From contig JAJRSF010000023.1 of assembly GCA_024278935.1 (NCBI GenBank), positions 1 through 64,000 of the forward strand: a stretch of DNA of 64,000 nt. The letters run 5' to 3'. The notes under the pieces are model-generated. The model saw only the letters and a program-made list of their open reading frames with translations, had not been told where the DNA came from and made no database searches. The position numbers were made by a program, and so were the translations under genes. Positions 1 through 64,000 of the stretch are shown piece after piece (position 1 is the first letter of the stretch; each line of letters starts with the position of its first letter). The DNA is from Candidatus Zixiibacteriota bacterium. Its GTDB lineage: Bacteria; Zixibacteria; MSB-5A5; GN15; FEB-12.

Positions 1-285
1 CCAATTCGTATGACAGAACTTCTTGCCGGATTGGTTACACCGATGTATCTCGAAAGAGTTTCGGTTGATACTCCAAAGAATATTATCCAAGCAAAAAAAG
101 CGATTCGGAAAGCGTTCCAATATCAGATTGACAATAAAGGTTTTTCATTCATAGAAGTTCTTTCGACCTGTCCGACTAACTGGGGACAGACTCCTAAAGA
201 ATCTACCGATTGGCTTGAGAAAAATATGATCCCGTACTACCCTCTTGGCTGTTTCAAAGATTCATTTGCCACGGAGGAAAAATAA
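1..285 (+). CDS. korB: 2-oxoacid:ferredoxin oxidoreductase, beta subunit (C-terminal part)
   Basis: The reading frame is already open at the window edge, so only about 94 C-terminal residues are present. They match the end of the thiamine-diphosphate-binding beta subunit of 2-oxoglutarate-type ferredoxin oxidoreductases: a tail with VSVDTP, a helix of alternating Lys/Ala, then FIEVLSTCPTNWGQTPKES and a closing YYPLG segment. The known role of the family is CoA-dependent oxidative decarboxylation of a 2-oxoacid with reduction of ferredoxin. The stop overlaps the next start (TAATG) and an AGGAGG-like site (acggaggaaa) precedes it, so it is translationally coupled to the gamma subunit. The exact 2-oxoacid cannot be told from this fragment. 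Confidence 0.85.
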   Translation, partial: PIRMTELLAGLVTPMYLERVSVDTPKNIIQAKKAIRKAFQYQIDNKGFSFIEVLSTCPTNWGQTPKESTDWLEKNMIPYYPLGCFKDSFATEEK

Positions 286-854
286 TGGAACAATACGAAG
301 TAACTATCGCCGGTTTTGGTGGACAAGGAATCATGACCGCCGGACAGCTTCTTGCCTACTCTGCGATGAACGAAGATAAAAAAGTTATCTGGCTTCCATC
401 GTATGGTCCTGAAATGCGTGGCGGAACTGCTTATTGTACTATTGTGATTTCCGATAAGAGAATCGGTTCTCCGATTATAAAAACTCCGACCGGTATCTGT
501 GTTTTCAACCGACCATCGTTTGATAAATTTGAATCTGCCGTTAAACCGGGTGGCTTGTTGATTGTCAATTCTTCATTGATAAATGTTTCTTCCAAACGAA
601 CAGACATTGACCAGCTTTTAATTCCTGCAAATAAAATTGCGATGGAAACAGGTAATCCAAAGGTTGCTAACATTGTTGTGATTGGTGCTTTTATTGGAGC
701 GACAGGTTTCTTAAAACTAGAAACAGTTGAAGAGACTCTTAAGAAAAAACTTGGACATAAAAACGCACTTCTTGAAATAAATCAGAAAGTTATTAAGATC
801 GGTTATGACTTTGCGAAGAAAAATCTTGTGAAAGCAAAGAAGGTCTCAGCATGA
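285..854 (+). CDS. korC: 2-oxoacid:ferredoxin oxidoreductase, gamma subunit
   Basis: A 189-residue protein of usual length for the gamma (KorC/PorG-like) subunit. The N-terminal motif GFGGQGIMTAGQLLAY and the following SYGPEMRGGTAYC are hallmarks of the pyruvate/ketoisovalerate oxidoreductase gamma domain. It completes a multi-subunit cytoplasmic enzyme with the beta subunit directly upstream. The start overlaps the upstream stop by one base and its own stop overlaps the next start (ATGA), so the NuoE-like gene that follows is in the same transcript. This tight junction is the main evidence that 2-oxoacid oxidation and the NuoEF-like diaphorase act together. Assignment to the family is firm; the 2-oxoglutarate preference is inferred. 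Confidence 0.88.
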   Translation: MEQYEVTIAGFGGQGIMTAGQLLAYSAMNEDKKVIWLPSYGPEMRGGTAYCTIVISDKRIGSPIIKTPTGICVFNRPSFDKFESAVKPGGLLIVNSSLINVSSKRTDIDQLLIPANKIAMETGNPKVANIVVIGAFIGATGFLKLETVEETLKKKLGHKNALLEINQKVIKIGYDFAKKNLVKAKKVSA

Positions 855-1306
855 AACACAACTTTGATAATTTAAATTTGATATTTGATAAATATCCAAA
901 GACACAAGAGTCACTTATTGCGGTCTTACAAGATATTCAGAAAGAGTATCAGTACCTTCCGTGCGAAGCTTTAGAGCAGACATCGGAAGTTCTTGATGTA
1001 CCTCTTTCAAAAGTATTTTCTGTTTCGACATTCTATAATTCATTTTCGCTGACTGCGAAAGGTGACAAAGTTATTAAAATTTGTACCGGTACTGCTTGTC
1101 ATATTCGGGGAGCAAAACTTTTACAAGACCAACTTGAGAATCATCTTTCAATCAAAGCGGGTGAAACAACTGAAGATATGAAATTCACTCTTGAAGTTGT
1201 CGCTTGTGTTGGTGCCTGTGCTATGGCTCCTGTTGTAGTTGTTGGAGAGAAATATCACGGGTCGGTTAAAGTTTCCAAAGTCAAAAAATTAGTGAAGGCG
1301 AAATAG
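851..1306 (+). CDS. NuoE/HydC-like thioredoxin-fold [2Fe-2S] subunit
   Basis: A 151-residue protein with the complex I 24-kDa subunit fold: an N-terminal helical bundle (QDIQKEYQYLP...VFSVSTFYNSF), then the four cysteines that bind one [2Fe-2S] cluster as CTGTAC and CVGAC. It overlaps korC by four bases and lies one base before the NuoF-like gene. A second, separate NuoE is encoded in the complex I operon, so this copy belongs to a soluble module like those of NAD-linked [FeFe] hydrogenases, NAD-linked formate dehydrogenases and the bifurcating Bfu family. Inferred role: pass electrons between the flavin subunit and partners. Confidence 0.85.
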   Translation: MKHNFDNLNLIFDKYPKTQESLIAVLQDIQKEYQYLPCEALEQTSEVLDVPLSKVFSVSTFYNSFSLTAKGDKVIKICTGTACHIRGAKLLQDQLENHLSIKAGETTEDMKFTLEVVACVGACAMAPVVVVGEKYHGSVKVSKVKKLVKAK

Positions 1307-1307
1307 A

Positions 1308-3161
1308 ATGACTATAAAAAATGTAAAAGATCTGAACAAAATCAGAAAAACAAGTCTCGCCACACAGAAAAAACATCCGAAAAAAGTTTTAGTCTGTTGC
1401 GGTACAGGTTGTATTGCCAATGGTGCTTTAAAAATTGTTGATTCGGTTCGTGATGGCTTGGAAAAAAGAAATCTGAAAGATGTAACTGTCGAGATTTTAA
1501 AAGAGACAGGTTGTCATGGTTTTTGCGAACTAGGACCTCTTGTTATTATTGAGCCACAGGAAACTTTTTATACAAAAGTAAAACCAAAGCATATTGAAGA
1601 TATTTTAGATAAATCATTTTTGGATAACGAAGTTATCGAACCTCTTTTATTCACAAACCCTGTTGATGGTTCTAAGATAACCAAGTATAACGACATTTCA
1701 TTTTTCAAACATCAGCAACGGATAGCACTTCGTAATCTAGGAAAAATTTCCGCTCATGATATGAACGAATATATCGGTGTTGATGGGTATCAGGCACTTG
1801 CTAAAGTGCTTTTTGAAATGACACCTGATGAAGTTATTGGTGAAGTAACCAAGTCTGGTTTGCGTGGTCGTGGTGGCGGTGGATTCTCCGCCGGTCGTAA
1901 ATGGAAAATTTGTAAAGATATTAAAGCCGACAAACATTATGTTATCTGTAATGGTGACGAAGGTGACCCGGGTGCATTCATGGATCGTTCGATTATGGAA
2001 GGCGACCCGCATGGTGTCCTTGAAGGAATGATGATTGCCGCCTATGCGATTGGTGCCAAAGAAGGATATATTTATGTTCGTGATGAGTATCCGCTGGCAG
2101 TGAAACATCTTGAAAAAGCTATTTTAGACTGTGAACGCACAGGTCTACTAGGTGAAAACATATTAGGTTCTGATTTTTCATTCACTATAAAAATTGCTCG
2201 CGGTGCGGGTGCCTTTGTATGTGGCGAATCATCAGCATTGATGAAATCGGTCGCAGGTGAAGTTGGCGAACCTAGAGCGAAATATGTTCGTTCGGTTGTC
2301 AAAGGTCTCTACGATGAACCTACCGTGCTTAACAATGTTGAGACGTTAGTTAATGTGCCGACTATAATCCGCAAAGGTGCTGATTGGTATAGTTCTATTG
2401 GAACGAAAAAATCTACCGGGACACAAGTTTTCTCACTCGTTGGAAAAGTTCGCAACACTGGACTTATCGAAGTACCGATGGGTATCACTCTTCGGGAAAT
2501 CATTTTTGACATTGGTGGCGGTATTTTAGATGACCGTCCATTTAAAGCGGTGCAAACAGGTGGACCATCGGGCGGTTGTATTCCTGAGTCGATGCTTGAC
2601 CTTCCGGTTGATTTTGATTCGCTGACTGAAGTTGGTTCGATGATGGGTTCCGGTGGTTTGATTGTGATGGATGACAAAACTTGTATCGTTGATATCGCCA
2701 AATATTTCCTTGAGTTCTTAGTTGAAGAATCTTGCGGTAAATGTACGCCATGTTGTGAAGGTCTATATCAACTGCTTAAAATTGTTGAACGGATTTGTGC
2801 CGGCAAAGGTGTCGAAGCTGATATCGAAAAGATGGAACGTCTCTCTGAAAATATTATGCTTGGGTCGCTTTGTGGATTAGGTAAGTCCGGTCCGAACCCA
2901 TTGATGAGTACACTTAAATATTTCAAAGATGAATATATCGCACATATTAAAGATAAAAAATGTCCTGCCGGCGTTTGTCCAGAACTTATCACGTATGAAA
3001 TTTTGGATAACTGTACCGGGTGTATGGCTTGTATCCCAGCGTGTGGATACGATGCTATCGAAGGTAAGAAAAAAGAAGTACATGTTATTACGCAAGATAA
3101 ATGTACCAAGTGTGGTGCTTGTTATGCGGTCTGTAATTTTGATTCGATATTGGTAAGTTAG
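1308..3161 (+). CDS. NuoF/HydB-like NAD(H)-binding FMN iron-sulfur subunit
   Basis: 617 residues in three parts. Residues about 25-115 are a thioredoxin-like [2Fe-2S] domain (CCGTGC and CHGFC). Residues about 150-540 are the NuoF core: NAD site GLRGRGGGGFSAGRKW, FMN site GDEGDPGAFMDRS, the GAGAFVCGESSAL segment and the N3-type [4Fe-4S] ligands ESCGKCTPC plus a distal Cys (LCGLGKSGPNP). Residues about 555-617 are a two-[4Fe-4S] ferredoxin (CTGCMACIPAC and CTKCGACYAVC). This architecture is that of HndC/HydB and of bifurcating BfuB-like subunits, longer than the plain NuoF in the complex I operon. It is flanked by NuoE-like and NuoG-like genes and follows kor. NADH oxidation or NAD reduction is well supported; true bifurcation is inference. 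Confidence 0.88.
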   Translation: MTIKNVKDLNKIRKTSLATQKKHPKKVLVCCGTGCIANGALKIVDSVRDGLEKRNLKDVTVEILKETGCHGFCELGPLVIIEPQETFYTKVKPKHIEDILDKSFLDNEVIEPLLFTNPVDGSKITKYNDISFFKHQQRIALRNLGKISAHDMNEYIGVDGYQALAKVLFEMTPDEVIGEVTKSGLRGRGGGGFSAGRKWKICKDIKADKHYVICNGDEGDPGAFMDRSIMEGDPHGVLEGMMIAAYAIGAKEGYIYVRDEYPLAVKHLEKAILDCERTGLLGENILGSDFSFTIKIARGAGAFVCGESSALMKSVAGEVGEPRAKYVRSVVKGLYDEPTVLNNVETLVNVPTIIRKGADWYSSIGTKKSTGTQVFSLVGKVRNTGLIEVPMGITLREIIFDIGGGILDDRPFKAVQTGGPSGGCIPESMLDLPVDFDSLTEVGSMMGSGGLIVMDDKTCIVDIAKYFLEFLVEESCGKCTPCCEGLYQLLKIVERICAGKGVEADIEKMERLSENIMLGSLCGLGKSGPNPLMSTLKYFKDEYIAHIKDKKCPAGVCPELITYEILDNCTGCMACIPACGYDAIEGKKKEVHVITQDKCTKCGACYAVCNFDSILVS

Positions 3162-3169
3162 GAGAATAG

Positions 3170-3946
3170 ATGATACATATAACTATAAACGGAAAAGTTG
3201 TTCAGGCAAAAGATGGCGAGATGCTTCTCACTGTCATTCGTCGTGAACAAATTGATATCCCTACCCTCTGTCATCACGAAGCGGTGGAACCTTCGGGTGC
3301 CTGTCGCTTATGTATGGTAGAGATTACAAAACCATCGTGGGATGGTTGGTGCGATTATGTTACGTCGTGTCTCTACCCTGCCGAAGATGGCTTGATAGTA
3401 AATACCCATGCCCCGAAAGTGAACGAACTGCGGTCTTCGATATTGGATATGTTTTTAGCTCGTCATCCAAAGTCGCCTGAGATTCGTCAGCTTGCTGCCG
3501 AGTACGGTGTGATGAAAACACAGTTTGAAGAAGTTGTCGATGGTGATAATTGTATATTGTGTGGCATCTGCACTCGTATTTGTGACACGATGGGTTTCAA
3601 GGCAATTTCGATGGTTGGACGTGGGCATGGCAAAGAAGTTGCTCCACCACTTAACATGGCTCCTGCCGCATGTGTTGGATGTTTGTCCTGTGCGAAAAAT
3701 TGCCCGACAAATTATATTGAATACAACATGAAAAACGGTGGACTGACTATTTGGAAAAAAGATTTTGAGATGATTGCATGCACCGAATGTGGTGCAACAA
3801 CAATCACTAAAGAATTCGCTGAATATTTAAGCGTCAACCGTGATATTCCATTTGATTATTTTGAAAAATGTGACGCTTGCCACCGCAAAGAACTTGCCGG
3901 CACGATGGGACGAATTGCAAACTGGGATCGGGAGGCGAGATCATGA
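3170..3946 (+). CDS. NuoG/HydA N-terminus-like [2Fe-2S]/[4Fe-4S] protein without H-cluster
   Basis: 258 residues. Residues 1-78 are a plant-type [2Fe-2S] domain (CHHEAVEPSGACRLC then a distal Cys). A C-terminal half carries two [4Fe-4S] motifs (CILCGICTRIC and CVGCLSCAKNC) and then a zinc-ribbon-like pair, CTEC and CDAC (residues about 203-245). It corresponds to the electron-wire part of HydA or NuoG but stops before any H-cluster or molybdopterin domain. An AGGAGA site lies eight bases before the ATG, and its TGA overlaps the next ATG. Inferred role: the Fe-S relay between the flavin subunit and ferredoxin or the Kor enzyme. No close named family is claimed. Confidence 0.75.
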   Translation: MIHITINGKVVQAKDGEMLLTVIRREQIDIPTLCHHEAVEPSGACRLCMVEITKPSWDGWCDYVTSCLYPAEDGLIVNTHAPKVNELRSSILDMFLARHPKSPEIRQLAAEYGVMKTQFEEVVDGDNCILCGICTRICDTMGFKAISMVGRGHGKEVAPPLNMAPAACVGCLSCAKNCPTNYIEYNMKNGGLTIWKKDFEMIACTECGATTITKEFAEYLSVNRDIPFDYFEKCDACHRKELAGTMGRIANWDREARS

Positions 3947-4377
3947 ACAAACGATTTATTGTAAAACCTGAACTTTGTACCGGCTGTCGCTCATGCGAAT
4001 TAGCCTGTTCATTTACCCATGCTATCGACGGTGTCCGTTCGTTGACTCGTATCAATCCGATTGACGGAGGCTTTAAAGATTTATGGGTGCCTGTCACTTG
4101 CTTGCAGTGTGACGATGCTGCTTGTATTAAATCGTGTTTGGTCAATGCATTGAAGCGTAACCCTGTCACGGGTGCGGTTGAGTTGAATCATGAAGTATGC
4201 GTGAACTGTATGGCGTGTGTGGCGGCTTGTCCGTTTGGATGTGCGATACTTGATACCCAGACGAATTTGATTGTGAAGTGTGACTTGTGTGGTGGTGATC
4301 CTGCTTGTGCCCATTTCTGCCCAACCAAAGCACTCGTGTGGGAACTAATCAAAAAAGCTGTCAAGAAGACTGGGTAG
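3943..4377 (+). CDS. Four-cluster [4Fe-4S] ferredoxin (HycB/CooF-like)
   Basis: A 144-residue protein. I chose the ATG at 3943, which overlaps the previous stop as ATGA and has GGGAGGCGAG upstream, rather than a longer frame starting inside the previous gene. Four cysteine groups are visible: CTGCRSCELAC, CLQCDDAACIKSC, CVNCMACVAACPFGC and CDLCGGDPACAHFC. This is the DMSO-reductase-B/HycB/CooF pattern of electron-transfer subunits with up to four [4Fe-4S] clusters. It is the last gene of the kor-nuoEFG-like run and probably carries electrons to or from another enzyme. No terminator is obvious after it; palindromic repeats follow. Confidence 0.8.
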   Translation: MNKRFIVKPELCTGCRSCELACSFTHAIDGVRSLTRINPIDGGFKDLWVPVTCLQCDDAACIKSCLVNALKRNPVTGAVELNHEVCVNCMACVAACPFGCAILDTQTNLIVKCDLCGGDPACAHFCPTKALVWELIKKAVKKTG

Positions 4378-4379
4378 AA

Positions 4380-4465
4380 TTTGTCATACTGAACATTCTG
4401 CAGGGTGTGAGCTTGTCTAAGTATGCTCCAAAAGACACCATCCCCAACTTGATTGGGGAACCAGT
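4380..4465. repeat. Imperfect palindromic intergenic element
   Basis: After the ferredoxin gene the sequence reads ttgtcatactgaac, then at about 4440-4465 a palindrome ccccaacttgattgggg followed by aaccagt. This resembles in layout the widespread small palindromic elements of the type GTCAT..stem..CCAGT found in many bacterial genomes. Only one copy is seen here. No reading frame is supported. Confidence 0.4.
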
Positions 4466-4468
4466 ACA

Positions 4469-4556
4469 GTAGGTCAGGAGCCTTTAGCGGTTCTGATAAA
4501 TAATTTTGTAGTTGTAGGTCAGGAGCCCTGTGCTCCTGACAAATAATTTTTGTAGG
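4469..4556. repeat. Tandem pair of a dispersed hairpin repeat (family A)
   Basis: Two units with a 45-base period begin gtaggtcaggagc at 4469 and 4514 and end in aaataattttgtag. The second unit holds a perfect inverted repeat (gtcaggagc / gctcctgac around cct-gt); the first is degenerate (gcggttctga). A third copy lies inverted near 62250-62284. The 254-base gap between the ferredoxin and aminopeptidase genes holds only these repeats. Function unknown; a REP- or MITE-like dispersed element is the simplest reading. Confidence 0.6.
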
Positions 4557-4631
4557 ACACGTCTCGATTTTAAGACCTGCTTTTTTATTCTCTTTTCACA
4601 AATAATTGTTAATCATAAAATGTAGGTAGCG

Positions 4632-5612
4632 ATGAAGAATCAAAACAAAACAGAGAGTTTTAGAAAGTTAGTAAATATAAATGCGAAAGTTATGCCATCT
4701 GAAAAAGTCGTGATTGTAACCGACACTACGATGCTTCGCATAGCTGAAGAATTAGCTTCTGTTGTTAAGACTGCTGGAGGGTTGGTTACAATGTGCATAA
4801 TGGAACCTCGTAGTCTTGATGGTCAAGAGCCTGATAAAACAATTGTTACAGAGATGTTACATGCTGATTTGATTTTCACTCCTGTCAGCAAATCGATAAC
4901 ACATACTAAGGCAATGCAACAAGCTCTCTCAAATGGTGCGAGGGCAATTCTCATGACAGCTTATAATGATGATGTGTTATTAAGTGACGCACTTCTTGAA
5001 ACAGATTTTGAGAAACAAATCCCTATTTGTAAATCTGTTGGAGATACGTTTACTCAAGGAAATTCAGTACGACTCACATCTCCAAAAGGTACCGATTTAA
5101 GTTTTTCAATAGTAGGCAGGACTGCTAATGTACTCACAAATATTCCAAACTCTGGAGAACTTGCACCTGTACCTGATATTGAAGTTAATGTCGTTCCGGT
5201 TACAGGTTCAGCGAATGGCAAATTGATTTTTGATGCGAGTGTTCCTTATCTTGGCATAGGTATTTTAAAAGATGATATTATTTGTGATGTCAAAGATGGC
5301 TTAATTACAAACATCTCTGGTGGTGAACAAGCGATGTTTCTGAAAGAAAAGCTCGCATCATATAAAGACCCAAATTGTTATAATATTGCTGAATTAGGAG
5401 TTGGTCTAAACCCATGTGCAAAACTTTCGGGAAACATGCTGGATGATGAAGGTGTATTAGGCACAATCCATATTGGAATCGGAACGAGTCTTACATTGGG
5501 TGGTGAAATTGTAGCGCCTATGCATTATGATTTGATTATGTGGAAACCAACTATTGAAGTTGATAGGGTTGTAATTCTAAAGGATAAAAAGATACTTTGT
5601 TATCGAAAGTAA
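4632..5612 (+). CDS. M29-type aminopeptidase / NicX-like metal-dependent protein
   Basis: 326 residues with the organisation of the thermophilic (M29) leucyl aminopeptidase and related NicX-type proteins: an N-terminal Rossmann-like half (VVIVTDTTMLRIAEELASVV) and a C-terminal half with candidate metal ligands in AELGVGLNP, GTIHIGIG and PMHYDLIMW. The family hydrolyses N-terminal residues or, for NicX, opens a pyridine ring. It stands alone, with repeats upstream and a shared terminator with the convergent TonB receptor gene. The exact substrate is not predictable. Confidence 0.72.
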   Translation: MKNQNKTESFRKLVNINAKVMPSEKVVIVTDTTMLRIAEELASVVKTAGGLVTMCIMEPRSLDGQEPDKTIVTEMLHADLIFTPVSKSITHTKAMQQALSNGARAILMTAYNDDVLLSDALLETDFEKQIPICKSVGDTFTQGNSVRLTSPKGTDLSFSIVGRTANVLTNIPNSGELAPVPDIEVNVVPVTGSANGKLIFDASVPYLGIGILKDDIICDVKDGLITNISGGEQAMFLKEKLASYKDPNCYNIAELGVGLNPCAKLSGNMLDDEGVLGTIHIGIGTSLTLGGEIVAPMHYDLIMWKPTIEVDRVVILKDKKILCYRK

Positions 5613-5636
5613 TATGTTAACATCAGGAAATACTAT

Positions 5637-5664
5637 AAAGGCGGTTTTTCAACTGCCTTTTTTT
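5637..5664. terminator. Bidirectional rho-independent terminator
   Basis: Arms aaaggcggtt and aactgccttt (one G-T pair) close a short T-rich loop and are followed by a T run. It sits between the convergent aminopeptidase and TonB receptor genes and can serve both; the T run favours the plus strand. Confidence 0.75.
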
Positions 5665-5667
5665 ATT

Positions 5668-8118
5668 TTAAAATGATGTTTTGAGGCCGAAGAAAATTTG
5701 TCGTGGTGGATTAAAATTCATCGGGTTGTTTTTAGCTAAATTATACAAACCTTCATATTCGGCACGATTCGTCTCAATATTTTCTATACCTGCGGGTGTG
5801 TTCAGAAAGGCGGTATTGGTTGGTGAACCTGTACCCGGATAGACTCCGGTGATATTTTCTTTATCCAAAAGATTTTTGACCAATATAAAAGCAGTAATGA
5901 ACTTATTTAAAAATTTGAATTCTTTTTCGAGTTTTAAATCGACAACTCTTGTAGCTTCGGACCTATCGCTATTAATAAAACCAGTTGGGTTTTCGTCAAC
6001 CGAACGGAAAGTTACCGCATCAAATGGCTGCATTGGAGTATATGGGTAGCCTGATTCTTGTTTGGCGATGATGTTAATTTTCAGACCAAAATTTGTTTGA
6101 TACGATGCCCCTGCAACTATTTTGTATGTGCGGTCATAATCAAGCGGGTTATCTTCTGCGGAACCACTACCATTGTTCCATAAGATATTTCTTGAGTATA
6201 AAACATCGTTCCCCTCTGCTTTACTTTTGGTAATGTCCACAAAACCTGTGAAGTTTTTACTGTTGTCATATTGTAGTATCAGGTTCAGCCCTATATATGA
6301 AGAGCTTCCAATATTTTTATAGGTAGTATAAGAATATGGGAATACAGCCTCAGGTACAATTGGAACAAGTTTATTTTCATACTCGACATTTGTAAGTTTC
6401 GCATCCAAACTCATTCTATCAGAGATTTTACTGCTAACACCTAAATTTATTGTGTTAGATTTCTGAGGTTCGATTGCACTATTTGCAAAAGTAGCTGGGA
6501 GTCCAGACCCTAATCGCACATCAAAGTAGTCCCATCCTTGGTACATATTACGATATGGCAGAATTTGATAATTTTGATTAAAACTAAAATAGAGCTTTGT
6601 GTTATCGTCTATTTTAAAATCTAGTCCAATATGAGGATTAAAACTGGTTTGCACATCAGCTTTCACCAAATCGGTTTCATCAATTGTTTGATCAGCGGCA
6701 TCAAGTGTATCAGGGTCAAATGGGCTTAGAGGGTTCTTTAATCGTAAGGCATCATAATCATAACGGTCAAAACGAAAACCGAAATTTAGTGTGACATCTT
6801 CTAAAGAAATTATATCATTAAAATAGAGAGAAGTCTCTTTAGGTTCTTTGGCGTCATTTTGGTAAGTTTCATCATCTGATTCATTACCGTTAGCATCAAA
6901 ACCATAACGATTCAGATATAGTGCTACAGGAATCAGACTACCATTCTCTAAAGTTGCGAAGCTATGGTTGAAGTATCTTAAATTATATTTTTTATAGAGA
7001 AGCCCTATTTTTATTTGGTGTATTTCATTGTATGTATGATTGACCTCTCCCCTGAATTGTTTGTAGGTTGAGATGTGACGCTGGAAACCGTCATAATATG
7101 ATTCGACATATGATCCATTAATACCGGCATAAGCACCTTCTCTAAAAAGTCCATAGTTATCAAATTGAGGATTATAAAAATTGCGAGAATAAGCTTCTAA
7201 ATCATCTAATAGGACACCATCGCCGTCGATGTGTTCCGATTTAAAATAACCGTATGAGATATTGATGTCTGTGTTTTTTGAAAGCTTGTGTTCTATCAGA
7301 GCATTAATGCCAAAGTTATCATCTTTATTTCTTGGCGTGTGGGCAATTTGGTTTGGTTCATCCGGGTTGTTAAAATAATGCCGATATTCCTGCCACTCAT
7401 CGGTGGTTGCATCGGCTGTGATTGTGAAAAGAGATTTTGCTGACAATTCATACTGCAGTTTGCCATGGTATGTCCAACCGGAGAGTTGATTGTTCGGGAG
7501 AATGTCCGGACTTCCATCGAGAACATCCGATGTCAATGATGATGGCAAGCGATCGCCGAGCCATTTCCGTTCAAAGGCAGTCCAGAATTTGAGTTTATTA
7601 TTTTTGGAAAGTGAACCAGAGAAAGTACCTCGATAATAATTTTGGTCAAATTTGTTTCCGACGAAATTATCTGAAGATGTTTCTACATAACCTTGCAGAT
7701 TATTTGAGAGAGCAGGACTTGTTAGAACCGTTACAGCAGAATTTGCATTGCTGTATTGAATCGGGATTGCCCCTAAGTATGAATTTATGTTTTCAAAAAA
7801 TGGAGTTGCGAGAGAAATATTACTGCGTCCTGTAAGTGGGTTGCGAAATGACAAGCCATTGATAATAAGGTCATGGCTGAAATCGTCTCCTCCAAAGAAA
7901 TGCAGTTCCGGTGAGTTTATCGCAAACCGATTATTGTTGTAATTGCGATACATTTCTACTGTTGAACTTTGGTAACCGAGATATTCCTGATGGTTTCGGC
8001 TTAATGAGTTGAGTATTGATTCTCTTACGTCGGTAGAATCTTCCGATGTTGCATTCGCTGTTGATATGCTTAGTAACAATGCCAATGAAATAGTAGTGAT
8101 GGTTTTGAGTATATGCAT
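5668..8118 (-). CDS. TonB-dependent outer-membrane receptor
   Basis: 816 residues. A signal peptide (MHILKTITTISLALLLSI, cut near ANA) is followed by a plug-like domain at about 60-150 (HDLIINGLSFRNPLTGRSN and AVTVLTSP) and a long barrel with alternating aromatic strands ending in a C-terminal Phe (IFFGLKTSF). The plug is short and lacks an obvious TonB box. The family imports siderophores, vitamins or glycans energised by TonB. The gene is monocistronic: promoter at 8158-8186, terminator at 5637. No neighbour reveals the substrate. Confidence 0.85.
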   Translation of the reverse strand: MHILKTITTISLALLLSISTANATSEDSTDVRESILNSLSRNHQEYLGYQSSTVEMYRNYNNNRFAINSPELHFFGGDDFSHDLIINGLSFRNPLTGRSNISLATPFFENINSYLGAIPIQYSNANSAVTVLTSPALSNNLQGYVETSSDNFVGNKFDQNYYRGTFSGSLSKNNKLKFWTAFERKWLGDRLPSSLTSDVLDGSPDILPNNQLSGWTYHGKLQYELSAKSLFTITADATTDEWQEYRHYFNNPDEPNQIAHTPRNKDDNFGINALIEHKLSKNTDINISYGYFKSEHIDGDGVLLDDLEAYSRNFYNPQFDNYGLFREGAYAGINGSYVESYYDGFQRHISTYKQFRGEVNHTYNEIHQIKIGLLYKKYNLRYFNHSFATLENGSLIPVALYLNRYGFDANGNESDDETYQNDAKEPKETSLYFNDIISLEDVTLNFGFRFDRYDYDALRLKNPLSPFDPDTLDAADQTIDETDLVKADVQTSFNPHIGLDFKIDDNTKLYFSFNQNYQILPYRNMYQGWDYFDVRLGSGLPATFANSAIEPQKSNTINLGVSSKISDRMSLDAKLTNVEYENKLVPIVPEAVFPYSYTTYKNIGSSSYIGLNLILQYDNSKNFTGFVDITKSKAEGNDVLYSRNILWNNGSGSAEDNPLDYDRTYKIVAGASYQTNFGLKINIIAKQESGYPYTPMQPFDAVTFRSVDENPTGFINSDRSEATRVVDLKLEKEFKFLNKFITAFILVKNLLDKENITGVYPGTGSPTNTAFLNTPAGIENIETNRAEYEGLYNLAKNNPMNFNPPRQIFFGLKTSF

Positions 8119-8157
8119 TTTTCTCCCTTAATTATTATAAATGTATTACTGCTCTTT

Positions 8158-8186
8158 TAAATTAACAAATGATTAAAGACAGTCAA
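8158..8186 (-). promoter_or_regulatory. Promoter-like sequence of the TonB receptor gene
   Basis: On the minus strand TTGACT, a 17-base spacer and AATTTA lie about 40-70 bases before the ATG. The start also has aagggag as a ribosome site. The rest of the 301-base divergent gap up to 8419 shows no gene; a TATAAT-like box sits near 8356 on the plus strand without a clear -35. Confidence 0.5.
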
Positions 8187-8419
8187 GTAAACTATGTGTT
8201 TTTCTACGGCGTTTTAGGAATAGACGAGACAGGAAAGCCAGTTCTCACAAAACTACTGCTCATTATCGTAAACAAATTTAACCTTGACTTTGGGGTGAAA
8301 ATTCGAGTTTTTACAAGCAGATAAAGAGAAACAGGTATCATATTTTAAATGGCATTATAATTGAGCAACTTATGTTAAAAATATGCGTATCAACAGTATA
8401 ACTTGCGGAGGCAGGACTT

Positions 8420-8761
8420 ATGAAATTGACTGACCGCGAAGAAAACGGTGTAATGATATTAGAACCAGCCGGTAAAATTATGGGTGGTCCCGATGCGAGC
8501 CTTTTACATGATAAATTATACGAATTTATAGATCAGGACAAAAAGAAATTCGTAGTCGATTTATCACAAGTTGATTGGATGAATTCAACCGGGCTTGGCA
8601 TTTTAATATCAGCATACACAACACTTCGTAACAATGACGGCAAGCTGAAACTAGCAAACGTCACAGAAAAAATAAAATCATTACTCGTCATAACGAAACT
8701 TGATCCGGTATTTGAATCATATGACTCAATAGCTGAAGCGATAGAGTCGTTTAACGAATAA
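8420..8761 (+). CDS. STAS-domain anti-sigma factor antagonist
   Basis: 113 residues, the usual length of a SpoIIAA/RsbV protein. The phosphorylatable serine lies in the conserved WMNSTGLGILISAY loop (about residue 56). Known role: the unphosphorylated form binds a cognate anti-sigma kinase and frees its target. A strong gcggaggcagg site precedes the ATG. The next two genes supply the matching kinase and phosphatase, forming a partner-switching set. A hairpin at 8790-8816 separates it from the kinase gene and may lower downstream expression. Confidence 0.9.
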   Translation: MKLTDREENGVMILEPAGKIMGGPDASLLHDKLYEFIDQDKKKFVVDLSQVDWMNSTGLGILISAYTTLRNNDGKLKLANVTEKIKSLLVITKLDPVFESYDSIAEAIESFNE

Positions 8762-8789
8762 AAAACTTTTGCAGATAAATATATTTGCG

Positions 8790-8816
8790 GGCAGACACCA
8801 AACAATAGCGTCTGCC
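8790..8816 (+). terminator. Hairpin between STAS and kinase genes (attenuator-like)
   Basis: ggcagac and gtctgcc pair across a 13-base loop and are followed by tcttttctt. The T tract is imperfect, so partial termination or mRNA protection between the antagonist and the kinase gene is likelier than a full stop. Confidence 0.5.
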
Positions 8817-8838
8817 TCTTTTCTTAGGAGAACCAGGC

Positions 8839-9261
8839 ATGCATGAACCTATTATCAAAGGCAACATGATTTCTATCCCCTCCAGCCTGGAGTATCTAAC
8901 TAATATTGATGATTTCATCGAAGGAATCCTTCGCGGATTTGAAGTCGAAGATTCTCTCATTGCCGACATTGCTATTTCAGTTTCTGAACTGGTGAACAAT
9001 TCGGTCAATCATGGAAACCATTCTGATTCTGACAAAACTGTATCTGTTTCTATTTCCAAAAAAGGAACCGATATCGAGATTATGATTGAAGACCAGGGTC
9101 AGGGGTTTAATCCTCAGGAAATTTCGAATCCATTAGATGAAGAAAATCTATTAAAAGATACCGGGCGGGGCATTTTTATTGTTAATGCGTTAATGGATAA
9201 AGTTGATGTAAAAACAACATCAAGTGGAACAAAAACAACAATTACCAAGTCTATTGCATAA
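8839..9261 (+). CDS. Anti-sigma factor serine kinase (RsbW/SpoIIAB-like ATPase domain)
   Basis: 140 residues of a single HATPase fold: N box SELVNNSVNHGNH, G1 region EDQGQGFNP and G2 region DTGRGIFIVNALMD. In the family this protein phosphorylates the STAS antagonist and sequesters a sigma factor or other target. Ribosome site ttaggagaac. It is followed 22 bases later by the phosphatase gene. No sigma factor gene lies in the window, so the target is unknown. Confidence 0.9.
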   Translation: MHEPIIKGNMISIPSSLEYLTNIDDFIEGILRGFEVEDSLIADIAISVSELVNNSVNHGNHSDSDKTVSVSISKKGTDIEIMIEDQGQGFNPQEISNPLDEENLLKDTGRGIFIVNALMDKVDVKTTSSGTKTTITKSIA

Positions 9262-9283
9262 GAAATAAGGTCTAATATCTTTA

Positions 9284-11532
9284 ATGAATATTGAATTGAT
9301 TCAATCAATACTATATTTTCTTATCGGTGGATTTTTAATCTTTTTAGCAATAACCATCGTACGAGACAATATCGGCAACCGATTAAACCGCACATTTGGA
9401 GCTACGCTCTTTTTGCCGGTATCGGTCCGTTGTTTATTGCATTAGGATTGATACTCGACACATCGGTAATTGCTGTTGAAAATTTTGAAGAGTCAGTATT
9501 GTTTAATTTACATTATATTTGGGAATTCTTTTTCCCTCTTCTTCTGTTATTCTCATGGATATTCCCACAGGATAGATTAAAACAATTTAAGCATTCCCGA
9601 ATACGGTATTTCATTTTTACTCCACAAATAATGCATCTGATTATTATAATATTTGCTGCTGATTTCATAGACTTTTTCCAGTCAATGCAAATAGGAAACA
9701 ACAGCGAAGGTTTTTCTGCTATTATATTAAAACCATTTTCGATGTTTATAAACCTGGCGACTTTCTTTGTTTCGTTCATTAGAGAATATCACACAATTAT
9801 CTTTGGAATGTTTAATATCTTCTTTGCGATAGGAACTATCTATTTCCTTGAGTCGGGTAAAAAGTTAATATCAAATCCTCGTATATTGACCCAGACAAAA
9901 GTTATAAATTGGGCGGCACGGATTTCTTTGGGTTCATATATATTTGCTATTTTAGGTGCTGCTTTATTCCCTCAATATATAAACAATACATTTAGCTCTG
10001 TACTCATTTTGGTAGCAATGATAACCGGTACATCACTTATAATTTATGCAACTTTGAGATACCAATTTTTGGATGTACGTTTAGTGTTCAGACAATCGTT
10101 TGTCTATTCGATAACATCGGCAATGTTTGTCGGGCTTTACATAGGACTAGTTATACAATCAAAAGCTATCTTAGTACCTATCTTTGGTGAGCAGGCAAAT
10201 ATTATAAATTATGTCATCATCGGATTACTGCTTTTACTCTTTCAACCTATAAACAATTGGATAGATGAATTCACCCGTTCATTCTTTATGCGTACGCAAA
10301 CAGATCATCGAAATGTTATCGAACGTTTTTCAAGGCAGGTTATCTCGTTATTTGATCCGTTGAAACTTCGGCAGATAATTGAAGAGACCCTCAAGACGAC
10401 TCTTCTTGTAGAAAGTATTCATTTTATATTATACGATGATACGATTAACGAATATGTCCTTTTTAAAGGTGAGAAACAAAAGCTGAAGCTCTCTCGTGAA
10501 GACCTTCTGTTGCGGGGTATCAATCAATTAGATACGCCAACATTTATGCAGTCGTTGGGAGACTATACAAAAGATTCCGAGCTTGCTCAAGAACTTGAAA
10601 GGCTTAATATAAAATTAGTTCTTCCAATGAAAGACGCCGACCATCTTCTCGGATTTTTAGCTCTAACATCAAAAGCTGCCGGGTATAATTATTCGGCTGA
10701 GGATTTGAATCTCTTAGGAGTGCTGTCCAATCAGATGGTATCGGCACTGACTAACGCACGGCTCTATGTAGACTCGTTAGAACGAGTGCGTTTACAGGAA
10801 GAAGTATCGATGGCTCGTGAGATTCAGTTAAACTTATTACCATCAACTCCACCGAGACATTCTTGTATGAAAATTTCTGCCCACTCGACCCCATCGAGAA
10901 CTATTGGAGGCGATTTCTACGACTTCGTGTATAAGGATAAGAACAACCTTGGGATCTGTATCGCCGATGCATCGGGCAAAGGTATGCCGGCCGCTCTCAT
11001 GATTGCACAGACACAGGCGATTTTAAAAAGTGAAGTGAACAATGGCACTCCGATTGATGTGATGCTTAAAAATATGAATAAACAATTAGTGGAATCGTCA
11101 TCGTCGGAAAAATATGTAACGTTGTTCTACGGTGAGTTAGATACTGAAAAAGGATATTTCCATTATTCTAACGCTGGGCATAACTACCCATTTCTTGTCA
11201 GAGCAAATGGCGATGTTGAACTTTTAAAAACCGGCGGTCCTATTATTGGAGCTTTACCTGATATGTGTTATCAGTCTGAGACCGTTCGGTTATTTAAAGA
11301 TGACACTATATTCTTCTTTACTGATGGACTCTCGGAAGCTATGGATGACGACGATGTGGAATATTCTGAACAACGGATATATGATTTTGTAAATTTACAT
11401 AAGAAGAAAGAACCAAACGAATTGATAGATTTAATACTAAAAGATGTCAGAACTCATGACACAACATATCCGCCTCGTGATGACACCACGATTGTATCGG
11501 TCAGGATAAAGAACGGATTTGTTAATGAATGA
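9284..11532 (+). CDS. Membrane SpoIIE/RsbU-type PP2C phosphatase with GAF domain (frameshifted near N-terminus)
   Basis: The gene probably starts at the ATG at 9284: about 36 residues of membrane sequence (IQSILYFLIGGFLIFLA) run in one frame, then the protein continues one frame earlier from about 9397 (WSYALFAGIGPLFIAL). A missing T in the run at 9395-9397 would join them; the second frame alone has only a TTG start at 9430. After several membrane helices (to about residue 270) comes a GAF-like domain (about 300-460) and a PP2C domain with GGDFYDF, ADASGKGMPAALM, NAGHNYPFL and FFTDGLSEA. Expected to dephosphorylate the STAS antagonist in response to a membrane or ligand signal. It overlaps the Nudix gene. 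Confidence 0.85.
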
Positions 11533-12094
11533 CCATCACGCAAATTTTGATGCTGTAAAACTGAACGAGCGAAAGAACAGACATAACGGTTATCTGTTTT
11601 GCCCATTTTGTAAAACGACTTTAACGGAAGCTCAGCTTGACAACATAACACGTTTGGTTTGTCCAAGTGATGGGTGTGATTTTATATATTATCAAAACCC
11701 TGTACCTGCTGCCGGAGCGATAATTATTGAAGACGGGAAAATTCTCTTGGTAAAAAGAGCGCATCCACCGGCTATTGGCGACTGGTGTATCCCGGCAGGA
11801 TATATGGAATGGAATGAACATCCAACCGAAACAGCAATACGAGAATTAAAAGAAGAAACCGGGTTGGATATAAAGCTGACTTCATTTTTTGAAGTCTACT
11901 CCGGTGATGATGACCCTCGGAGTAACGCAGTTCTTTTGTTATATTTGGCAGATAGAGTCGGCGGGAAACTAGAGGCGATGGATGACGCTTTGGAAGTTGC
12001 GTTTTTTGCATTTGATGCTCTCCCTGATAATATCGCCTTTGAAGCACATATAAAAGCACTACAAGATTACAAAGATAGGTTTTTATCTAAATAA
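11525..12094 (+). CDS. Nudix hydrolase with N-terminal zinc ribbon
   Basis: 189 residues from the ATG at 11525, which overlaps the phosphatase end by eight bases. A zinc ribbon (CPFC and CPSDGC, about residues 25-52) precedes a Nudix domain with a full Nudix box: G-x5-E-x7-REL-x-EE-x-G, seen as GYMEWNE...RELKEETGL. The family cleaves nucleoside diphosphates linked to another moiety; the zinc-ribbon type is often an NADH or ADP-ribose pyrophosphatase. Its coupling to the phosphatase gene is probably transcriptional only. Confidence 0.85.
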   Translation: MNDHHANFDAVKLNERKNRHNGYLFCPFCKTTLTEAQLDNITRLVCPSDGCDFIYYQNPVPAAGAIIIEDGKILLVKRAHPPAIGDWCIPAGYMEWNEHPTETAIRELKEETGLDIKLTSFFEVYSGDDDPRSNAVLLLYLADRVGGKLEAMDDALEVAFFAFDALPDNIAFEAHIKALQDYKDRFLSK

Positions 12095-12169
12095 TTGAAA
12101 CTTTTTTAAAGTAACAAGAGTCTATTATACTATAATAGTGAATAGAAATTAAAGTGGCAGGAAATTAAA

Positions 12170-13873
12170 ATGAGAAAAGTATCCATATATATTTGTCTAG
12201 GTATACTATTGATTGCAACAGCAGTTTCAGCGGTTGATTATAAAGAATATAAAATTAAGAAGAAACATAAAGATTATGTTGAAATCGTTTATAATCGTAC
12301 AAATAAAAAGATTACATTAGGAGCGATGAACGAAGAACAAACGCAAAGTATTCATCATGATACAGATGCCCATAGAATTTTACGTAAAGACGGGAAGATA
12401 CTAATAGTTGATACTAAATTTTCTATTGATAATATTACCGATTGTAAAGTCACGGAAGATGACAACAAAATTACGATCTCATTTTATACCGCAAAAGACA
12501 GTTCTAAGCTCACTCGATTTAAAAGAGGAAATCGGATATCAAACGATGCAGATATTTTAGTAAGTCAGGATGATTTTGTACGAGGAATGATTTTTTCTGT
12601 CTCCGGTGATATAACTATTGAAGGTGAAGTAAACAAAAATGTCGTCTCGCTCTTTGGAAATATATATGTTGTTGGCGATGGCGTTGTTCGTGGTGATTTA
12701 GCTACTATAAGTGGTAAAATTGATATCGAAAGTTCTGCTATTGTCTATGGTGAAATTTATGATCGCGAGAAAAAAGGACGGGGTTTAAAGCACCGTCGGT
12801 ATAGAGATAAAAGAGATTTTAATTATGACCCATATTTTTCATACAACCGTGTAGATGGTGCCGCGATTTCTTTAAAAGCGTATCATGAAGATATCGATTC
12901 TCTACTGCCAACTTTAGAAGCAGAAATCGGGATTGCATTTGCATCTGATAGAGGACGGTATAAATTCCTGATTGAGCAGACTCTGTTCCGTGAGAAATCT
13001 ATCGCTATCGGTGGGACATTTTATAGAGAGCTTGCTACTGAAGATGATTGGTTGATTGGCAAAGATGAAAACTCTTTCTTTGCTTTGATGGCAAAAGAAG
13101 ATTACAAAGATTATTATGAAGCTGAAGGTGGCACTCTCTATATGAAAGCGAGACCATCAAATCATTTTTCTGTAAAAGCCGGCTACTCGTATTATGAGTC
13201 AAATTGGCTACCATCTAACAGACATCTCTGGGCTATGCTACGTGGGGCTGATAAACTTTTTGATAAGAATTATACTTCTTGGGATGAGTCTCTGCGTTCG
13301 TCTGCCATAGCCGAAGTTGACACATCGGCGGTTGGATCTTTGTTTGGGTCGCTGCATTATTATTCCGATTCAACACAGTCAGAAACCGAACAATCGAATT
13401 GACATATTTTCTCTGATTTTGAATTTTCTCAAACCGGTCTTAATTCTGATTTTGATTATCATAGGTATATGATTACCGTAAGACGTTTGCAGGAAATCAA
13501 CGAGCAATCGACTTTCACCTTTCGGGCAGTCTTTGGAAACTCAGACGGATACCTTCCGGTGTACAAACAGTTCTATCTGGGTGGTTTGAGTACATTGCAT
13601 GGATATGCTCATAAGGAATTTACGGGGAATCGTTTTTGGATGACAAATTCTGAATATAAAATAGATTTCCCAAAATCTGAATTTGGGCTCTCTCTCTTTT
13701 GGGATGCCGGTCAGATTTCTGCTGGTAGTTTAGATTCTGATACTGAAATTAAACAGAGTATTGGGTTATCTTTCTTCTTTGAAGATGACTTTACACTGAC
13801 TGTCGCAAAACGGTTAGACCGTTCAACAAATGACTCACCTAAACTGTATTTACGGTTTAATCAGATCTTTTAA
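12170..13873 (+). pseudogene. Outer-membrane Omp85/D15-type barrel with bactofilin-like repeat segment, interrupted by one in-frame TGA
   Basis: One frame runs from the ATG at 12170 to 13873 except for TGA at 13400-13402. Order: signal peptide (residues 1-22, ending AVSAVDY); a basic N-terminal domain; residues about 145-200 of short parallel beta repeats (GDITIEGEVNKNVVSLFGN) like polymer-forming bactofilin segments; then a beta barrel. The part after the stop holds the best Omp85 signature (YLGGLSTLHGYAHKEFTGNR and a C-terminal Phe), so loss of it would abolish membrane insertion. Downstream of the TGA I see no SECIS-like stem. Sequence error or a recent nonsense mutation is likely. A strong terminator follows. 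Confidence 0.7.
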
Positions 13874-13909
13874 GATTCATTTCCAACTTCATATTTGCCA
13901 TATAATATT

Positions 13910-13938
13910 ATGCCCCTTATAGTTAAGGGGCATTTTTT
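13910..13938 (+). terminator. Rho-independent terminator
   Basis: atgcccctta and taaggggcat form a perfect 10-base-pair stem around tagt, followed by six T. It ends the transcript of the barrel gene. Between here and 14110 nothing else is recognisable. Confidence 0.9.
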
Positions 13939-14110
13939 CATTTATTTGCCGAATTATCATAAGCCATCTATAAGAACAATTTTATCAGTTATTTTTAGTC
14001 TCTCCATTAAGTAATAATGCTTATTTCCCGATAAAAAAGAAAGAAGAAAGGTAGTATTATAGTTTTTTTTATGGAAGAAAAACTGTAATATTAAAAAAAA
14101 ACATACAACT

Positions 14111-15862
14111 ATGCTAGAAAATAAGACTTTAAATGAATCTGGTTCACTGCCAGTAGACGTTTTTGCTGATTTAGAAGCAACTTTAGATGAAGTTGCTGAG
14201 TCTAATCCTCGGATTGATACAGCAGATACCGGTAATAAACACTCCGAAGATCTCCGTGCAATACTTGAGGCTTCGCTTGCAATCAACTCATCGCTTGATA
14301 TTGATGAGATATTACACATTGTAATGAACAAAGCGATAGAACTCATGCAGGCTGAACGAGGCTTGGTAATGCTTTTGGATGACAATAAAGAATTGCAGAT
14401 AAAAGCTGCCTTTAATTTAGAGAGTGAAAAGATGACTCCCGAAGAGTTAAAAATCTCTTCGACAATTACAAAGCAAGTGGTCAATACCGCAAAAGCAATT
14501 TACACTTCCGATGCATTAACTGATGAACGCTATGCCAATAAACAATCTGTAGTAGAATTGCATCTGAGATCAATTATGTGTGTCCCTTTAAAAGTCAAAG
14601 ATGAGTTGATTGGTGTAATCTATTTAGATAACTCAAGTCAGTCCAAAATGTTTTTGAAATCGGATCTCTATCTATTTGAGTTGTATGGTCAGATGGTATC
14701 TAATACGATTGATAATGCAAAAATATATAAATCTTTATATCAAATGGAACGTTACAATGACTCCGTAATTAAAAAATCACCGGTCGGTATAATTGTAATC
14801 GATCCAAAATGTCAGATAGCAACGATAAATTCTATAAGTCTAGAAATTTTTGATATAAATAAAGATGATATCAAAATTTTAAAAGATTCCGACACTCCAT
14901 CAAACTTTATTGACATGTTACCAGAAAAAGAAAAAGCTCGCTGGCGGTATATGATTAACGCAACACTTGCCACAAAAGAAGAATTTTCCAATGATAGATA
15001 TTTCCATAATACCGGCTATGTCGAAAAAGTATTGTCCTTAAAGATTTCTCCTCTTGAGCAACTGACTAATGGTTCTGACGGACTTATTATGACTGTTGAA
15101 GATATCACAGATAAAGTGCTGATGGAAAAATATGTTATTCTATCTGAGAAATTAGTAGCCAAAGGGGAAATGGCAGCATCTATTGCCCATGAACTAAATA
15201 ATTATCTTGCCATAGCATCTAATAATGCTGAGTTGCTTAACATTAATATCGAACGTGGTAAACTTGATAAAGTACAGTTTAACAGTAAGTCGATAATAGA
15301 TAATATTTTTAAGATTAAACGATTTGTAGATTCTCTGATGGACTTTTCTAAACCACAAACAGAATTTATAAATTATGATGTGAAGCACTTAATCGAGGAC
15401 CTTCTATTCTCGCTTCGTATACAACCTCGATTTAAACAAACACATTTTACTATTGATCTATCTCAAGAACTTCCTAATGTCGAAATTGATGTAGGACTTA
15501 TTCAGCAGGTTCTTATGAATCTCTTAAATAACGCAGCAGATGCAATTGAAGAAAAAGTCATCGCTCTTGATAATAAAGATGAAGAAGTCGCAAAAGAAAT
15601 CACGATAGTTTCATCTTATGAGACTGAAATCAATTCTATTAAAATCTCGATTACCGATTCTGGTCTTGGTATGACTGAAGAAACATTACAAAAAATATTC
15701 ACTAAGCATTTTACAACCAAAAAATCCGGTCATGGCTTAGGTCTTGCAAATTGTAAAAGTATCATAGAACAACATAATGGAAAATTAGAAGTAGAAAGTG
15801 TATTTGGAAAAGGTACAACGTTTACCGTTACCCTTCCCCGCACAAAGCTTAAACAAGAGTAA
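14111..15862 (+). CDS. Cytoplasmic GAF-PAS sensor histidine kinase
   Basis: 583 residues without membrane helices. A GAF domain (about 38-205: ILEASLAINSSLDIDEILH, RSIMCVPLKVKDELIGVIYLDN), a PAS domain (about 220-340), a HisKA helix with phospho-accepting His in ASIAHELNNYLAIASNNAE, and a HATPase domain with N box NLLNNAADAIEE, G1 DSGLGMTEE and G2 KSGHGLGLANCKS. The family phosphorylates a response regulator; none is encoded here. It ends six bases before the Ser/Thr kinase gene, so the two are probably co-transcribed and may share a pathway. Confidence 0.92.
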   Translation: MLENKTLNESGSLPVDVFADLEATLDEVAESNPRIDTADTGNKHSEDLRAILEASLAINSSLDIDEILHIVMNKAIELMQAERGLVMLLDDNKELQIKAAFNLESEKMTPEELKISSTITKQVVNTAKAIYTSDALTDERYANKQSVVELHLRSIMCVPLKVKDELIGVIYLDNSSQSKMFLKSDLYLFELYGQMVSNTIDNAKIYKSLYQMERYNDSVIKKSPVGIIVIDPKCQIATINSISLEIFDINKDDIKILKDSDTPSNFIDMLPEKEKARWRYMINATLATKEEFSNDRYFHNTGYVEKVLSLKISPLEQLTNGSDGLIMTVEDITDKVLMEKYVILSEKLVAKGEMAASIAHELNNYLAIASNNAELLNINIERGKLDKVQFNSKSIIDNIFKIKRFVDSLMDFSKPQTEFINYDVKHLIEDLLFSLRIQPRFKQTHFTIDLSQELPNVEIDVGLIQQVLMNLLNNAADAIEEKVIALDNKDEEVAKEITIVSSYETEINSIKISITDSGLGMTEETLQKIFTKHFTTKKSGHGLGLANCKSIIEQHNGKLEVESVFGKGTTFTVTLPRTKLKQE

Positions 15863-15868
15863 ACATAT

Positions 15869-18811
15869 ATGAAGCCGGCAACTACAGATCTGCCACAATT
15901 CGAATTTCTGGGCGAGCTAGGCACCGGTGGCACAGCACAAGTATGTAAAGTTCTCACGCAACAGAATAAAATTGTTGCACTCAAGACCTTATTGCAATCT
16001 GATAATATCTCCAGTGACGAATTTAAAAAACTTGCACAACGTGAGAAAACGCTTCTGTGCGGTATTGACTTTCCCGGTATTGTAAAAGTATATGAAGTTC
16101 AAACAAGCGACCCTTGTTATATCAGCCTAGAATATTGTAGTGGTAAGACATTAGAACATTATCTAAAACAGGATAATATACAGACAATTTTAAATATCCT
16201 TTCATCGATTGCAGTCAACTTAGAGTTCCTTAATTTAAAATCAATTATCCATGCCGACTTAAAGCCTGACAATATTTTTATGCCCGAAGATATTTCACAA
16301 TTTGCTTCAGGCAGATTGACATTCACAAAATTATCTGATTTTTCTATAGGTAAATTTGACCATGAAGAAATAACTGTTCGTGCCGGAGTTGGAACTGTAG
16401 GATATATGGCTCCTGAAGTAATCAATGATAATATTGTATCACATAAATCTGATCTGTTTGCTTTTGGAGTTATCGCTTATCAACTGCTGAGCGGAGTGCA
16501 TCCTTTTATCACCGACGATGCCGACCCGCTGAAAATCAATAGCCGTATTTTAGAAGATGAGCCTCTCCCTCTCTCAAATTATCGAGAGAACATTCCTGAG
16601 AAACTTATTAACATTGTATCGATGCTTCTAGAAAAAGATAGTGCAAAGAGACCTACATCCGCATGGGAAGTTTGTGCTATGCTTCGTGATGCCGGGGCAA
16701 CTTATCAATATGAAAAAGTTCTGCCCCCGAAGTATGCAATAACCCCTATCGCAGATTACGATACAAACAAATTCATAATTGCCAACTATCACGACAGACT
16801 GGATACGATTACAAATAAAGAGAACGACAAACTTCGTTTACTTCTCTCTTATAATTTTCTAAAAAATAATATTTCGTATGACAATAGAAAATTTAATTTT
16901 AAAAGCAATCCGTTAGTAACCCCGAATTTTCTGTATAAGGCGATGATACAATTTAACCAACTACAGTATACCGACAAGAAAAACAAAATTGAATCTTCGT
17001 TGTATGACGACTCACATGATTTAGTAGCATCGATACTTCCTCAATTTTTACGTCCCGCAACTATAATAAAAAGATCACAAAAATTAGCAATGAAATTTGA
17101 AGGCGAAAATAATTATGTCAAAGCAACGACTCTTTATTTATCTGCGGGAGAACTTCTTAAAGCAGAGAACAATGCCTATCAAGCGGCAATGCAATACAAA
17201 AATGAAAATAAAATTGAAGATGCCGTTAGATTGATTGATAAAGTTATTTCTTTCGGTGAACACGTTGATAGAAAGTTTGAGATCAAATCTTTGTATATGG
17301 TCAAGGGTGATTTCTTAAAAGATCAAGGCGATGTTGAGAGTGCTGAAATTGTTTACAATGAATTGATTGAGCTTTACAAAGGACATGAAGCAGATGAGCT
17401 ATTGGCTGAGACATATAAAGACTTAGGTGCTCTTTATCAGATGAGAAAGAAATCGCAAGAAGGGATTCCATCACTTGAAAAAGCTTTAGAGATATTTAAA
17501 AAACTTGGCAATGAATTAGAGATTTCAAAAACGTATAATAATCTTGGTAATATGTACAAAATAAAAAACAACTATTCTGAAGCACTAGGCTATTTTCGTC
17601 AAGCACTAAAGATACAAAGAAAACTTTCAGCAAGCGAAGAGATCGCATCGACTCTTAATAATATCGGCGTTACTCAAGCAATGAAAAGTCAATTTAAGAA
17701 AGCTTTAAAGATATTTAACCTATCCCTAATTATCCAAAAAGAGATTGGCAACAAGAGTGAGATAGCTCGTAGCTTAAACAATATTGGTTATTGTTATGAA
17801 GTTTTAGGAGAGACAGACAAAGCAGTTGAAGTATTGCAAGAGTCATTACAATACAACAAAGAGATTGATAGTAAAAAAGAGGTCTTGTATAATTTAGAGA
17901 ATCTGACTTCGATAATGTTTTTAACAGGACAACTTAAAAAGTCTATTAGTTTCCTCAAAGAAGGAATAGCTCTTTCAGCGGAACTAAATGATAAGCCTCA
18001 TATTAGTTTTTTCAATCTATACATGGGAATTGTACTTGTCAATATGGGGAAATTACAAGAAGCAAATAAATGTTTTCAAACTATTGAGAAAATACTACAA
18101 GAGATTGAAGACAATCCTCTACTTGTGCAACTTAATTTAGAAAAAGCCCAATTAGCAATATTTATAGATAATAAAGAAGAAGCATCTCATCTTATAGACA
18201 AAGCAGAGACTCTCAGTAAAGAATTAAAAGATAAAACTGTTAATGTTAAAATCACTCTTCTCCGATTATCAATTTCTGACGATGTATCACTTTTTGCTGA
18301 GGCTGAAGAAATCATAGATGAATTCAATTTAACAAAAGATAAATCTTATTTACATGCACTGAAGTTAAATCATCACCTTACGCATGACACTTCTTATAAT
18401 GTCCGTCAATCATATAAGTCGCTGACAGAATCGTTACAAAATTCTGACGAACATAAAGATGTGAGCAAATTACTTACGACACTCGCAAAGTATGAAATAT
18501 ACAATGACAATTCTGCACAGGCGACAAAGTATATTACACAATCTATGCAACTTGCAAAATCACGTGGGATGCTATTTGATCATTTCCATGCTTTAGTTTT
18601 GTACGGAGAAATTTTGAGCCAACAAAAAGAGTATGAAAAATGTTACACCGTATATAAACAATCATTTGAAATTTCAAAAAAGATATTTGTTGAGCTGGAA
18701 ACTGATGCTGATAAACATGCGTTCCAAAATAAAAGAGAATTCAAATTATTAGTTTCTGAAATTAAAAAATTGTCTCAAATAATTGGACAAAAAAAAGAGC
18801 AGATATTATAA
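15869..18811 (+). CDS. Ser/Thr protein kinase with C-terminal TPR array
   Basis: 980 residues. Residues about 10-280 are a Hanks-type kinase: glycine loop LGELGTGGTAQV, Lys in VALKTL, catalytic loop HADLKPDN (Arg of HRD replaced by Ala), SDFSIGKF in place of DFG, and GTVGYMAPEV. About 400-960 is a series of tetratricopeptide repeats (NNLGNMYKIKNNYSEALGYF, NNIGYCYEVLGETDKAVEVL). No membrane segment. The catalytic Asp and Lys are kept, so it may be active despite the variant HAD/DFS motifs. The TPRs would bind partner proteins, as in kinase-TPR proteins paired with histidine kinases. The stop lies inside the hairpin at 18795-18821. Confidence 0.9.
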   Translation: MKPATTDLPQFEFLGELGTGGTAQVCKVLTQQNKIVALKTLLQSDNISSDEFKKLAQREKTLLCGIDFPGIVKVYEVQTSDPCYISLEYCSGKTLEHYLKQDNIQTILNILSSIAVNLEFLNLKSIIHADLKPDNIFMPEDISQFASGRLTFTKLSDFSIGKFDHEEITVRAGVGTVGYMAPEVINDNIVSHKSDLFAFGVIAYQLLSGVHPFITDDADPLKINSRILEDEPLPLSNYRENIPEKLINIVSMLLEKDSAKRPTSAWEVCAMLRDAGATYQYEKVLPPKYAITPIADYDTNKFIIANYHDRLDTITNKENDKLRLLLSYNFLKNNISYDNRKFNFKSNPLVTPNFLYKAMIQFNQLQYTDKKNKIESSLYDDSHDLVASILPQFLRPATIIKRSQKLAMKFEGENNYVKATTLYLSAGELLKAENNAYQAAMQYKNENKIEDAVRLIDKVISFGEHVDRKFEIKSLYMVKGDFLKDQGDVESAEIVYNELIELYKGHEADELLAETYKDLGALYQMRKKSQEGIPSLEKALEIFKKLGNELEISKTYNNLGNMYKIKNNYSEALGYFRQALKIQRKLSASEEIASTLNNIGVTQAMKSQFKKALKIFNLSLIIQKEIGNKSEIARSLNNIGYCYEVLGETDKAVEVLQESLQYNKEIDSKKEVLYNLENLTSIMFLTGQLKKSISFLKEGIALSAELNDKPHISFFNLYMGIVLVNMGKLQEANKCFQTIEKILQEIEDNPLLVQLNLEKAQLAIFIDNKEEASHLIDKAETLSKELKDKTVNVKITLLRLSISDDVSLFAEAEEIIDEFNLTKDKSYLHALKLNHHLTHDTSYNVRQSYKSLTESLQNSDEHKDVSKLLTTLAKYEIYNDNSAQATKYITQSMQLAKSRGMLFDHFHALVLYGEILSQQKEYEKCYTVYKQSFEISKKIFVELETDADKHAFQNKREFKLLVSEIKKLSQIIGQKKEQIL

Positions 18812-18821
18812 ATCTGCTCTT
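18795..18821. terminator. Bidirectional terminator between the kinase and peptide genes
   Basis: aagagcagat and atctgctctt form a perfect 10-base-pair stem with a seven-base loop. On the minus strand it is followed by eight T, an excellent terminator for the small peptide transcript. The kinase gene stop codon is inside the loop. Confidence 0.88.
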
Positions 18822-18851
18822 CTAATAATTGTAAAAAATAAATTTTACTGA

Positions 18852-18926
18852 TTATTGATTACCGCTTGATAAACGTGGTGCAATACGGTCTTCGAGTTTT
18901 TCGATAGTCAATGTGTAATTAGTCAT
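18852..18926 (-). CDS. 24-residue peptide, candidate RiPP precursor
   Basis: A short frame with ATG at 18926 and TAA at 18852-18854. It is supported by an almost ideal Shine-Dalgarno (TAGGAGGTGA, four bases of spacer), a strong terminator 30 bases after the stop, and position just downstream of a PqqD-M50-HlyD gene on the same strand. The peptide has a polar N-terminus, a core IEKLEDRIAPRL and a Ser-Ser-Gly tail; there is no signal peptide and no Cys. The short length, the translation signals and the PqqD/protease/exporter neighbour suggest a peptide that is recognised, cut and exported. That function is inference; no modifying enzyme (radical SAM, LanM, YcaO) lies in the window. Confidence 0.6.
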   Translation of the reverse strand: MTNYTLTIEKLEDRIAPRLSSGNQ

Positions 18927-18927
18927 G

Positions 18928-18948
18928 AAATCACCTCCTAAGTGATTT
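18928..18948 (-). promoter_or_regulatory. Hairpin presenting the peptide ribosome-binding site
   Basis: AAATCAC and GTGATTT form a perfect seven-base-pair stem around TTAGGAG, which holds half of the Shine-Dalgarno; the other half (GTGA) is in the stem. It ends two bases before the start codon. Such a layout could tune translation of the peptide. Confidence 0.5.
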
Positions 18949-19008
18949 TAAGCTCAAGTAACCTTCCTATGGTGAAAGGGCTGTCATGTTTATCCAAAAG
19001 GATACTAT

Positions 19009-19036
19009 AAAATAAGTCATTATACTTATTCGTCAA
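19009..19036 (-). promoter_or_regulatory. Possible promoter for the peptide gene
   Basis: On the minus strand TTGACG (19031-19036) is followed by a T/A-rich region with TATTTT 16 bases later (19009-19014) or TTTATA 19 bases later. Neither -10 is perfect. It would give the peptide a separate transcript with a leader of about 70-80 bases. Confidence 0.35.
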
Positions 19037-19140
19037 GTGGTAATGGTCTTTGTAAGTCTATTTATTTTAATCCAGTTAAAAAACATACCTTTAAACATAT
19101 ATAAAAGCAATGTTAGGGAAAATATTTCCTAACGTAAAAA

Positions 19141-21454
19141 TTACCACATTGACCAGAATTCGACACGAATTATCGATGCGATGCGATGAACGATCAAATT
19201 GTACAATGTTGTCTCACCAATTTCTATTTTCGCATAGCCGGTCATACCTTTGCGAAGTTGATCATTTTGGTTACCAACAACGACAGAAATTTTGTAACTT
19301 GCTTTGTCATGCGTATCAATAATTGCATCGCGAGGTATATGCACGACTTTCCCAGAAAAAACTTTCGATGTATACGAACGTACTTTAATCTTTACCTCTT
19401 GATTAATTCTTATTAGATCAATATCAAAATCAGAAACAGGAACCAACACTTCAATCATACTATTATCCAAGACAGATAAAAACTGATCGTCATTTTTATT
19501 CATTCGTACCGTGCCGGGGATCATAGAAATAATCGACTGGGCATCTTTTTGCGTTTGCAGAAAATGAAGTTTAGCATTTTGCTTTTCAATTTGAGATGCA
19601 ATAACAGCTTCTTCCTCAGGCTTTGGTGGAGACATGATAAGAGAGAGCGTTGCTTTTTTATTTTGCAATTCAGCTTTGGCAATTGCTGATAAAGATACTG
19701 ATGCTTTATATTTTTCTTTTGGCTCAAGGTTCTTTTCATAAAGTTCTTTTAACAACAACTCATCCCGAAGACGTTGGTCGTAGATTGCCTGCGATGCGGA
19801 CACCGCTGCTTTTGCTTCGTTCACCTCTTCTTTTTTTGGAGGTGCTTTGAGCAAAGCCATATCAGAAAGCAATTGTTCAAGAGCAGACTGTTCCGAATTT
19901 ATTTCTCTGGTCACCTGATTAGAAACAAGCACCGCCAGAGTGTCGCCTTTGGTAATATGTGCACCATCTTTTACATACTGAATCAAATCAAGAGAGCCAA
20001 GTTCAAGAGATGCCATTTGGATATAACTTGTTTTTAGTTTTGCATCATCTCCACCCTGTTGAAATTTTTTCTCAAGCAGACCAAGTTCATTTAAAAGTAA
20101 TGAGTATTCAGCAATAGGTTCCACAACAATCTCACCGGAGATACGCTGTTTCATCGGGACAAAAAACAGCACGATAATTAAGAGAGCTAAAACAACAATG
20201 TAACTTACAAGTCTAAATGGTTTTTTCATAATTTCCTTTAAGTATCTCAAGTGTGTGAAAAATCCTTTTACGAATGCGACAATATTTTTTCGCACAGCAA
20301 ACATCAAAAAGAGATATAGTAAAATTAAACCGATTGTGCCTGTTTTTTCAAGCAAAAAGGATGATAATATTGAAAGAAAATAGAGGATGATAAATAGCGT
20401 GTAAACCGATGCTAATCCTGCGTAAATGATATAAATACGCCGTTTTCGCTTGTCTACCTCGATTTTTTCTATTGGCCAGCCGAGAAGAACTCGCTTAAAA
20501 AGATTACCGACATACGAAAAAGATTTATCGCGCAGGTTCGGAATGTCTAAATAATCTGAAAGCAGGTAGTAGCCATCGAGTTTAATAAGCGGGTTTAGAT
20601 TAAAAATCGCAGTCACCCAAATGACTATGACAAGTATTTGCGAAACATCATGGATGTAAGAACCGGGAACAGTCACACGCCAAACAATCATTGTTAAGGC
20701 GAGCAGAATAATTTCGGAGTATGGTCCCGCCCATGTAACTGCGAGCCGTTGGCTTTTTTTCTCAAAGAGCCATGCATCGGAAATGTCGCAATAAAAACAA
20801 GGTTGGAAATACATGAACAGAAATCCAAACTCGTTGACCTCTCCCCCATACATTCGGCAGGTGATTGCATGGGCAAATTCATGAATGACTATCAAGACAA
20901 AAAATGCGACCATAACAGTTATTATAGTACTGACGGAATACAGATCAAAAAGTGAGACGGCAAAGTTGGTATAGTTGGTCGCAAAAAGAATCAAACCAAA
21001 AAGTATAAACAAGCCTTGAAAAAGTAGACCTACAGGAGTATGAAAAGGTTTGTAAAGTTTGCTAGTAATGTCTAATGATTTCCCCGGCTTAAATGCTTTG
21101 AATTTTATGAAGAGAAGTTTTGCAAAGAGTGATCGTTTTTTTTTCGGAGCCATAACTTTTTCGTGAGGTTGCTTGTTCGGAACGACTGTTTTCCAAAAAG
21201 AACTGTGATTCAAGCATGCCAACAAATTGCAAGACAGCATTGGCATCTATATTGGCGTTAAATTTTTCACGGAATTTTTGAGCGATTTCATCATACGATG
21301 TGACCCCATCAAGTTGTGAGATTAGCCAAAACTCGGGTGCACGAAGTCTGAAATAATTTCCGCGAAGAGGGTCTTTGATATTAACGACATCTTGTCCATC
21401 AATGACCGTTTCTGAAGTTACTAAATCATTCCGTAATTTAGCGTATTGTTCCAT
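19141..21454 (-). pseudogene. PqqD-like / M50 membrane metalloprotease / HlyD adaptor fusion, frameshifted at an A9 tract
   Basis: Two frames join into one protein. From the ATG at 21454, about 100 residues are PqqD-like (VVNIKDPLRGNYFRLRAPEF, a winged-helix peptide-binding fold). At 21136-21144 an A9 tract shifts the frame; with A8 the protein continues EKKRSLFAKLLFIKF. It then has an M50 site-2-protease core (HEFAHAITC, NLNPLIKLDGYYLLSDYLDI) in a multi-helix membrane domain and, from about residue 420, a HlyD adaptor with a long coiled coil (EEVNEAKAAVSASQAIYD). The fusion is known from peptide-export loci. The 24-residue peptide follows. The shift could be a sequence error or be bridged by transcriptional slippage on A9. 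Confidence 0.78.
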
Positions 21455-21474
21455 GATTCAAATGTACAAAAAAT

Positions 21475-21496
21475 TCAATAGTTGAGCAACTATTGA
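21475..21496 (-). terminator. Terminator of the ClC gene
   Basis: A perfect palindrome, tcaatagttg and caactattga around two bases, followed on the minus strand by ATTTTTT. It lies in the 52-base gap between the ClC gene and the PqqD-M50-HlyD gene and so also insulates the latter. Confidence 0.75.
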
Positions 21497-21506
21497 GAAA
21501 AGTATA

Positions 21507-23258
21507 TTATTTGCGGAGTGTTTCTATAAGCTGACGGTTGTAGTAGGCAACAAGGGCTTCACGATGAATAACGCCGATAACTTTATTTTCTTCGTATTCG
21601 TTTACAACAGGAAGCATTTTAAGGTCTTTGAGGTTAAACAGCTTAAATGCTTTCTCTAAATCATCATCAAAGTATATCAGGTCAGTATCAGTTTTTAATA
21701 AATCCTGTGCGATAACAAGGTAGTCAAGAGAATGTTGCGACAAGACCGAGCGGATATCCTGAAACGAGATAACCCCTTTTAAAAGCCCTCTATCATCTTG
21801 CACAACAAAATATGATTCGTTTGTGCTTTCGATCTGTTTAAAAATTTCACCCAACGGCGTCGAGGGAAGTATCGAAATATATTCTTCATTCATAATCTCT
21901 CGAACTTCATGCGATTTTAAAACATTGATATCTTTACCACCCCGAATATCAATTCCTCGTTTTGCTAATTTTATTGTATAGATAGAATGTTCAAATAATT
22001 TTCCGGCTACCAAAGCAGAAATAACAACAGTAAGCATAAGCGGTAAAATAATTCGATAGTCGGTAGTCATTTCAAAAATGATAAGCATAGCAGTCATCGG
22101 TGCGTGCGTTGTTGCGGCAACCATCCCAGCCATGCCGACCAGTGCATAAGCACCCGGCGATGCGGTCACTCCAGGGAATAAATAGGTAACTAAATATCCA
22201 TAGGCTCCCCCGGCAACAGCTCCCATAAACAGAGATGGAGCAAAAATACCACCAGAGTTACCTGAACCTAAAGTTAAACAGGTCGCAAGCATTTTTAAAA
22301 ATACAAGAACAAGAAGTAAGGCTATTCCAATTTCACCATAGAGAGTCAGCTTAATAGTTTCGTAACCATCAGCAAGAACCTGAGGATAAAAAATAGCAAG
22401 GCAACCTAAGAGTAGTCCACCGATTGCCGGTTTGAGGTATGGGGAAACTTTTAAGTCATCGAAAAAGTCTTAAACATAATCTAGAATGCGTGTGAACGAA
22501 ACCCCATAGCCACCAATCAAAACACCCATGACAATATAGAGTGGGATTTCCCATGCCGAGACTAATGAATAGCTTGGAATTTCAAAAGCCGGATGGTTGC
22601 CCATGATAGAACGAGTGACTACTGATGCGACCACCGATGATATGATAACAGGTGAAAAAGTTTTAATAGCAAAGTCGCCTAGAATAATTTCAAGCGAAAA
22701 TATTACACCTGCGATAGGTGCGTTAAAGACAGAAGTAATCCCCGCTGCTGCTCCGCAACCAACTAAGATTTTTACACGATCACCGGACATACGAAACATC
22801 TGTCCGATAGTTGAACCAATCGCTGAGCCGATTTGTACGATAGGACCTTCACGTCCTGCCGAACCACCAGAGCCGATACAAATAGCCGATGCTATCGTTT
22901 TGGCTACTGCTACCCGAGGGCGAATAATTCCGCCTAAACGAGCGACCGAGTTCATCACTTCAGGTACGCCATGTCCTTTTGCTTCTTTTGCAAATTTATA
23001 TACAATCGGACCTACTAGCAATCCACCAAGCATTGGAATTAGTGGAAGCCAGAATTTGAATCCTCGATCCCCCATAGTCTCGGTGAGGAATTCATCGGTG
23101 AGTCCAAAAAAGACCGAATTAAAATATTCGATAAGACGGATAAAACCAATAGCTCCCAAAGATGTTGCCAAGCCTACAAAAACAGCTAAAATAATCAGTA
23201 CATTGGTACCTGAAAGCTGGAACTTCTTTATCAGTTTATCTATCTTTGGTATATTCAT
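21507..23258 (-). pseudogene. ClC-family chloride channel/antiporter with CBS pair, interrupted by one in-frame TAA
   Basis: A single frame of about 583 codons from the ATG at 23258 to 21507, broken by TAA at 22470-22472. Before it: GSGGSAGREGP with the gating Glu, and repeated membrane helices. After it the frame continues in perfect register (DFFDDLKVSPYLKPAIGG), then GSGNSGGIFAPSLFMGA and two CBS domains (about the last 140 residues). The second half could start at 22292 but would lack half of each ion pathway. The family moves chloride, often against protons, across the inner membrane. The stop fits a change of one base from a Glu, Lys or Gln codon. Confidence 0.82.
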
Positions 23259-23521
23259 AATGAGACCATTATATATTCTTTTTGGATTATCACAAGAGAA
23301 AAAAGCCTCATGTTTAAAATAATAAATTAGATAAAACTAACGAGATAAAACTTGGAAGAATTCGTTGTTTAAAGCGTTTAAAATGATATTTTTGAGAGTC
23401 GTAATATTTAGCGGTGAGCAATCTAATTAGACTTGACTTTATGCCCTATTTGTGTAATTTCCATCAAGTGAAAACAATCACTTAGAGATGTGTAAACAAA
23501 CGATTTTTGAGGTTTATAAAT

Positions 23522-24670
23522 ATGACGAACAAAGCAGACGCAGTAATAATCGGCGGCGGAATTATCGGCTTAGCTGCTGCATTTTATTTAACAAAAGCAA
23601 ATTACGGAAAAGTTATTTTAGTTGAAAAAGAAGCACTCTTTGGAACCGGAGCAACAGCAAAAGCTGCCGGTGGAATCAGAGCTCAGTTCACGACTAAAGA
23701 AAATATCGAAATGTCTATGCTTTCGGAAAAACTGTTTTGCTCTTTTAAAGAAGATACCGGACATGATGCTCTCTTTGATCAAGTTGGTTATATGTTTTTG
23801 GTCAAAGATGATAAAGACGCAGTCATATTCAATAAAAGTTACGAACTTCAAAAATCTCTCGGTTTAAATATTGTCAAATTACAACCGGATGAAATCGCTC
23901 AGTATGCTCCTCATGTTTCAATCGAGGGTGTCCAGTTTGCAATGTTTTGTAAAGATGACGGTTTAGGCGATCCGCATGAATTTTTAACAGGCTATGAAAA
24001 AGGAGCAAGAGCTGCCGGATTAGAAATTGCATTTGATACCGAAGTGACCGGTATCAAACAAGTGTCCGGTAAAATAACTCAAGTACAAACATCAAACGGA
24101 AATATAGACACTCCGATGGTTATAAATTGTGCCGGTCCATTTGCGAAAAATATCGCCGCTATGGTTGGAGCTGATTTGCAAGTTGAACCGATACGCAGAC
24201 AGATTGTTACAACCGGAGAACTTTCATTCATGGAACCGTTTTTCCCAATGGTCGTAGATGTATCCTCAGGATTATATTGTCATAAAGAATCTAAAGGTAT
24301 GCTTTTGGGATGGGCTGATAAAAACGTAGAACCATCATTTGATATTTCAATAGACCCCGACTACACCGATAATATTTTGGAACGTGGTTTGGAACTTATC
24401 CCTCAACTTGAAGAAGCTTAAATTGGTAATGAGTGGGCAGGTCTCTATGAAGTAACTCCTGACCATAGAGCAATTATCGGATTTGAACCTTCGGTTGAAG
24501 GAATGTTTCACTTGGTAGGCTTCTCAGGACATGGATTCATGCACGCACCTGCTGCCGGACTAATTACTTCAGAAATTCTAACAGGAAAAACACCGTCGAT
24601 AGATATTTCTGAATACGCACCTGACCGTTTTATAAAAGGTCAGCTTATAGAAGAAACAAACGTAATTTAA
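23522..24670 (+). pseudogene. FAD-dependent amine/D-amino-acid oxidoreductase (DAO family), interrupted by one in-frame TAA
   Basis: The start is the ATG at 23522. The Rossmann FAD motif VIIGGGIIGLAAAFYL opens the protein, followed by the DAO signature GTGATAKAAGGIRAQF. TAA at 24419-24421 interrupts it; the same frame goes on for 82 codons with the conserved C-terminal FAD region (PDHRAIIGF, GFSGHGFMHAPAAG) to TAA at 24668. The layout resembles sarcosine oxidase beta and related dehydrogenases. Without the last part FAD binding would fail. The 248-base upstream gap to the divergent ClC gene holds no gene. Confidence 0.8.
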
Positions 24671-24730
24671 ATAATATGTAGGGGCTTTGTTCTTTGGTAT
24701 GAACAGAGCATAATAACTTAGGGAGTAATC

Positions 24731-25456
24731 ATGAAAAAACTTTTTATCATGACTGCTGTGCTATTAATCACAGCATCTACAATCTTTGCAGGCGAATCAT
24801 CATGCCCGGCAGACAGAGCATCAGCAATCGGCTACAATCCATTTGGAGATTTTCACCATCTTATGGCACCAGTCTGGCATACAGCTTGGGCGGAAAAAGA
24901 TTTTAAAACTCTTTTAGAGGCAGGTCCTCAGTTTGAAGAACTTTTTGTTCCAATCGCAAAAATGGAATCAAAGTTAAAATCTGAAAAACGTAACGAAGTC
25001 TTTCTGAAAAATCGTGAAGCATTTGCTGAAGCAGTCAAACTGTTTGCGGATGCTTGTAAAGCAGGCGATAAAGATAAAGCATACGAGCTAATGCCTAATT
25101 TACACGATACTTTTGAAATGACAGCATCAGCATTGCTACCTCTGCACTATCCTGAGTTTGATGGGTTCGTTATTTCTTTTAATCTGCTCAATGAAAATCA
25201 TATTCCAACGAACAATATAGATGGTATCAACGGTACTGTTGAAACTCTGCTTGCGAAAATGGATGGTCTCTGCGAAAAAACAATTCCTAGCGAAATCGTA
25301 GAATCTAAAGAAGGTATCTTAAAAGAATTTGCGGAGATACAAAAATTAGTAACTCTCATAAAAGAGTGCTGTGATAAAAAAGAGATGGATAAGCTCAAAA
25401 CTCACGCTCAAGAACTCTCTACTTTATTAGATAATTTTGTAGTTAAATTTATTTAG
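24731..25456 (+). CDS. Secreted protein of unknown function
   Basis: 241 residues with a clear signal peptide (MKKLFIMTAVLLITASTIFA, cut before GESS) and a strong tagggag ribosome site. The mature part is helical and acidic, with a His-rich stretch FHHLMAPVWHTAW near residue 40 and a second HYPEFDG region; Cys-Cys occurs late (IKECCDKKE). It looks like two four-helix-bundle halves, but no haem CxxCH motif is present. Not recognised. It follows the FAD oxidoreductase by 60 bases. Confidence 0.6.
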   Translation: MKKLFIMTAVLLITASTIFAGESSCPADRASAIGYNPFGDFHHLMAPVWHTAWAEKDFKTLLEAGPQFEELFVPIAKMESKLKSEKRNEVFLKNREAFAEAVKLFADACKAGDKDKAYELMPNLHDTFEMTASALLPLHYPEFDGFVISFNLLNENHIPTNNIDGINGTVETLLAKMDGLCEKTIPSEIVESKEGILKEFAEIQKLVTLIKECCDKKEMDKLKTHAQELSTLLDNFVVKFI

Positions 25457-25468
25457 GTAAGAAAAATA

Positions 25469-26229
25469 TTACGATTCAGTGTCGGTATCATCTCCGAGAT
25501 CAATCATTTTGGTACCGTCACTGTATTGTACAGTTTTAGGCGAAGTAAGACGCATCAGTTTTTGCGTAACCGAATTTATTTTCAAAGCTGACTCTTCGAT
25601 AGCTTTTAGTTTTTCAATCGTATTATCATCGAGATCTTCTTGTTTCATCAACAACAACTGAATATTACCAATGATAGCCTGCAGAGGATTGTTGACTTCA
25701 TGATTGACTGTTACTGCGGTTTCTAAAACAGCAACCAGTCTTTCTTTTTCAATAGATTCTTTATGAGCCTCTTCGATATTTTCAATGTTGGCAGCAGTAT
25801 AGTGTAGCGAAAGCATTCCTGAAAGAGTTTCCAAAAAGAGATCTTCAGTTACTGGAGATTGCTCCCCTTCTTGAATTCCGATAACTGCTCCGAAAACATT
25901 TTTTCTAAACATAAGTGGAAGGGTAAAAGAATGGTATGGTTGTTCTCCCCCAAACGACATATATGCAGAAACCAATTTTTGGTTCTTGCGAAGGTTTTCA
26001 TAGAGATTCGTTTCAAGGTCTGTCAGTCTTGATTGAATAAGAGGGTTCTCGGCATGAGAAACTGTCACCGTTACACTCTGCTCATTGTCCCAAAGGTACA
26101 ACGAAGCACCTTGCAGACCGACATACACACAAGTCATCTCAAGGGCAACTCTGGCAGCATCATTTATATTGCCCTCTTTTTGGCAAAAAGAGCAAGATCG
26201 GAGATAATTTTAAATTTATCTAATTTCAT
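25469..26229 (-). pseudogene. GAF sensor with histidine-kinase dimerisation helix but no ATPase domain, frameshifted
   Basis: The likely start is the ATG at 26229 (KLDKFKIISDLALFAKK); after an A5 run near 26172-26182 the frame moves back one base (expected A6) and continues EGNINDAARVALEMTCVYVG. A GAF domain (about 15-150) is followed by a HisKA-like helix with HEVNNPLQAIIGNIQLLLM, then the protein ends in an acidic tail, without N, G1 or G2 boxes. It may be a phosphotransfer partner or a decayed kinase. The convergent secreted-protein gene is 12 bases away. Confidence 0.65.
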
Positions 26230-26458
26230 ATATTTCAAGTTGTAGTTTATTCATTCAATATTCAATTGAGCAAATCAGATGCCTTAAATAGAATTTTTCT
26301 TTTACAAATCACAAGAGAATTTAAACTTCTCAAGTCGTTATACCGTAGTAGTTTGCTAAAACCTTATCATGGTCATTTTTTGAACAGGATATGAGGACAC
26401 TGTAATATAATGCATTTTCGTACAAAGAACAGATGCAAATATTAATCTTATTATATAT

Positions 26459-26487
26459 TTGACAATCAGCTCTCTTTAGGGTAGATT
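26459..26487 (+). promoter_or_regulatory. Promoter of purF
   Basis: TTGACA at 26459-26464, a 17-base spacer and TAGATT at 26482-26487, about 29 bases before the ATG at 26516. The 286-base gap upstream shows no gene, and no PurR-box or purine riboswitch was recognised. Confidence 0.65.
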
Positions 26488-26515
26488 GTGATTTCTATTT
26501 TTGAGAGGTAAGAAA

Positions 26516-27922
26516 ATGTTAGAAGAAGTAATACACGACCAATGTGGCATATTTAGCGTCTTTAACAATAAAGAAGCTGCCGACTTAACATATTTTGGAC
26601 TTTATGCACTCCAGCATAGAGGTCAGGAATCTGCCGGAATAGTAACATCTGAAGACGGCAAATTTCATTTACATAAAGGTATGGGCGAAGTCTCCGAAGT
26701 TTTTGGCGACAAATCAAACCTGGAACGCCTGACTGGAAATATGGCTGTAGGTCATACCAGATACAGCACCACGGGTGCATCTTCGATTATAAATATCCAA
26801 CCATTTATTATCACCAATAGAAATGAACGATTAGCGATTGCCCATAACGGTAATCTGACTAATGCATTTGAGCTTAGACAAAAATTAGATGCTGCCGGTT
26901 CTATTTTCCAAACTACTTCTGATTCTGAAATAATTTTACATCTTATAGCTCGCTCTAAAAAGAAAACGAGAATTGAACGGATTGCATCGGCACTCAAAAC
27001 TGTCAAAGGTGCCTATTCATTAGTATTTTTAACTGAGAATTCTATTATCGCAACGAGAGACCCGAACGGGTTTAAACCTCTTTGTATCGGGAAACTCAAA
27101 AATTCATATTTTGTGACATCTGAGACTTGTGCTTTAGATATTATCGGAGCAAAATATATTCGTGATATTGAACCTGGTGAGTTGATTGAAATAACTGACA
27201 AAGGCATAGAGTCATATTTCCCTCATCCTAAAAAAGATATCAAACCATCTTTTTGTATATTCGAATTTATTTATTTTGCTCGACCAGACTCCAGAATCTT
27301 TGGTGAAAATGTAGATAAAGTCCGCCGTCGACTCGGTAGACAACTTGCTAAAGAACATCCTGTTGAAGCTGATATTGTAATCGGTATTCCTGATTCTGCA
27401 AATACGGCAACACTTGGATATTCAGAAGAGTCCGGGATTCGTTTTGAAATCGGTCTTATTCGGAACCATTATGTTGGGCGTACATTTATTGATCCGCACC
27501 AAAAGATTCGTGACCTTGATGTAAAAGTCAAATTCAATCCTGTCAAAGGTGTCATTGAAGGTAAACGTGTTATTGTCGTTGATGATTCTATTGTCCGTGG
27601 CACAACTTGTAAAAAGCTGGTCAAACTAATTCGTGATGCCGGAGCCAAGGAAGTTCATTTCCGAGTTTCGTCCCCTCCGATTATCTCCCCTTGTTTTTTC
27701 GGGATTGATATGCCAACCAAAGATGAGCTGATAGGTGCCAATTATACCGTTGCGCAGATTGAAAAATTGCTCGGTGTAGATTCATTACGCTATTTATCTC
27801 TTGATGGAATGGTTTCGATGCCGTCTTTGCCGAACAAGAATTTCTGCTCTGGTTGTTTTACCGGAAAATATCCGTTGAAAACTCCTCAGGAAAACGGAAA
27901 AAAACGGATAATCAAGATTTAA
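26516..27922 (+). CDS. purF: Amidophosphoribosyltransferase
   Basis: 468 residues from the ATG at 26516 (ribosome site gagaggtaag). An N-terminal glutamine amidotransferase class II domain begins at the catalytic Cys of DQCGIFSVF after an eight-residue propeptide, with ALQHRGQESAGI, VGHTRYSTTG and THN-type residues. The C-terminal phosphoribosyltransferase domain has the PRPP loop VIVVDDSIVRGTT. Cysteines near the C-terminus (FCSGCFTG) match the [4Fe-4S] type of the Bacillus enzyme. It makes 5-phosphoribosylamine, the first committed step of purine synthesis. Length and motifs are normal. Confidence 0.95.
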   Translation: MLEEVIHDQCGIFSVFNNKEAADLTYFGLYALQHRGQESAGIVTSEDGKFHLHKGMGEVSEVFGDKSNLERLTGNMAVGHTRYSTTGASSIINIQPFIITNRNERLAIAHNGNLTNAFELRQKLDAAGSIFQTTSDSEIILHLIARSKKKTRIERIASALKTVKGAYSLVFLTENSIIATRDPNGFKPLCIGKLKNSYFVTSETCALDIIGAKYIRDIEPGELIEITDKGIESYFPHPKKDIKPSFCIFEFIYFARPDSRIFGENVDKVRRRLGRQLAKEHPVEADIVIGIPDSANTATLGYSEESGIRFEIGLIRNHYVGRTFIDPHQKIRDLDVKVKFNPVKGVIEGKRVIVVDDSIVRGTTCKKLVKLIRDAGAKEVHFRVSSPPIISPCFFGIDMPTKDELIGANYTVAQIEKLLGVDSLRYLSLDGMVSMPSLPNKNFCSGCFTGKYPLKTPQENGKKRIIKI

Positions 27923-28025
27923 GACCTGCCCCTATTCAAACGACCAAAATTGCCGATAAAGATATAGTAGCAAAGCAATTAGAGATTGGTTATGTTTATT
28001 ATTAAATCCAACAAATTGCTTTAAT

Positions 28026-28055
28026 TTGACAATTATGATTGAAAAAGTATATTAC
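28026..28055 (+). promoter_or_regulatory. Promoter-like sequence of the subtilase gene
   Basis: TTGACA at 28026-28031, an 18-base spacer and TATTAC at 28050-28055, about 65 bases before the start codon. Confidence 0.5.
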
Positions 28056-28118
28056 AATCGTACGTAACTTTTACATATCATTTTTGAACCACTACTATAA
28101 CATTTTGGAGCAGTCATT

Positions 28119-30842
28119 TTGATTCATACTCGTATATTATTTTTTCTCATTATTATATTTGCTTGCTCTTTTCAAATCGGACAATCTGAACAAAAAATAT
28201 TGGAACCTGCTTCGAAGTTAATATCAAGAGTCATTCCTGATAAAGCAAAAGTTGTTCAGTATAGTTCTCAAGCTGAAGTTGCCCGAGTTATTCTGAAGTT
28301 TAAAGACAGTTACGATGTTCGGCTTCGAGCAAATAATATAGTCTCTCAAAAAGGGTTGTCGGTAAAGTCTGCTCAAACTCTGTTAGAACCGCATTTTGAT
28401 TTTTCGATGAGAAGATTGTTTCAAAATGTCTCTGAAGAAAAACTACATAAGCGAAAAGAGATTTATCAGTATCGTTCTAAGCATGAGCTTGCTGATTTGA
28501 ATTCATACTATACTCTAGAGATTCAATCTTTACAGGAAGCAATCCAAATTGTAGAACAGCTCAATAGTTTTGAATCAATTGAAATCGCTTATATCGAACC
28601 TCCCGTATTTCCTGCCGGAGATATTGCTCCTGCTACGCCAGACTATCAAGCATCACAATTATATTTAAACCCAGCCCCCGATGGTATCGATGCTTTGTAC
28701 GCTCATACTCTTCCCGGCGGTGATGGGTCAGGCATCAAAATCGTTGACATTGAAGGCAACTGGCAGACGAGTCATGAAGATTTAGACAAAGCAGCGGCAG
28801 GTTTTTTAGTCGGTGATATTATTGACTTTCAGGCTTGGCTAGACCATGGTACTGCTGTCTTGGGAGTTTTAATCGGCTCTGACAATGGCTACGGTATAAC
28901 TGGTATTGCTCCCGGAGCTGATATAGGGATGATCTCGATTGGATCCATGTCGCCTGCCGAAGCAATTTACATAGCTATTGATTCACTTGAAGCCGGCGAT
29001 ATTATTTTAATCGAACTGCAAGCCCCGGGACCTCTGCATAATTTTGGAGTCAGACAGGATCAAGAAGGATATGTCTGTTTGGAATACTGGCAGGCTAACT
29101 ACGATGCGATAAAATATGCTTGGGCAAAAGGAATCACTGTTGTTGAAGTAGCAGGTAATGGTGGAGAAAATTTAGATAACCAAGCTGTCTACGGAGAACT
29201 GTTTGATCTGAATTATCGTAACTCCCATGCGATAATTGTAGGTGCCGGCTACCCCGCTTTGTCACCTACAAATTTGGAACGGGAATCATATTCTAACTAT
29301 GGTGCGAGAGTCAACCTGCAGGGGTATGGCTCCGAGGTCTACACCACCGGCTATGGTGACCTTTTTGACGGGTCAGGCGACCTTGACCAATACTACACAA
29401 CAAACTTTGGCGGGACATCATCGGCATCCCCGATTATCGCAGGTGCGGTAGCATCGATTCAGGGATATATGAAAGCAAATTTCGGGACTGTTTTAAATCC
29501 TGATTACATTCTCGATATTTTATCTGAGACAGGTACAGCCCAACTTGGAAACACGCTCGAACATATCGGACCAAGACCAAATTTAGATTCCGCAATCAAC
29601 TCAATCTCTGCCCCACCGTCGCTGACCGTCAACCCATATTATATTGATACAACAGCAGAAGAAGGTGAGTATTATACCATAGACCTTTGGTTTCATAATT
29701 CATCAATGACCGACAATCTTAATTTTTTCATCTATGATCGTGACTCATCAGCACGAGTTGCAACTGCAAACTGGCTTGAAGTAAGCTCTCAGTCAGGTAT
29801 TGTTCCCGCAAATGATTCGGCATACCTGGGAGTTATTATCGATGCTACTTCGCTAGGGAACAGATCAACAAAATATCAGGGATTGCTCGAAATATTTTGG
29901 GGCCGTGGTGCAGCATCGCTTGATTCTATTCTATTATTACCTGTTTATTTGGAAGTGCCTTGTAATGATTCTACTTTCACGGCGATATCATCTGATGAAA
30001 TAGGAGGTCCTGCCTATGCATGGGTTTCAGCAAAAGACTCGGGTGTCAAAATCGACAATGCTCTGTTTTATAATCCCGCAGAAAATTTAGTATATGATAA
30101 TGGTTCTGTAGGACCAATTGCGATCGGCTTTGATTTTCCGTTTTATAAAAACTATTATGATTCGTTTTATGTCGGGGTCAATGGTGCCTTATCATTCACC
30201 GACACAGAAGTTAATGTAAGCGGAGGCTACTCTACCCTCTCAATACCGGGCGTACCTTTTACGAGTCTCATAGCACCATTCTGGGTAGATTTGTATCTTG
30301 ATACTGATGCTGTTCCTGAAGCTGGGATTTATATTTATCAAAATAGCTCAAACGACACAACTGTTATCGAATGGTACCGTGTTGCGGCTCTTGCCCCGGA
30401 AGATGACACTTTGATAAATTTTGAGGTTATGTTGACATCCGATGGAAATATCTTATACCAATATAAATCAGTAGGCTATTCGGGACTGGAGAATCTTGCT
30501 CTTGTCGGCGTTGCAGAAATCGACTGTAACTCTTTTGAATATCTGAATGCTGCTGATTCAATCGAATTAATACCTCATGACGCTGAAGCAATACTTATGA
30601 AAAATCATTTATACTTTGGTCAGACTGGCGATGCGAATGGAGGAAACGATGGTGTCGATATTTCTGATTTAGTATGGATAGTAGATTTTATATTCACCGG
30701 AGGGTTCTCTCCTGTGCCGTTTGATGCCGGCGATCTTGATTGTTCGGATAGCGTTGATATTTCTGATTTAGTATTTATCGTAGATTTTATATTTACCGGC
30801 GGTCCGGCACCATGTGAAAAATGGCTATACGATAGCAACTAG
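28119..30842 (+). CDS. Secreted S8 subtilisin-like protease with C-terminal dockerin-type repeats
   Basis: 907 residues from a TTG start with tttggagca upstream. A signal peptide (about residues 1-24) and an inhibitor-like pro-region precede the S8 domain: Asp near 209 in KIVDIEGNW, His near 245 in LDHGTAVLG, Asn in VAGNGGENLD, and Ser near 434 in GGTSSASPIIAG. A long beta-rich region (about 500-830) follows, then two nearly identical calcium-binding repeats (VDISDLVWIVDFIFTGG and VDISDLVFIVDFIFTGG, about 840-900). Dockerin-like repeats at the end of secreted enzymes are typical of several uncultured FCB lineages. No cohesin gene is present. The Asp context (DIE instead of DTG) is unusual. 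Confidence 0.88.
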   Translation: MIHTRILFFLIIIFACSFQIGQSEQKILEPASKLISRVIPDKAKVVQYSSQAEVARVILKFKDSYDVRLRANNIVSQKGLSVKSAQTLLEPHFDFSMRRLFQNVSEEKLHKRKEIYQYRSKHELADLNSYYTLEIQSLQEAIQIVEQLNSFESIEIAYIEPPVFPAGDIAPATPDYQASQLYLNPAPDGIDALYAHTLPGGDGSGIKIVDIEGNWQTSHEDLDKAAAGFLVGDIIDFQAWLDHGTAVLGVLIGSDNGYGITGIAPGADIGMISIGSMSPAEAIYIAIDSLEAGDIILIELQAPGPLHNFGVRQDQEGYVCLEYWQANYDAIKYAWAKGITVVEVAGNGGENLDNQAVYGELFDLNYRNSHAIIVGAGYPALSPTNLERESYSNYGARVNLQGYGSEVYTTGYGDLFDGSGDLDQYYTTNFGGTSSASPIIAGAVASIQGYMKANFGTVLNPDYILDILSETGTAQLGNTLEHIGPRPNLDSAINSISAPPSLTVNPYYIDTTAEEGEYYTIDLWFHNSSMTDNLNFFIYDRDSSARVATANWLEVSSQSGIVPANDSAYLGVIIDATSLGNRSTKYQGLLEIFWGRGAASLDSILLLPVYLEVPCNDSTFTAISSDEIGGPAYAWVSAKDSGVKIDNALFYNPAENLVYDNGSVGPIAIGFDFPFYKNYYDSFYVGVNGALSFTDTEVNVSGGYSTLSIPGVPFTSLIAPFWVDLYLDTDAVPEAGIYIYQNSSNDTTVIEWYRVAALAPEDDTLINFEVMLTSDGNILYQYKSVGYSGLENLALVGVAEIDCNSFEYLNAADSIELIPHDAEAILMKNHLYFGQTGDANGGNDGVDISDLVWIVDFIFTGGFSPVPFDAGDLDCSDSVDISDLVFIVDFIFTGGPAPCEKWLYDSN
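30634..30816 (+). repeat. Near-identical DNA repeat encoding the two dockerin-like EF-hand motifs
   Basis: Two segments of about 50 bases share gatatttctgatttagta and tagattttatatt and encode the same calcium-loop helix. They are about 105 bases apart (about 30652 and 30754), which suggests recent duplication or gene conversion within the gene. Confidence 0.7.
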
Positions 30843-30907
30843 TAAATTTTCAATTAATTAATAAACGATGTCCCCTGTTCAAGGTAACTTGATAAACTTC
30901 TTCTACA

Positions 30908-32356
30908 TTATAGAAATGCGAATATTGCTTTTTGCGATATGTTGATTATTGTCTGTGGGAAAAGTCCGATACCCAAAGTTCCTAAAGCACAGATAATAAA
31001 GAGAAGCAACATTGATGGAGCTAGTTCCAACTTAGCGAAACTGGCATCTGTATTTTCAAAATAAGTAGCTCTCAAAATTTTGAAATAATAGTAGACTGAA
31101 ATAAATGAGTTCATCACACCAATAATGGTCAACCAGATAAATCCATTATTGATAGCTTCAGAGAAAATATAAAACTTACCAATGAATCCAACAGTCGGTG
31201 GGAAACCTGCCAAGGCAAAGATAAAGAGTGTAAGCAGTGCTGCTAAATATGGATGAGCTTTTGCCATACCATTGAGTTCGGAAAGTTCCGGTTTTGCTTT
31301 TGAACGAGTCTCAAGCAAAGTCACAATAGCAAAGCCACCAACATTAAACATTGTATATGCGGTGAGGTAAAATATCGCCGATGAGATAGCGTTGCTTCCA
31401 CCTACAGTCAATGCGACAAAGATATACCCGGCGTGGGCAATTGATGAATATGCTAAGATACGTTTTACATTTGTCTGTCGTAAAGCGAGGACATTACCAA
31501 CAATCATTGTCAGTACTGCGATTCCCCAGAACAGATTTGTCAGCAGTTCGACTTCGTTAAATCCATAGCTGAAAATTCTGAGTAGTGCGGCAAAGCCTGC
31601 TGCTTTTGGACCTACAGAGAAAAATGCTGTCACCGGTGTTGGAGCACCTTGGTATACATCGGGAACCCAACTATGAAATGGTGCGGCACCAACTTTAAAA
31701 GCAAAGCCTATAAGAATAAAACCTATACCTGATAAAAGTAAGGCTCTTGAGTGCGATAAATTAAATGAGAAGTCGGCAACGATTCTTCGGAGATCGGTAG
31801 TTTCTGAAGCACCAAAGACAAAGGCGATGCCCATCAATAAAAATGCTGAGGCAAAAGCACCCATGATAAAATATTTGATACCTGCTTCGTTAGACTCTAG
31901 AGACCTGCGGGCAAAACCTGCTAAGACATAAAGAGGAACCGACATAATTTCAAGACCTAAAAAGATAACAACTAAGTCGGTCGTGTTTGCCATGACCATC
32001 ATTCCCATTGTTGAGAACAAAAGCAGGGCATAATATTCGGGGCGATTCAGATTTTTTGCCTCTAAATATTTTTGAGCAATTAAAACACCCATTATTGCTA
32101 TGATAGCAAACAACAGCTTAAACGAAACTCCAAATTGATCACAAGTCACCATGCCGTAGAATCCTGATACTTGATGATTCCATTGCGAGGCGATAAAAGT
32201 AATCGAGACGGCAATACCTAACAGAGCAATAACCGGTGCTAATTGTGTTGTCTTCTTAAAAGAAGCAAACAGTAAAATAACAAAGGCTGCCGCAAGGAGT
32301 GCAATCTCCGGAGCTATAAGCGAAAAATCTATTTGTGCTGATGTAAAGTCTATCAT
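30908..32356 (-). CDS. nuoN: NADH-quinone oxidoreductase subunit N
   Basis: 482 residues, the usual length, with about fourteen membrane helices and the antiporter-like core (KVGAAPFHSWVPDVYQGAPTPVTAFFS) whose Lys and Glu take part in proton transfer. It is the last gene of the complex I operon. Its ribosome site lies just after the hairpin that I interpret as the SECIS of the preceding selenoprotein gene. No clear terminator is seen between it and the convergent subtilase gene. Confidence 0.95.
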   Translation of the reverse strand: MIDFTSAQIDFSLIAPEIALLAAAFVILLFASFKKTTQLAPVIALLGIAVSITFIASQWNHQVSGFYGMVTCDQFGVSFKLLFAIIAIMGVLIAQKYLEAKNLNRPEYYALLLFSTMGMMVMANTTDLVVIFLGLEIMSVPLYVLAGFARRSLESNEAGIKYFIMGAFASAFLLMGIAFVFGASETTDLRRIVADFSFNLSHSRALLLSGIGFILIGFAFKVGAAPFHSWVPDVYQGAPTPVTAFFSVGPKAAGFAALLRIFSYGFNEVELLTNLFWGIAVLTMIVGNVLALRQTNVKRILAYSSIAHAGYIFVALTVGGSNAISSAIFYLTAYTMFNVGGFAIVTLLETRSKAKPELSELNGMAKAHPYLAALLTLFIFALAGFPPTVGFIGKFYIFSEAINNGFIWLTIIGVMNSFISVYYYFKILRATYFENTDASFAKLELAPSMLLLFIICALGTLGIGLFPQTIINISQKAIFAFL

Positions 32357-32369
32357 ATTAAAACCTTTT

Positions 32370-32390
32370 TATAACGAACACGTCGTTATA
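32370..32390 (-). promoter_or_regulatory. SECIS-like hairpin after the in-frame TGA
   Basis: On the minus strand TATAACGA and TCGTTATA form a perfect eight-base-pair stem around the loop CGTGT. The loop begins 19 bases after the TGA at 32402-32404 and has G as its second base. Published rules for bacterial SECIS elements require a loop 16-37 bases from the UGA and a G among the first two loop bases; both are met. Confidence 0.6.
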
Positions 32391-32392
32391 TG

Positions 32393-32614
32393 TTAAAATC
32401 CTCATCCACCACCAAAGCCAAGTTTCACTTCACCATTCTCAACAATGAGAGGTACAATAGCTTGACCATCTGATAATTCTAGTACTTTTTCTTTGGCACC
32501 ATCTGTATTAAAAACATCAATTTCTGTGAAAGCGATACCATTGTCGGTATAATGTTTTTTAGCAGCGGCACAATACGGGCAACCGTCTTTTGTGTAAATT
32601 GTTACTTCGCTCAT
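32393..32614 (-). CDS. Glutaredoxin-like selenoprotein of the UXX-star type (Sec by TGA at 32402-32404)
   Basis: Up to the TGA the protein has 70 residues: a glutaredoxin fold with redox motif GCPYCAAAKKHY, the cis-Pro region AIVPLIVENGEV and a tail GFGGG. Read through the TGA, it ends Sec-Gly-Phe and then TAA. From memory, NCBI models named UXX-star (seleno)protein describe exactly such small glutaredoxin-like proteins with selenocysteine third from the end and a GFGGG lead-in, or Cys in its place. A SECIS-like hairpin follows. The gene sits between nuoM and nuoN in the complex I operon and its ATG overlaps the probable true end of nuoM. Selenocysteine insertion genes are not in the window, so the readthrough is inference. 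Confidence 0.72.
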
Positions 32615-34199
32615 TTGGAATCATTCTCCTCATTGAGATACAAAGTTAATTCTGTTTGCCCGGTGTTATCTTCATATTTTTTAATCTGATATTCTTCATC
32701 TAAATAAACTGATTTTGCTTTATTGACTTGTTGTAATACATTTTCACAGCAGGTTCAATACGTGTAAAGAGTGGTGTCGGATAGATACCTATGAAAAATA
32801 TAAGTATGACAAGTGGTAACAAAATTAGTTTTTCACGGCTGTTTAAATCGAGTAATTTTTTATTTTCTTCTTTGGTTACTTCGCCAAAGAAAACTCTGTG
32901 GTACATCCACAACATATAGCATGCTGATAAAATAACTCCGGTCGCTGCTAAGGTTGCGTAAATATAATTTACTTTCCACATACCGATAAGAATTAAGAAC
33001 TCACCAATGAATCCGTTTGTAAGCGGAAGACCGATTGATGAAAGCGTCACAATCATAAAGACGACCGAGAACAATGGCATCACTTTGGCAATACCGCCGA
33101 AGTCTTCAATCATTCTGGTATGACGTCGTTCATAGAGCATTCCGACAAGCAGGAACAAAGCACCGGTAGAGATACCATGATTTATCATTTGCATAACAGC
33201 ACCCTCGAGACCTTGCATATTTAAAGCAAAGAGTCCGAGCATGACAAATCCCATATGAGAAACCGATGAGAATGCGACTAATGATTTTATATCTTTTTGA
33301 ACCATGGCGACTAAGGCACCATAGATAATTGCGATTACTGATAGGACACATATATATGGCATGTACGCGATTGTAGCCTCAGGGAACATCGGTAAACAAA
33401 TTCGGATGAAACCATAGGTACCCATTTTCAGAAGTACGCCGACAAGGATTACCGAGCCTGCAGTTGGTGCCTGCACATGAGCATCGGGCAACCAAGTATG
33501 GAATGGGAATAGCGGTACTTTGATAGCAAAAGCTAAAGCAAAAGCACCAAACAACCAAAGTTGCTGAATATAAGTGAGAGAAAGTGTCGCGGTTAATTTT
33601 AATAGATCAAATGAGAATTCACCGGTCATTGCCTGATATTCAAAGAGAACATAGATAATGCCAACAAGCATAAGCAGTGAACCAAACATAGTGAACAGAA
33701 CAAATTTAATAGCTGCGTATAATTTTCGAGGTCCGCCCCATACACCGATAATGAAATACATCGGTATCAGCATTACTTCCCAGAAGATATAGAAGAGGAA
33801 GAGATCCAAGGCACAAAATACACCAATCATTCCGACTTCTAAAAGAAGCATCGAAATAAAATAACCTTTGATACCGGTTTTTATAGATGTCCAAGATGCC
33901 AATATTGATAGAGTTGTTAAAAGAGTCGTAAGCACTATGAGTAAAAGCGAGATTCCGTCAATACCAAAATGATAGTTAATACCGAACGATGAAATCCATG
34001 GGATGTTTACATCGAATTGCATACCACTTGCGAGTGGGTCAAACATGTAATAGAGAGCAAACGAAATAAGCATTGTGATGACTGAAATTATGAGTGCAAG
34101 TCCTTTGATAGTTTCTGTTTTTTCTTTTGGAACAAACAGAAGAAGTAAAATCCCAACCAGTGGGAAAAATGTCAATAACGTAAGAATTGAACTATCCAT
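32611..34199 (-). CDS. nuoM: NADH-quinone oxidoreductase subunit M (C-terminus probably frameshifted)
   Basis: A membrane antiporter-like subunit with LLYIFWE-like helices, the core VKVPLFPFHTWLPDAHVQAPTAGS (seen here as KVPLFPFHTWLPDAH) and about fourteen helices. As sequenced it stops at 32700 after 499 residues with an odd tail (KMYYNKSIKQNQ). Moving one base back near 32745 gives EPAVENVLQQVNKAKSVYLD and a further charged tail ending in TGA at 32611, overlapping the next ATG as ATGA. This second reading removes the only large gap in the operon, so I favour one missing base. The proton-pumping role is unaffected either way. Confidence 0.88.
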
Positions 34200-34201
34200 A
34201 T

Positions 34202-36145
34202 CTAACCAATCACCATATAAGCTAAAATAACAATTACCCCCAAGAGAAATATTGTCGCATAGGTACGAACTCTACCTGATTGAATCTTTCGGGCAAATTC
34301 TGAGAAGTCGGCATACCAAGATGCTGACCCATTTATGAAGCCGTCGATAATAACAACATCAACAACTTTCCATAAGAACAACGAGAAATAAACTACCGGA
34401 CGAATAATGACTGCCCCGTACATTTCATCGACATAATATTTATTCAATAATAAGTTTTTCATACCTGACATTTTTTCAGCAAGCGATGTTGAGATTTCTG
34501 TTTTCTTTTTATAAAGCATATACGCCATGAAAATCGAGAAGAAAACTAAAGCAACAGAAGAAATCATCAGCGTCCATTCCATAGCAACATCTCCCCCGCC
34601 TGAAGCGAGTGCGTGTTGCGATGATGCTGCGTGTGTTGATTTGATAATTACAGGGTCAAGCCATTCTTCAAAATGGTTTGTGTCCGCAAATAGATGAGGC
34701 AAGCCAACCCAACCACCAACGACTGAAAGGACTGCGAGGATCATCAGCGGAACGGTCATTGTTTTGGGTGATTCGTGGATATGATCTTTGACTTCTTTTG
34801 TCATTCTTTCTTTACCATAGAATGTTAAGAATATCAAACGGAGCATATAGAAAGCTGTAAGTGCGGCAGTGACAACACCGATGACCCAAAATATTGGAGA
34901 ACCGTATTGTGATGAGAAAGATTTCCAGAGGATTTCATCTTTTGAGAAGAACCCTGAGAAACCTGGAATACCTGAGATTGCGAAAGTTGCGATAAACATA
35001 GTCATAAATGTGACCGGCATATATTTTTTGAGTCCACCCATGTAACGCATATCCTGTTCGTCAGACATACCATGAATGACCGAACCGGCACCTAAGAATA
35101 AAAGAGCTTTGAAAAATGCGTGTGTCATAAGATGGAAAACACCTGCGGTATAGGCAGCGACACCACATGCTAAGAACATATATCCAAGTTGACTGACAGT
35201 TGAATACGCCAGTACTCGTTTAATATCATTTTGAGCAAGTCCAATAGTTGCGGCAAAGAACGCAGTGGCAGCACCAACACAGGCGACTACAAATAACGCA
35301 TCGGGAGCCATTGAGAATAAGACGTTTGTACGGACAAGCATATAGACACCAGCAGTTACCATAGTAGCGGCATGGATTAAAGCAGAAACAGGCGTAGGGC
35401 CTTCCATCGCATCAGGAAGCCAAACATAGAGAGGCACCTGAGCCGATTTACCTGTTGCTCCAACAAATAGAAGCAAACATGCTGCTGTTACTAAAGAACC
35501 GCCATAGACAAAGACTTCCGGTGCTTTGGCAACAACATCAACAAAGTTCAAAGAACCTACCTGCCAAAATATAATAAACATTCCAAGTAAGAATCCAAAG
35601 TCACCAATACGGTTGACGATGAACGCTTTTTTACCGGCATCAGTTGCTGATTTTTTATGGAACCAAAATCCGATTAAGAGATATGAACAAAGACCAACGC
35701 CTTCCCATCCGACAAACATAAGCAAGAAATTGTCCGCGAGTACGAGTGTCAGCATTGAGAACATAAACAGATTTAAATATGTAAAGAACCGAGCGTAGCT
35801 AGGGTCATGATCCATATAGCCAACTGAATAAACATGAATTAAAAATCCAACACCAGTCACAACAAGAATCATAATCGCAGAAAGAGGATCAAGCATATAA
35901 CCGAAACTGACTTCGAAATTATTACCTGATTTTATCCATGTAAATAAAGTTTGTTCTAAAATTCGTGAGGCAGGAGCAAGATTTGTTAATTCTAAGAATG
36001 AAAAGACAGAGATAACAAATGATGTCAGCACCGAACCACATGCTATAATAGTGACAACAGGTTTCGAAAGTTTTCCGAGTAGTAAACCATTGATAATAAA
36101 ACCAAGCAACGGTAATAACGGAATAAGATATAGATAATCAGCCAT
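34202..36145 (-). CDS. nuoL: NADH-quinone oxidoreductase subunit L
   Basis: 647 residues, the largest antiporter-like subunit. Recognisable parts are FVGWEGVGLCSYLLIGFW, SAQVPLYVWLPDAMEGPTPV and the long amphipathic C-terminal helix that braces the membrane arm, ending in a final membrane segment (IFLLGVIVILAYMVIG). It lies between nuoK and nuoM with two-base spacing to nuoM. Confidence 0.96.
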   Translation of the reverse strand: MADYLYLIPLLPLLGFIINGLLLGKLSKPVVTIIACGSVLTSFVISVFSFLELTNLAPASRILEQTLFTWIKSGNNFEVSFGYMLDPLSAIMILVVTGVGFLIHVYSVGYMDHDPSYARFFTYLNLFMFSMLTLVLADNFLLMFVGWEGVGLCSYLLIGFWFHKKSATDAGKKAFIVNRIGDFGFLLGMFIIFWQVGSLNFVDVVAKAPEVFVYGGSLVTAACLLLFVGATGKSAQVPLYVWLPDAMEGPTPVSALIHAATMVTAGVYMLVRTNVLFSMAPDALFVVACVGAATAFFAATIGLAQNDIKRVLAYSTVSQLGYMFLACGVAAYTAGVFHLMTHAFFKALLFLGAGSVIHGMSDEQDMRYMGGLKKYMPVTFMTMFIATFAISGIPGFSGFFSKDEILWKSFSSQYGSPIFWVIGVVTAALTAFYMLRLIFLTFYGKERMTKEVKDHIHESPKTMTVPLMILAVLSVVGGWVGLPHLFADTNHFEEWLDPVIIKSTHAASSQHALASGGGDVAMEWTLMISSVALVFFSIFMAYMLYKKKTEISTSLAEKMSGMKNLLLNKYYVDEMYGAVIIRPVVYFSLFLWKVVDVVIIDGFINGSASWYADFSEFARKIQSGRVRTYATIFLLGVIVILAYMVIG

Positions 36146-36165
36146 AATGTATTAAACCTTCAGAC

Positions 36166-36471
36166 CTACCACTTTAGTATTGAGAAGCGGTCAATATTAA
36201 TAGTTTCCCTGTTTCGGTCAAGATTTATAACCATTCCTAAACCAACAGCAGCCTCAGCGGCAGCAACAGTAAGGACTAGAAAGACAAACGCATGACCATC
36301 CATAAGGTTGAGCTTTAATGAAAAAGCAATCAGGACAAGATTGGCTGCGTTGAGCATAAGTTCTACAGACATAAACAGAATAATTATATTACGAGATGTA
36401 AGGACACCGATAGTTCCGATAGCAAACAGAACAAGTGCTACTATGATGTAAGCAGTAATTGTAAGTTCCAT
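36166..36471 (-). CDS. nuoK: NADH-quinone oxidoreductase subunit K
   Basis: 101 residues with three membrane helices. The conserved SVELMLNAANL and AAAEAAVGLGM segments hold the two membrane glutamates of the proton path. The start overlaps the nuoJ stop by one base. Confidence 0.96.
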   Translation of the reverse strand: MELTITAYIIVALVLFAIGTIGVLTSRNIIILFMSVELMLNAANLVLIAFSLKLNLMDGHAFVFLVLTVAAAEAAVGLGMVINLDRNRETINIDRFSILKW

Positions 36472-37037
36472 CAGCTTTGTTCCTCTTTTGTCTCGTTTGA
36501 AATTTCAGGTTCAATATCGCTGTCTCGTTTTGTCATCACAACTGCACCAACAATAGCGGCAAGCAGAAGAATCGATGTTAGTTCAAACGGATAGAGATAT
36601 TTTGTAAACAATAATTTGGCAACTTCTTCAACAGAACCAAAGCCGTTGAGAGATTGCGTCATAACACCGACTTCAACATTACCTGCTAAGAAGCCGGTTC
36701 TAATAATGAAGATGGTTTCTACAAAGAGTACCAAACCAAATAGAAATTTTATTGATAGTTTTATAGGTGATGATTGTTCGCCTAAATCTTCATTGCCTCT
36801 TAAATTGAGAAGCATGATGACAAACAAAAACAGAACCATAATCGCACCAGAGTAGACAATAATTAATACAGCACCAACAAACAAAGCACCTAGTTGAATA
36901 TACAGCACTGCTTGGGCGACCAATGAAACAATCATCGACATAACCGCCAATACAGGATTCTTCAAGGTTATCATCAGGGCTGCCCCTGATACCGCTAGTA
37001 ATGCGGAAACTATAAATATGATAACATCTAGGTTCAT
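36471..37037 (-). CDS. nuoJ: NADH-quinone oxidoreductase subunit J
   Basis: 188 residues with five membrane helices; the family segment IVYSGAIMVLFLFVIMLLNL is present. A polar tail (MTKRDSDIEPE) ends the protein. It follows nuoI directly and overlaps nuoK. Confidence 0.94.
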   Translation of the reverse strand: MNLDVIIFIVSALLAVSGAALMITLKNPVLAVMSMIVSLVAQAVLYIQLGALFVGAVLIIVYSGAIMVLFLFVIMLLNLRGNEDLGEQSSPIKLSIKFLFGLVLFVETIFIIRTGFLAGNVEVGVMTQSLNGFGSVEEVAKLLFTKYLYPFELTSILLLAAIVGAVVMTKRDSDIEPEISNETKEEQS

Positions 37038-37538
37038 CTATTTATCTACCGTTCCATACACTTTGCGTGCTTTTCGTAAAAGTTTTTTAAATGGGCTCTC
37101 ATTGCGAGGATGAGCCACGAGCATTTTTTCTTTTGTCATGATAAATGAGTTCAAATCAGGTGATGAGAATTCATATTCGTGACCTAAGAAAATAGCTTCT
37201 TCAGGGCATGCTTCCTCACAGAATCCACAATATATACATCGAATTTGGTTTATTTCATATACCTTGGCGAACCGTTCGCCTTTTTCATTCTCTTCCGGTT
37301 CCATATAGATACAATCAGATGGACAAGCTGCGGCACATAGTCCACAACAAACACATCGTTCGGTGCCATCTTCATAACGTTCTAGATAATGACGACCTTT
37401 GTAACGAGGAGCCATCGGTTTTTTCTTTTTTGGATATTCTATTGTAACAGGCTTTTTAAAGAAATGTCTTAAAGTTACCCAAAACCCTAGTGGCATCTTT
37501 AAAAATACATTACCTATTGCTCTTAAAATTTCTTTCAT
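37038..37538 (-). CDS. nuoI: NADH-quinone oxidoreductase subunit I
   Basis: 166 residues with two [4Fe-4S] motifs, CVCCGLCAAACPSDC and CIYCGFCEEACPEEA, that carry the N6a and N6b clusters between the peripheral and membrane arms. The N-terminal RHFFKKPVTIEYP matches the family. Adjacent to nuoJ. Confidence 0.96.
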   Translation of the reverse strand: MKEILRAIGNVFLKMPLGFWVTLRHFFKKPVTIEYPKKKKPMAPRYKGRHYLERYEDGTERCVCCGLCAAACPSDCIYMEPEENEKGERFAKVYEINQIRCIYCGFCEEACPEEAIFLGHEYEFSSPDLNSFIMTKEKMLVAHPRNESPFKKLLRKARKVYGTVDK

Positions 37539-37552
37539 TACATCAACCTACG

Positions 37553-38575
37553 TTATAGAATCACAAAAAAAGCTGTAATTAGTGTATTAAGCAGAGCGAC
37601 CGGCAGAAGAACTTTCCAACCAAACGCCATTAACTGGTCATATCTAAACCGTGGGAACGTCGCCCGTAGCCAGATATAGAAGAACATAAACATAAATACT
37701 TTTAAGACAAAATAAACGACCGATAACATCGGCATAGAATCTAAAAACGGACCATGCCATCCGCCGAAGAACAATGTTGCTCCAACAGCTGAAACAGCAA
37801 TCATATTAGCATATTCCGCTATGAAAAACATCGAGAATTTCATTGATGAATATTCGGTGTGATACCCGGCAACAAGTTCAGACTCTGCTTCCGCCATATC
37901 AAATGGAGCTCTGTTTGTTTCAGCAATAGCACATGTTAAGAAAAGTATAAATCCTAAAGGCTGACTGAATACAAACCAGTTTGGCAAAAACGTTATCGTT
38001 CCCCAAAGTGGTCCCATCTGTGCTTCTACTAATTCACGCAACGAAAGTGTGTTGGCAATTATAATAACACCGACAATTGAAAGTCCATAGCCAACTTCGT
38101 ATGAAATCATTTGAGCTGCTGAACGTACCGCACCCATCATAGAATATTTTGAACCTGATGACCATCCTGCAAGCACGATACCATAGATACCGAGCGATGT
38201 CACCGCAAAGACAAAAAGTACACCGATATTTAAATCGGAAAGGACGAGAGTAAAATCTTGTCCGAAGAATGTATTATCTTTTCCGAATGGAATAACCGCA
38301 AAAGTTAAAATTGCCGGTACAAACGAAATCATCGGAGCAAGCATATAGGTAATCGGTTCGATATTGGCAGGTTTGATTTCTTCTTTGAAAATAAGTTTGA
38401 GCCCATCGGCGAGCGGAGTAAGAAGTCCAAAAGGACCTGCTGTGTTTGGACCGATACGATGCTGCATACGTCCTACAACTCTTCTTTCTAAAAGAGTCGA
38501 ATAGGCACAGCCTGTTAAGACCGCTGCGACAACGACAAGAACTTTAATTGAGGCAAATAAAATCACTTCAAACAT
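37553..38575 (-). CDS. nuoH: NADH-quinone oxidoreductase subunit H
   Basis: 340 residues with eight membrane helices, including the quinone-site loops RVVGRMQHRIGPNTAGPFG and ETNRAPFDMAEAESELVAGY. It is one base from the nuoG stop. Length is normal. Confidence 0.97.
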   Translation of the reverse strand: MFEVILFASIKVLVVVAAVLTGCAYSTLLERRVVGRMQHRIGPNTAGPFGLLTPLADGLKLIFKEEIKPANIEPITYMLAPMISFVPAILTFAVIPFGKDNTFFGQDFTLVLSDLNIGVLFVFAVTSLGIYGIVLAGWSSGSKYSMMGAVRSAAQMISYEVGYGLSIVGVIIIANTLSLRELVEAQMGPLWGTITFLPNWFVFSQPLGFILFLTCAIAETNRAPFDMAEAESELVAGYHTEYSSMKFSMFFIAEYANMIAVSAVGATLFFGGWHGPFLDSMPMLSVVYFVLKVFMFMFFYIWLRATFPRFRYDQLMAFGWKVLLPVALLNTLITAFFVIL

Positions 38576-38576
38576 A

Positions 38577-41138
38577 TTATTTATCCACCTTACTTATTTT
38601 TACTCTGTCTACTCGTTTTTTACGCATAAACAAAGAAGTGACCGGGGATGATTGGAAATTTCGAGGTACAAGCAAAACTTCTGATTCAAGAGTCTCAGAT
38701 ATTTTCACAGGTAAAATTAGTTTTGACATATCTGATTCGACTCGAATAGAATCACCGTTTTTCATATCGTTTTTATCAGCCAATTCTTCAGACATCATTA
38801 CATATGCTTCGGCAGCAAAGTTATTTAGCGATGGTGCTTTTTCGGTTAAGTGACCGGAATGATGGGCATCGTCTATGATAAACACAGGCAATGTATTAGC
38901 GTCGCTAATTTCTTCAGTCTCTGGTTTAACGTCGATAAAATCAATAGGGAAAGCGATAGTCGTATCGACAGCCAAACATGCTACGATTTCTTTATCAAGC
39001 ATTTCAGAATCGAAATTTTTGCTTTCAAGTTTTTCAGCGATCAAACGGATAATTTCATAGGCAGGTTTAGACTGACCATTCGGCTTGACTGCTTGTTTGG
39101 CAGATTGGCAGACACCTTCTAAATTGATATAGTCACCGTCATATTCAGCCCATCCTGCAAGAGGTAGGACAACATCGGCAGCTTCGGTAGTTTCTGTTTC
39201 AAACAAATCACTAGCAACTAAGAAATCTAGTTTTTCAATACTCTCTTTAATAAATTCTTTATCGGGGTACATCATCATTGGGTTTGAGCCAACAACAAAA
39301 AGACCTTTGATTTCTTCTTTACGAATATGTGCCATCATGTCATCAGTATTGCGAGGTTCAGATTCAGGATAATGATCAAAGTTCTTTTTCAAGACATCTT
39401 TAATCTGAGCAATCGGTTCAGGAAGCAGTCCAAGTTTTTCGGCACCTTTGGAATTAGCATAACGAGCCAAGATAGAAATCTGACCTTTGGAACTAATGCC
39501 AAATAGTTTATTCATATTAAGTAAAGCAGCAGCAATATTGTCACGAGCTTTTGAACGTGTTACAATTTCACCGACTAAGAAAGTTATATTTTTACCTTCT
39601 GCAAGTGAACGAGCTAAAACTTTTAAATTATTTTCTTCAAGTCCACAAAGGGTAACAGCATCTTTTAATGTGGATGGTACAACTTTTTGCAGATACTCTT
39701 TTGCCAAGTTTGCATCGACTAAGTTTTCTTCAATCGCAGCAAGACAAATTGCGTTTATAGCACATTCATCGGTGCCCGGATTATAGACATATTCGATATT
39801 GGCAACATCGGCAGATTTTACTTCGTATGGCATGATAGAATAAATTTTTGGATTGGTATAGTTGTATGCTTTACGGATACGTAAATATTCATTAGGATGT
39901 TCATGTATCAAGTCAGAACCAAAGCTGACGATTACATCGGCGTCATCAATAGCAGCAATAGAAAACGGTTGGGAACGCAGAACGCCAAATGGTGAGCTTG
40001 GATTATTCGGAAGCATACGATAGTCACCGCGGAAATCAATATTGTTTGATTTACAAACGGTGCGAATCATCTTTGAGAAACTATACAAAGATTTATTATC
40101 AAGTGATGGAGAAATCAGACCGCCGATACAAACACCACCAACCGAAGATTTAATTTCTGTATATTTTTTAGCAATATGAGCAATCGCTTCATCCCATGAT
40201 GCTTTGGCCTGTTTCCCATCTTTTTTAATAAGCGGAGTTGTCAAACGGTCAGGAGAGTTTATAATCTGATAACCATAACGAGTAATGTCAGGGATCCATC
40301 CGTTGTCGATTGAATCATTTGTGCGAGATGTGACACGGAATATTTTATTTTGGTGATCTTCTTTATAAAAATCAATATTAGTACCAGACGATGTAAAGTT
40401 ACAAACTGATGGTGTCGTTTTTGTCAACCATACTCTGATTTTATAACGCCAGTCAGAATTTGTTAAAGCTCCAACAGGGCAAATTTCTACTAAGTTTCCA
40501 GAGAACGGATTATTGACTTCCCCACCCGGGACACAATCAATCTGGGTAATGTTGCCACGTTCAAAAGCACCAAGATCATATTCACCAAAAGCTTCTTTAT
40601 TGGAACGGACACATTTGTAACAGAGAATACATCTGTTTCTGTTGAGCATGATTTCAGGACCGATTTTTTTATCATCGTAAGTAGAGGTCATGCCTTCATC
40701 TTTAAAACGATATTTTTTGAAATCATAACGACTGTCATCAAAACCATGAGCAAAAGTTAAGTTCTGCAAATCACATTCGCCACCTTTGTCACAAGTAGGA
40801 CAATCTAGCGGATGATTTATAAGGATAAATTCGATAACTGCTCTACGACCTTGACGAACCTGATCGGAATCAGTTAAGACAACCATGCCGTCCATTGCAT
40901 CAAGCATACATGAGACCATCAGCTTTGGCATTTTTTCAACTTCGACATAACACATACGACATGCACCAACAGATTTTAACTGAGGATGCCAGCAGAATGT
41001 AGGAATATGAATTCCAATATCTTTTGCAGCTTGTAGCACGGTCGTACCTTTCGGCACCGTGACAGGCTGTCCGTCGATTGTAAAAGTTACTGTTGGTACA
41101 GCAACATTTGGTTGATCTTTTTTCACAGCTTCTGACAT
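38577..41138 (-). CDS. nuoG: NADH-quinone oxidoreductase subunit G
   Basis: 853 residues. The N-terminal [2Fe-2S] domain (CWHPQLKSVGACRMC), the His-ligated [4Fe-4S] motif HPLDCPTCDKGGECDLQ and a further pair CILCYKC...CPVGAL are followed by a long molybdopterin-oxidoreductase-like domain with a C-terminal MopB-type barrel. This is the electron-collecting subunit of the peripheral arm. A distinct, much shorter NuoG-like protein is encoded at 3170-3946. Confidence 0.96.
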   Translation of the reverse strand: MSEAVKKDQPNVAVPTVTFTIDGQPVTVPKGTTVLQAAKDIGIHIPTFCWHPQLKSVGACRMCYVEVEKMPKLMVSCMLDAMDGMVVLTDSDQVRQGRRAVIEFILINHPLDCPTCDKGGECDLQNLTFAHGFDDSRYDFKKYRFKDEGMTSTYDDKKIGPEIMLNRNRCILCYKCVRSNKEAFGEYDLGAFERGNITQIDCVPGGEVNNPFSGNLVEICPVGALTNSDWRYKIRVWLTKTTPSVCNFTSSGTNIDFYKEDHQNKIFRVTSRTNDSIDNGWIPDITRYGYQIINSPDRLTTPLIKKDGKQAKASWDEAIAHIAKKYTEIKSSVGGVCIGGLISPSLDNKSLYSFSKMIRTVCKSNNIDFRGDYRMLPNNPSSPFGVLRSQPFSIAAIDDADVIVSFGSDLIHEHPNEYLRIRKAYNYTNPKIYSIMPYEVKSADVANIEYVYNPGTDECAINAICLAAIEENLVDANLAKEYLQKVVPSTLKDAVTLCGLEENNLKVLARSLAEGKNITFLVGEIVTRSKARDNIAAALLNMNKLFGISSKGQISILARYANSKGAEKLGLLPEPIAQIKDVLKKNFDHYPESEPRNTDDMMAHIRKEEIKGLFVVGSNPMMMYPDKEFIKESIEKLDFLVASDLFETETTEAADVVLPLAGWAEYDGDYINLEGVCQSAKQAVKPNGQSKPAYEIIRLIAEKLESKNFDSEMLDKEIVACLAVDTTIAFPIDFIDVKPETEEISDANTLPVFIIDDAHHSGHLTEKAPSLNNFAAEAYVMMSEELADKNDMKNGDSIRVESDMSKLILPVKISETLESEVLLVPRNFQSSPVTSLFMRKKRVDRVKISKVDK

Positions 41139-41141
41139 AAT

Positions 41142-42476
41142 TTATTTTAACTCAAAGTTTGATTTAACCATACATTCTTTGTGGTCAATATGATATTGCC
41201 ATTCATCACGATACAAACGTAAAGCAGATTGAATAGGCATCACGGCAGCATCGCCGAGCGGACAGATAGTACGTCCTAAAATATTTCCACAAACTTCTTC
41301 AATTTTTTCTAAATCACCCGGTTGTCCCTGTCCTGCTTCGATACGGTTAATCATCTGTTCAAGCCAGCCGGTACCTTCACGACAAGGAGTGCATTTTCCA
41401 CAAGATTCATGGCGGAAGAAATGGATCAATTTTTTAATGACCCAAACAATACAGGTATCTTCGTTAAAAACTATAATAGCACCAGAGCCGAGCATAGAAT
41501 CTTTTTCTTGGAGTGCTTCATAGTCGAGGGCAACATCAATCATATCAGGAAGTAAAAACGGAGTTGATGCACCACCCGGGATAACACCTTTTAATTTTTT
41601 GCCATCTAACATACCACCACCATAGGCAGGGTCGTAGATCATATCTTTTAAGTTAAAGCCTAAAGGAACTTCATAATTACCGGGACGATTGACATGACCA
41701 GAGAGAGAAAACAGTTTGGAACCTTTAGATTTTTCTGTACCAATAGAAGCGTACCATTCGGCACCACGATTTATAATATGTGGAACTGCGGCAAGCGACT
41801 CGACATTATTTACAATAGTTGGACAAGCATAAAGACCTTCGATAGCAGGAAATGGCGGACGCATCCGAGACTGCCCACGTTCACCTTCGATAGAATTAAG
41901 TAATGCGGTTTCTTCACCACAAATATAAGCACCACCACCGGTATGCACAATCATTTCTAAGTCGTAGCCAGAGCCATAAATATTTTTACCAAGATGCCCT
42001 TTTTCATAGGCTTCTTTCATGGCAGTTTCCATCTTTTCAATACAATGGGTAAACTCACCACGGATATAAATAAACATCAGATGACAGTCGATAGCATAGG
42101 AAGCAATCGCCATTCCTTCGATAATAGCATGGGGATCACGTTCCATGATAACTCTGTCTTTACATGTACCCGGTTCGGATTCATCGGCATTACAAACTAA
42201 GTACCGAGCTTTTGGAGAATCTTTCGGAACAAAGCTCCACTTAAGACCTGTAGGGAAACCTGCACCACCACGACCACGAAGTCCTGATTTTTTGACCGTT
42301 TCGATAACATCTTCTTTTGAGATACCGTCTAAAACAGCTTTCCATGCTTTGTATCCACCACGGGAAACGAACGTTTCAACTTCACACTGTTTAGGGTCTT
42401 CAACATACTGAAACAGGTGTAAATCTTTATCTTTAGCGGCGATTTCCGCATTTGTTATAACCGGAGAATAATGCAT
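41142..42476 (-). CDS. nuoF: NADH-quinone oxidoreductase subunit F
   Basis: 444 residues, plain NuoF without extra ferredoxin domains: NADH site GLRGRGGAGFPTGLKW, FMN site NADESEPGTCKDR, ESCGKCTPCREG and the last ligand in TICPLGDAA. It overlaps nuoE by one base. Compare the longer paralogue at 1308-3161, which belongs to another complex. Confidence 0.97.
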   Translation of the reverse strand: MHYSPVITNAEIAAKDKDLHLFQYVEDPKQCEVETFVSRGGYKAWKAVLDGISKEDVIETVKKSGLRGRGGAGFPTGLKWSFVPKDSPKARYLVCNADESEPGTCKDRVIMERDPHAIIEGMAIASYAIDCHLMFIYIRGEFTHCIEKMETAMKEAYEKGHLGKNIYGSGYDLEMIVHTGGGAYICGEETALLNSIEGERGQSRMRPPFPAIEGLYACPTIVNNVESLAAVPHIINRGAEWYASIGTEKSKGSKLFSLSGHVNRPGNYEVPLGFNLKDMIYDPAYGGGMLDGKKLKGVIPGGASTPFLLPDMIDVALDYEALQEKDSMLGSGAIIVFNEDTCIVWVIKKLIHFFRHESCGKCTPCREGTGWLEQMINRIEAGQGQPGDLEKIEEVCGNILGRTICPLGDAAVMPIQSALRLYRDEWQYHIDHKECMVKSNFELK

Positions 42477-42955
42477 CAGTCTTTTTTCGCCTTTAGTTCA
42501 TCAATTAATGAATCAACTTTTTTCTTATCCAAATTTTCATGGTAATCTAAATTTACCTGAATCATTGGAGCCGTGGAACATGAACCGAGACACTCAACAC
42601 CAATAAGTGTGAACATATTGTCTTCGGTTGTTTCACCAAGTTTTATATCTAATTTATTTTCAAGATGAGCAATCATAGAATCGGAACCACGTAAGGCACA
42701 GGAGATATTATTGCAGACTTGTAGAAGATATTTGCCACGAGGTTTTTTTGGGAACATCGTATAGAAAGTAGCAGCCTCGGCAATTTCAAGAGTTGGCACA
42801 TCTATAATTTTTGAAATCTCTTTATATATCACTTCGTCAACATGCCCGACCTGACGATAGGCAACCGTAAGAGCCGGAAGTATCGCAGATTTTTTTACAG
42901 GGTAATGCACTGCTTTTTCTTTTATTTCAGCAATTGACTTTTCAGTTAAGATCAT
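42476..42955 (-). CDS. nuoE: NADH-quinone oxidoreductase subunit E
   Basis: 159 residues, thioredoxin-like fold with the [2Fe-2S] ligands CNNISC and CLGSC. It overlaps nuoD by four bases and nuoF by one. Confidence 0.96.
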   Translation of the reverse strand: MILTEKSIAEIKEKAVHYPVKKSAILPALTVAYRQVGHVDEVIYKEISKIIDVPTLEIAEAATFYTMFPKKPRGKYLLQVCNNISCALRGSDSMIAHLENKLDIKLGETTEDNMFTLIGVECLGSCSTAPMIQVNLDYHENLDKKKVDSLIDELKAKKD

Positions 42956-44127
42956 CTGTCAACTTCTCCTAATACAATATCAATAGAACCAATAGCACAG
43001 ACAACATCGGAAAACATATTGCCTTCGCACATTTTAGGCAGTGCTGCTAAATTTATAAATGATGGCGGACGTACTCGCACACGGTGCGGTTTATTGGTGC
43101 CATCACCGGAAATAAAGAAACCCATTTCACCTTTACCCGATTCGATGCCTTGATAGACAGAACCGACCGGTGCTTTGAATCCTTCAGTAATCAATTTAAA
43201 GTGGAAAATCATAGATTCCATTTTATATAAAACATCTTCTTTAGGAGGCATTACGATACCCGGTACATGCGCCCGATACGGACCTTCTGGCATACCATCT
43301 AAAGTTTGTTCCATAATCCGAATAGATTGGCGAATTTCTTCAACACGAATCAAGTAACGATCGTAAGCATCGCCGTTTTCGCCGACAGGAACTTCGAAAT
43401 CAAATTTTTCGTAACTAGAATATGGATTCGCTTTACGCAAGTCATGTTTGATACCTGAACCACGAAGCATCGGACCGGAAAGAGATAGGTTGATTGCTTC
43501 ATCAGCAGTCAGAACGCCAACACCTTTGGTTCTATTTATAAAAATTTCATTATTTGTAAGCAAAGTTTCGTAGTCATTAAGACCATTGTTTATCACTTTA
43601 ATTACGTTACGAATATCTTTTTCAAAATCTTTTGGGATATCCATGGCAAGCCCGCCAATACGGATATAAGTCGTCATCATTCTCTGACCACCAACTGCTT
43701 CATACATATCCATAATAGATTCACGGTCACGGAAAGTATACAGAAGCATTGACATGGCACCTAAATCAAGAGCGTGGGTTCCAAGCCAAACAAGATGAGA
43801 ATTGATACGGGTAAGTTCAGCTAAACAGACTCTGACCCATTGTACTTTATCAGGAATATCGATTTCCATCAGCTTTTCAACTGCTAAACAGAAACCTAGA
43901 TTGTTAGACATCGGAGCGAGATAATCCATACGGTCGGTACATGGAAGCACTTTATAATACAGTTTGCTTTCCATTGTTTTTTCAATACCGGTATGCAGAT
44001 AACCTAAAACCGGTTCAGCTTTTACAACTGTTTCGCCATCAAGTTCTAGTATAACCCGTAACACACCATGTGTTGACGGATGTTGAGGGCCCATATTGAG
44101 CGTGACTGTTTTGGAGGTATTGCTCAT
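42952..44127 (-). CDS. nuoD: NADH-quinone oxidoreductase subunit D
   Basis: 391 residues of the 49-kDa subunit, with MGPQHPSTHGVLR, GYLHTGIEK and the quinone-site tyrosine region; the hydrogenase cysteines are absent, as expected. It is separate from nuoC (four-base overlap) rather than fused. Confidence 0.97.
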   Translation of the reverse strand: MSNTSKTVTLNMGPQHPSTHGVLRVILELDGETVVKAEPVLGYLHTGIEKTMESKLYYKVLPCTDRMDYLAPMSNNLGFCLAVEKLMEIDIPDKVQWVRVCLAELTRINSHLVWLGTHALDLGAMSMLLYTFRDRESIMDMYEAVGGQRMMTTYIRIGGLAMDIPKDFEKDIRNVIKVINNGLNDYETLLTNNEIFINRTKGVGVLTADEAINLSLSGPMLRGSGIKHDLRKANPYSSYEKFDFEVPVGENGDAYDRYLIRVEEIRQSIRIMEQTLDGMPEGPYRAHVPGIVMPPKEDVLYKMESMIFHFKLITEGFKAPVGSVYQGIESGKGEMGFFISGDGTNKPHRVRVRPPSFINLAALPKMCEGNMFSDVVCAIGSIDIVLGEVDR

Positions 44128-44642
44128 TTAATCACCTCAGGTGGATCATCTAAATTCCATGTGAACTTTGGCTGTTCCCATGTCAATGGGAAGTCTTTGC
44201 GAAGCGGATGACCGTCGAGTTCATCGGCAGTAAGAATCTTCGTTAGGTTTGGGTGACCTTCAAAGTTGATACCCATCATGTCGAAGACTTCGCGTTCCAT
44301 CCAGTTGGCACTATCCCATAAATCGACTATTGATTTCACAGTTGGATTTTCACCATCTAGGCGAACTTTTAGGAAGAATCTATAAGTGCTACTAATTGAA
44401 TAGAGATTATAGACAACTTCAAACCTGCCGTCTTTTTCTTCAACATGGTTTAACCAGTCAAGCGATGTAATGTCTGATAGAAATTTCACATCTAAAGAAG
44501 CATCTGCTTGAATTGCTTCACAGACATCATAAATAGATTCCGGTTTGAGATAGTAAGAAATATCCCCACGGAACTTATCTTCTTTGATAACCGCATCTTT
44601 AAAGTTATTATTAAAAAATTCTCTTAGTTTATCTTCCATCAT
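44124..44642 (-). CDS. nuoC: NADH-quinone oxidoreductase subunit C
   Basis: 172 residues of the 30-kDa subunit with the motif WMEREVFDMMGINFEGHPNL and HPLRKDFPL. Forty-three bases separate it from nuoB. Confidence 0.95.
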   Translation of the reverse strand: MMEDKLREFFNNNFKDAVIKEDKFRGDISYYLKPESIYDVCEAIQADASLDVKFLSDITSLDWLNHVEEKDGRFEVVYNLYSISSTYRFFLKVRLDGENPTVKSIVDLWDSANWMEREVFDMMGINFEGHPNLTKILTADELDGHPLRKDFPLTWEQPKFTWNLDDPPEVIK

Positions 44643-44685
44643 ACCTTGTACTAAATTTCACAAATTTATCGTTCACAAAAACAAT

Positions 44686-45189
44686 TTATACTAATTTTCG
44701 ACCCCATTCAGGGTGGTCATCTTTAATAGATTCTTTTTCAACTTGCTTAAACAGCGTTAAAATACCATCCAACAACTGTTCCGGTCTAGGCGGACAACCA
44801 GGGATATAAACATCAACCGGAATAATCCGATCAACACCCTGTACAATCGCATAGTTATTAAAAACACCTCCACAGGAAGCACATGCTCCCATAGAAATAA
44901 CCCATTTTGGATTCGGCATTTGCTCGTACAGAGTTCTTACAACCGGTGCCATTTTATGAGAAACACGACCGGCGACAATCATAAGGTCAGCCTGTCTTGG
45001 GGATGGTCTCATGACCTCCATACCAAAACGGGCAACATCAAAATGCGGTCCAAATGTAGAAATCATCTCAATCGCACAGCAGGCAAGCCCAAATCCTAAC
45101 GGCCACATAGAGCGTTTATGCGCCCAGTTGACCATTTTGTCAAGAGATGTCAGTATAATTGAATCTGGGATTTTTTCTTCTATTCCCAC
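44686..45189 (-). CDS. nuoB: NADH-quinone oxidoreductase subunit B
   Basis: 167 residues with the N2 cluster ligands: GLACCAIEM, a distal Cys in MGACASCGG, and [14 protein letters not shown]. It overlaps the end of nuoA by ten bases. Confidence 0.97.
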
Positions 45190-45536
45190 TTGAGAGCTCC
45201 TCTGCCGAGTACATAAAAATAACCGACTAATAAAATGGCTACAAAGACACAGATTTCAATTAAGCCAAACATGCCTAAATCGCGTGCTATAACTGCATAT
45301 GGATATAAAAAGATTACTTCGATATCAAAAAGTATAAAGAGGATAGCGATGAGATAGAATTTGACCTGTACTTTATCTTTGGTTGTTCCGACTGGTTCAA
45401 CACCACATTCGTAAGGGTCGGTCTTTTTCCCCATTTTTGTTTTTTTACCAATTTTGGCTGATAAAAACAAAAAGACAATTGACAGCACAAAGCCCATTAC
45501 CATCAGTAAAAATATAGGAAAATATGTCTCAAACAT
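45180..45536 (-). CDS. nuoA: NADH-quinone oxidoreductase subunit A
   Basis: 118 residues with three membrane helices and the conserved loop [11 protein letters not shown] plus [20 protein letters not shown]. It is the first gene of the 14-subunit operon; a ribosome site aagaggtg lies before the ATG. Confidence 0.97.
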
Positions 45537-45565
45537 ATAGCTACACCTCTTAAAATATTTTCACA

Positions 45566-45594
45566 ACTTTACCGAATAACCGATGCGATGTCAA
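45566..45594 (-). promoter_or_regulatory. Promoter of the nuo operon
   Basis: On the minus strand TTGACA (45589-45594), a 17-base spacer and TAAAGT (45566-45571) lie about 30 bases before the nuoA start. Between here and 45736 no gene is seen. Confidence 0.65.
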
Positions 45595-45736
45595 GGGTTT
45601 TATCAATGAAAGATAATATAAATTGTGTGGGATCTTCAAAAATGCAAAAAAGATGTAAATTGGTGCTGTAACGATGGATATAAAAAATAGTGAAAATTAA
45701 CTTTGTGAAAATTATAATTTACGTTAACGACGATTA

Positions 45737-46141
45737 CTATCCAATTTTCAGACTAAAATCTTCAAAAACTGAATCGGTTGCAATAAACTCTTCAAAAACG
45801 GACTCATCAAAACGACCATAAGCTGTTGAACTTCCAATAGCGATAAGTGTCTTTTTAGAAAAATCAAATTGAAACCATCCGCCACCATTTATTTTTGTAG
45901 AACTGTCATGGATTTCAAAAATATCAGGTCGTTTTCGCCATGATGAATCCAGTTTGCGATCAACACAAAACTTTTCAACTAACATTGCATGAAAATTGTA
46001 AGTATGCAATGGTCCAAAAATAAGAAAATGCTCAGTTACGTTTTTAAGCAGGACAAATTTGCACTCGATTATTGCTTTCAGTTTTTGTGAGTCTTGTAAA
46101 ATATTAGTATCTTTTAAGAGATCAATAGTTGTAAATTTCAT
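45737..46141 (-). CDS. Janus/Ocnus (PHPT1-like) phosphohistidine phosphatase family protein
   Basis: 134 residues. The pattern NFHAMLVEKF with its His fits the catalytic loop of the animal 14-kDa phosphohistidine phosphatase (YHADIYDK), and INGGGWFQF...LIAIGSSTAYGRFDE fits its GGGRI...VYGYSMAYG core, in the right order and spacing for a protein of this size. The match is by eye. It is the last gene after an HD protein, a transporter and a PHP protein on the same strand. If active it would remove phosphate from histidine residues. Its upstream gap to the PHP gene is six bases. Confidence 0.65.
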   Translation of the reverse strand: MKFTTIDLLKDTNILQDSQKLKAIIECKFVLLKNVTEHFLIFGPLHTYNFHAMLVEKFCVDRKLDSSWRKRPDIFEIHDSSTKINGGGWFQFDFSKKTLIAIGSSTAYGRFDESVFEEFIATDSVFEDFSLKIG

Positions 46142-46147
46142 AGTTGT

Positions 46148-47191
46148 CTACGAGACTCGGATATGATTTGAAAATATCCAGCCTCTTTTACCTTTCCATG
46201 CTTCAATACGGTATACACCGCTTTGTAAATCTGAGTATTCAAAATAATCTGTTTTCATTTCTAAGATATATTTTCCATTATGCACTAATTTAATAGTCGC
46301 TTTAGATGGCAACTTCACTATAAGCGATGCATTCTCTTTGTTCGTAAGGGTTCCACCTGTGATAATTTTTTCAGAGTCGTTTTTTGCGTAGAATTCAAAA
46401 TTGTCGGCATTGCCCCACCTTGTATTCGAAATATAGACCCGACAGTCAAGCATCGCATCATATAATTGTTTCTTGGCAACTTCAAAATCATCCGACATTT
46501 TTTCAGGTAAAATAATATGAGTACGGAGACACCTGAAATGCACTTTATATGGAAATATTTCGATTGTTACCGGTCCAACTTTTACCGGAAAAGCATGGGC
46601 ATCTACCCCTGCGATTCCAACCATCTTTGCTTGAATGTTGTAATCATCCCATCGCTTTAAGATTCGGTCGGTCGGTCCTATCATAGATTTTCTTGGTGAG
46701 AGCGACATTTGAAGTTTGTTAAACTTGGTCAGCTTCTCCATCCATTCCGACATCTGGTTCCACAGTTCTATCCCGTTAAAACCAACCGCATCCCAGTCAC
46801 GCCAAGGGTATGGCGGGAATTCGGCAAGATGGCTTCGTATTTCATCAGGGTGAGCTAAAATGCCTAAAGCATTATCAGCAGCACCGGCGGCGACATATTC
46901 GGCAGCTTTCATTTCGTTTGGATATACTTTTGGAGAATCAAATAACAAATAATGATGCTCGTCAGGTTAATCGTTGTGTTCGTAACCGATGACGACTAAC
47001 ATTTTATCATACAAGCCTTCGTGACCATTCTCACGGTTGGAGAGAGTCATATGGTCGGCAAACATCATGAAGTCGAGCTTGACATCTAATCCGATAGCAA
47101 TGACATCTTCGATAATTTTGGTACCATCCGATTCAGTCGTATGAATATGCACCGCCCCACTGTACTGATAGTGATCGCCAACTTTACGCAT
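46148..47191 (-). pseudogene. PHP-domain metal-dependent phosphoesterase, interrupted by one in-frame TAA
   Basis: I take the ATG at 47191 (ribosome site gcaggat). The frame holds the PHP motifs HIHTTESDG, FADHMTLSN and GYEHND, then TAA at 46967-46969, and continues in register as PDEHHYLLFDSPKVYP, ILAHPDE and VGIAGVDAHAFP, ending with a beta-sandwich-like domain of about 100 residues. All metal ligands of the family are present once the stop is ignored. The product would hydrolyse a phosphoester; the substrate is unknown. A single base change in the stop codon would restore the gene. Confidence 0.75.
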
Positions 47192-47294
47192 GACTATCCT
47201 GCAAGCTTTGTGCCGGTACTTTTCTGAATATATATAAACCAATTATCATCATACAAATTAGTGACAAAATTCCTACCTTATACGGCAATGTTTC

Positions 47295-48509
47295 TTATGA
47301 GCCGGCAATTAAATTAAAAAGCTCGGCAGTTTTAATACCAAGGAACCGTTCAGAGTTAAAAAGATAGACAACGGTTGTCCAAACTAATGGTCCGACTATA
47401 GCAGCGGCACGTCCCGAGAGTGAAAACAAGCCGAAGAACTTACCCAGTTCATTATGCGGAACTAGCTCACCAAGCATCGGACGACTGGTTGTCCACAACC
47501 CGCCCAGCAGAACACCAACGACCGAACCAAGTATCCATACGAATGAACGGTTGTCGGTCATCACTAAACAAAGCAGAGCTATAATCCAACCCAGTATAAT
47601 ATAATGTAGCATCTTTTTCAACGAGTAATATTGAGCTATTTTACCTAGTATAAAAGAACCTGCCACAGCAGAGATTGTCGAGATAATTAGAAACTGGGTT
47701 ATCTCTGTTTCTTGAAGTCCGATAACAATAGAACAATAAATACCAATATTTAAAATGACAGTTGTAACGGCATCTTCGAAAAAATAATCAGCGATCAAAA
47801 AGCGTAGAACACCCGGATATTTCTTGGTCGACTTGACACCGTCCCATACATCTTTATACCCATCAATAAGTGTAACTTTCCGAGTTTCTTTTACCTCTTT
47901 CTCTTTTACCGAAAGAAAAAGTGGCACAGCAAAAAGTGCGAACAAAAATGCAGTAGGTAAAAACGATGCTGACTTTCCGCCACCTTCTAAGAATGGAATT
48001 TCAAGACCAAAGAGTGAGCCAGTGACAAACGGCAAAACTATAAGCATACCCAAGACCGAACCGATATAACCCATGGCGACTCCGATACCCGAGACAAAAC
48101 GAGCATCTTTACCATCGGCAACTGAATATAAAAGTGAATTATAAAATGGCTGTCCTGCTTCGTAACTAAAATTTGAAATTATAAAAAGAACTATCAGCAT
48201 TATAAACATCGACGATGGAACAAACGCCATCAGTCCGATTGAAATACAACAGGTCATAGTAAACAGAAAGAGGAAAAGCTTTTTCTTGGTAGAATGATCA
48301 GAGATTGCTCCTAAGGCAGGAAGCAGTAACGCCGCAAACAACATAGACAATGCGTAAGGGATATCAAAGTAACGGTCATCTTTGCCTAAGTCTTCGATGA
48401 TATATCTTTTGAGATAGAGAGAAATTATGTTCATAGAAAAGATTGTATTGGCAAAGTCATACATCGACCATGCCAGAACATCTTTTCTAAAGAGAGATTT
48501 TTTTGCCAT
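47295..48509 (-). CDS. MFS transporter of the UMF1 family
   Basis: 404 residues with about twelve membrane helices. The N-terminus DVLAWSMYDFANTIFSMNI and the loop LPALGAISDHSTKKKLFLF are characteristic of the UMF1/Atg22-like branch. The substrate is unknown. It starts three bases after the HD gene stop, so the two are one transcript. Confidence 0.88.
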   Translation of the reverse strand: MAKKSLFRKDVLAWSMYDFANTIFSMNIISLYLKRYIIEDLGKDDRYFDIPYALSMLFAALLLPALGAISDHSTKKKLFLFLFTMTCCISIGLMAFVPSSMFIMLIVLFIISNFSYEAGQPFYNSLLYSVADGKDARFVSGIGVAMGYIGSVLGMLIVLPFVTGSLFGLEIPFLEGGGKSASFLPTAFLFALFAVPLFLSVKEKEVKETRKVTLIDGYKDVWDGVKSTKKYPGVLRFLIADYFFEDAVTTVILNIGIYCSIVIGLQETEITQFLIISTISAVAGSFILGKIAQYYSLKKMLHYIILGWIIALLCLVMTDNRSFVWILGSVVGVLLGGLWTTSRPMLGELVPHNELGKFFGLFSLSGRAAAIVGPLVWTTVVYLFNSERFLGIKTAELFNLIAGS

Positions 48510-48512
48510 CGG

Positions 48513-49073
48513 CTACATACCAAGCTTGTCAGAAATTGTCAACATACCATCTCTGACCATCAGCAGAAACTGATCAAGCTCTAGCCCTAGATTGGAACAA
48601 GCTGCCATGTTTTCTCTGGTGGCACCTGCGGCGAACCTTTTTTCTTTAAACCGTTTTAGTATAAATTTGGAATCAAGCGATGCAAGTTTTTTATCAGGAT
48701 GCATCAAAGCACAAGCAACTAAAAAACCGGTTGTCGGGTCAACGGCATACAACGCCCAGTCAAGTTTTGACTGACAAGGGATATGCCCGGGATGAGCATG
48801 TATCGCATGGAGCATTTCATTCGGAAGATTATATTCTTTGAGCCATTCGGCGGTGATATATGTGTGGCGGGGTTCATCGTTTTTTGTTTCGTTATAATCA
48901 AGGTCGTGAAGCAGACCTGTCATACCCCAATAGTCGACATCTTCATCAAAATGTTTTGCAACAATTCGCATACCTGCTTCAACAGCTAAAATATGTTTGA
49001 GAAGATTGTTAACGCCAATTTTCTCAAGCACTAATTGGTAGGCTGTTTCTCTATTGATTAAAATTTCTGACAT
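48513..49073 (-). CDS. HD-domain phosphohydrolase-like protein
   Basis: 186 residues with the HD metal motif: H in LKHILAVE, HD in GLLHDLDYNET, a distal H in HAIHAHPGH and D in YAVDPTTGF. The size fits small HDIG proteins that act on nucleotides. First gene of the HD-MFS-PHP-PHPT run. Confidence 0.82.
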   Translation of the reverse strand: MSEILINRETAYQLVLEKIGVNNLLKHILAVEAGMRIVAKHFDEDVDYWGMTGLLHDLDYNETKNDEPRHTYITAEWLKEYNLPNEMLHAIHAHPGHIPCQSKLDWALYAVDPTTGFLVACALMHPDKKLASLDSKFILKRFKEKRFAAGATRENMAACSNLGLELDQFLLMVRDGMLTISDKLGM

Positions 49074-49078
49074 GCTAA

Positions 49079-49108
49079 AACATAACTCATTTCATAGTTT
49101 GATGTCAA
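49079..49108 (-). promoter_or_regulatory. Promoter-like sequence abutting the HD gene start
   Basis: TTGACA (49103-49108), an 18-base spacer and TATGTT (49079-49084). The -10 ends only five bases before the ATG and no Shine-Dalgarno is visible, so the transcript would be leaderless if this promoter is used. Confidence 0.4.
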
Positions 49109-49127
49109 GCGTTCTGCCAATTGATTC

Positions 49128-51235
49128 TTAGTTTATAAAATACCAACTGATACCGTAATATGAAAACTGACCAAAACTATTATTTCCATCAAAATTGGTA
49201 CGGTAGACAGACATTGAATTTTGGAAAATATAATAAAAACGGAATCTTTTCATTTGAAAAGCAAGCCCGGTATTGATCGTCACATTGTCGCCCAAAGGTT
49301 CATCAAAATAACCGCTGTATGGACCAGCATAAATTGCTTCACCGTAGGCATACAGGTCGACAATTTTTTGTTTCCAATAATAATGCAACTCTCCCCCAAA
49401 AAACATCTGGTATTCCGGTTGATATGGTTTGAAATCGGTGTAATCATTATCTATAAAATGATAGGCGCTACCCATTGAAAGATTAAGCCATTCACCCAAA
49501 GCAAGTTTTTGTTTCAATTGAAAATCTACAAATTTAATATCTACATTTTTTGGAATGAAAAGTTTGAGTGACTGTAAGTTTATAGTCGTATCGGTTTGAT
49601 ACCAGTTGATACCATCGTTTATCAAACCACCTGTAGCAGAGAACCGTAAATTATTTTTTTGTGAACCATACTCATACATAAAAGAACCGACCAACTGTTT
49701 CTCCGGCTTAAGCGTTTTATTCCCAACATCGGCGTAACCGAAAATTTGAGTTATAGTTGAATCGATACCTTCATATAATGAAGTTGTTTGGAGTGCAAGA
49801 TTTTGGTCGTGCATCGATGGTGCTTTTTCTGAGTAGCCAACTGAAGTCATCAGAAAATGATTGTCCGCATAATTTTGGTAAACAAGGGTGGCAAACGGCA
49901 AGAATTTATATTCTTCATTGTAGATAGTTCCAAGCGTTGCTCCTATGGAACTGGAATCATCTTTTTGAAAAAGAGCCAGCGATGCTTCCCGGATTTTTCG
50001 GAGTCAACTTGTAAACCATCGGTCTGCTTGAGATAGGAATACGAAATTTCTGACTTAAACATCTTAGTGCCAATAAGCGATTCTCTCTTCAAAACAATTT
50101 CATCGCCGAAATAATTAAACCTTCCATTGTAAGCAATATCGATATTAGAATTTTGTTTGAGATAGCCGTAGCCAAGATGATACTTCACAGTCTGGTCATC
50201 ATTAAATTTTTCTAAAGCAACCTGCCCGGTCCGATCGGTACGACTGCGAGTGATGTATGACGTTCCGCCTAGTAGCACAGATCTATATGAACCACGTCTG
50301 CGGTAAGAACTTCCTGATGCAGTCAGGTAATACGACGACTTAAGCGGTATGAGGGTTCTCCCTGCGAAATTTTTACCATTATCTTCGGTATTACTTCTAA
50401 TACCAAATGTATTACGATAATCAACCGAGAGATCGATCTCTTTTCCATCGGTGAAAAGTTTTGTATAACCACCTCGAGTAAAGGCATAGTCAAAGGCACC
50501 CTTGTCAACTTCTAATTTGATTTCAGGTTCAAAATTTTCGGGTTGGTTTGGAACTGTCACAAGCGATGCTATCGATTGCGCTCCCCCAAACAATTGCCCA
50601 ATACCACCGGGAAGAACGTAACTATTTTTCGTCAGACCGGTTGGGATATCATTAAAATCTACCAGACCATCAGGTTCGGGAATATGCTCAAAAGGCGACA
50701 AAACCAAGCCATTCGAAATTATGTTCATCCTATCACCGGAAAGCCCAAAAGGACTAACAGTTTTTCGCATTGGCGTCTGCTGATAGTCTCTGACAAAAAA
50801 CGATGGGTCTGCTTTAAAAAAGTCGCCGGCATCTTTGGCAAATGATCTTTTCACTTCCGTTGTAGAACTTAAACGAGGATGCAAAAATGCAACAACAAGC
50901 GAATCATAAAATGAAAGATACGTTTTGACTTCTTTTATTTCTTCAATCTGATCTTTTTTTCGTCTTGCTTGCCGTCCTAAAAAAAGTTGATAGGAACGTT
51001 GCCCTTCGGTCAGTGTATCTTGGTCAATGCCCAAAGAGTCAAGATAGATGGAATCATTAAAAACTGTGTCCAACACAATAGGCACACTTGATGTATCAAC
51101 GATACTTGTAGTATCAACTACATTTGTAGTATCAACTACATTTGTAGTATCAACTACTAATGATGTATCGACGGTCTCATCGGCAGAGACAATGCTTATT
51201 AAGAGAAGTAAGAAAAGAACAATAAATTTTAACAC
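49128..51235 (-). pseudogene. TonB-dependent receptor with N-terminal repeat, frameshifted at an A5 run
   Basis: A signal peptide (MLKFIVLFLLLLISIVSA) is followed by a Thr/Val/Asp repeat (VDTTNVVDTTNVVDTTSIVD), a plug domain (MRKTVSPFGLSGDRMNIISNG, residues about 150-240) and a barrel. The frame ends at 49943 after WLFFKK; one base back, it goes on DDSSSIGATLGTIYNEEYKF to 49128 (C-terminal SWYFIN). The run aaaaa at 49962-49966 lacks one A for a continuous frame. The gene overlaps the ECF S-component by seven bases, so a vitamin is a good guess for the cargo. Confidence 0.75.
51100..51165. repeat. Short tandem repeat in the receptor N-terminus
   Basis: Units of 18 bases (tttgtagtatcaactaca on the plus strand), two exact and flanked by degenerate ones, encode the VVDTTN repeat after the signal peptide. 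Copy number could vary by slippage without shifting the frame. Confidence 0.75.
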
Positions 51236-51762
51236 AATGCCTGCTGCTCCTTTTCGAAAAACGAAATCATCGACGGAAACAATAAAGTAAACAGTACGAG
51301 ATTACTTCCTATAGAAATCAATGAGAATAAAGAACTCATATAAAGCCGTTCCCAAAATGGTTGGAACAGCCAAGCATCAACAACATTAACCGGGATAAAA
51401 AATGCAAGGGTACAGATTATTGAAAAAAGTGGAATTATCAGATATAGTTTCATTGAACTGATTTCATTTCCATACATTGAAAAGTAGATTGAGCCGAAAA
51501 GTCCCGACATCGATGCTCCCACAATTTGTGTTATCATAATCGGTAACGCCGCAGGTCCAAAGGGAGAAAAGAAAGTTGAAAGTCCCATGCCAAAAGCACC
51601 AACCAGCATCCCCGGCAATGCACCCCACATAAAACCTGCAACAAATACAATATAGAAAATCAAATTTACATTCGGAAGCATTGCAGTTGCCCATGACATA
51701 ACATAAATAAGTGCCGCAAATAATCCAATTCTGGGAATCAGTCGCAACTCTTTTGGCGTCAT
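51229..51762 (-). CDS. ECF transporter substrate-binding (S) component
   Basis: 177 residues with about six membrane helices: IGLFAALIYVMSWATAMLPN, YIVFVAGFMWGALPGMLVGAFG, then SPFGPAALPIMITQIVGASM. This is the small integral-membrane pattern of ECF S-components for vitamins. It overlaps the metalloprotease stop as ATGA and the TonB receptor start by seven bases. No ECF ATPase or T component is in the window; shared ones may be elsewhere. The exact vitamin is not predictable. Confidence 0.72.
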   Translation of the reverse strand: MTPKELRLIPRIGLFAALIYVMSWATAMLPNVNLIFYIVFVAGFMWGALPGMLVGAFGMGLSTFFSPFGPAALPIMITQIVGASMSGLFGSIYFSMYGNEISSMKLYLIIPLFSIICTLAFFIPVNVVDAWLFQPFWERLYMSSLFSLISIGSNLVLFTLLFPSMISFFEKEQQALC

Positions 51763-53831
51763 CGTATGACCGCTAATTTCGTTCGCATCTCAACTAAAAG
51801 CTCTCCGTCGATATCACCATCGTAGATACGAGCATAGGCAAGATAGACACCCGATGCCACTTCTTCACCCGATTGGTTTTTCATATCCCATTCGGTTGTT
51901 ATGTTACCTGTCAATCTTTCAGACTTTATACTGGATATTTTATCAAGCGTACGAATAAACTCACCGTTGAGATTAAAAAGATCTACAATCATATATGGTT
52001 CGCCTATCAAAACATCTGTCAGATTTACCGGGATACCAACTGAGTCGGTGGCATATTGAAATTTGAAATTAATAACTTTATCAGACATCTTATTCACAAC
52101 AGCCGGGTTTGGATATGGGTAAAATATCGATGTTGGAGCATTTGGATTTAATGAATCAGGATCGAGTGTGTTCAAGATACCATAGGCAATAGAATAGACA
52201 TTCGGAGGAGAATAAAATTGACGGTTGGTAGATGCCGGTGAAAAAATTAAAGTTATAGAACTATATTCAGATGGGTTTGTTAATTTCATACCAATTGCTG
52301 CACCCGCAGGATACAATAAAGTGTCTATAATAATCGAATCGAGTATATCTTTATCTCTATACAAAATAGATCCCGCCCATGGATTTGCAAAGCCAACATC
52401 TAAGGATAAGATAAAATCTAAAACAGTAGTTGAATCATGACATACGATTGTTGTATCAAATGTCGTATCTATTGCCACAACCACAGTATCGATTATAATC
52501 GTTGAATCAATACAGGCATATAATTCAGTTAGTTTATCCATATGTAAAAGTGTCAGATAAAAGGTACCGTTATGATCCGGGAGAAGTGGATTATCATTTG
52601 CAAAAGCAATTTTTGGATAATTAAATTCAACCTCAATAGTACCACCTTCAAGCTCTTCGGTGAATTCAGGGATATAATTATTCCGCTCTTCATAGCCTAC
52701 TCCCTCAGGTGCAAGCCCTGCTCTGCTCCCGGTAAAATAATTCCAAAGAGCAAATTCTCCAAAAGCAGTTTCGTATGATTCAGCCCCCGATGTTGCCGAG
52801 TCAATCACTTCGCCAACGACTTGTAAAAAATGAGGACCGGGACCATACTCACCACATTTTGTCCAGATAGATTTTACAATATCACGATCAAATTTTTGTG
52901 ACAAAAACATTGGGAATATTGCCGATGCGTACGGGTGTAAATCGCCGGGACCTTGAAATTGTTGAATTGAAGCAGTAGGATCATTAAAGAAAAACGGAAG
53001 ATAAATATAGTAGTCATTTATATTGTCATAGATTTCTTCTTCCATCCAAACAGCCGACATTTCCATCCAAGCTTTCCCACCAACAGCATTAGAAACCATT
53101 TCCGATTCTGAGAAATCAATAGCAAACTGTACCATATGGAAAAACTCATGGGCAGCAGTCACACGGACAGCATCAAGCGGACGGTTGACATATTTCGAAA
53201 GTTTATCAAAATCATTTTCAAGTTCTAAAAAAGAAGTCGCCAAAGAATCACCATCAACTGTTTCAATCAATGAATCAGCATAAGCTAAACCATAATAAGG
53301 TCCGTCAAAATCAAGTAAATAAACATCATACTTTTCATCCCCACCGGTAGCATAGCTTGAATCATGCAAAGGTTCAGGATAACCGAGAGTGTTTACGATA
53401 TGGTCATAGACATCATCAAAAATCTGAGCGACAGAATCAACATAGCCCGCAGATCCACCGGCCACATTGCTATATACTGCATGATCACCTGCAGTTGTAT
53501 AATGAATCAAAAATTTACCAGATGGGCTGACAGTAGAATCGGTCAAGAAATCTGGACGATCAACTAATTGCACACCTGAAGTTTTTAAAATATGCGAATC
53601 AAACTTTGTAAAGTTTTTCTGAAAATCAGCAACTGCAGACATTCCACATTTGACCCCAATTTCTGAGACAAGGTTATCATCGGCATAGGCAGTTGATTGA
53701 GATCGGTTCATCTGTCCGGTCACATACATATAATTATTTATAATTTCGTATTGTTCTTCAATAGTCAACTCCGATGCGGAGACAAACGAACAACTCAGAC
53801 AAAGGATAAAAGTTACAAGATATTTTTTCAA
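51759..53831 (-). CDS. Secreted MXAN_6640-type putative metalloprotease
   Basis: 690 residues if the TTG at 53831 is used; this gives a signal peptide at once (LKKYLVTFILCLSCSFVSA) and a gaggctga site, whereas a longer frame from 53921 would run back into the PHP gene. The zinc motif HEFFHMVQF lies near residue 228, with a downstream EME...WMEEEI that may supply the third ligand. The last 100 residues look like a FlgD-type Ig fold (PYPNPAV, VDLFNLNGEFIRTL, GVYLAYARIYDGD), as on secreted proteins of FCB bacteria. It is followed directly by the ECF and receptor genes; the link to uptake is not understood. Confidence 0.78.
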   Translation of the reverse strand: MKKYLVTFILCLSCSFVSASELTIEEQYEIINNYMYVTGQMNRSQSTAYADDNLVSEIGVKCGMSAVADFQKNFTKFDSHILKTSGVQLVDRPDFLTDSTVSPSGKFLIHYTTAGDHAVYSNVAGGSAGYVDSVAQIFDDVYDHIVNTLGYPEPLHDSSYATGGDEKYDVYLLDFDGPYYGLAYADSLIETVDGDSLATSFLELENDFDKLSKYVNRPLDAVRVTAAHEFFHMVQFAIDFSESEMVSNAVGGKAWMEMSAVWMEEEIYDNINDYYIYLPFFFNDPTASIQQFQGPGDLHPYASAIFPMFLSQKFDRDIVKSIWTKCGEYGPGPHFLQVVGEVIDSATSGAESYETAFGEFALWNYFTGSRAGLAPEGVGYEERNNYIPEFTEELEGGTIEVEFNYPKIAFANDNPLLPDHNGTFYLTLLHMDKLTELYACIDSTIIIDTVVVAIDTTFDTTIVCHDSTTVLDFILSLDVGFANPWAGSILYRDKDILDSIIIDTLLYPAGAAIGMKLTNPSEYSSITLIFSPASTNRQFYSPPNVYSIAYGILNTLDPDSLNPNAPTSIFYPYPNPAVVNKMSDKVINFKFQYATDSVGIPVNLTDVLIGEPYMIVDLFNLNGEFIRTLDKISSIKSERLTGNITTEWDMKNQSGEEVASGVYLAYARIYDGDIDGELLVEMRTKLAVIR

Positions 53832-53838
53832 TTCAGCC

Positions 53839-54663
53839 TCAATTCTTATCAGCTCTTTCAAGCAATAATTCAAAATATGTATAGGGGACTTTTTGAGATC
53901 CGACTGTACCATGACGATCACTTATACCATGATAATCGGAACCTCCGGTAACTAGCAAACGATACTGTTCAGCTAAGTTTTTGTATCGGTCTCTCTCTGC
54001 CATCTTATGACTTGAATGAAATGCTTCGATTCCATCTAGCCCAAGCCCGACCAGTTCTTCTAAGTATTTTTCTTTATTATTAATCCCAGGATGTGCCAGT
54101 ACAATAAGTCCGCCGGCATTATGCACTAAGTCGATAGCATCTTTAGGTGTAAAATTATCTTTGGCGACAAAAGCAGGACCGTTGTCACTGATATATTTAT
54201 GGAACGCTTCTTCATAGTAAGATGTCAATTTCGCTTTATGCAATGCCCGAGCAATATGAGGTCTCCCAACGACAGAACCTGCAGTAGCTTCTAACACATC
54301 ATCATACGAAATTTCAATTCCTAGTTCGTTCAATTTCTGCACCATTTTTTTTCCACGTTCTTCACGAGTAACCTGGAACTCTTGTAAAGCTTTTTTAAAT
54401 TCAGGATTTTCAGGGTCAAACAAATATGCCAACAGATGCATATCGCCATCTTCTAAAGAAACCGAAAGTTCTACCCCTGAAATCAGAGTAGGGTCACCTT
54501 CTTGCATCAATTCCTTCATCTGTAAATAACCGTCAATCGTGTCATGGTCAGTCACAGAAAAGGCACTAAGCTTTTTACTCCTGACTATAGCAAGAAGTTC
54601 CGAAGGAGTTTTGGCTCCATCAGAACAAATTGTATGCATATGTAAATCTATGTATTGTTTCAT
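53839..54663 (-). CDS. PHP-family phosphoesterase (RNase AM / YciV-like)
   Basis: 274 residues with the full PHP set: DLHMHTICSDG, VTDHDTIDGY, SGVELSV, VLAHPG and GGSDYHG. Members of this branch hydrolyse 3',5'-nucleotide bisphosphates or short RNA ends. A middle insert (residues about 105-190) fits the family. Unlike the PHP gene at 46148 this one is intact. Confidence 0.88.
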   Translation of the reverse strand: MKQYIDLHMHTICSDGAKTPSELLAIVRSKKLSAFSVTDHDTIDGYLQMKELMQEGDPTLISGVELSVSLEDGDMHLLAYLFDPENPEFKKALQEFQVTREERGKKMVQKLNELGIEISYDDVLEATAGSVVGRPHIARALHKAKLTSYYEEAFHKYISDNGPAFVAKDNFTPKDAIDLVHNAGGLIVLAHPGINNKEKYLEELVGLGLDGIEAFHSSHKMAERDRYKNLAEQYRLLVTGGSDYHGISDRHGTVGSQKVPYTYFELLLERADKN

Positions 54664-54689
54664 CTAATATGTAAACCGCGAAGAATGTA

Positions 54690-56183
54690 TTAGAAACAAC
54701 TTTCAACTCTGGTTTTAATTCTTTCTGCTATTGCTTTACCATTTGCGATAATCTCGTTTGCATCTTTTGAAAGTTTTGCAACAAACGCTTTATCTTGCAA
54801 AGATGTTAAATTTATTTTTACATTATAGCCGGCACCTTCAATAGCTGCCATCGCCATTAAACCAGCTACCCCTGCATCTGTAACAGAATTTTCGTTCCCT
54901 TTGTTCGCAACAATCTCAGCCATTTTTAAAACTTCCAGAGATTTCTGCATAACCGTAAATGGAACCATCGATGCATTCTTGGTCGCTTCTTCGACCTTGG
55001 CATCATCTTTTGTTTTAAAAGCAGCCATTACATCGTTGAACGCTTCCATATCGGTGACGATTAAAGTTTCGAGTTCATCTTTAAGCGGGTCGCACTTATC
55101 TCTGATTTCAGAAAGTTCATCTTTGACCGACGCATAATTTTTTTTGCCGACAGTCAAACGACAAACCATCGCTGTCAAAGCTGATGCCAAAGCACCTGCC
55201 GAGGCTGCCACAGAGCCACCACCCGGAGCTGGTGAAGATGATGCAACATCATCATAAAAAGAATCAACAGATCCACCACTTGCGGCACCTTTGAGTTGCT
55301 CTTCTAAAATTTGATCTTTCGAGAATCCTTCAAACTGCAGATAGAAATCAGCAACATCTACGATAGCATCGTTTGGTACTAAACCTATAATTTCAGACGA
55401 TGTTACATTGACACCATAGCGAGCAGCTTCGGATTTTATAGTTTCAAAAACTCTGAATATCGGAGTCTTGGTATAATTGACAAGGTTCATAGAAATCTGT
55501 ACTTGGTCACGTTCTTTAATTTCAAAACCGAGAGCTTTAACAAAACGATAACCACCTTTGATAGAACGAATCGCATCGGCAATATTGTCAGCAATCCATT
55601 TTTTATTTGTATCAAGGTAGACATTAAAAGCGACCAATGGAAAACGAACACCAATAGCAGTAGCACCGGCTTTGAGATTCATTTTAGATGGGCCGTAATC
55701 AGGCTTGCGAGTTTTATCGGTTTCAATAGAATCTCTGATACCTTCGTATTCACCTTTGCGAACTTTGGCAAGGTTCTTTCTTTTCGGAGTCGAAGCAGCA
55801 TCTTCATAGAGATAAACAGGAATCTGAAGTTCATCGCCGACTTTTTTCCCAAGTTTATTTGCAAGTTCAACAGAGTCTTCAATCGTCATATCACCTAGAG
55901 GAATAAACGGACAAACATCGCAAGCACCCATACGAGGATGTTCCCCCTGGTGGGTTGTCATATCAATAAGTTCCGATGCTTTTTTGATTCCACGAAACGC
56001 AGCATCGACAACAAGTTTTGGGTCACAAACAAATGTCACAACAGCACGGTTGTGGTCTGGGCCCATCTCATGGGCTAAAAGAACAACGCCATCTTCTTCG
56101 GTGATAGCTTTACAAATTGCTTCGATAACTTCAGGACGGCGTCCTTCGGAAAAATTTGGTACACATTCGACAAGTTTTGCCAT
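54690..56183 (-). CDS. ftcD: Glutamate formimidoyltransferase fused to formimidoyl-tetrahydrofolate cyclodeaminase
   Basis: 497 residues. Residues 1-about 300 are the transferase (CVPNFSEGRRPEVIEAI, EMGPDHNRAVVTF, THQGEHPRMGACDVCPF); residues about 315-497 are the helical cyclodeaminase (SSSPAPGGGSVAASAGALA). The bifunctional enzyme transfers the formimino group of formiminoglutamate to tetrahydrofolate and releases ammonia, at the end of histidine degradation or in purine fermentation. No hut genes are in the window. Three tandem ACGGAGTA boxes precede it. Confidence 0.95.
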   Translation of the reverse strand: MAKLVECVPNFSEGRRPEVIEAICKAITEEDGVVLLAHEMGPDHNRAVVTFVCDPKLVVDAAFRGIKKASELIDMTTHQGEHPRMGACDVCPFIPLGDMTIEDSVELANKLGKKVGDELQIPVYLYEDAASTPKRKNLAKVRKGEYEGIRDSIETDKTRKPDYGPSKMNLKAGATAIGVRFPLVAFNVYLDTNKKWIADNIADAIRSIKGGYRFVKALGFEIKERDQVQISMNLVNYTKTPIFRVFETIKSEAARYGVNVTSSEIIGLVPNDAIVDVADFYLQFEGFSKDQILEEQLKGAASGGSVDSFYDDVASSSPAPGGGSVAASAGALASALTAMVCRLTVGKKNYASVKDELSEIRDKCDPLKDELETLIVTDMEAFNDVMAAFKTKDDAKVEEATKNASMVPFTVMQKSLEVLKMAEIVANKGNENSVTDAGVAGLMAMAAIEGAGYNVKINLTSLQDKAFVAKLSKDANEIIANGKAIAERIKTRVESCF

Positions 56184-56189
56184 TTTTAT

Positions 56190-56229
56190 TACTCCGTAAT
56201 ATTAGTACTCCGTACTAGAAGTACTCCGT
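56190..56229 (-). promoter_or_regulatory. Three tandem Shine-Dalgarno-like boxes before ftcD
   Basis: On the minus strand ACGGAGTA occurs three times with an exact 16-base period (56222-56229, 56206-56213, 56190-56197). The last is placed correctly to act as ribosome site for the ATG at 56183; the others look like duplicated copies. Confidence 0.6.
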
Positions 56230-56233
56230 TTGA

Positions 56234-57196
56234 CTATGCAGTCAAAAACTTTTGTTTTAAACCCCACGCTAGGAGGGGTATCATTATTTCATGATGCCCG
56301 ACAAAATTAAATCCTTTGCCGGCATTTTTTGTTGGTCTGTTAATTATATTTTCTGATGGTCGGTAGTGCGTTATCATATCAAAATTTGCTGTGGTGAGAG
56401 AGTTCTTTCCGCCAGAAAGATTTCGTGCAACAGTAAGTGCTTTTAAAAATACTTCAGGAAGTAAAACCGCCGAACCAACATTGGCAAGGACTCCGCCTCG
56501 GTTAATATCTTTACAAATAGCAGCCATGATTCTGAAATCGACATGCGATGCTTCGCCAAGTTTAGCAGCATTGTAATTTGCGTGCTGGGCGATTGTATCG
56601 GTGCCTATGCCAACATGAATGGTAGCAGGACAGTTGAGGGCATCCGCTTGAGCAAAGATAGAAAGTGAACGATATTTTGCTTTATTGGCGTTGATAAACT
56701 TCCCGCCTGCTTCGCCAAGTCCGATATTTTCCAATGATGCTTGTTTCACAATTTCTGAAAACATTTCGGCTGTTTCTTTGACCATGCCAAAGGAACCGTC
56801 GACAAGTCCTGCCTGAACATCTTCGGAAGTTCCCCCGTAAAAAGCAAGTTCGATATCATGTATCAACCCGGCACAGTTGAACGATACACCGGTTACGATA
56901 TCATGTTCCATCAAATCAATTAGTATCGGTGTCAACCCAACTTTGATAGTATGAGCGCCGAGCAGAAGATGAAACGGTTTGTTTTTTTTGCGAGCTTTAT
57001 AGGTCAGTTGTATGAATTGATTTAAATCGGATGCTTTGAGGAAGTTTGGAAGAGTTTCAAAAAACTTTTCAGGTGATTTTAGGTCAATCGGTTTTGCGAA
57101 TGATTTTATTTTTGTTTTGGTAGCTCTTTTTTTTATCGAGTATGTTTTGACTTTTGATAAATCTACAGGTTTTATTTTCTTTTTCAGTTGAGCCAT
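56234..57196 (-). CDS. Deoxyhypusine synthase-like protein
   Basis: 320 residues. The segment HLLLGAHTIKVGLTPILIDL, then GVSFNCAGLIHDIELAFYG and SEDVQAGLVDGSFGM follow the NAD-binding core of deoxyhypusine synthase (GAH.IK.GL.P...DLM, NGAG.IHD.E, TSEDV..G..DGSFGM). A Lys-rich N-terminus precedes it. Bacteria lack eIF5A, so bacterial homologues are thought to transfer the aminobutyl group of spermidine to another acceptor, or to act on small amines. I cannot place the catalytic lysine with certainty. Between DUF3108 and ftcD, close spacing on both sides. Confidence 0.75.
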   Translation of the reverse strand: MAQLKKKIKPVDLSKVKTYSIKKRATKTKIKSFAKPIDLKSPEKFFETLPNFLKASDLNQFIQLTYKARKKNKPFHLLLGAHTIKVGLTPILIDLMEHDIVTGVSFNCAGLIHDIELAFYGGTSEDVQAGLVDGSFGMVKETAEMFSEIVKQASLENIGLGEAGGKFINANKAKYRSLSIFAQADALNCPATIHVGIGTDTIAQHANYNAAKLGEASHVDFRIMAAICKDINRGGVLANVGSAVLLPEVFLKALTVARNLSGGKNSLTTANFDMITHYRPSENIINRPTKNAGKGFNFVGHHEIMIPLLAWGLKQKFLTA

Positions 57197-57198
57197 TT

Positions 57199-58044
57199 TT
57201 AAAATTCCTCGATCTCGCCAAGTTTAAACTTTGTCAACTCTGCTGAAATAGAACCAACGATAACTTTTGTTTTCATCAGCACCGGCATTTTTACTTTATC
57301 ATCAGTCAGCCAAACTTTGACACTTCCTTTATGCTTAAAAACACCAACAGAACTCATAAGAGGTTCAACAAGAACACAATCAAAAGACCCTGCATCAACT
57401 GAAATTTTTTCACGTTTTAAAATATTCACTTTGGTAGAGAATTTCCGTCCATCAACAAATGTTTCAATAACAAATGATGTCCCCGGTTTGAGTTCCTGTG
57501 TCCGAATATAATAAAGCATCGAGAGTGCATCCTGCACATATTCTGCGACTTCAATAGTGTCACCTTTGTAGACAGTCAAATGATTTATTTGGTCAAAGTC
57601 ATATTGTCTGTCAGAACGGTAACCACCCTCACGAAGATTTTTCTCAAACCTCCAACTACAAATACCTTCGGCATCGATAATTGTTTCAGCTTTATCATTA
57701 ACGTTAAATACAGAACTGAAAAAACTATTAGACTTAGCTGTTGTAATTATTTGAAAACATGGACGTTCCTGATATTCGATAAGGTTGGTAACTTCCATAG
57801 TAGCAGTCCCGGCATTGATAAATCCATAGTTGATGTCAAACTCAAATTTTTCATTCACACCAAGAGAAATATTGTCGACATACCGCCCGATAGGATCGGA
57901 CTTATCTCCGATATGTATATCGGAAGAATCCGTTGCAGCCTGTGCGACTCCGATTTCAATAGTAACAAAGTAAAAGATAGGAATCAGACCGATACAGACA
58001 ATAGTCATAAGTAGAAATGAATGTAGTTTAGAACGTTTTGGCAT
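57199..58044 (-). CDS. DUF3108 periplasmic/envelope protein
   Basis: 281 residues with an N-terminal membrane or signal segment (LLMTIVCIGLIPIFYFVTI) and a beta-rich domain: FEFDINYGFINAGTATMEV, YKGDTIEVAEYVQDALSMLYYIRT and KVWLTDDKVKMPVLMKTKV. These are the recurring elements of DUF3108. The function of the family is not established; members are often near LPS or cell-envelope genes. Two bases before the DHS-like gene. Confidence 0.82.
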   Translation of the reverse strand: MPKRSKLHSFLLMTIVCIGLIPIFYFVTIEIGVAQAATDSSDIHIGDKSDPIGRYVDNISLGVNEKFEFDINYGFINAGTATMEVTNLIEYQERPCFQIITTAKSNSFFSSVFNVNDKAETIIDAEGICSWRFEKNLREGGYRSDRQYDFDQINHLTVYKGDTIEVAEYVQDALSMLYYIRTQELKPGTSFVIETFVDGRKFSTKVNILKREKISVDAGSFDCVLVEPLMSSVGVFKHKGSVKVWLTDDKVKMPVLMKTKVIVGSISAELTKFKLGEIEEF

Positions 58045-58045
58045 T

Positions 58046-58532
58046 TTATTTTTTTTCTATCCTCTTAACTATTTCATCTAAATATTTACCCAAGTATTCA
58101 CCAATCTCTAAAAACGTTTCGTTATACACAGACAGTTCCTGTCCGATTGGGTCAGATAATCCTTCACCCTGTCTGTTTTTATCAGGGAAATTTTTGAACA
58201 AGTATGTTTTGTCAGCTACATCTTTCCGTAATCGAAGAATCTCAGCAAGGTGGCTTGGTGTCATCGCAAAAATAAGGTCAGCCTTGTCAAGCAAGTCCGA
58301 TGTTAACCCTTGCGACAAATGCCCCGACAAATCAGCATCCCAAATCTTGGCGGCGTCGATTCCATACAGCGTTGCTGGGAATCCGGTTGCTGCCGATGTC
58401 CCCGATGAGATTATTTTATATTCATTCTTGAGTTCTTTTTTTTTCAAGTAAAACTTTCATAGCACCTTCTGCCATTGGGGAACGACAGGTGTTGCCGGTA
58501 CAGACAAACATAATTGTAAATACTTTACTCAT
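58046..58532 (-). pseudogene. Low-molecular-weight protein-tyrosine phosphatase, frameshifted at an A9 tract
   Basis: From the ATG at 58532 the catalytic loop VCTGNTCRSP (C-x5-R) is near the N-terminus. At 58437-58445 an A9 tract puts the rest in another frame; with A8 the protein reads LLEKKELKNEYKIISSGTSA and continues to 58046, including the general-acid loop LSDPIGQ. The two frames together make about 161 residues, the usual length. The family acts on phosphotyrosine, often on bacterial tyrosine kinases of polysaccharide export. Ribosomal or transcriptional slippage on A9 could still yield some enzyme. Confidence 0.78.
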
Positions 58533-58544
58533 AATTTAGATTTT

Positions 58545-59168
58545 TTAACTTTCAATTTTTAAAATTATTTGCTCTTTGGAGATCGCTCCAACACGATGAA
58601 AACATAATTCTTTTTCTGACACATCAACAACAGTCGATGCTGTGTTATTTAAATTACCATTGTCGATATACAGCGAAACACTTTCTTTGAATTCTTTTTG
58701 AATCTCTTCACCAGAGACACATTCGTTCTGCCCGGAGATATTTGCCGATGTTGCCGAGAGCGGAAAATCTATGCGTGCCAAAATATCAGCAATCAGTTTT
58801 GAACTTGCAAAACGTATACCTATTTTATTTTTATAGACAACGTGCTTTTCCATCTCTTTTTTTGCTTTTAGAATCAGCGTAAGCGGTCCGGGAAGATATG
58901 CGTTGGCAAGCAGCTCTGCTGACTTGGTGGAGTGACCATAGGTAAACATATCAGCTATCGAATTCACAAAAATCGCTGTCGGCATAAAACCGGGACGTTG
59001 CTTTGCCTGATATAATTTATCCAAAGCAGCAGAATCAGATGCATTGACTAAAAGCCTATACCTTGTTTCGGTAGGTGCCACAACAAGCTGACCATCTTGC
59101 AAAGCAGTTACCGCTTGCTCAATGATTGCTTCATAGGAATCTCTGTTGAGAACTTCTATTTTACTCAC
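58545..59168 (-). CDS. Sua5/YrdC-type threonylcarbamoyl-AMP synthase-like protein
   Basis: 207 residues from a GTG at 59168 (SKIEVLNRDSYEAIIEQAV); ATG codons up to 59198 are possible but would overlap the previous gene more deeply. The fold elements LVVAPTETRYRLLVNA, LYQAKQRPGFMPTAIFV, LPGPLTLILKAK and PLSATSANISGQ match YrdC. The first motif differs from the usual PTET-x-YGLG, so substrate use may differ. The classic reaction makes threonylcarbamoyl-AMP for tRNA t6A. Confidence 0.82.
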   Translation of the reverse strand: MSKIEVLNRDSYEAIIEQAVTALQDGQLVVAPTETRYRLLVNASDSAALDKLYQAKQRPGFMPTAIFVNSIADMFTYGHSTKSAELLANAYLPGPLTLILKAKKEMEKHVVYKNKIGIRFASSKLIADILARIDFPLSATSANISGQNECVSGEEIQKEFKESVSLYIDNGNLNNTASTVVDVSEKELCFHRVGAISKEQIILKIES

Positions 59169-59808
59169 TGTCGCCTGGCTCATTTTCATTATCATCATCT
59201 GGTTCTATATAGAGTGAATCAATAAATTCAGGGATTATCAGGTCATCATACATTGGCGTTGTTTCTTTTACATCAACAATCACAACAACTACCCAGGCAT
59301 TTTTATAGCCCGATGATTTCACTCGTTGCTGATAATCTTCGGCTTTATCTCGGTTCGGGAAATTACCTACCCGAATTTTATAGTATGGAACTTCATAATC
59401 CAAAAATACAGGACGGTCAAAAATTTCTTCGGCAACTAATTTCGCCTGTCTTGATTCTCCAAATTTTTTGCTTGAAAAAATCTGCACCCGATACGCTTGC
59501 GAATTAAGAGAGTCGATTTCATCAGGGATATTTTCTATAAGCGTATAAACAGAATCTTGCTCTTCCGGTTCAACATCAATAAGAACTGCCGATCCGACAA
59601 TTTTGCCATGCTTCGGATGTTCAAGCGGAATCACTTTGCGGTCAGCCTGCAAATCAAGAAGATTCAGTTTGTCGCTATCTTCTTCCTGTTTGTTTTCCTG
59701 CTGAGATTGCTCTTGTGGCACACTCCCGCCTTTTGGCTGACAACCAACAAGCAGTAAACCACATAATGCGATAGAGAAAAGTTTAGAGATATTTTTTTGT
59801 GCTATCAT
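59161..59808 (-). CDS. Lipoprotein with SPOR domain
   Basis: 215 residues. A lipobox LLLVGC (Cys about residue 22) follows a short membrane segment. After a Gln/Glu-rich linker, residues about 105-180 form a SPOR domain (YRVQIFSSKKFGESRQAKLV, YYKIRVGNFPNRDKAEDY). SPOR domains bind denuded peptidoglycan at division sites. The start overlaps manC by 26 bases; an acidic tail ends the protein. Confidence 0.85.
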   Translation of the reverse strand: MIAQKNISKLFSIALCGLLLVGCQPKGGSVPQEQSQQENKQEEDSDKLNLLDLQADRKVIPLEHPKHGKIVGSAVLIDVEPEEQDSVYTLIENIPDEIDSLNSQAYRVQIFSSKKFGESRQAKLVAEEIFDRPVFLDYEVPYYKIRVGNFPNRDKAEDYQQRVKSSGYKNAWVVVVIVDVKETTPMYDDLIIPEFIDSLYIEPDDDNENEPGDSE

Positions 59809-60862
59809 CTTTCCCTAATTCAGCTAGAATTTCTTTTACTCGATCAACTTCCGTTTTGTGTGCGACCATTGTAATATTATCTGTCCGAACAATTACTAAA
59901 TCCGAAACTCCCAAACAGGCAATAATACCGTCTTCTTCATTATACACTGTATTTTCATAAGAGTCGATTAATAAAGACTCCCCGACGACCACATTATTAT
60001 CTCTGGTCAGCTTTTTATAACGCGGAAGAGCGTTCCATCCGCCAATGTCATCCCAAATAATATCAGCTTTCAGAGTCAGCACATTTTCGGCATATTCTAA
60101 AACAGCAAAATCAATAGATATCGAAGCAACTTTTTTGAACAGTTCTTCACGGGCAGAAATCACATTGTCAGTTCCGATATGCGCAGAATATTTTTCTAAC
60201 TCTTCGGCAAGTTCAGGTTGGAATTTGGCAATAGCTTTCAAAATAGATTTTGCGGACCAAATAAACATACCACTGTTCCAAAGATACTGTTGTGAGTAAT
60301 AATATTCATGAGCCACTGCTGCTTTAGGTTTTTCAGCAAAAGCAGCCACCTTGCAGGCGTGATACTTTCCATCATGTTCAAATTTATCACCAAGTTTAAT
60401 ATAGCCATAGCCGGTTTCAGGACGAGTCGGAATTATACCAAGCGTAATCAGACAGTCATTCTCTTTGGCAATATCGCAACTCTCTTGAATAATCTGTTGT
60501 AGTTTTTCTTCAGGACGAATAAGATGATCGGCAGAAAGCACAACCATAACCGCATCGGGGTCATCATGACGTAAATGCACCGCAGCTAGTCCGATAGCAA
60601 CGCAAGTGTTTCTTCCAATCGGTTCTGAGATGACTTGAGATTTATCTAAAACATCAACATTGTTCAAAATAAAAGTTTCCATCGAACGACTTGTAATGAT
60701 TCGGAAATTTTCAGTCGGTATTATCGGAAGCACCCTATCCATCGTTTCGACTAACATCATTTTATCCGATGTTAATTTCAGAAATTGTTTCGGACGTTCA
60801 GCTCTTGAGAGAGGCCAAAACCGCTCGCCTTTGCCACCTGCTAAAACTACACCATATATCAA
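59783..60862 (-). CDS. manC: Mannose-1-phosphate guanylyltransferase
   Basis: 359 residues. The nucleotidyltransferase signature VVLAGGKGERFWPLSRAERP and VLSADHLI, FAEKPKAA and WNSGMFIWSA segments are typical. It is the short form without the C-terminal phosphomannose isomerase cupin. The product GDP-mannose feeds polysaccharide or nucleotide-sugar synthesis. First gene of the long minus-strand run ending at 49128. The 274-base gap upstream shows no gene. Confidence 0.92.
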   Translation of the reverse strand: MIYGVVLAGGKGERFWPLSRAERPKQFLKLTSDKMMLVETMDRVLPIIPTENFRIITSRSMETFILNNVDVLDKSQVISEPIGRNTCVAIGLAAVHLRHDDPDAVMVVLSADHLIRPEEKLQQIIQESCDIAKENDCLITLGIIPTRPETGYGYIKLGDKFEHDGKYHACKVAAFAEKPKAAVAHEYYYSQQYLWNSGMFIWSAKSILKAIAKFQPELAEELEKYSAHIGTDNVISAREELFKKVASISIDFAVLEYAENVLTLKADIIWDDIGGWNALPRYKKLTRDNNVVVGESLLIDSYENTVYNEEDGIIACLGVSDLVIVRTDNITMVAHKTEVDRVKEILAELGKDDSTKKYL

Positions 60863-61136
60863 AATTAACTCCTTACCAAATTAGTATTAATCTATTGATA
60901 ATAATAGAGTTAATGGCAGTAGTCAAGAAAAAGAAATCCCGCTTTTTATTCTGTCAATTTTGAACTTTTAAAATTCTCAGTTTTAGTCAATTTGGGAAGT
61001 TTTTTCGCAAACCATCCCAAGCCGTGGGGCACCAGTGCCAATTAATAATAGTTTTTAAAATGAATGATATTCTTATAAATCAAACAGTAATAAAATAATC
61101 CTAATTAGCTCAAATAATTAGTTTAATTATTTTCAT

Positions 61137-62119
61137 TCAATTTTTAAATATCACTGAATCAAGCAGGAAAACAGTATTAGCAATATACCCCTCTAAATCA
61201 AGATCTTGTGTTATATTTAAATTTCTACTACCATTGTGTTGAATAATTACATCAAAATAGCTAAAATCTATATCTATTAAGTACGGATCTTGAAATTTGG
61301 ATATTTTAGTCTTTCCACCTTTAATTATAACTTTGCTATAAATTTTACCAAAACGGTCTTTAACAAAAAAACCTACTTCGTTTCCATTGAGTGTATACTC
61401 TTTCAAGTATCCATTCAATGGCGCAATGTTTTTTTCTACTATAAGAGATTGGAAAATTTCATCTTGGTAAATAGGAATTATTCCACCTAATCCTTGTCCC
61501 ACAAATACAAATGAATCAAGTTCAATACTCTTTTTTTAACAGAAAAATCAAAGTTAATTGAATCCTCTGTATTCATATCGCTTAATTCGAATAAGCTTGT
61601 CATAACTACTGTATTTGAAATTACTTGAGAAAAATCAATTCCTATATAGGATTCATTAATTATTTTTTTTGAAGTTGAATCAAGAACTTTTTTAATTCCA
61701 ACTCCAACATATTGATATAATGATGCCAAAGAATCAGGATGACATAATATTTCATCTCTTTTTGTTAATTTGATACCATTATTATATAATGAATTTTCAA
61801 ACTTAATGTTTCTTTTTTTATATAAATAGTAACCATCTGCTTTAACAGCGACATCAAAATGTAATCCCTTTTCAAATTTGAATTCAAAATTACCGAATTC
61901 ATCTGTCCTTATCTCTTCCCTATAAACGTTTAATTCATCTAACAAATAATGATGAGCATATTTCCAACACTGAATAAAAACTACAGCATTTTCAATGTTT
62001 TTGTTATCTAAATCCTTTACTGTACCTGTTATTGTAATATCTTGAAACTCTTTCGAGCAAGACAGACAAAACAAAAAAACTAATATTAAGCAACTCATAA
62101 TCATCATAATTTTATTCAT
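61137..62119 (-). pseudogene. Lipoprotein with carboxypeptidase-regulatory-like domain, frameshifted at an A7 run
   Basis: A lipobox (LFCLSCS, Cys near residue 21) is followed by a CarboxypepD_reg-like domain (ITITGTVKDLDNKNIENAVV, FGNFEFKFEKGLHFDV). At 61532-61538 an A7 run (expected A8) shifts the frame; the continuation KKSIELDSFVFVGQGLGGII leads to 61137. The separate 121-codon downstream frame begins at a GTG and has no ribosome site of its own. Function unknown; a surface-exposed lipoprotein is likely. Confidence 0.6.
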
Positions 62120-62205
62120 TTTCTCTTTCCTCTTCCATTTTCCGTAATTGTATCTCTGCTTTTATTTGAAAAAGTACAAGTTTTCGAGAATCTTCATCTA
62201 GACTA

Positions 62206-62280
62206 CCATGGACGGGTAGCCCACCCCTTGGGGTGGGTTTCTATTCCACATAAGTCAGGACCACAGGGCTCCTGACCTAC
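62206..62280. repeat. Palindromic repeats, including an inverted copy of family A
   Basis: Near 62213-62240 a palindrome cccaccccttggggtggg sits beside ggacgggtag. From about 62254 to 62280 the minus strand reads GTAGGTCAGGAGCCCTGTG and TCCTGAC, matching the units at 4469-4556. The rest of the gap from 62120 to 62286 holds nothing else recognisable. Confidence 0.6.
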
Positions 62281-62286
62281 TAATTA

Positions 62287-63216
62287 TTATGACTTTATTT
62301 TCAGTTTATACGATGGAACCCGGCTGAACTCTTTGAGCATATTGACCCGTTTTTCGATATCTTCTTTTTTGAGCGAAGCAGTCTTACGGCAACTGAAATT
62401 TTCAACACAATAGGAAGCCATCACCGTCCCGGTTACCAATGCTCGTCTGAAATTATCTTCGGACAAATCTTTGACATTTGACAAATACCCCATCGTACCG
62501 CCAGCAAATGAGTCGCCTGCCCCGGTTGGGGCTTTTACTTTCTCAAGTGGAATCGCTGGAAGTGAGAAAAAGCTCTTTTTCCCAAAGAGCTGGACGCCAT
62601 GGGCACCTTTTTTAATGATAACATATTTTGCCCCAAGTTTGAGAAGTTCTTTGGCTGCCTTTGGAAGCGACGATGTGTTACAAAACTGCATTGCTTCACC
62701 GTCGTTAATACAAATTACATCAACTTTTCGGAATACTTTTTCAAGTAGTTTTGGTTCGATTGTAATCCAGAGATTCATTGAATCACACAAAATCAGTTTT
62801 GGCTTTTTGACCTGATCTAAAACTTGCAGTTGTAAAGCAGGATGAATATTACCCAAAAGCAGATATGGAGCATTTTTATAAGATTCTGGAAGTGCCGGGT
62901 TAAACGACTCAAAGACATTTAGTTGCGTGTCTCGAGTGACAGCCTGATTCATATCCCCTTCGTAGTAGCCTGACCAGAAAAATGTTTTCCCTGATTTGTC
63001 AATTTGGAGACCTTCTAAATCGACGCCACGTTTTTTGAGCATATTAATATGTTTTTTCTCAAAATCTTTTCCAACCACGCCAACAATTCCGGGTGTTGTA
63101 AAATATGATGATGCCACCGATGCGTAGGTTGCAGATCCACCCAAAGCTCGGTCGACATGCCCAAGCGGTGTGTCAATTGTATCTACCGCAACAGAACCGA
63201 CTATAAGTAATTTCAT
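62287..63216 (-). CDS. PfkB-family sugar/nucleoside kinase
   Basis: 309 residues from the ATG at 63216, preceded by ttggagaaa; a longer TTG start at 63228 is unlikely. PfkB features: VGSVAVDTIDTPLG, GGSATYASVASSYF and the C-terminal anion-hole motif APTGAGDSFAGG with the catalytic Asp. The substrate could be a sugar, nucleoside or related compound; the family is broad. A terminator separates it from iorB, and it has its own promoter-like site. Confidence 0.87.
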   Translation of the reverse strand: MKLLIVGSVAVDTIDTPLGHVDRALGGSATYASVASSYFTTPGIVGVVGKDFEKKHINMLKKRGVDLEGLQIDKSGKTFFWSGYYEGDMNQAVTRDTQLNVFESFNPALPESYKNAPYLLLGNIHPALQLQVLDQVKKPKLILCDSMNLWITIEPKLLEKVFRKVDVICINDGEAMQFCNTSSLPKAAKELLKLGAKYVIIKKGAHGVQLFGKKSFFSLPAIPLEKVKAPTGAGDSFAGGTMGYLSNVKDLSEDNFRRALVTGTVMASYCVENFSCRKTASLKKEDIEKRVNMLKEFSRVPSYKLKIKS

Positions 63217-63253
63217 TATTTTCTCCAAAAAGTTATCAAATTTTGTTTTTGAT

Positions 63254-63282
63254 AAAGTATGAAACTACCGATTGAGATTCAA
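63254..63282 (-). promoter_or_regulatory. Promoter-like sequence of the PfkB gene
   Basis: TTGAAT (63277-63282), a 17-base spacer and TACTTT (63254-63259) on the minus strand, about 38 bases before the ATG. Confidence 0.4.
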
Positions 63283-63312
63283 GTTTAATTATGAGAGATT
63301 ACTATATAAAAA

Positions 63313-63340
63313 AAAGAGGTTCCACAATCGGAACCTCTTT
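63313..63340 (-). terminator. Terminator after iorB
   Basis: aaagaggttcc and ggaacctcttt form a perfect 11-base-pair stem with a six-base loop, followed on the minus strand by a T run. Confidence 0.92.
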
Positions 63341-63357
63341 AGTATGAAGATAATTTC

Positions 63358-63960
63358 TTACGCTTCAATGGCTGAAAGTTTGACTTCTCTTCCACGGTTG
63401 AAAGCTTGGATATTTATATCAACAAACCGTTCTTTGACTCTGTTTCTAATAACATCAAGCCAAAGTTCAGTTGGAAACGGCATATAGTTTGAAAGAATCC
63501 CGAGCAGAATTGTATTTACCAAACGAGGATTACCAAGTTCTGCGGCAATTTTATCAGCATCGGCAGCGATAACCCGATTAGCTTTTTCTCTCATTTTTTC
63601 AACCGGGTTTTCAGGATAATGTAGATCTTTTTGCGATGTAACAATCGCAGGGATCAGCTCTGTCTGTGATACAATCGCGACACCTTCTTTTTTCATCCAG
63701 TCTAAAGCCCGTAACCCTTCCGCTTTTTCAAACGAAATCAGAATATCAGCCTGCCCATAACGAATGGTCGGCGAATACACTTTTTCAGCCATTTTGATAT
63801 GCGACGAAACAATCCCGCCCCGTTGAGACATACCATGAACTTCAGATTTTTTAACATCAAATCCGACCCGCATCGCAGTTTCAGAAATGATTTCGGATGC
63901 AAGCAAAACACCTTGTCCGCCAACACCAACTATTAAAATTGCATAATTATTTTCAGACAT
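63358..63960 (-). CDS. iorB: Indolepyruvate ferredoxin oxidoreductase beta subunit
   Basis: 200 residues. GVGGQGVLLASEIISETAMR and KKSEVHGMSQRGGIVSSHIK are the signature of the IorB/gamma-type domain of 2-oxoacid oxidoreductases. With IorA it oxidises aryl pyruvates from aromatic amino acids and reduces ferredoxin. The upstream gene, mostly outside the window, is presumably iorA. Related to the KorC at 285-854 but with the IorB-type GMSQRGG. Confidence 0.9.
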   Translation of the reverse strand: MSENNYAILIVGVGGQGVLLASEIISETAMRVGFDVKKSEVHGMSQRGGIVSSHIKMAEKVYSPTIRYGQADILISFEKAEGLRALDWMKKEGVAIVSQTELIPAIVTSQKDLHYPENPVEKMREKANRVIAADADKIAAELGNPRLVNTILLGILSNYMPFPTELWLDVIRNRVKERFVDINIQAFNRGREVKLSAIEA

Positions 63961-63967
63961 CTATAAC

Positions 63968-64000
63968 CTACGCTTCCACAAATTGACTTTTTAACATTAT
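63968..64000 (-). CDS. End of an upstream gene, probably iorA
   Basis: An open frame enters from the window edge and ends at TAG (63968-63970), eight bases before the iorB start; the visible residues are IMLKSQFVEA. Identity is inferred only from the usual iorA-iorB order. Confidence 0.35.
   Translation of the reverse strand: MMLKSQFVEA

Follow-up and report, generated by a model that had tools for sequence, protein, structure and literature searches.

The window analysed here is a stretch of 64,000 nucleotides from a Candidatus Zixiibacteriota bacterium (contig JAJRSF010000023.1, positions 1 to 64,000), and it holds a tiny reverse-strand gene flanked by a fusion gene and a convergent kinase gene. 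The features of this locus are listed below in window coordinates.

14111..15862, + strand: conserved neighbour encoding a GAF-PAS-HisKA-HATPase histidine kinase, with 6 nt between it and the kinase-TPR gene
15869..18811, + strand: candidate receptor, a Ser/Thr kinase that carries a long TPR domain and whose gene converges on the peptide gene
18793..18823, - strand: terminator-like hairpin after the peptide gene, common to the convergent kinase gene
18852..18926, - strand: peptide gene (24 codons, start ATG), product MTNYTLTIEKLEDRIAPRLSSGNQ, 24 aa; identified from sequence, profile and purifying selection
18855..18875, - strand: putative core, residues 18-24 (RLSSGNQ), with a tail that varies more and a presumed cleavage site
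18876..18926, - strand: leader part, residues 1-17 (MTNYTLTIEKLEDRIAP), whose motif recurs with other, unrelated cores in a second phylum
18930..18939, - strand: near-perfect Shine-Dalgarno sequence AGGAGGTGAT, 3 nt before the ATG of the peptide gene
19141..21246, - strand: M50 metalloprotease and HlyD adaptor part of the fusion, with HEFAH and NPxxxxDGYY sites
21089..21454, - strand: PqqD-like RRE part of the fusion, here in a frame of its own; its fold matches that of lasso B1 proteins with bound leader
21136..21144, - strand (nine T on the + strand): nine-base homopolymer where the fusion frames part

The first-pass annotation had described the tiny gene as carrying an almost perfect Shine-Dalgarno sequence and its own terminator, of which the former stands, while the latter is a terminator-like hairpin shared between two genes. 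A hairpin scan returned this one hairpin where 0.3 were expected, and it overlaps the end of the kinase gene that runs towards the peptide gene. A promoter scan of the locus remained at chance level, and an Rfam scan returned only a match to the L20 leader, which was likewise at chance level and was set aside.

Members of the peptide family follow the pattern YxLx[IV]ExLEx[RK][IV]AP, after which comes a G/S-rich tail of 6-9 residues that often ends in GGQ. A profile search over the window's phylum, which gave an E of 5e-11 for the peptide in its own genome, detected the peptide at E<1e-4 in 103 of 132 genomes, and these matches stand well clear of the noise; a degenerate pattern matched 86 of the 132 as against 3 for the reversed control. 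Amongst 87 distinct peptide genes, the residues of the L, L, E and P columns never change although 2-6 codons are in use at each, and pN is lower than pS in 3724 of 3741 pairs; at the genus level pN is 0.06-0.08 and pS 0.32-0.48. Equal rates of synonymous and nonsynonymous change, the outcome named at the outset as counting against the peptide, did not occur, and the ORF is a genuine gene, subject to purifying selection. Small frames with the leader motif, which the first reading had suggested looking for near fusion genes, were found across the phylum and in a second one. In families f1-f3 the peptide gene is on the same strand as the fusion gene and 70-1800 nt 3' of it, loci cut by a contig end being left out of this range.

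The segment IEKLEDRIAP, previously taken as the core of the peptide, turned out to be its conserved leader, the short tail RLSSGNQ being the core. Within the window's phylum the tail changes more than the leader (pN 0.47 versus 0.29), and the C-termini vary freely (GAE, SID, AGS and GGL as well as the frequent GGQ), so that the small precursor combines a conserved leader with a separate, more variable core, as expected of an RRE-dependent RiPP. The decisive loci, however, are those of the second phylum. Searching 254 out-of-phylum genomes gave a single convincing match, in G215, where MSEFTLSVETLEERIAP is followed by a 37-residue core rich in Gly, Val and Cys and the peptide gene lies ~140 nt upstream of the closest out-of-phylum fusion gene. 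The order to which G215 belongs has 12 fusion genes in 11 of 60 genomes, and just upstream of nine of these genes we find 1-4 small ORFs having the leader [VI]ExLExRIAP joined to unrelated cores, such as GSKDDHGSK repeats or Cys-rich tails; two of the remaining three are cut by contig ends, and the third (G432) is without the RRE part and shows no peptide. The same leader before unrelated cores identifies LExRIAP as leader and RLSSGNQ as the core in the window, and at the level of sequence this combination of conserved leader and variable core is the logic of a precursor. The cores of the second phylum are long, unlike the short GGQ tails of the window's phylum.

In the 254 genomes, G215 excepted, a loose leader pattern matched as often as its reversed control did, the matches inspected lay inside long frames, and the pattern was rejected as a source of candidates. 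Small ORFs near the fusion relatives in six out-of-phylum genomes (G159, G285, G266, G306, G218 and G187) had no common motif. Directly after the second-phylum fusion gene, four loci (L175, L179, L182 and L185) encode a conserved protein of 323-338 aa with the motif NGTHRAY, one examined member of which had no Pfam match. Additionally, in genus g30 of the window's phylum the peptide is multiplied to 4-7 copies adjoining the fusion; the tandem arrays comprise seven genes in L039 (genome G043, ~7600-9350) and four in L038 (genome G047, ~7540-8660), with the core S[RK][YFW]G[ATV][DE], in a genus that has no kinase-TPR gene.

The locus had also been called minimal, a description that overlooked the Ser/Thr kinase-TPR gene. 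This convergent gene is the nearest partner of the peptide across the phylum: in 69 of the 76 genomes that could be assessed, 10-513 nt separate the two, and it stays beside the peptide even in families whose fusion gene is elsewhere. Its product has conserved catalytic residues and a confident structure model, and the GAF-PAS histidine kinase is its usual companion. The gene has been lost in g30, is located elsewhere in G027 and is kept in G013 and G044, which have neither fusion nor peptide, and it is therefore not a strictly obligate partner. The context fits a sensor of the peptide, short of proof.

The proposed fusion of PqqD-like, M50 and HlyD parts is borne out for all three parts by fold comparison; the single frame holds in relatives with complete genes (about 770-860 aa) but not in this contig, where a frameshift places the PqqD part and the M50-HlyD part in different frames. 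The frameshift at the nine-base run is probably an assembly error, assembly indels being the likely cause because the nearby CLC and outer-membrane genes are also split relative to their counterparts. A programmed frameshift was considered and is unnecessary, given the single frame of the relatives and the further broken genes in this contig. The CLC chloride channel with CBS domains occupies two frames (21507-22292 and 22470-23258, - strand) and a single frame of ~583 aa in relatives, in many of which it is directly upstream of the fusion gene. The Omp85/DUF5686-like outer-membrane protein is divided by a frameshift as well (12170-13402 and 13469-13873, + strand) and unsplit in relatives.

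In an AlphaFold2 model of the fusion protein (pLDDT 84.8), residues 3-89 resemble the lasso B1/RRE proteins, which are known leader binders: Z is 10.6 for the leader-bound 6jx3 (chain 6jx3_B; rmsd 2.4 over 83 residues) and 9.9 for 5v1v. No lasso cyclase is seen near the window locus, and the leader motif differs. Residues 124-308 match SpoIVFB (8vjl, Z 10.2), and residues 411-758 match MacA (9qgy, Z 14.8, rmsd 13.8 over a flexible length), with MacA, EmrA and AcrA as the fold matches of the adaptor part. The RRE assignment comes from the fold, for the RRE part scores below Pfam's PqqD cut-off and its sequence profile had no significant match in the PDB. The M50 part of the window frame scores 41.7 bits against PF02163, above the cut-off, and has the features of a site-2 protease in its membrane domain, fold, HExxH site and second-ligand motif, HExxH and NP...DGYY (H191, E192, H195; N287, P288, D293) being invariant in 30 fusion sequences. 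The HlyD part of the window frame is below the Pfam cut-offs and is likewise assigned by its fold, which has the barrel-sandwich, hairpin and beta-barrel arrangement of periplasmic adaptors. The models thus support an RRE resembling that of lasso B1 proteins, a SpoIVFB-like M50 domain and an adaptor of the MacA/EmrA type within one protein. No energised pump or outer-membrane partner of the fusion was identified; relatives of the Omp85/DUF5686-like protein occur near the locus in 21 loci, and it could be such an outer-membrane partner.

Considering these observations together, we hold with reasonable confidence that the 24-aa precursor is bound, cut and exported by the RRE-M50-HlyD protein as an unmodified signal core, for which the kinase-TPR protein is the best candidate reader. 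The precursor would consist of the leader M-x-x-Y-x-L-x-[IV]-E-x-L-E-x-[RK]-[IV]-A-P and a short core, here RLSSGNQ. The N-terminal RRE domain would, by analogy, bind the leader; the M50 site would make its cut within the inner membrane or at its surface, probably close to ...AP, and the HlyD domain would deliver the freed core to a channel in the outer membrane. Most likely, the core in the window's phylum is a secreted signal peptide of 6-9 residues that carries no modification, and the Ser/Thr kinase-TPR protein together with the GAF-PAS histidine kinase may read it.

Whether the product is a RiPP in the strict sense depends on modification. Across 41 loci, no modifying enzyme is conserved in the neighbourhood, and in agreement with the first-pass annotation, which had seen no classic modifying enzyme, neither YcaO nor SPASM radical SAM was found anywhere in the window's genome, with positive controls; a search for LanB-type enzymes matched 0 control genomes. 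With these two families not found, the peptide is probably trimmed but otherwise unmodified, and the designation 'RiPP' in its strict sense is unproven. That enzymes from other loci modify the core ahead of cleavage and export is accordingly unlikely in our estimate, even though the cores of the second phylum are Cys-rich and repetitive and the family best matched by the RRE and M50 parts is the daptide intramembrane metalloprotease NF041824. This family joins a PqqD-like domain and M50 in one chain and is matched nearly end to end; however, the fusion protein scores 199-215 bits where the family cut-off is 300, carries a HlyD adaptor in addition and goes with an unrelated precursor, no other daptide enzyme was found nearby, and no daptide tailoring enzyme appeared amongst the clustered conserved neighbours, which are only partly annotated. 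The short G/S/Q cores also offer few classic modification sites. A second known system, in which the M50 protein EpeP is thought to cleave and export EpeX (PMC10885120), offers a precedent for cutting and export of a ribosomal peptide by an M50 protease. It differs from the present locus, where RRE and HlyD are fused on, no radical-SAM epimerase was found and the match to the YydH/LiaK family NF058609 is weak (~45 bits versus 225).

The fusion protein might instead be a general processing and export machine with several substrates, the peptide being one of them or its regulator and the kinase incidental. We regard this as quite unlikely, notwithstanding the location of the fusion gene away from the peptide in families f4, f9, f12 and others, and the occurrence in other phyla of RRE-M50-HlyD relatives with no such peptide nearby. 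Amongst the 132 genomes of the phylum, 97 have both peptide and fusion, 4 the fusion only, up to 7 the peptide only and 24 neither (11 mismatched; Fisher p about 3e-16, a value inflated by shared ancestry because the peptide is conserved mostly within one phylum), in line with the expectation that relatives keeping the fusion would keep the peptide. The mismatches are mostly incomplete MAGs, and at least one of the genomes scored as peptide only, G021, does hold part of a fusion gene, cut off where its contig ends. Several genera are without both genes. In G013 and G044 (loci L126 and L127) the CLC gene directly abuts the convergent kinase-TPR gene, and fusion and peptide are therefore missing as one block. 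Such tight co-occurrence and joint loss, along with the same adjacency of precursor and fusion in the second phylum, argue against a general machine and support the view that peptide and fusion belong together.

That the peptide is a carrier on which a C-terminal residue is built up before release by M50, as in pearlin-like or cofactor-like scaffold systems, is highly improbable: the M50 proteins TglG and TmoG do free C-terminal residues from reusable scaffolds (PMC10885120) and the peptide is single-copy, highly conserved and often ends in GGQ, but no PEARL enzyme is nearby, the C-termini vary as described, the cores of the other phylum are long and variable, and an export adaptor is fused on.

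Returning to a secreted, unmodified signal, a parallel exists in the RRNPP quorum-sensing systems (Rap, NprR and PlcR), in which a short linear peptide is exported and the gene for a TPR protein adjoins it. The window locus similarly encodes a short peptide, predicted to be exported, beside a TPR protein, an arrangement seen in the 69 genomes noted above. Here, however, the TPR protein is a Ser/Thr kinase, its gene is convergent, the envelope is of the Gram-negative type, and binding of the peptide by the TPR protein is hypothetical. Between a signal and the bacteriocin that had been offered as the other option, a signal is favoured, though not proved, by the TPR kinase and by a core that is conserved and present in single copy.

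A description of this peptide family was not found in the papers searched, where motif strings gave only irrelevant letter matches, and M50 or HlyD went unmentioned in the portions of RRE-mining papers available as text. Large exported proteins of planctomycetes carry LEPR-XLL or LEDR-type motifs at their N-termini. The similarity to LE-x-R-...P is a lead only, as the motif here is on a stand-alone peptide and peptides of the window's phylum have no NCBIfam match. The earlier interpretation is thus partly supported and its central idea strengthened: there is a real and apparently undescribed leader-peptide family, together with a single-chain recognition-protease-adaptor protein, in two phyla.

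More tentatively, and on balance doubtfully, the system may represent peptide communication across a whole phylum of a Gram-negative-type lineage, in which one chain recognises, cuts and exports, and the kinase-TPR protein and histidine kinase sense a peptide of 6-9 residues, another phylum exporting diversified cores with the same leader and machine. The precursor family is marked by a clear leader motif, ExLExRIAP, and goes with a candidate one-protein machine for recognition, cutting and export in two phyla; the leader may serve as a handle for finding more precursors whose cores vary. For bacteria that are known largely through metagenomes, this would connect a secreted, conserved peptide with a TPR kinase as its candidate receptor, and the parts are few enough for rebuilding in a laboratory host, which makes peptide signalling beyond the classic Gram-positive systems directly testable.
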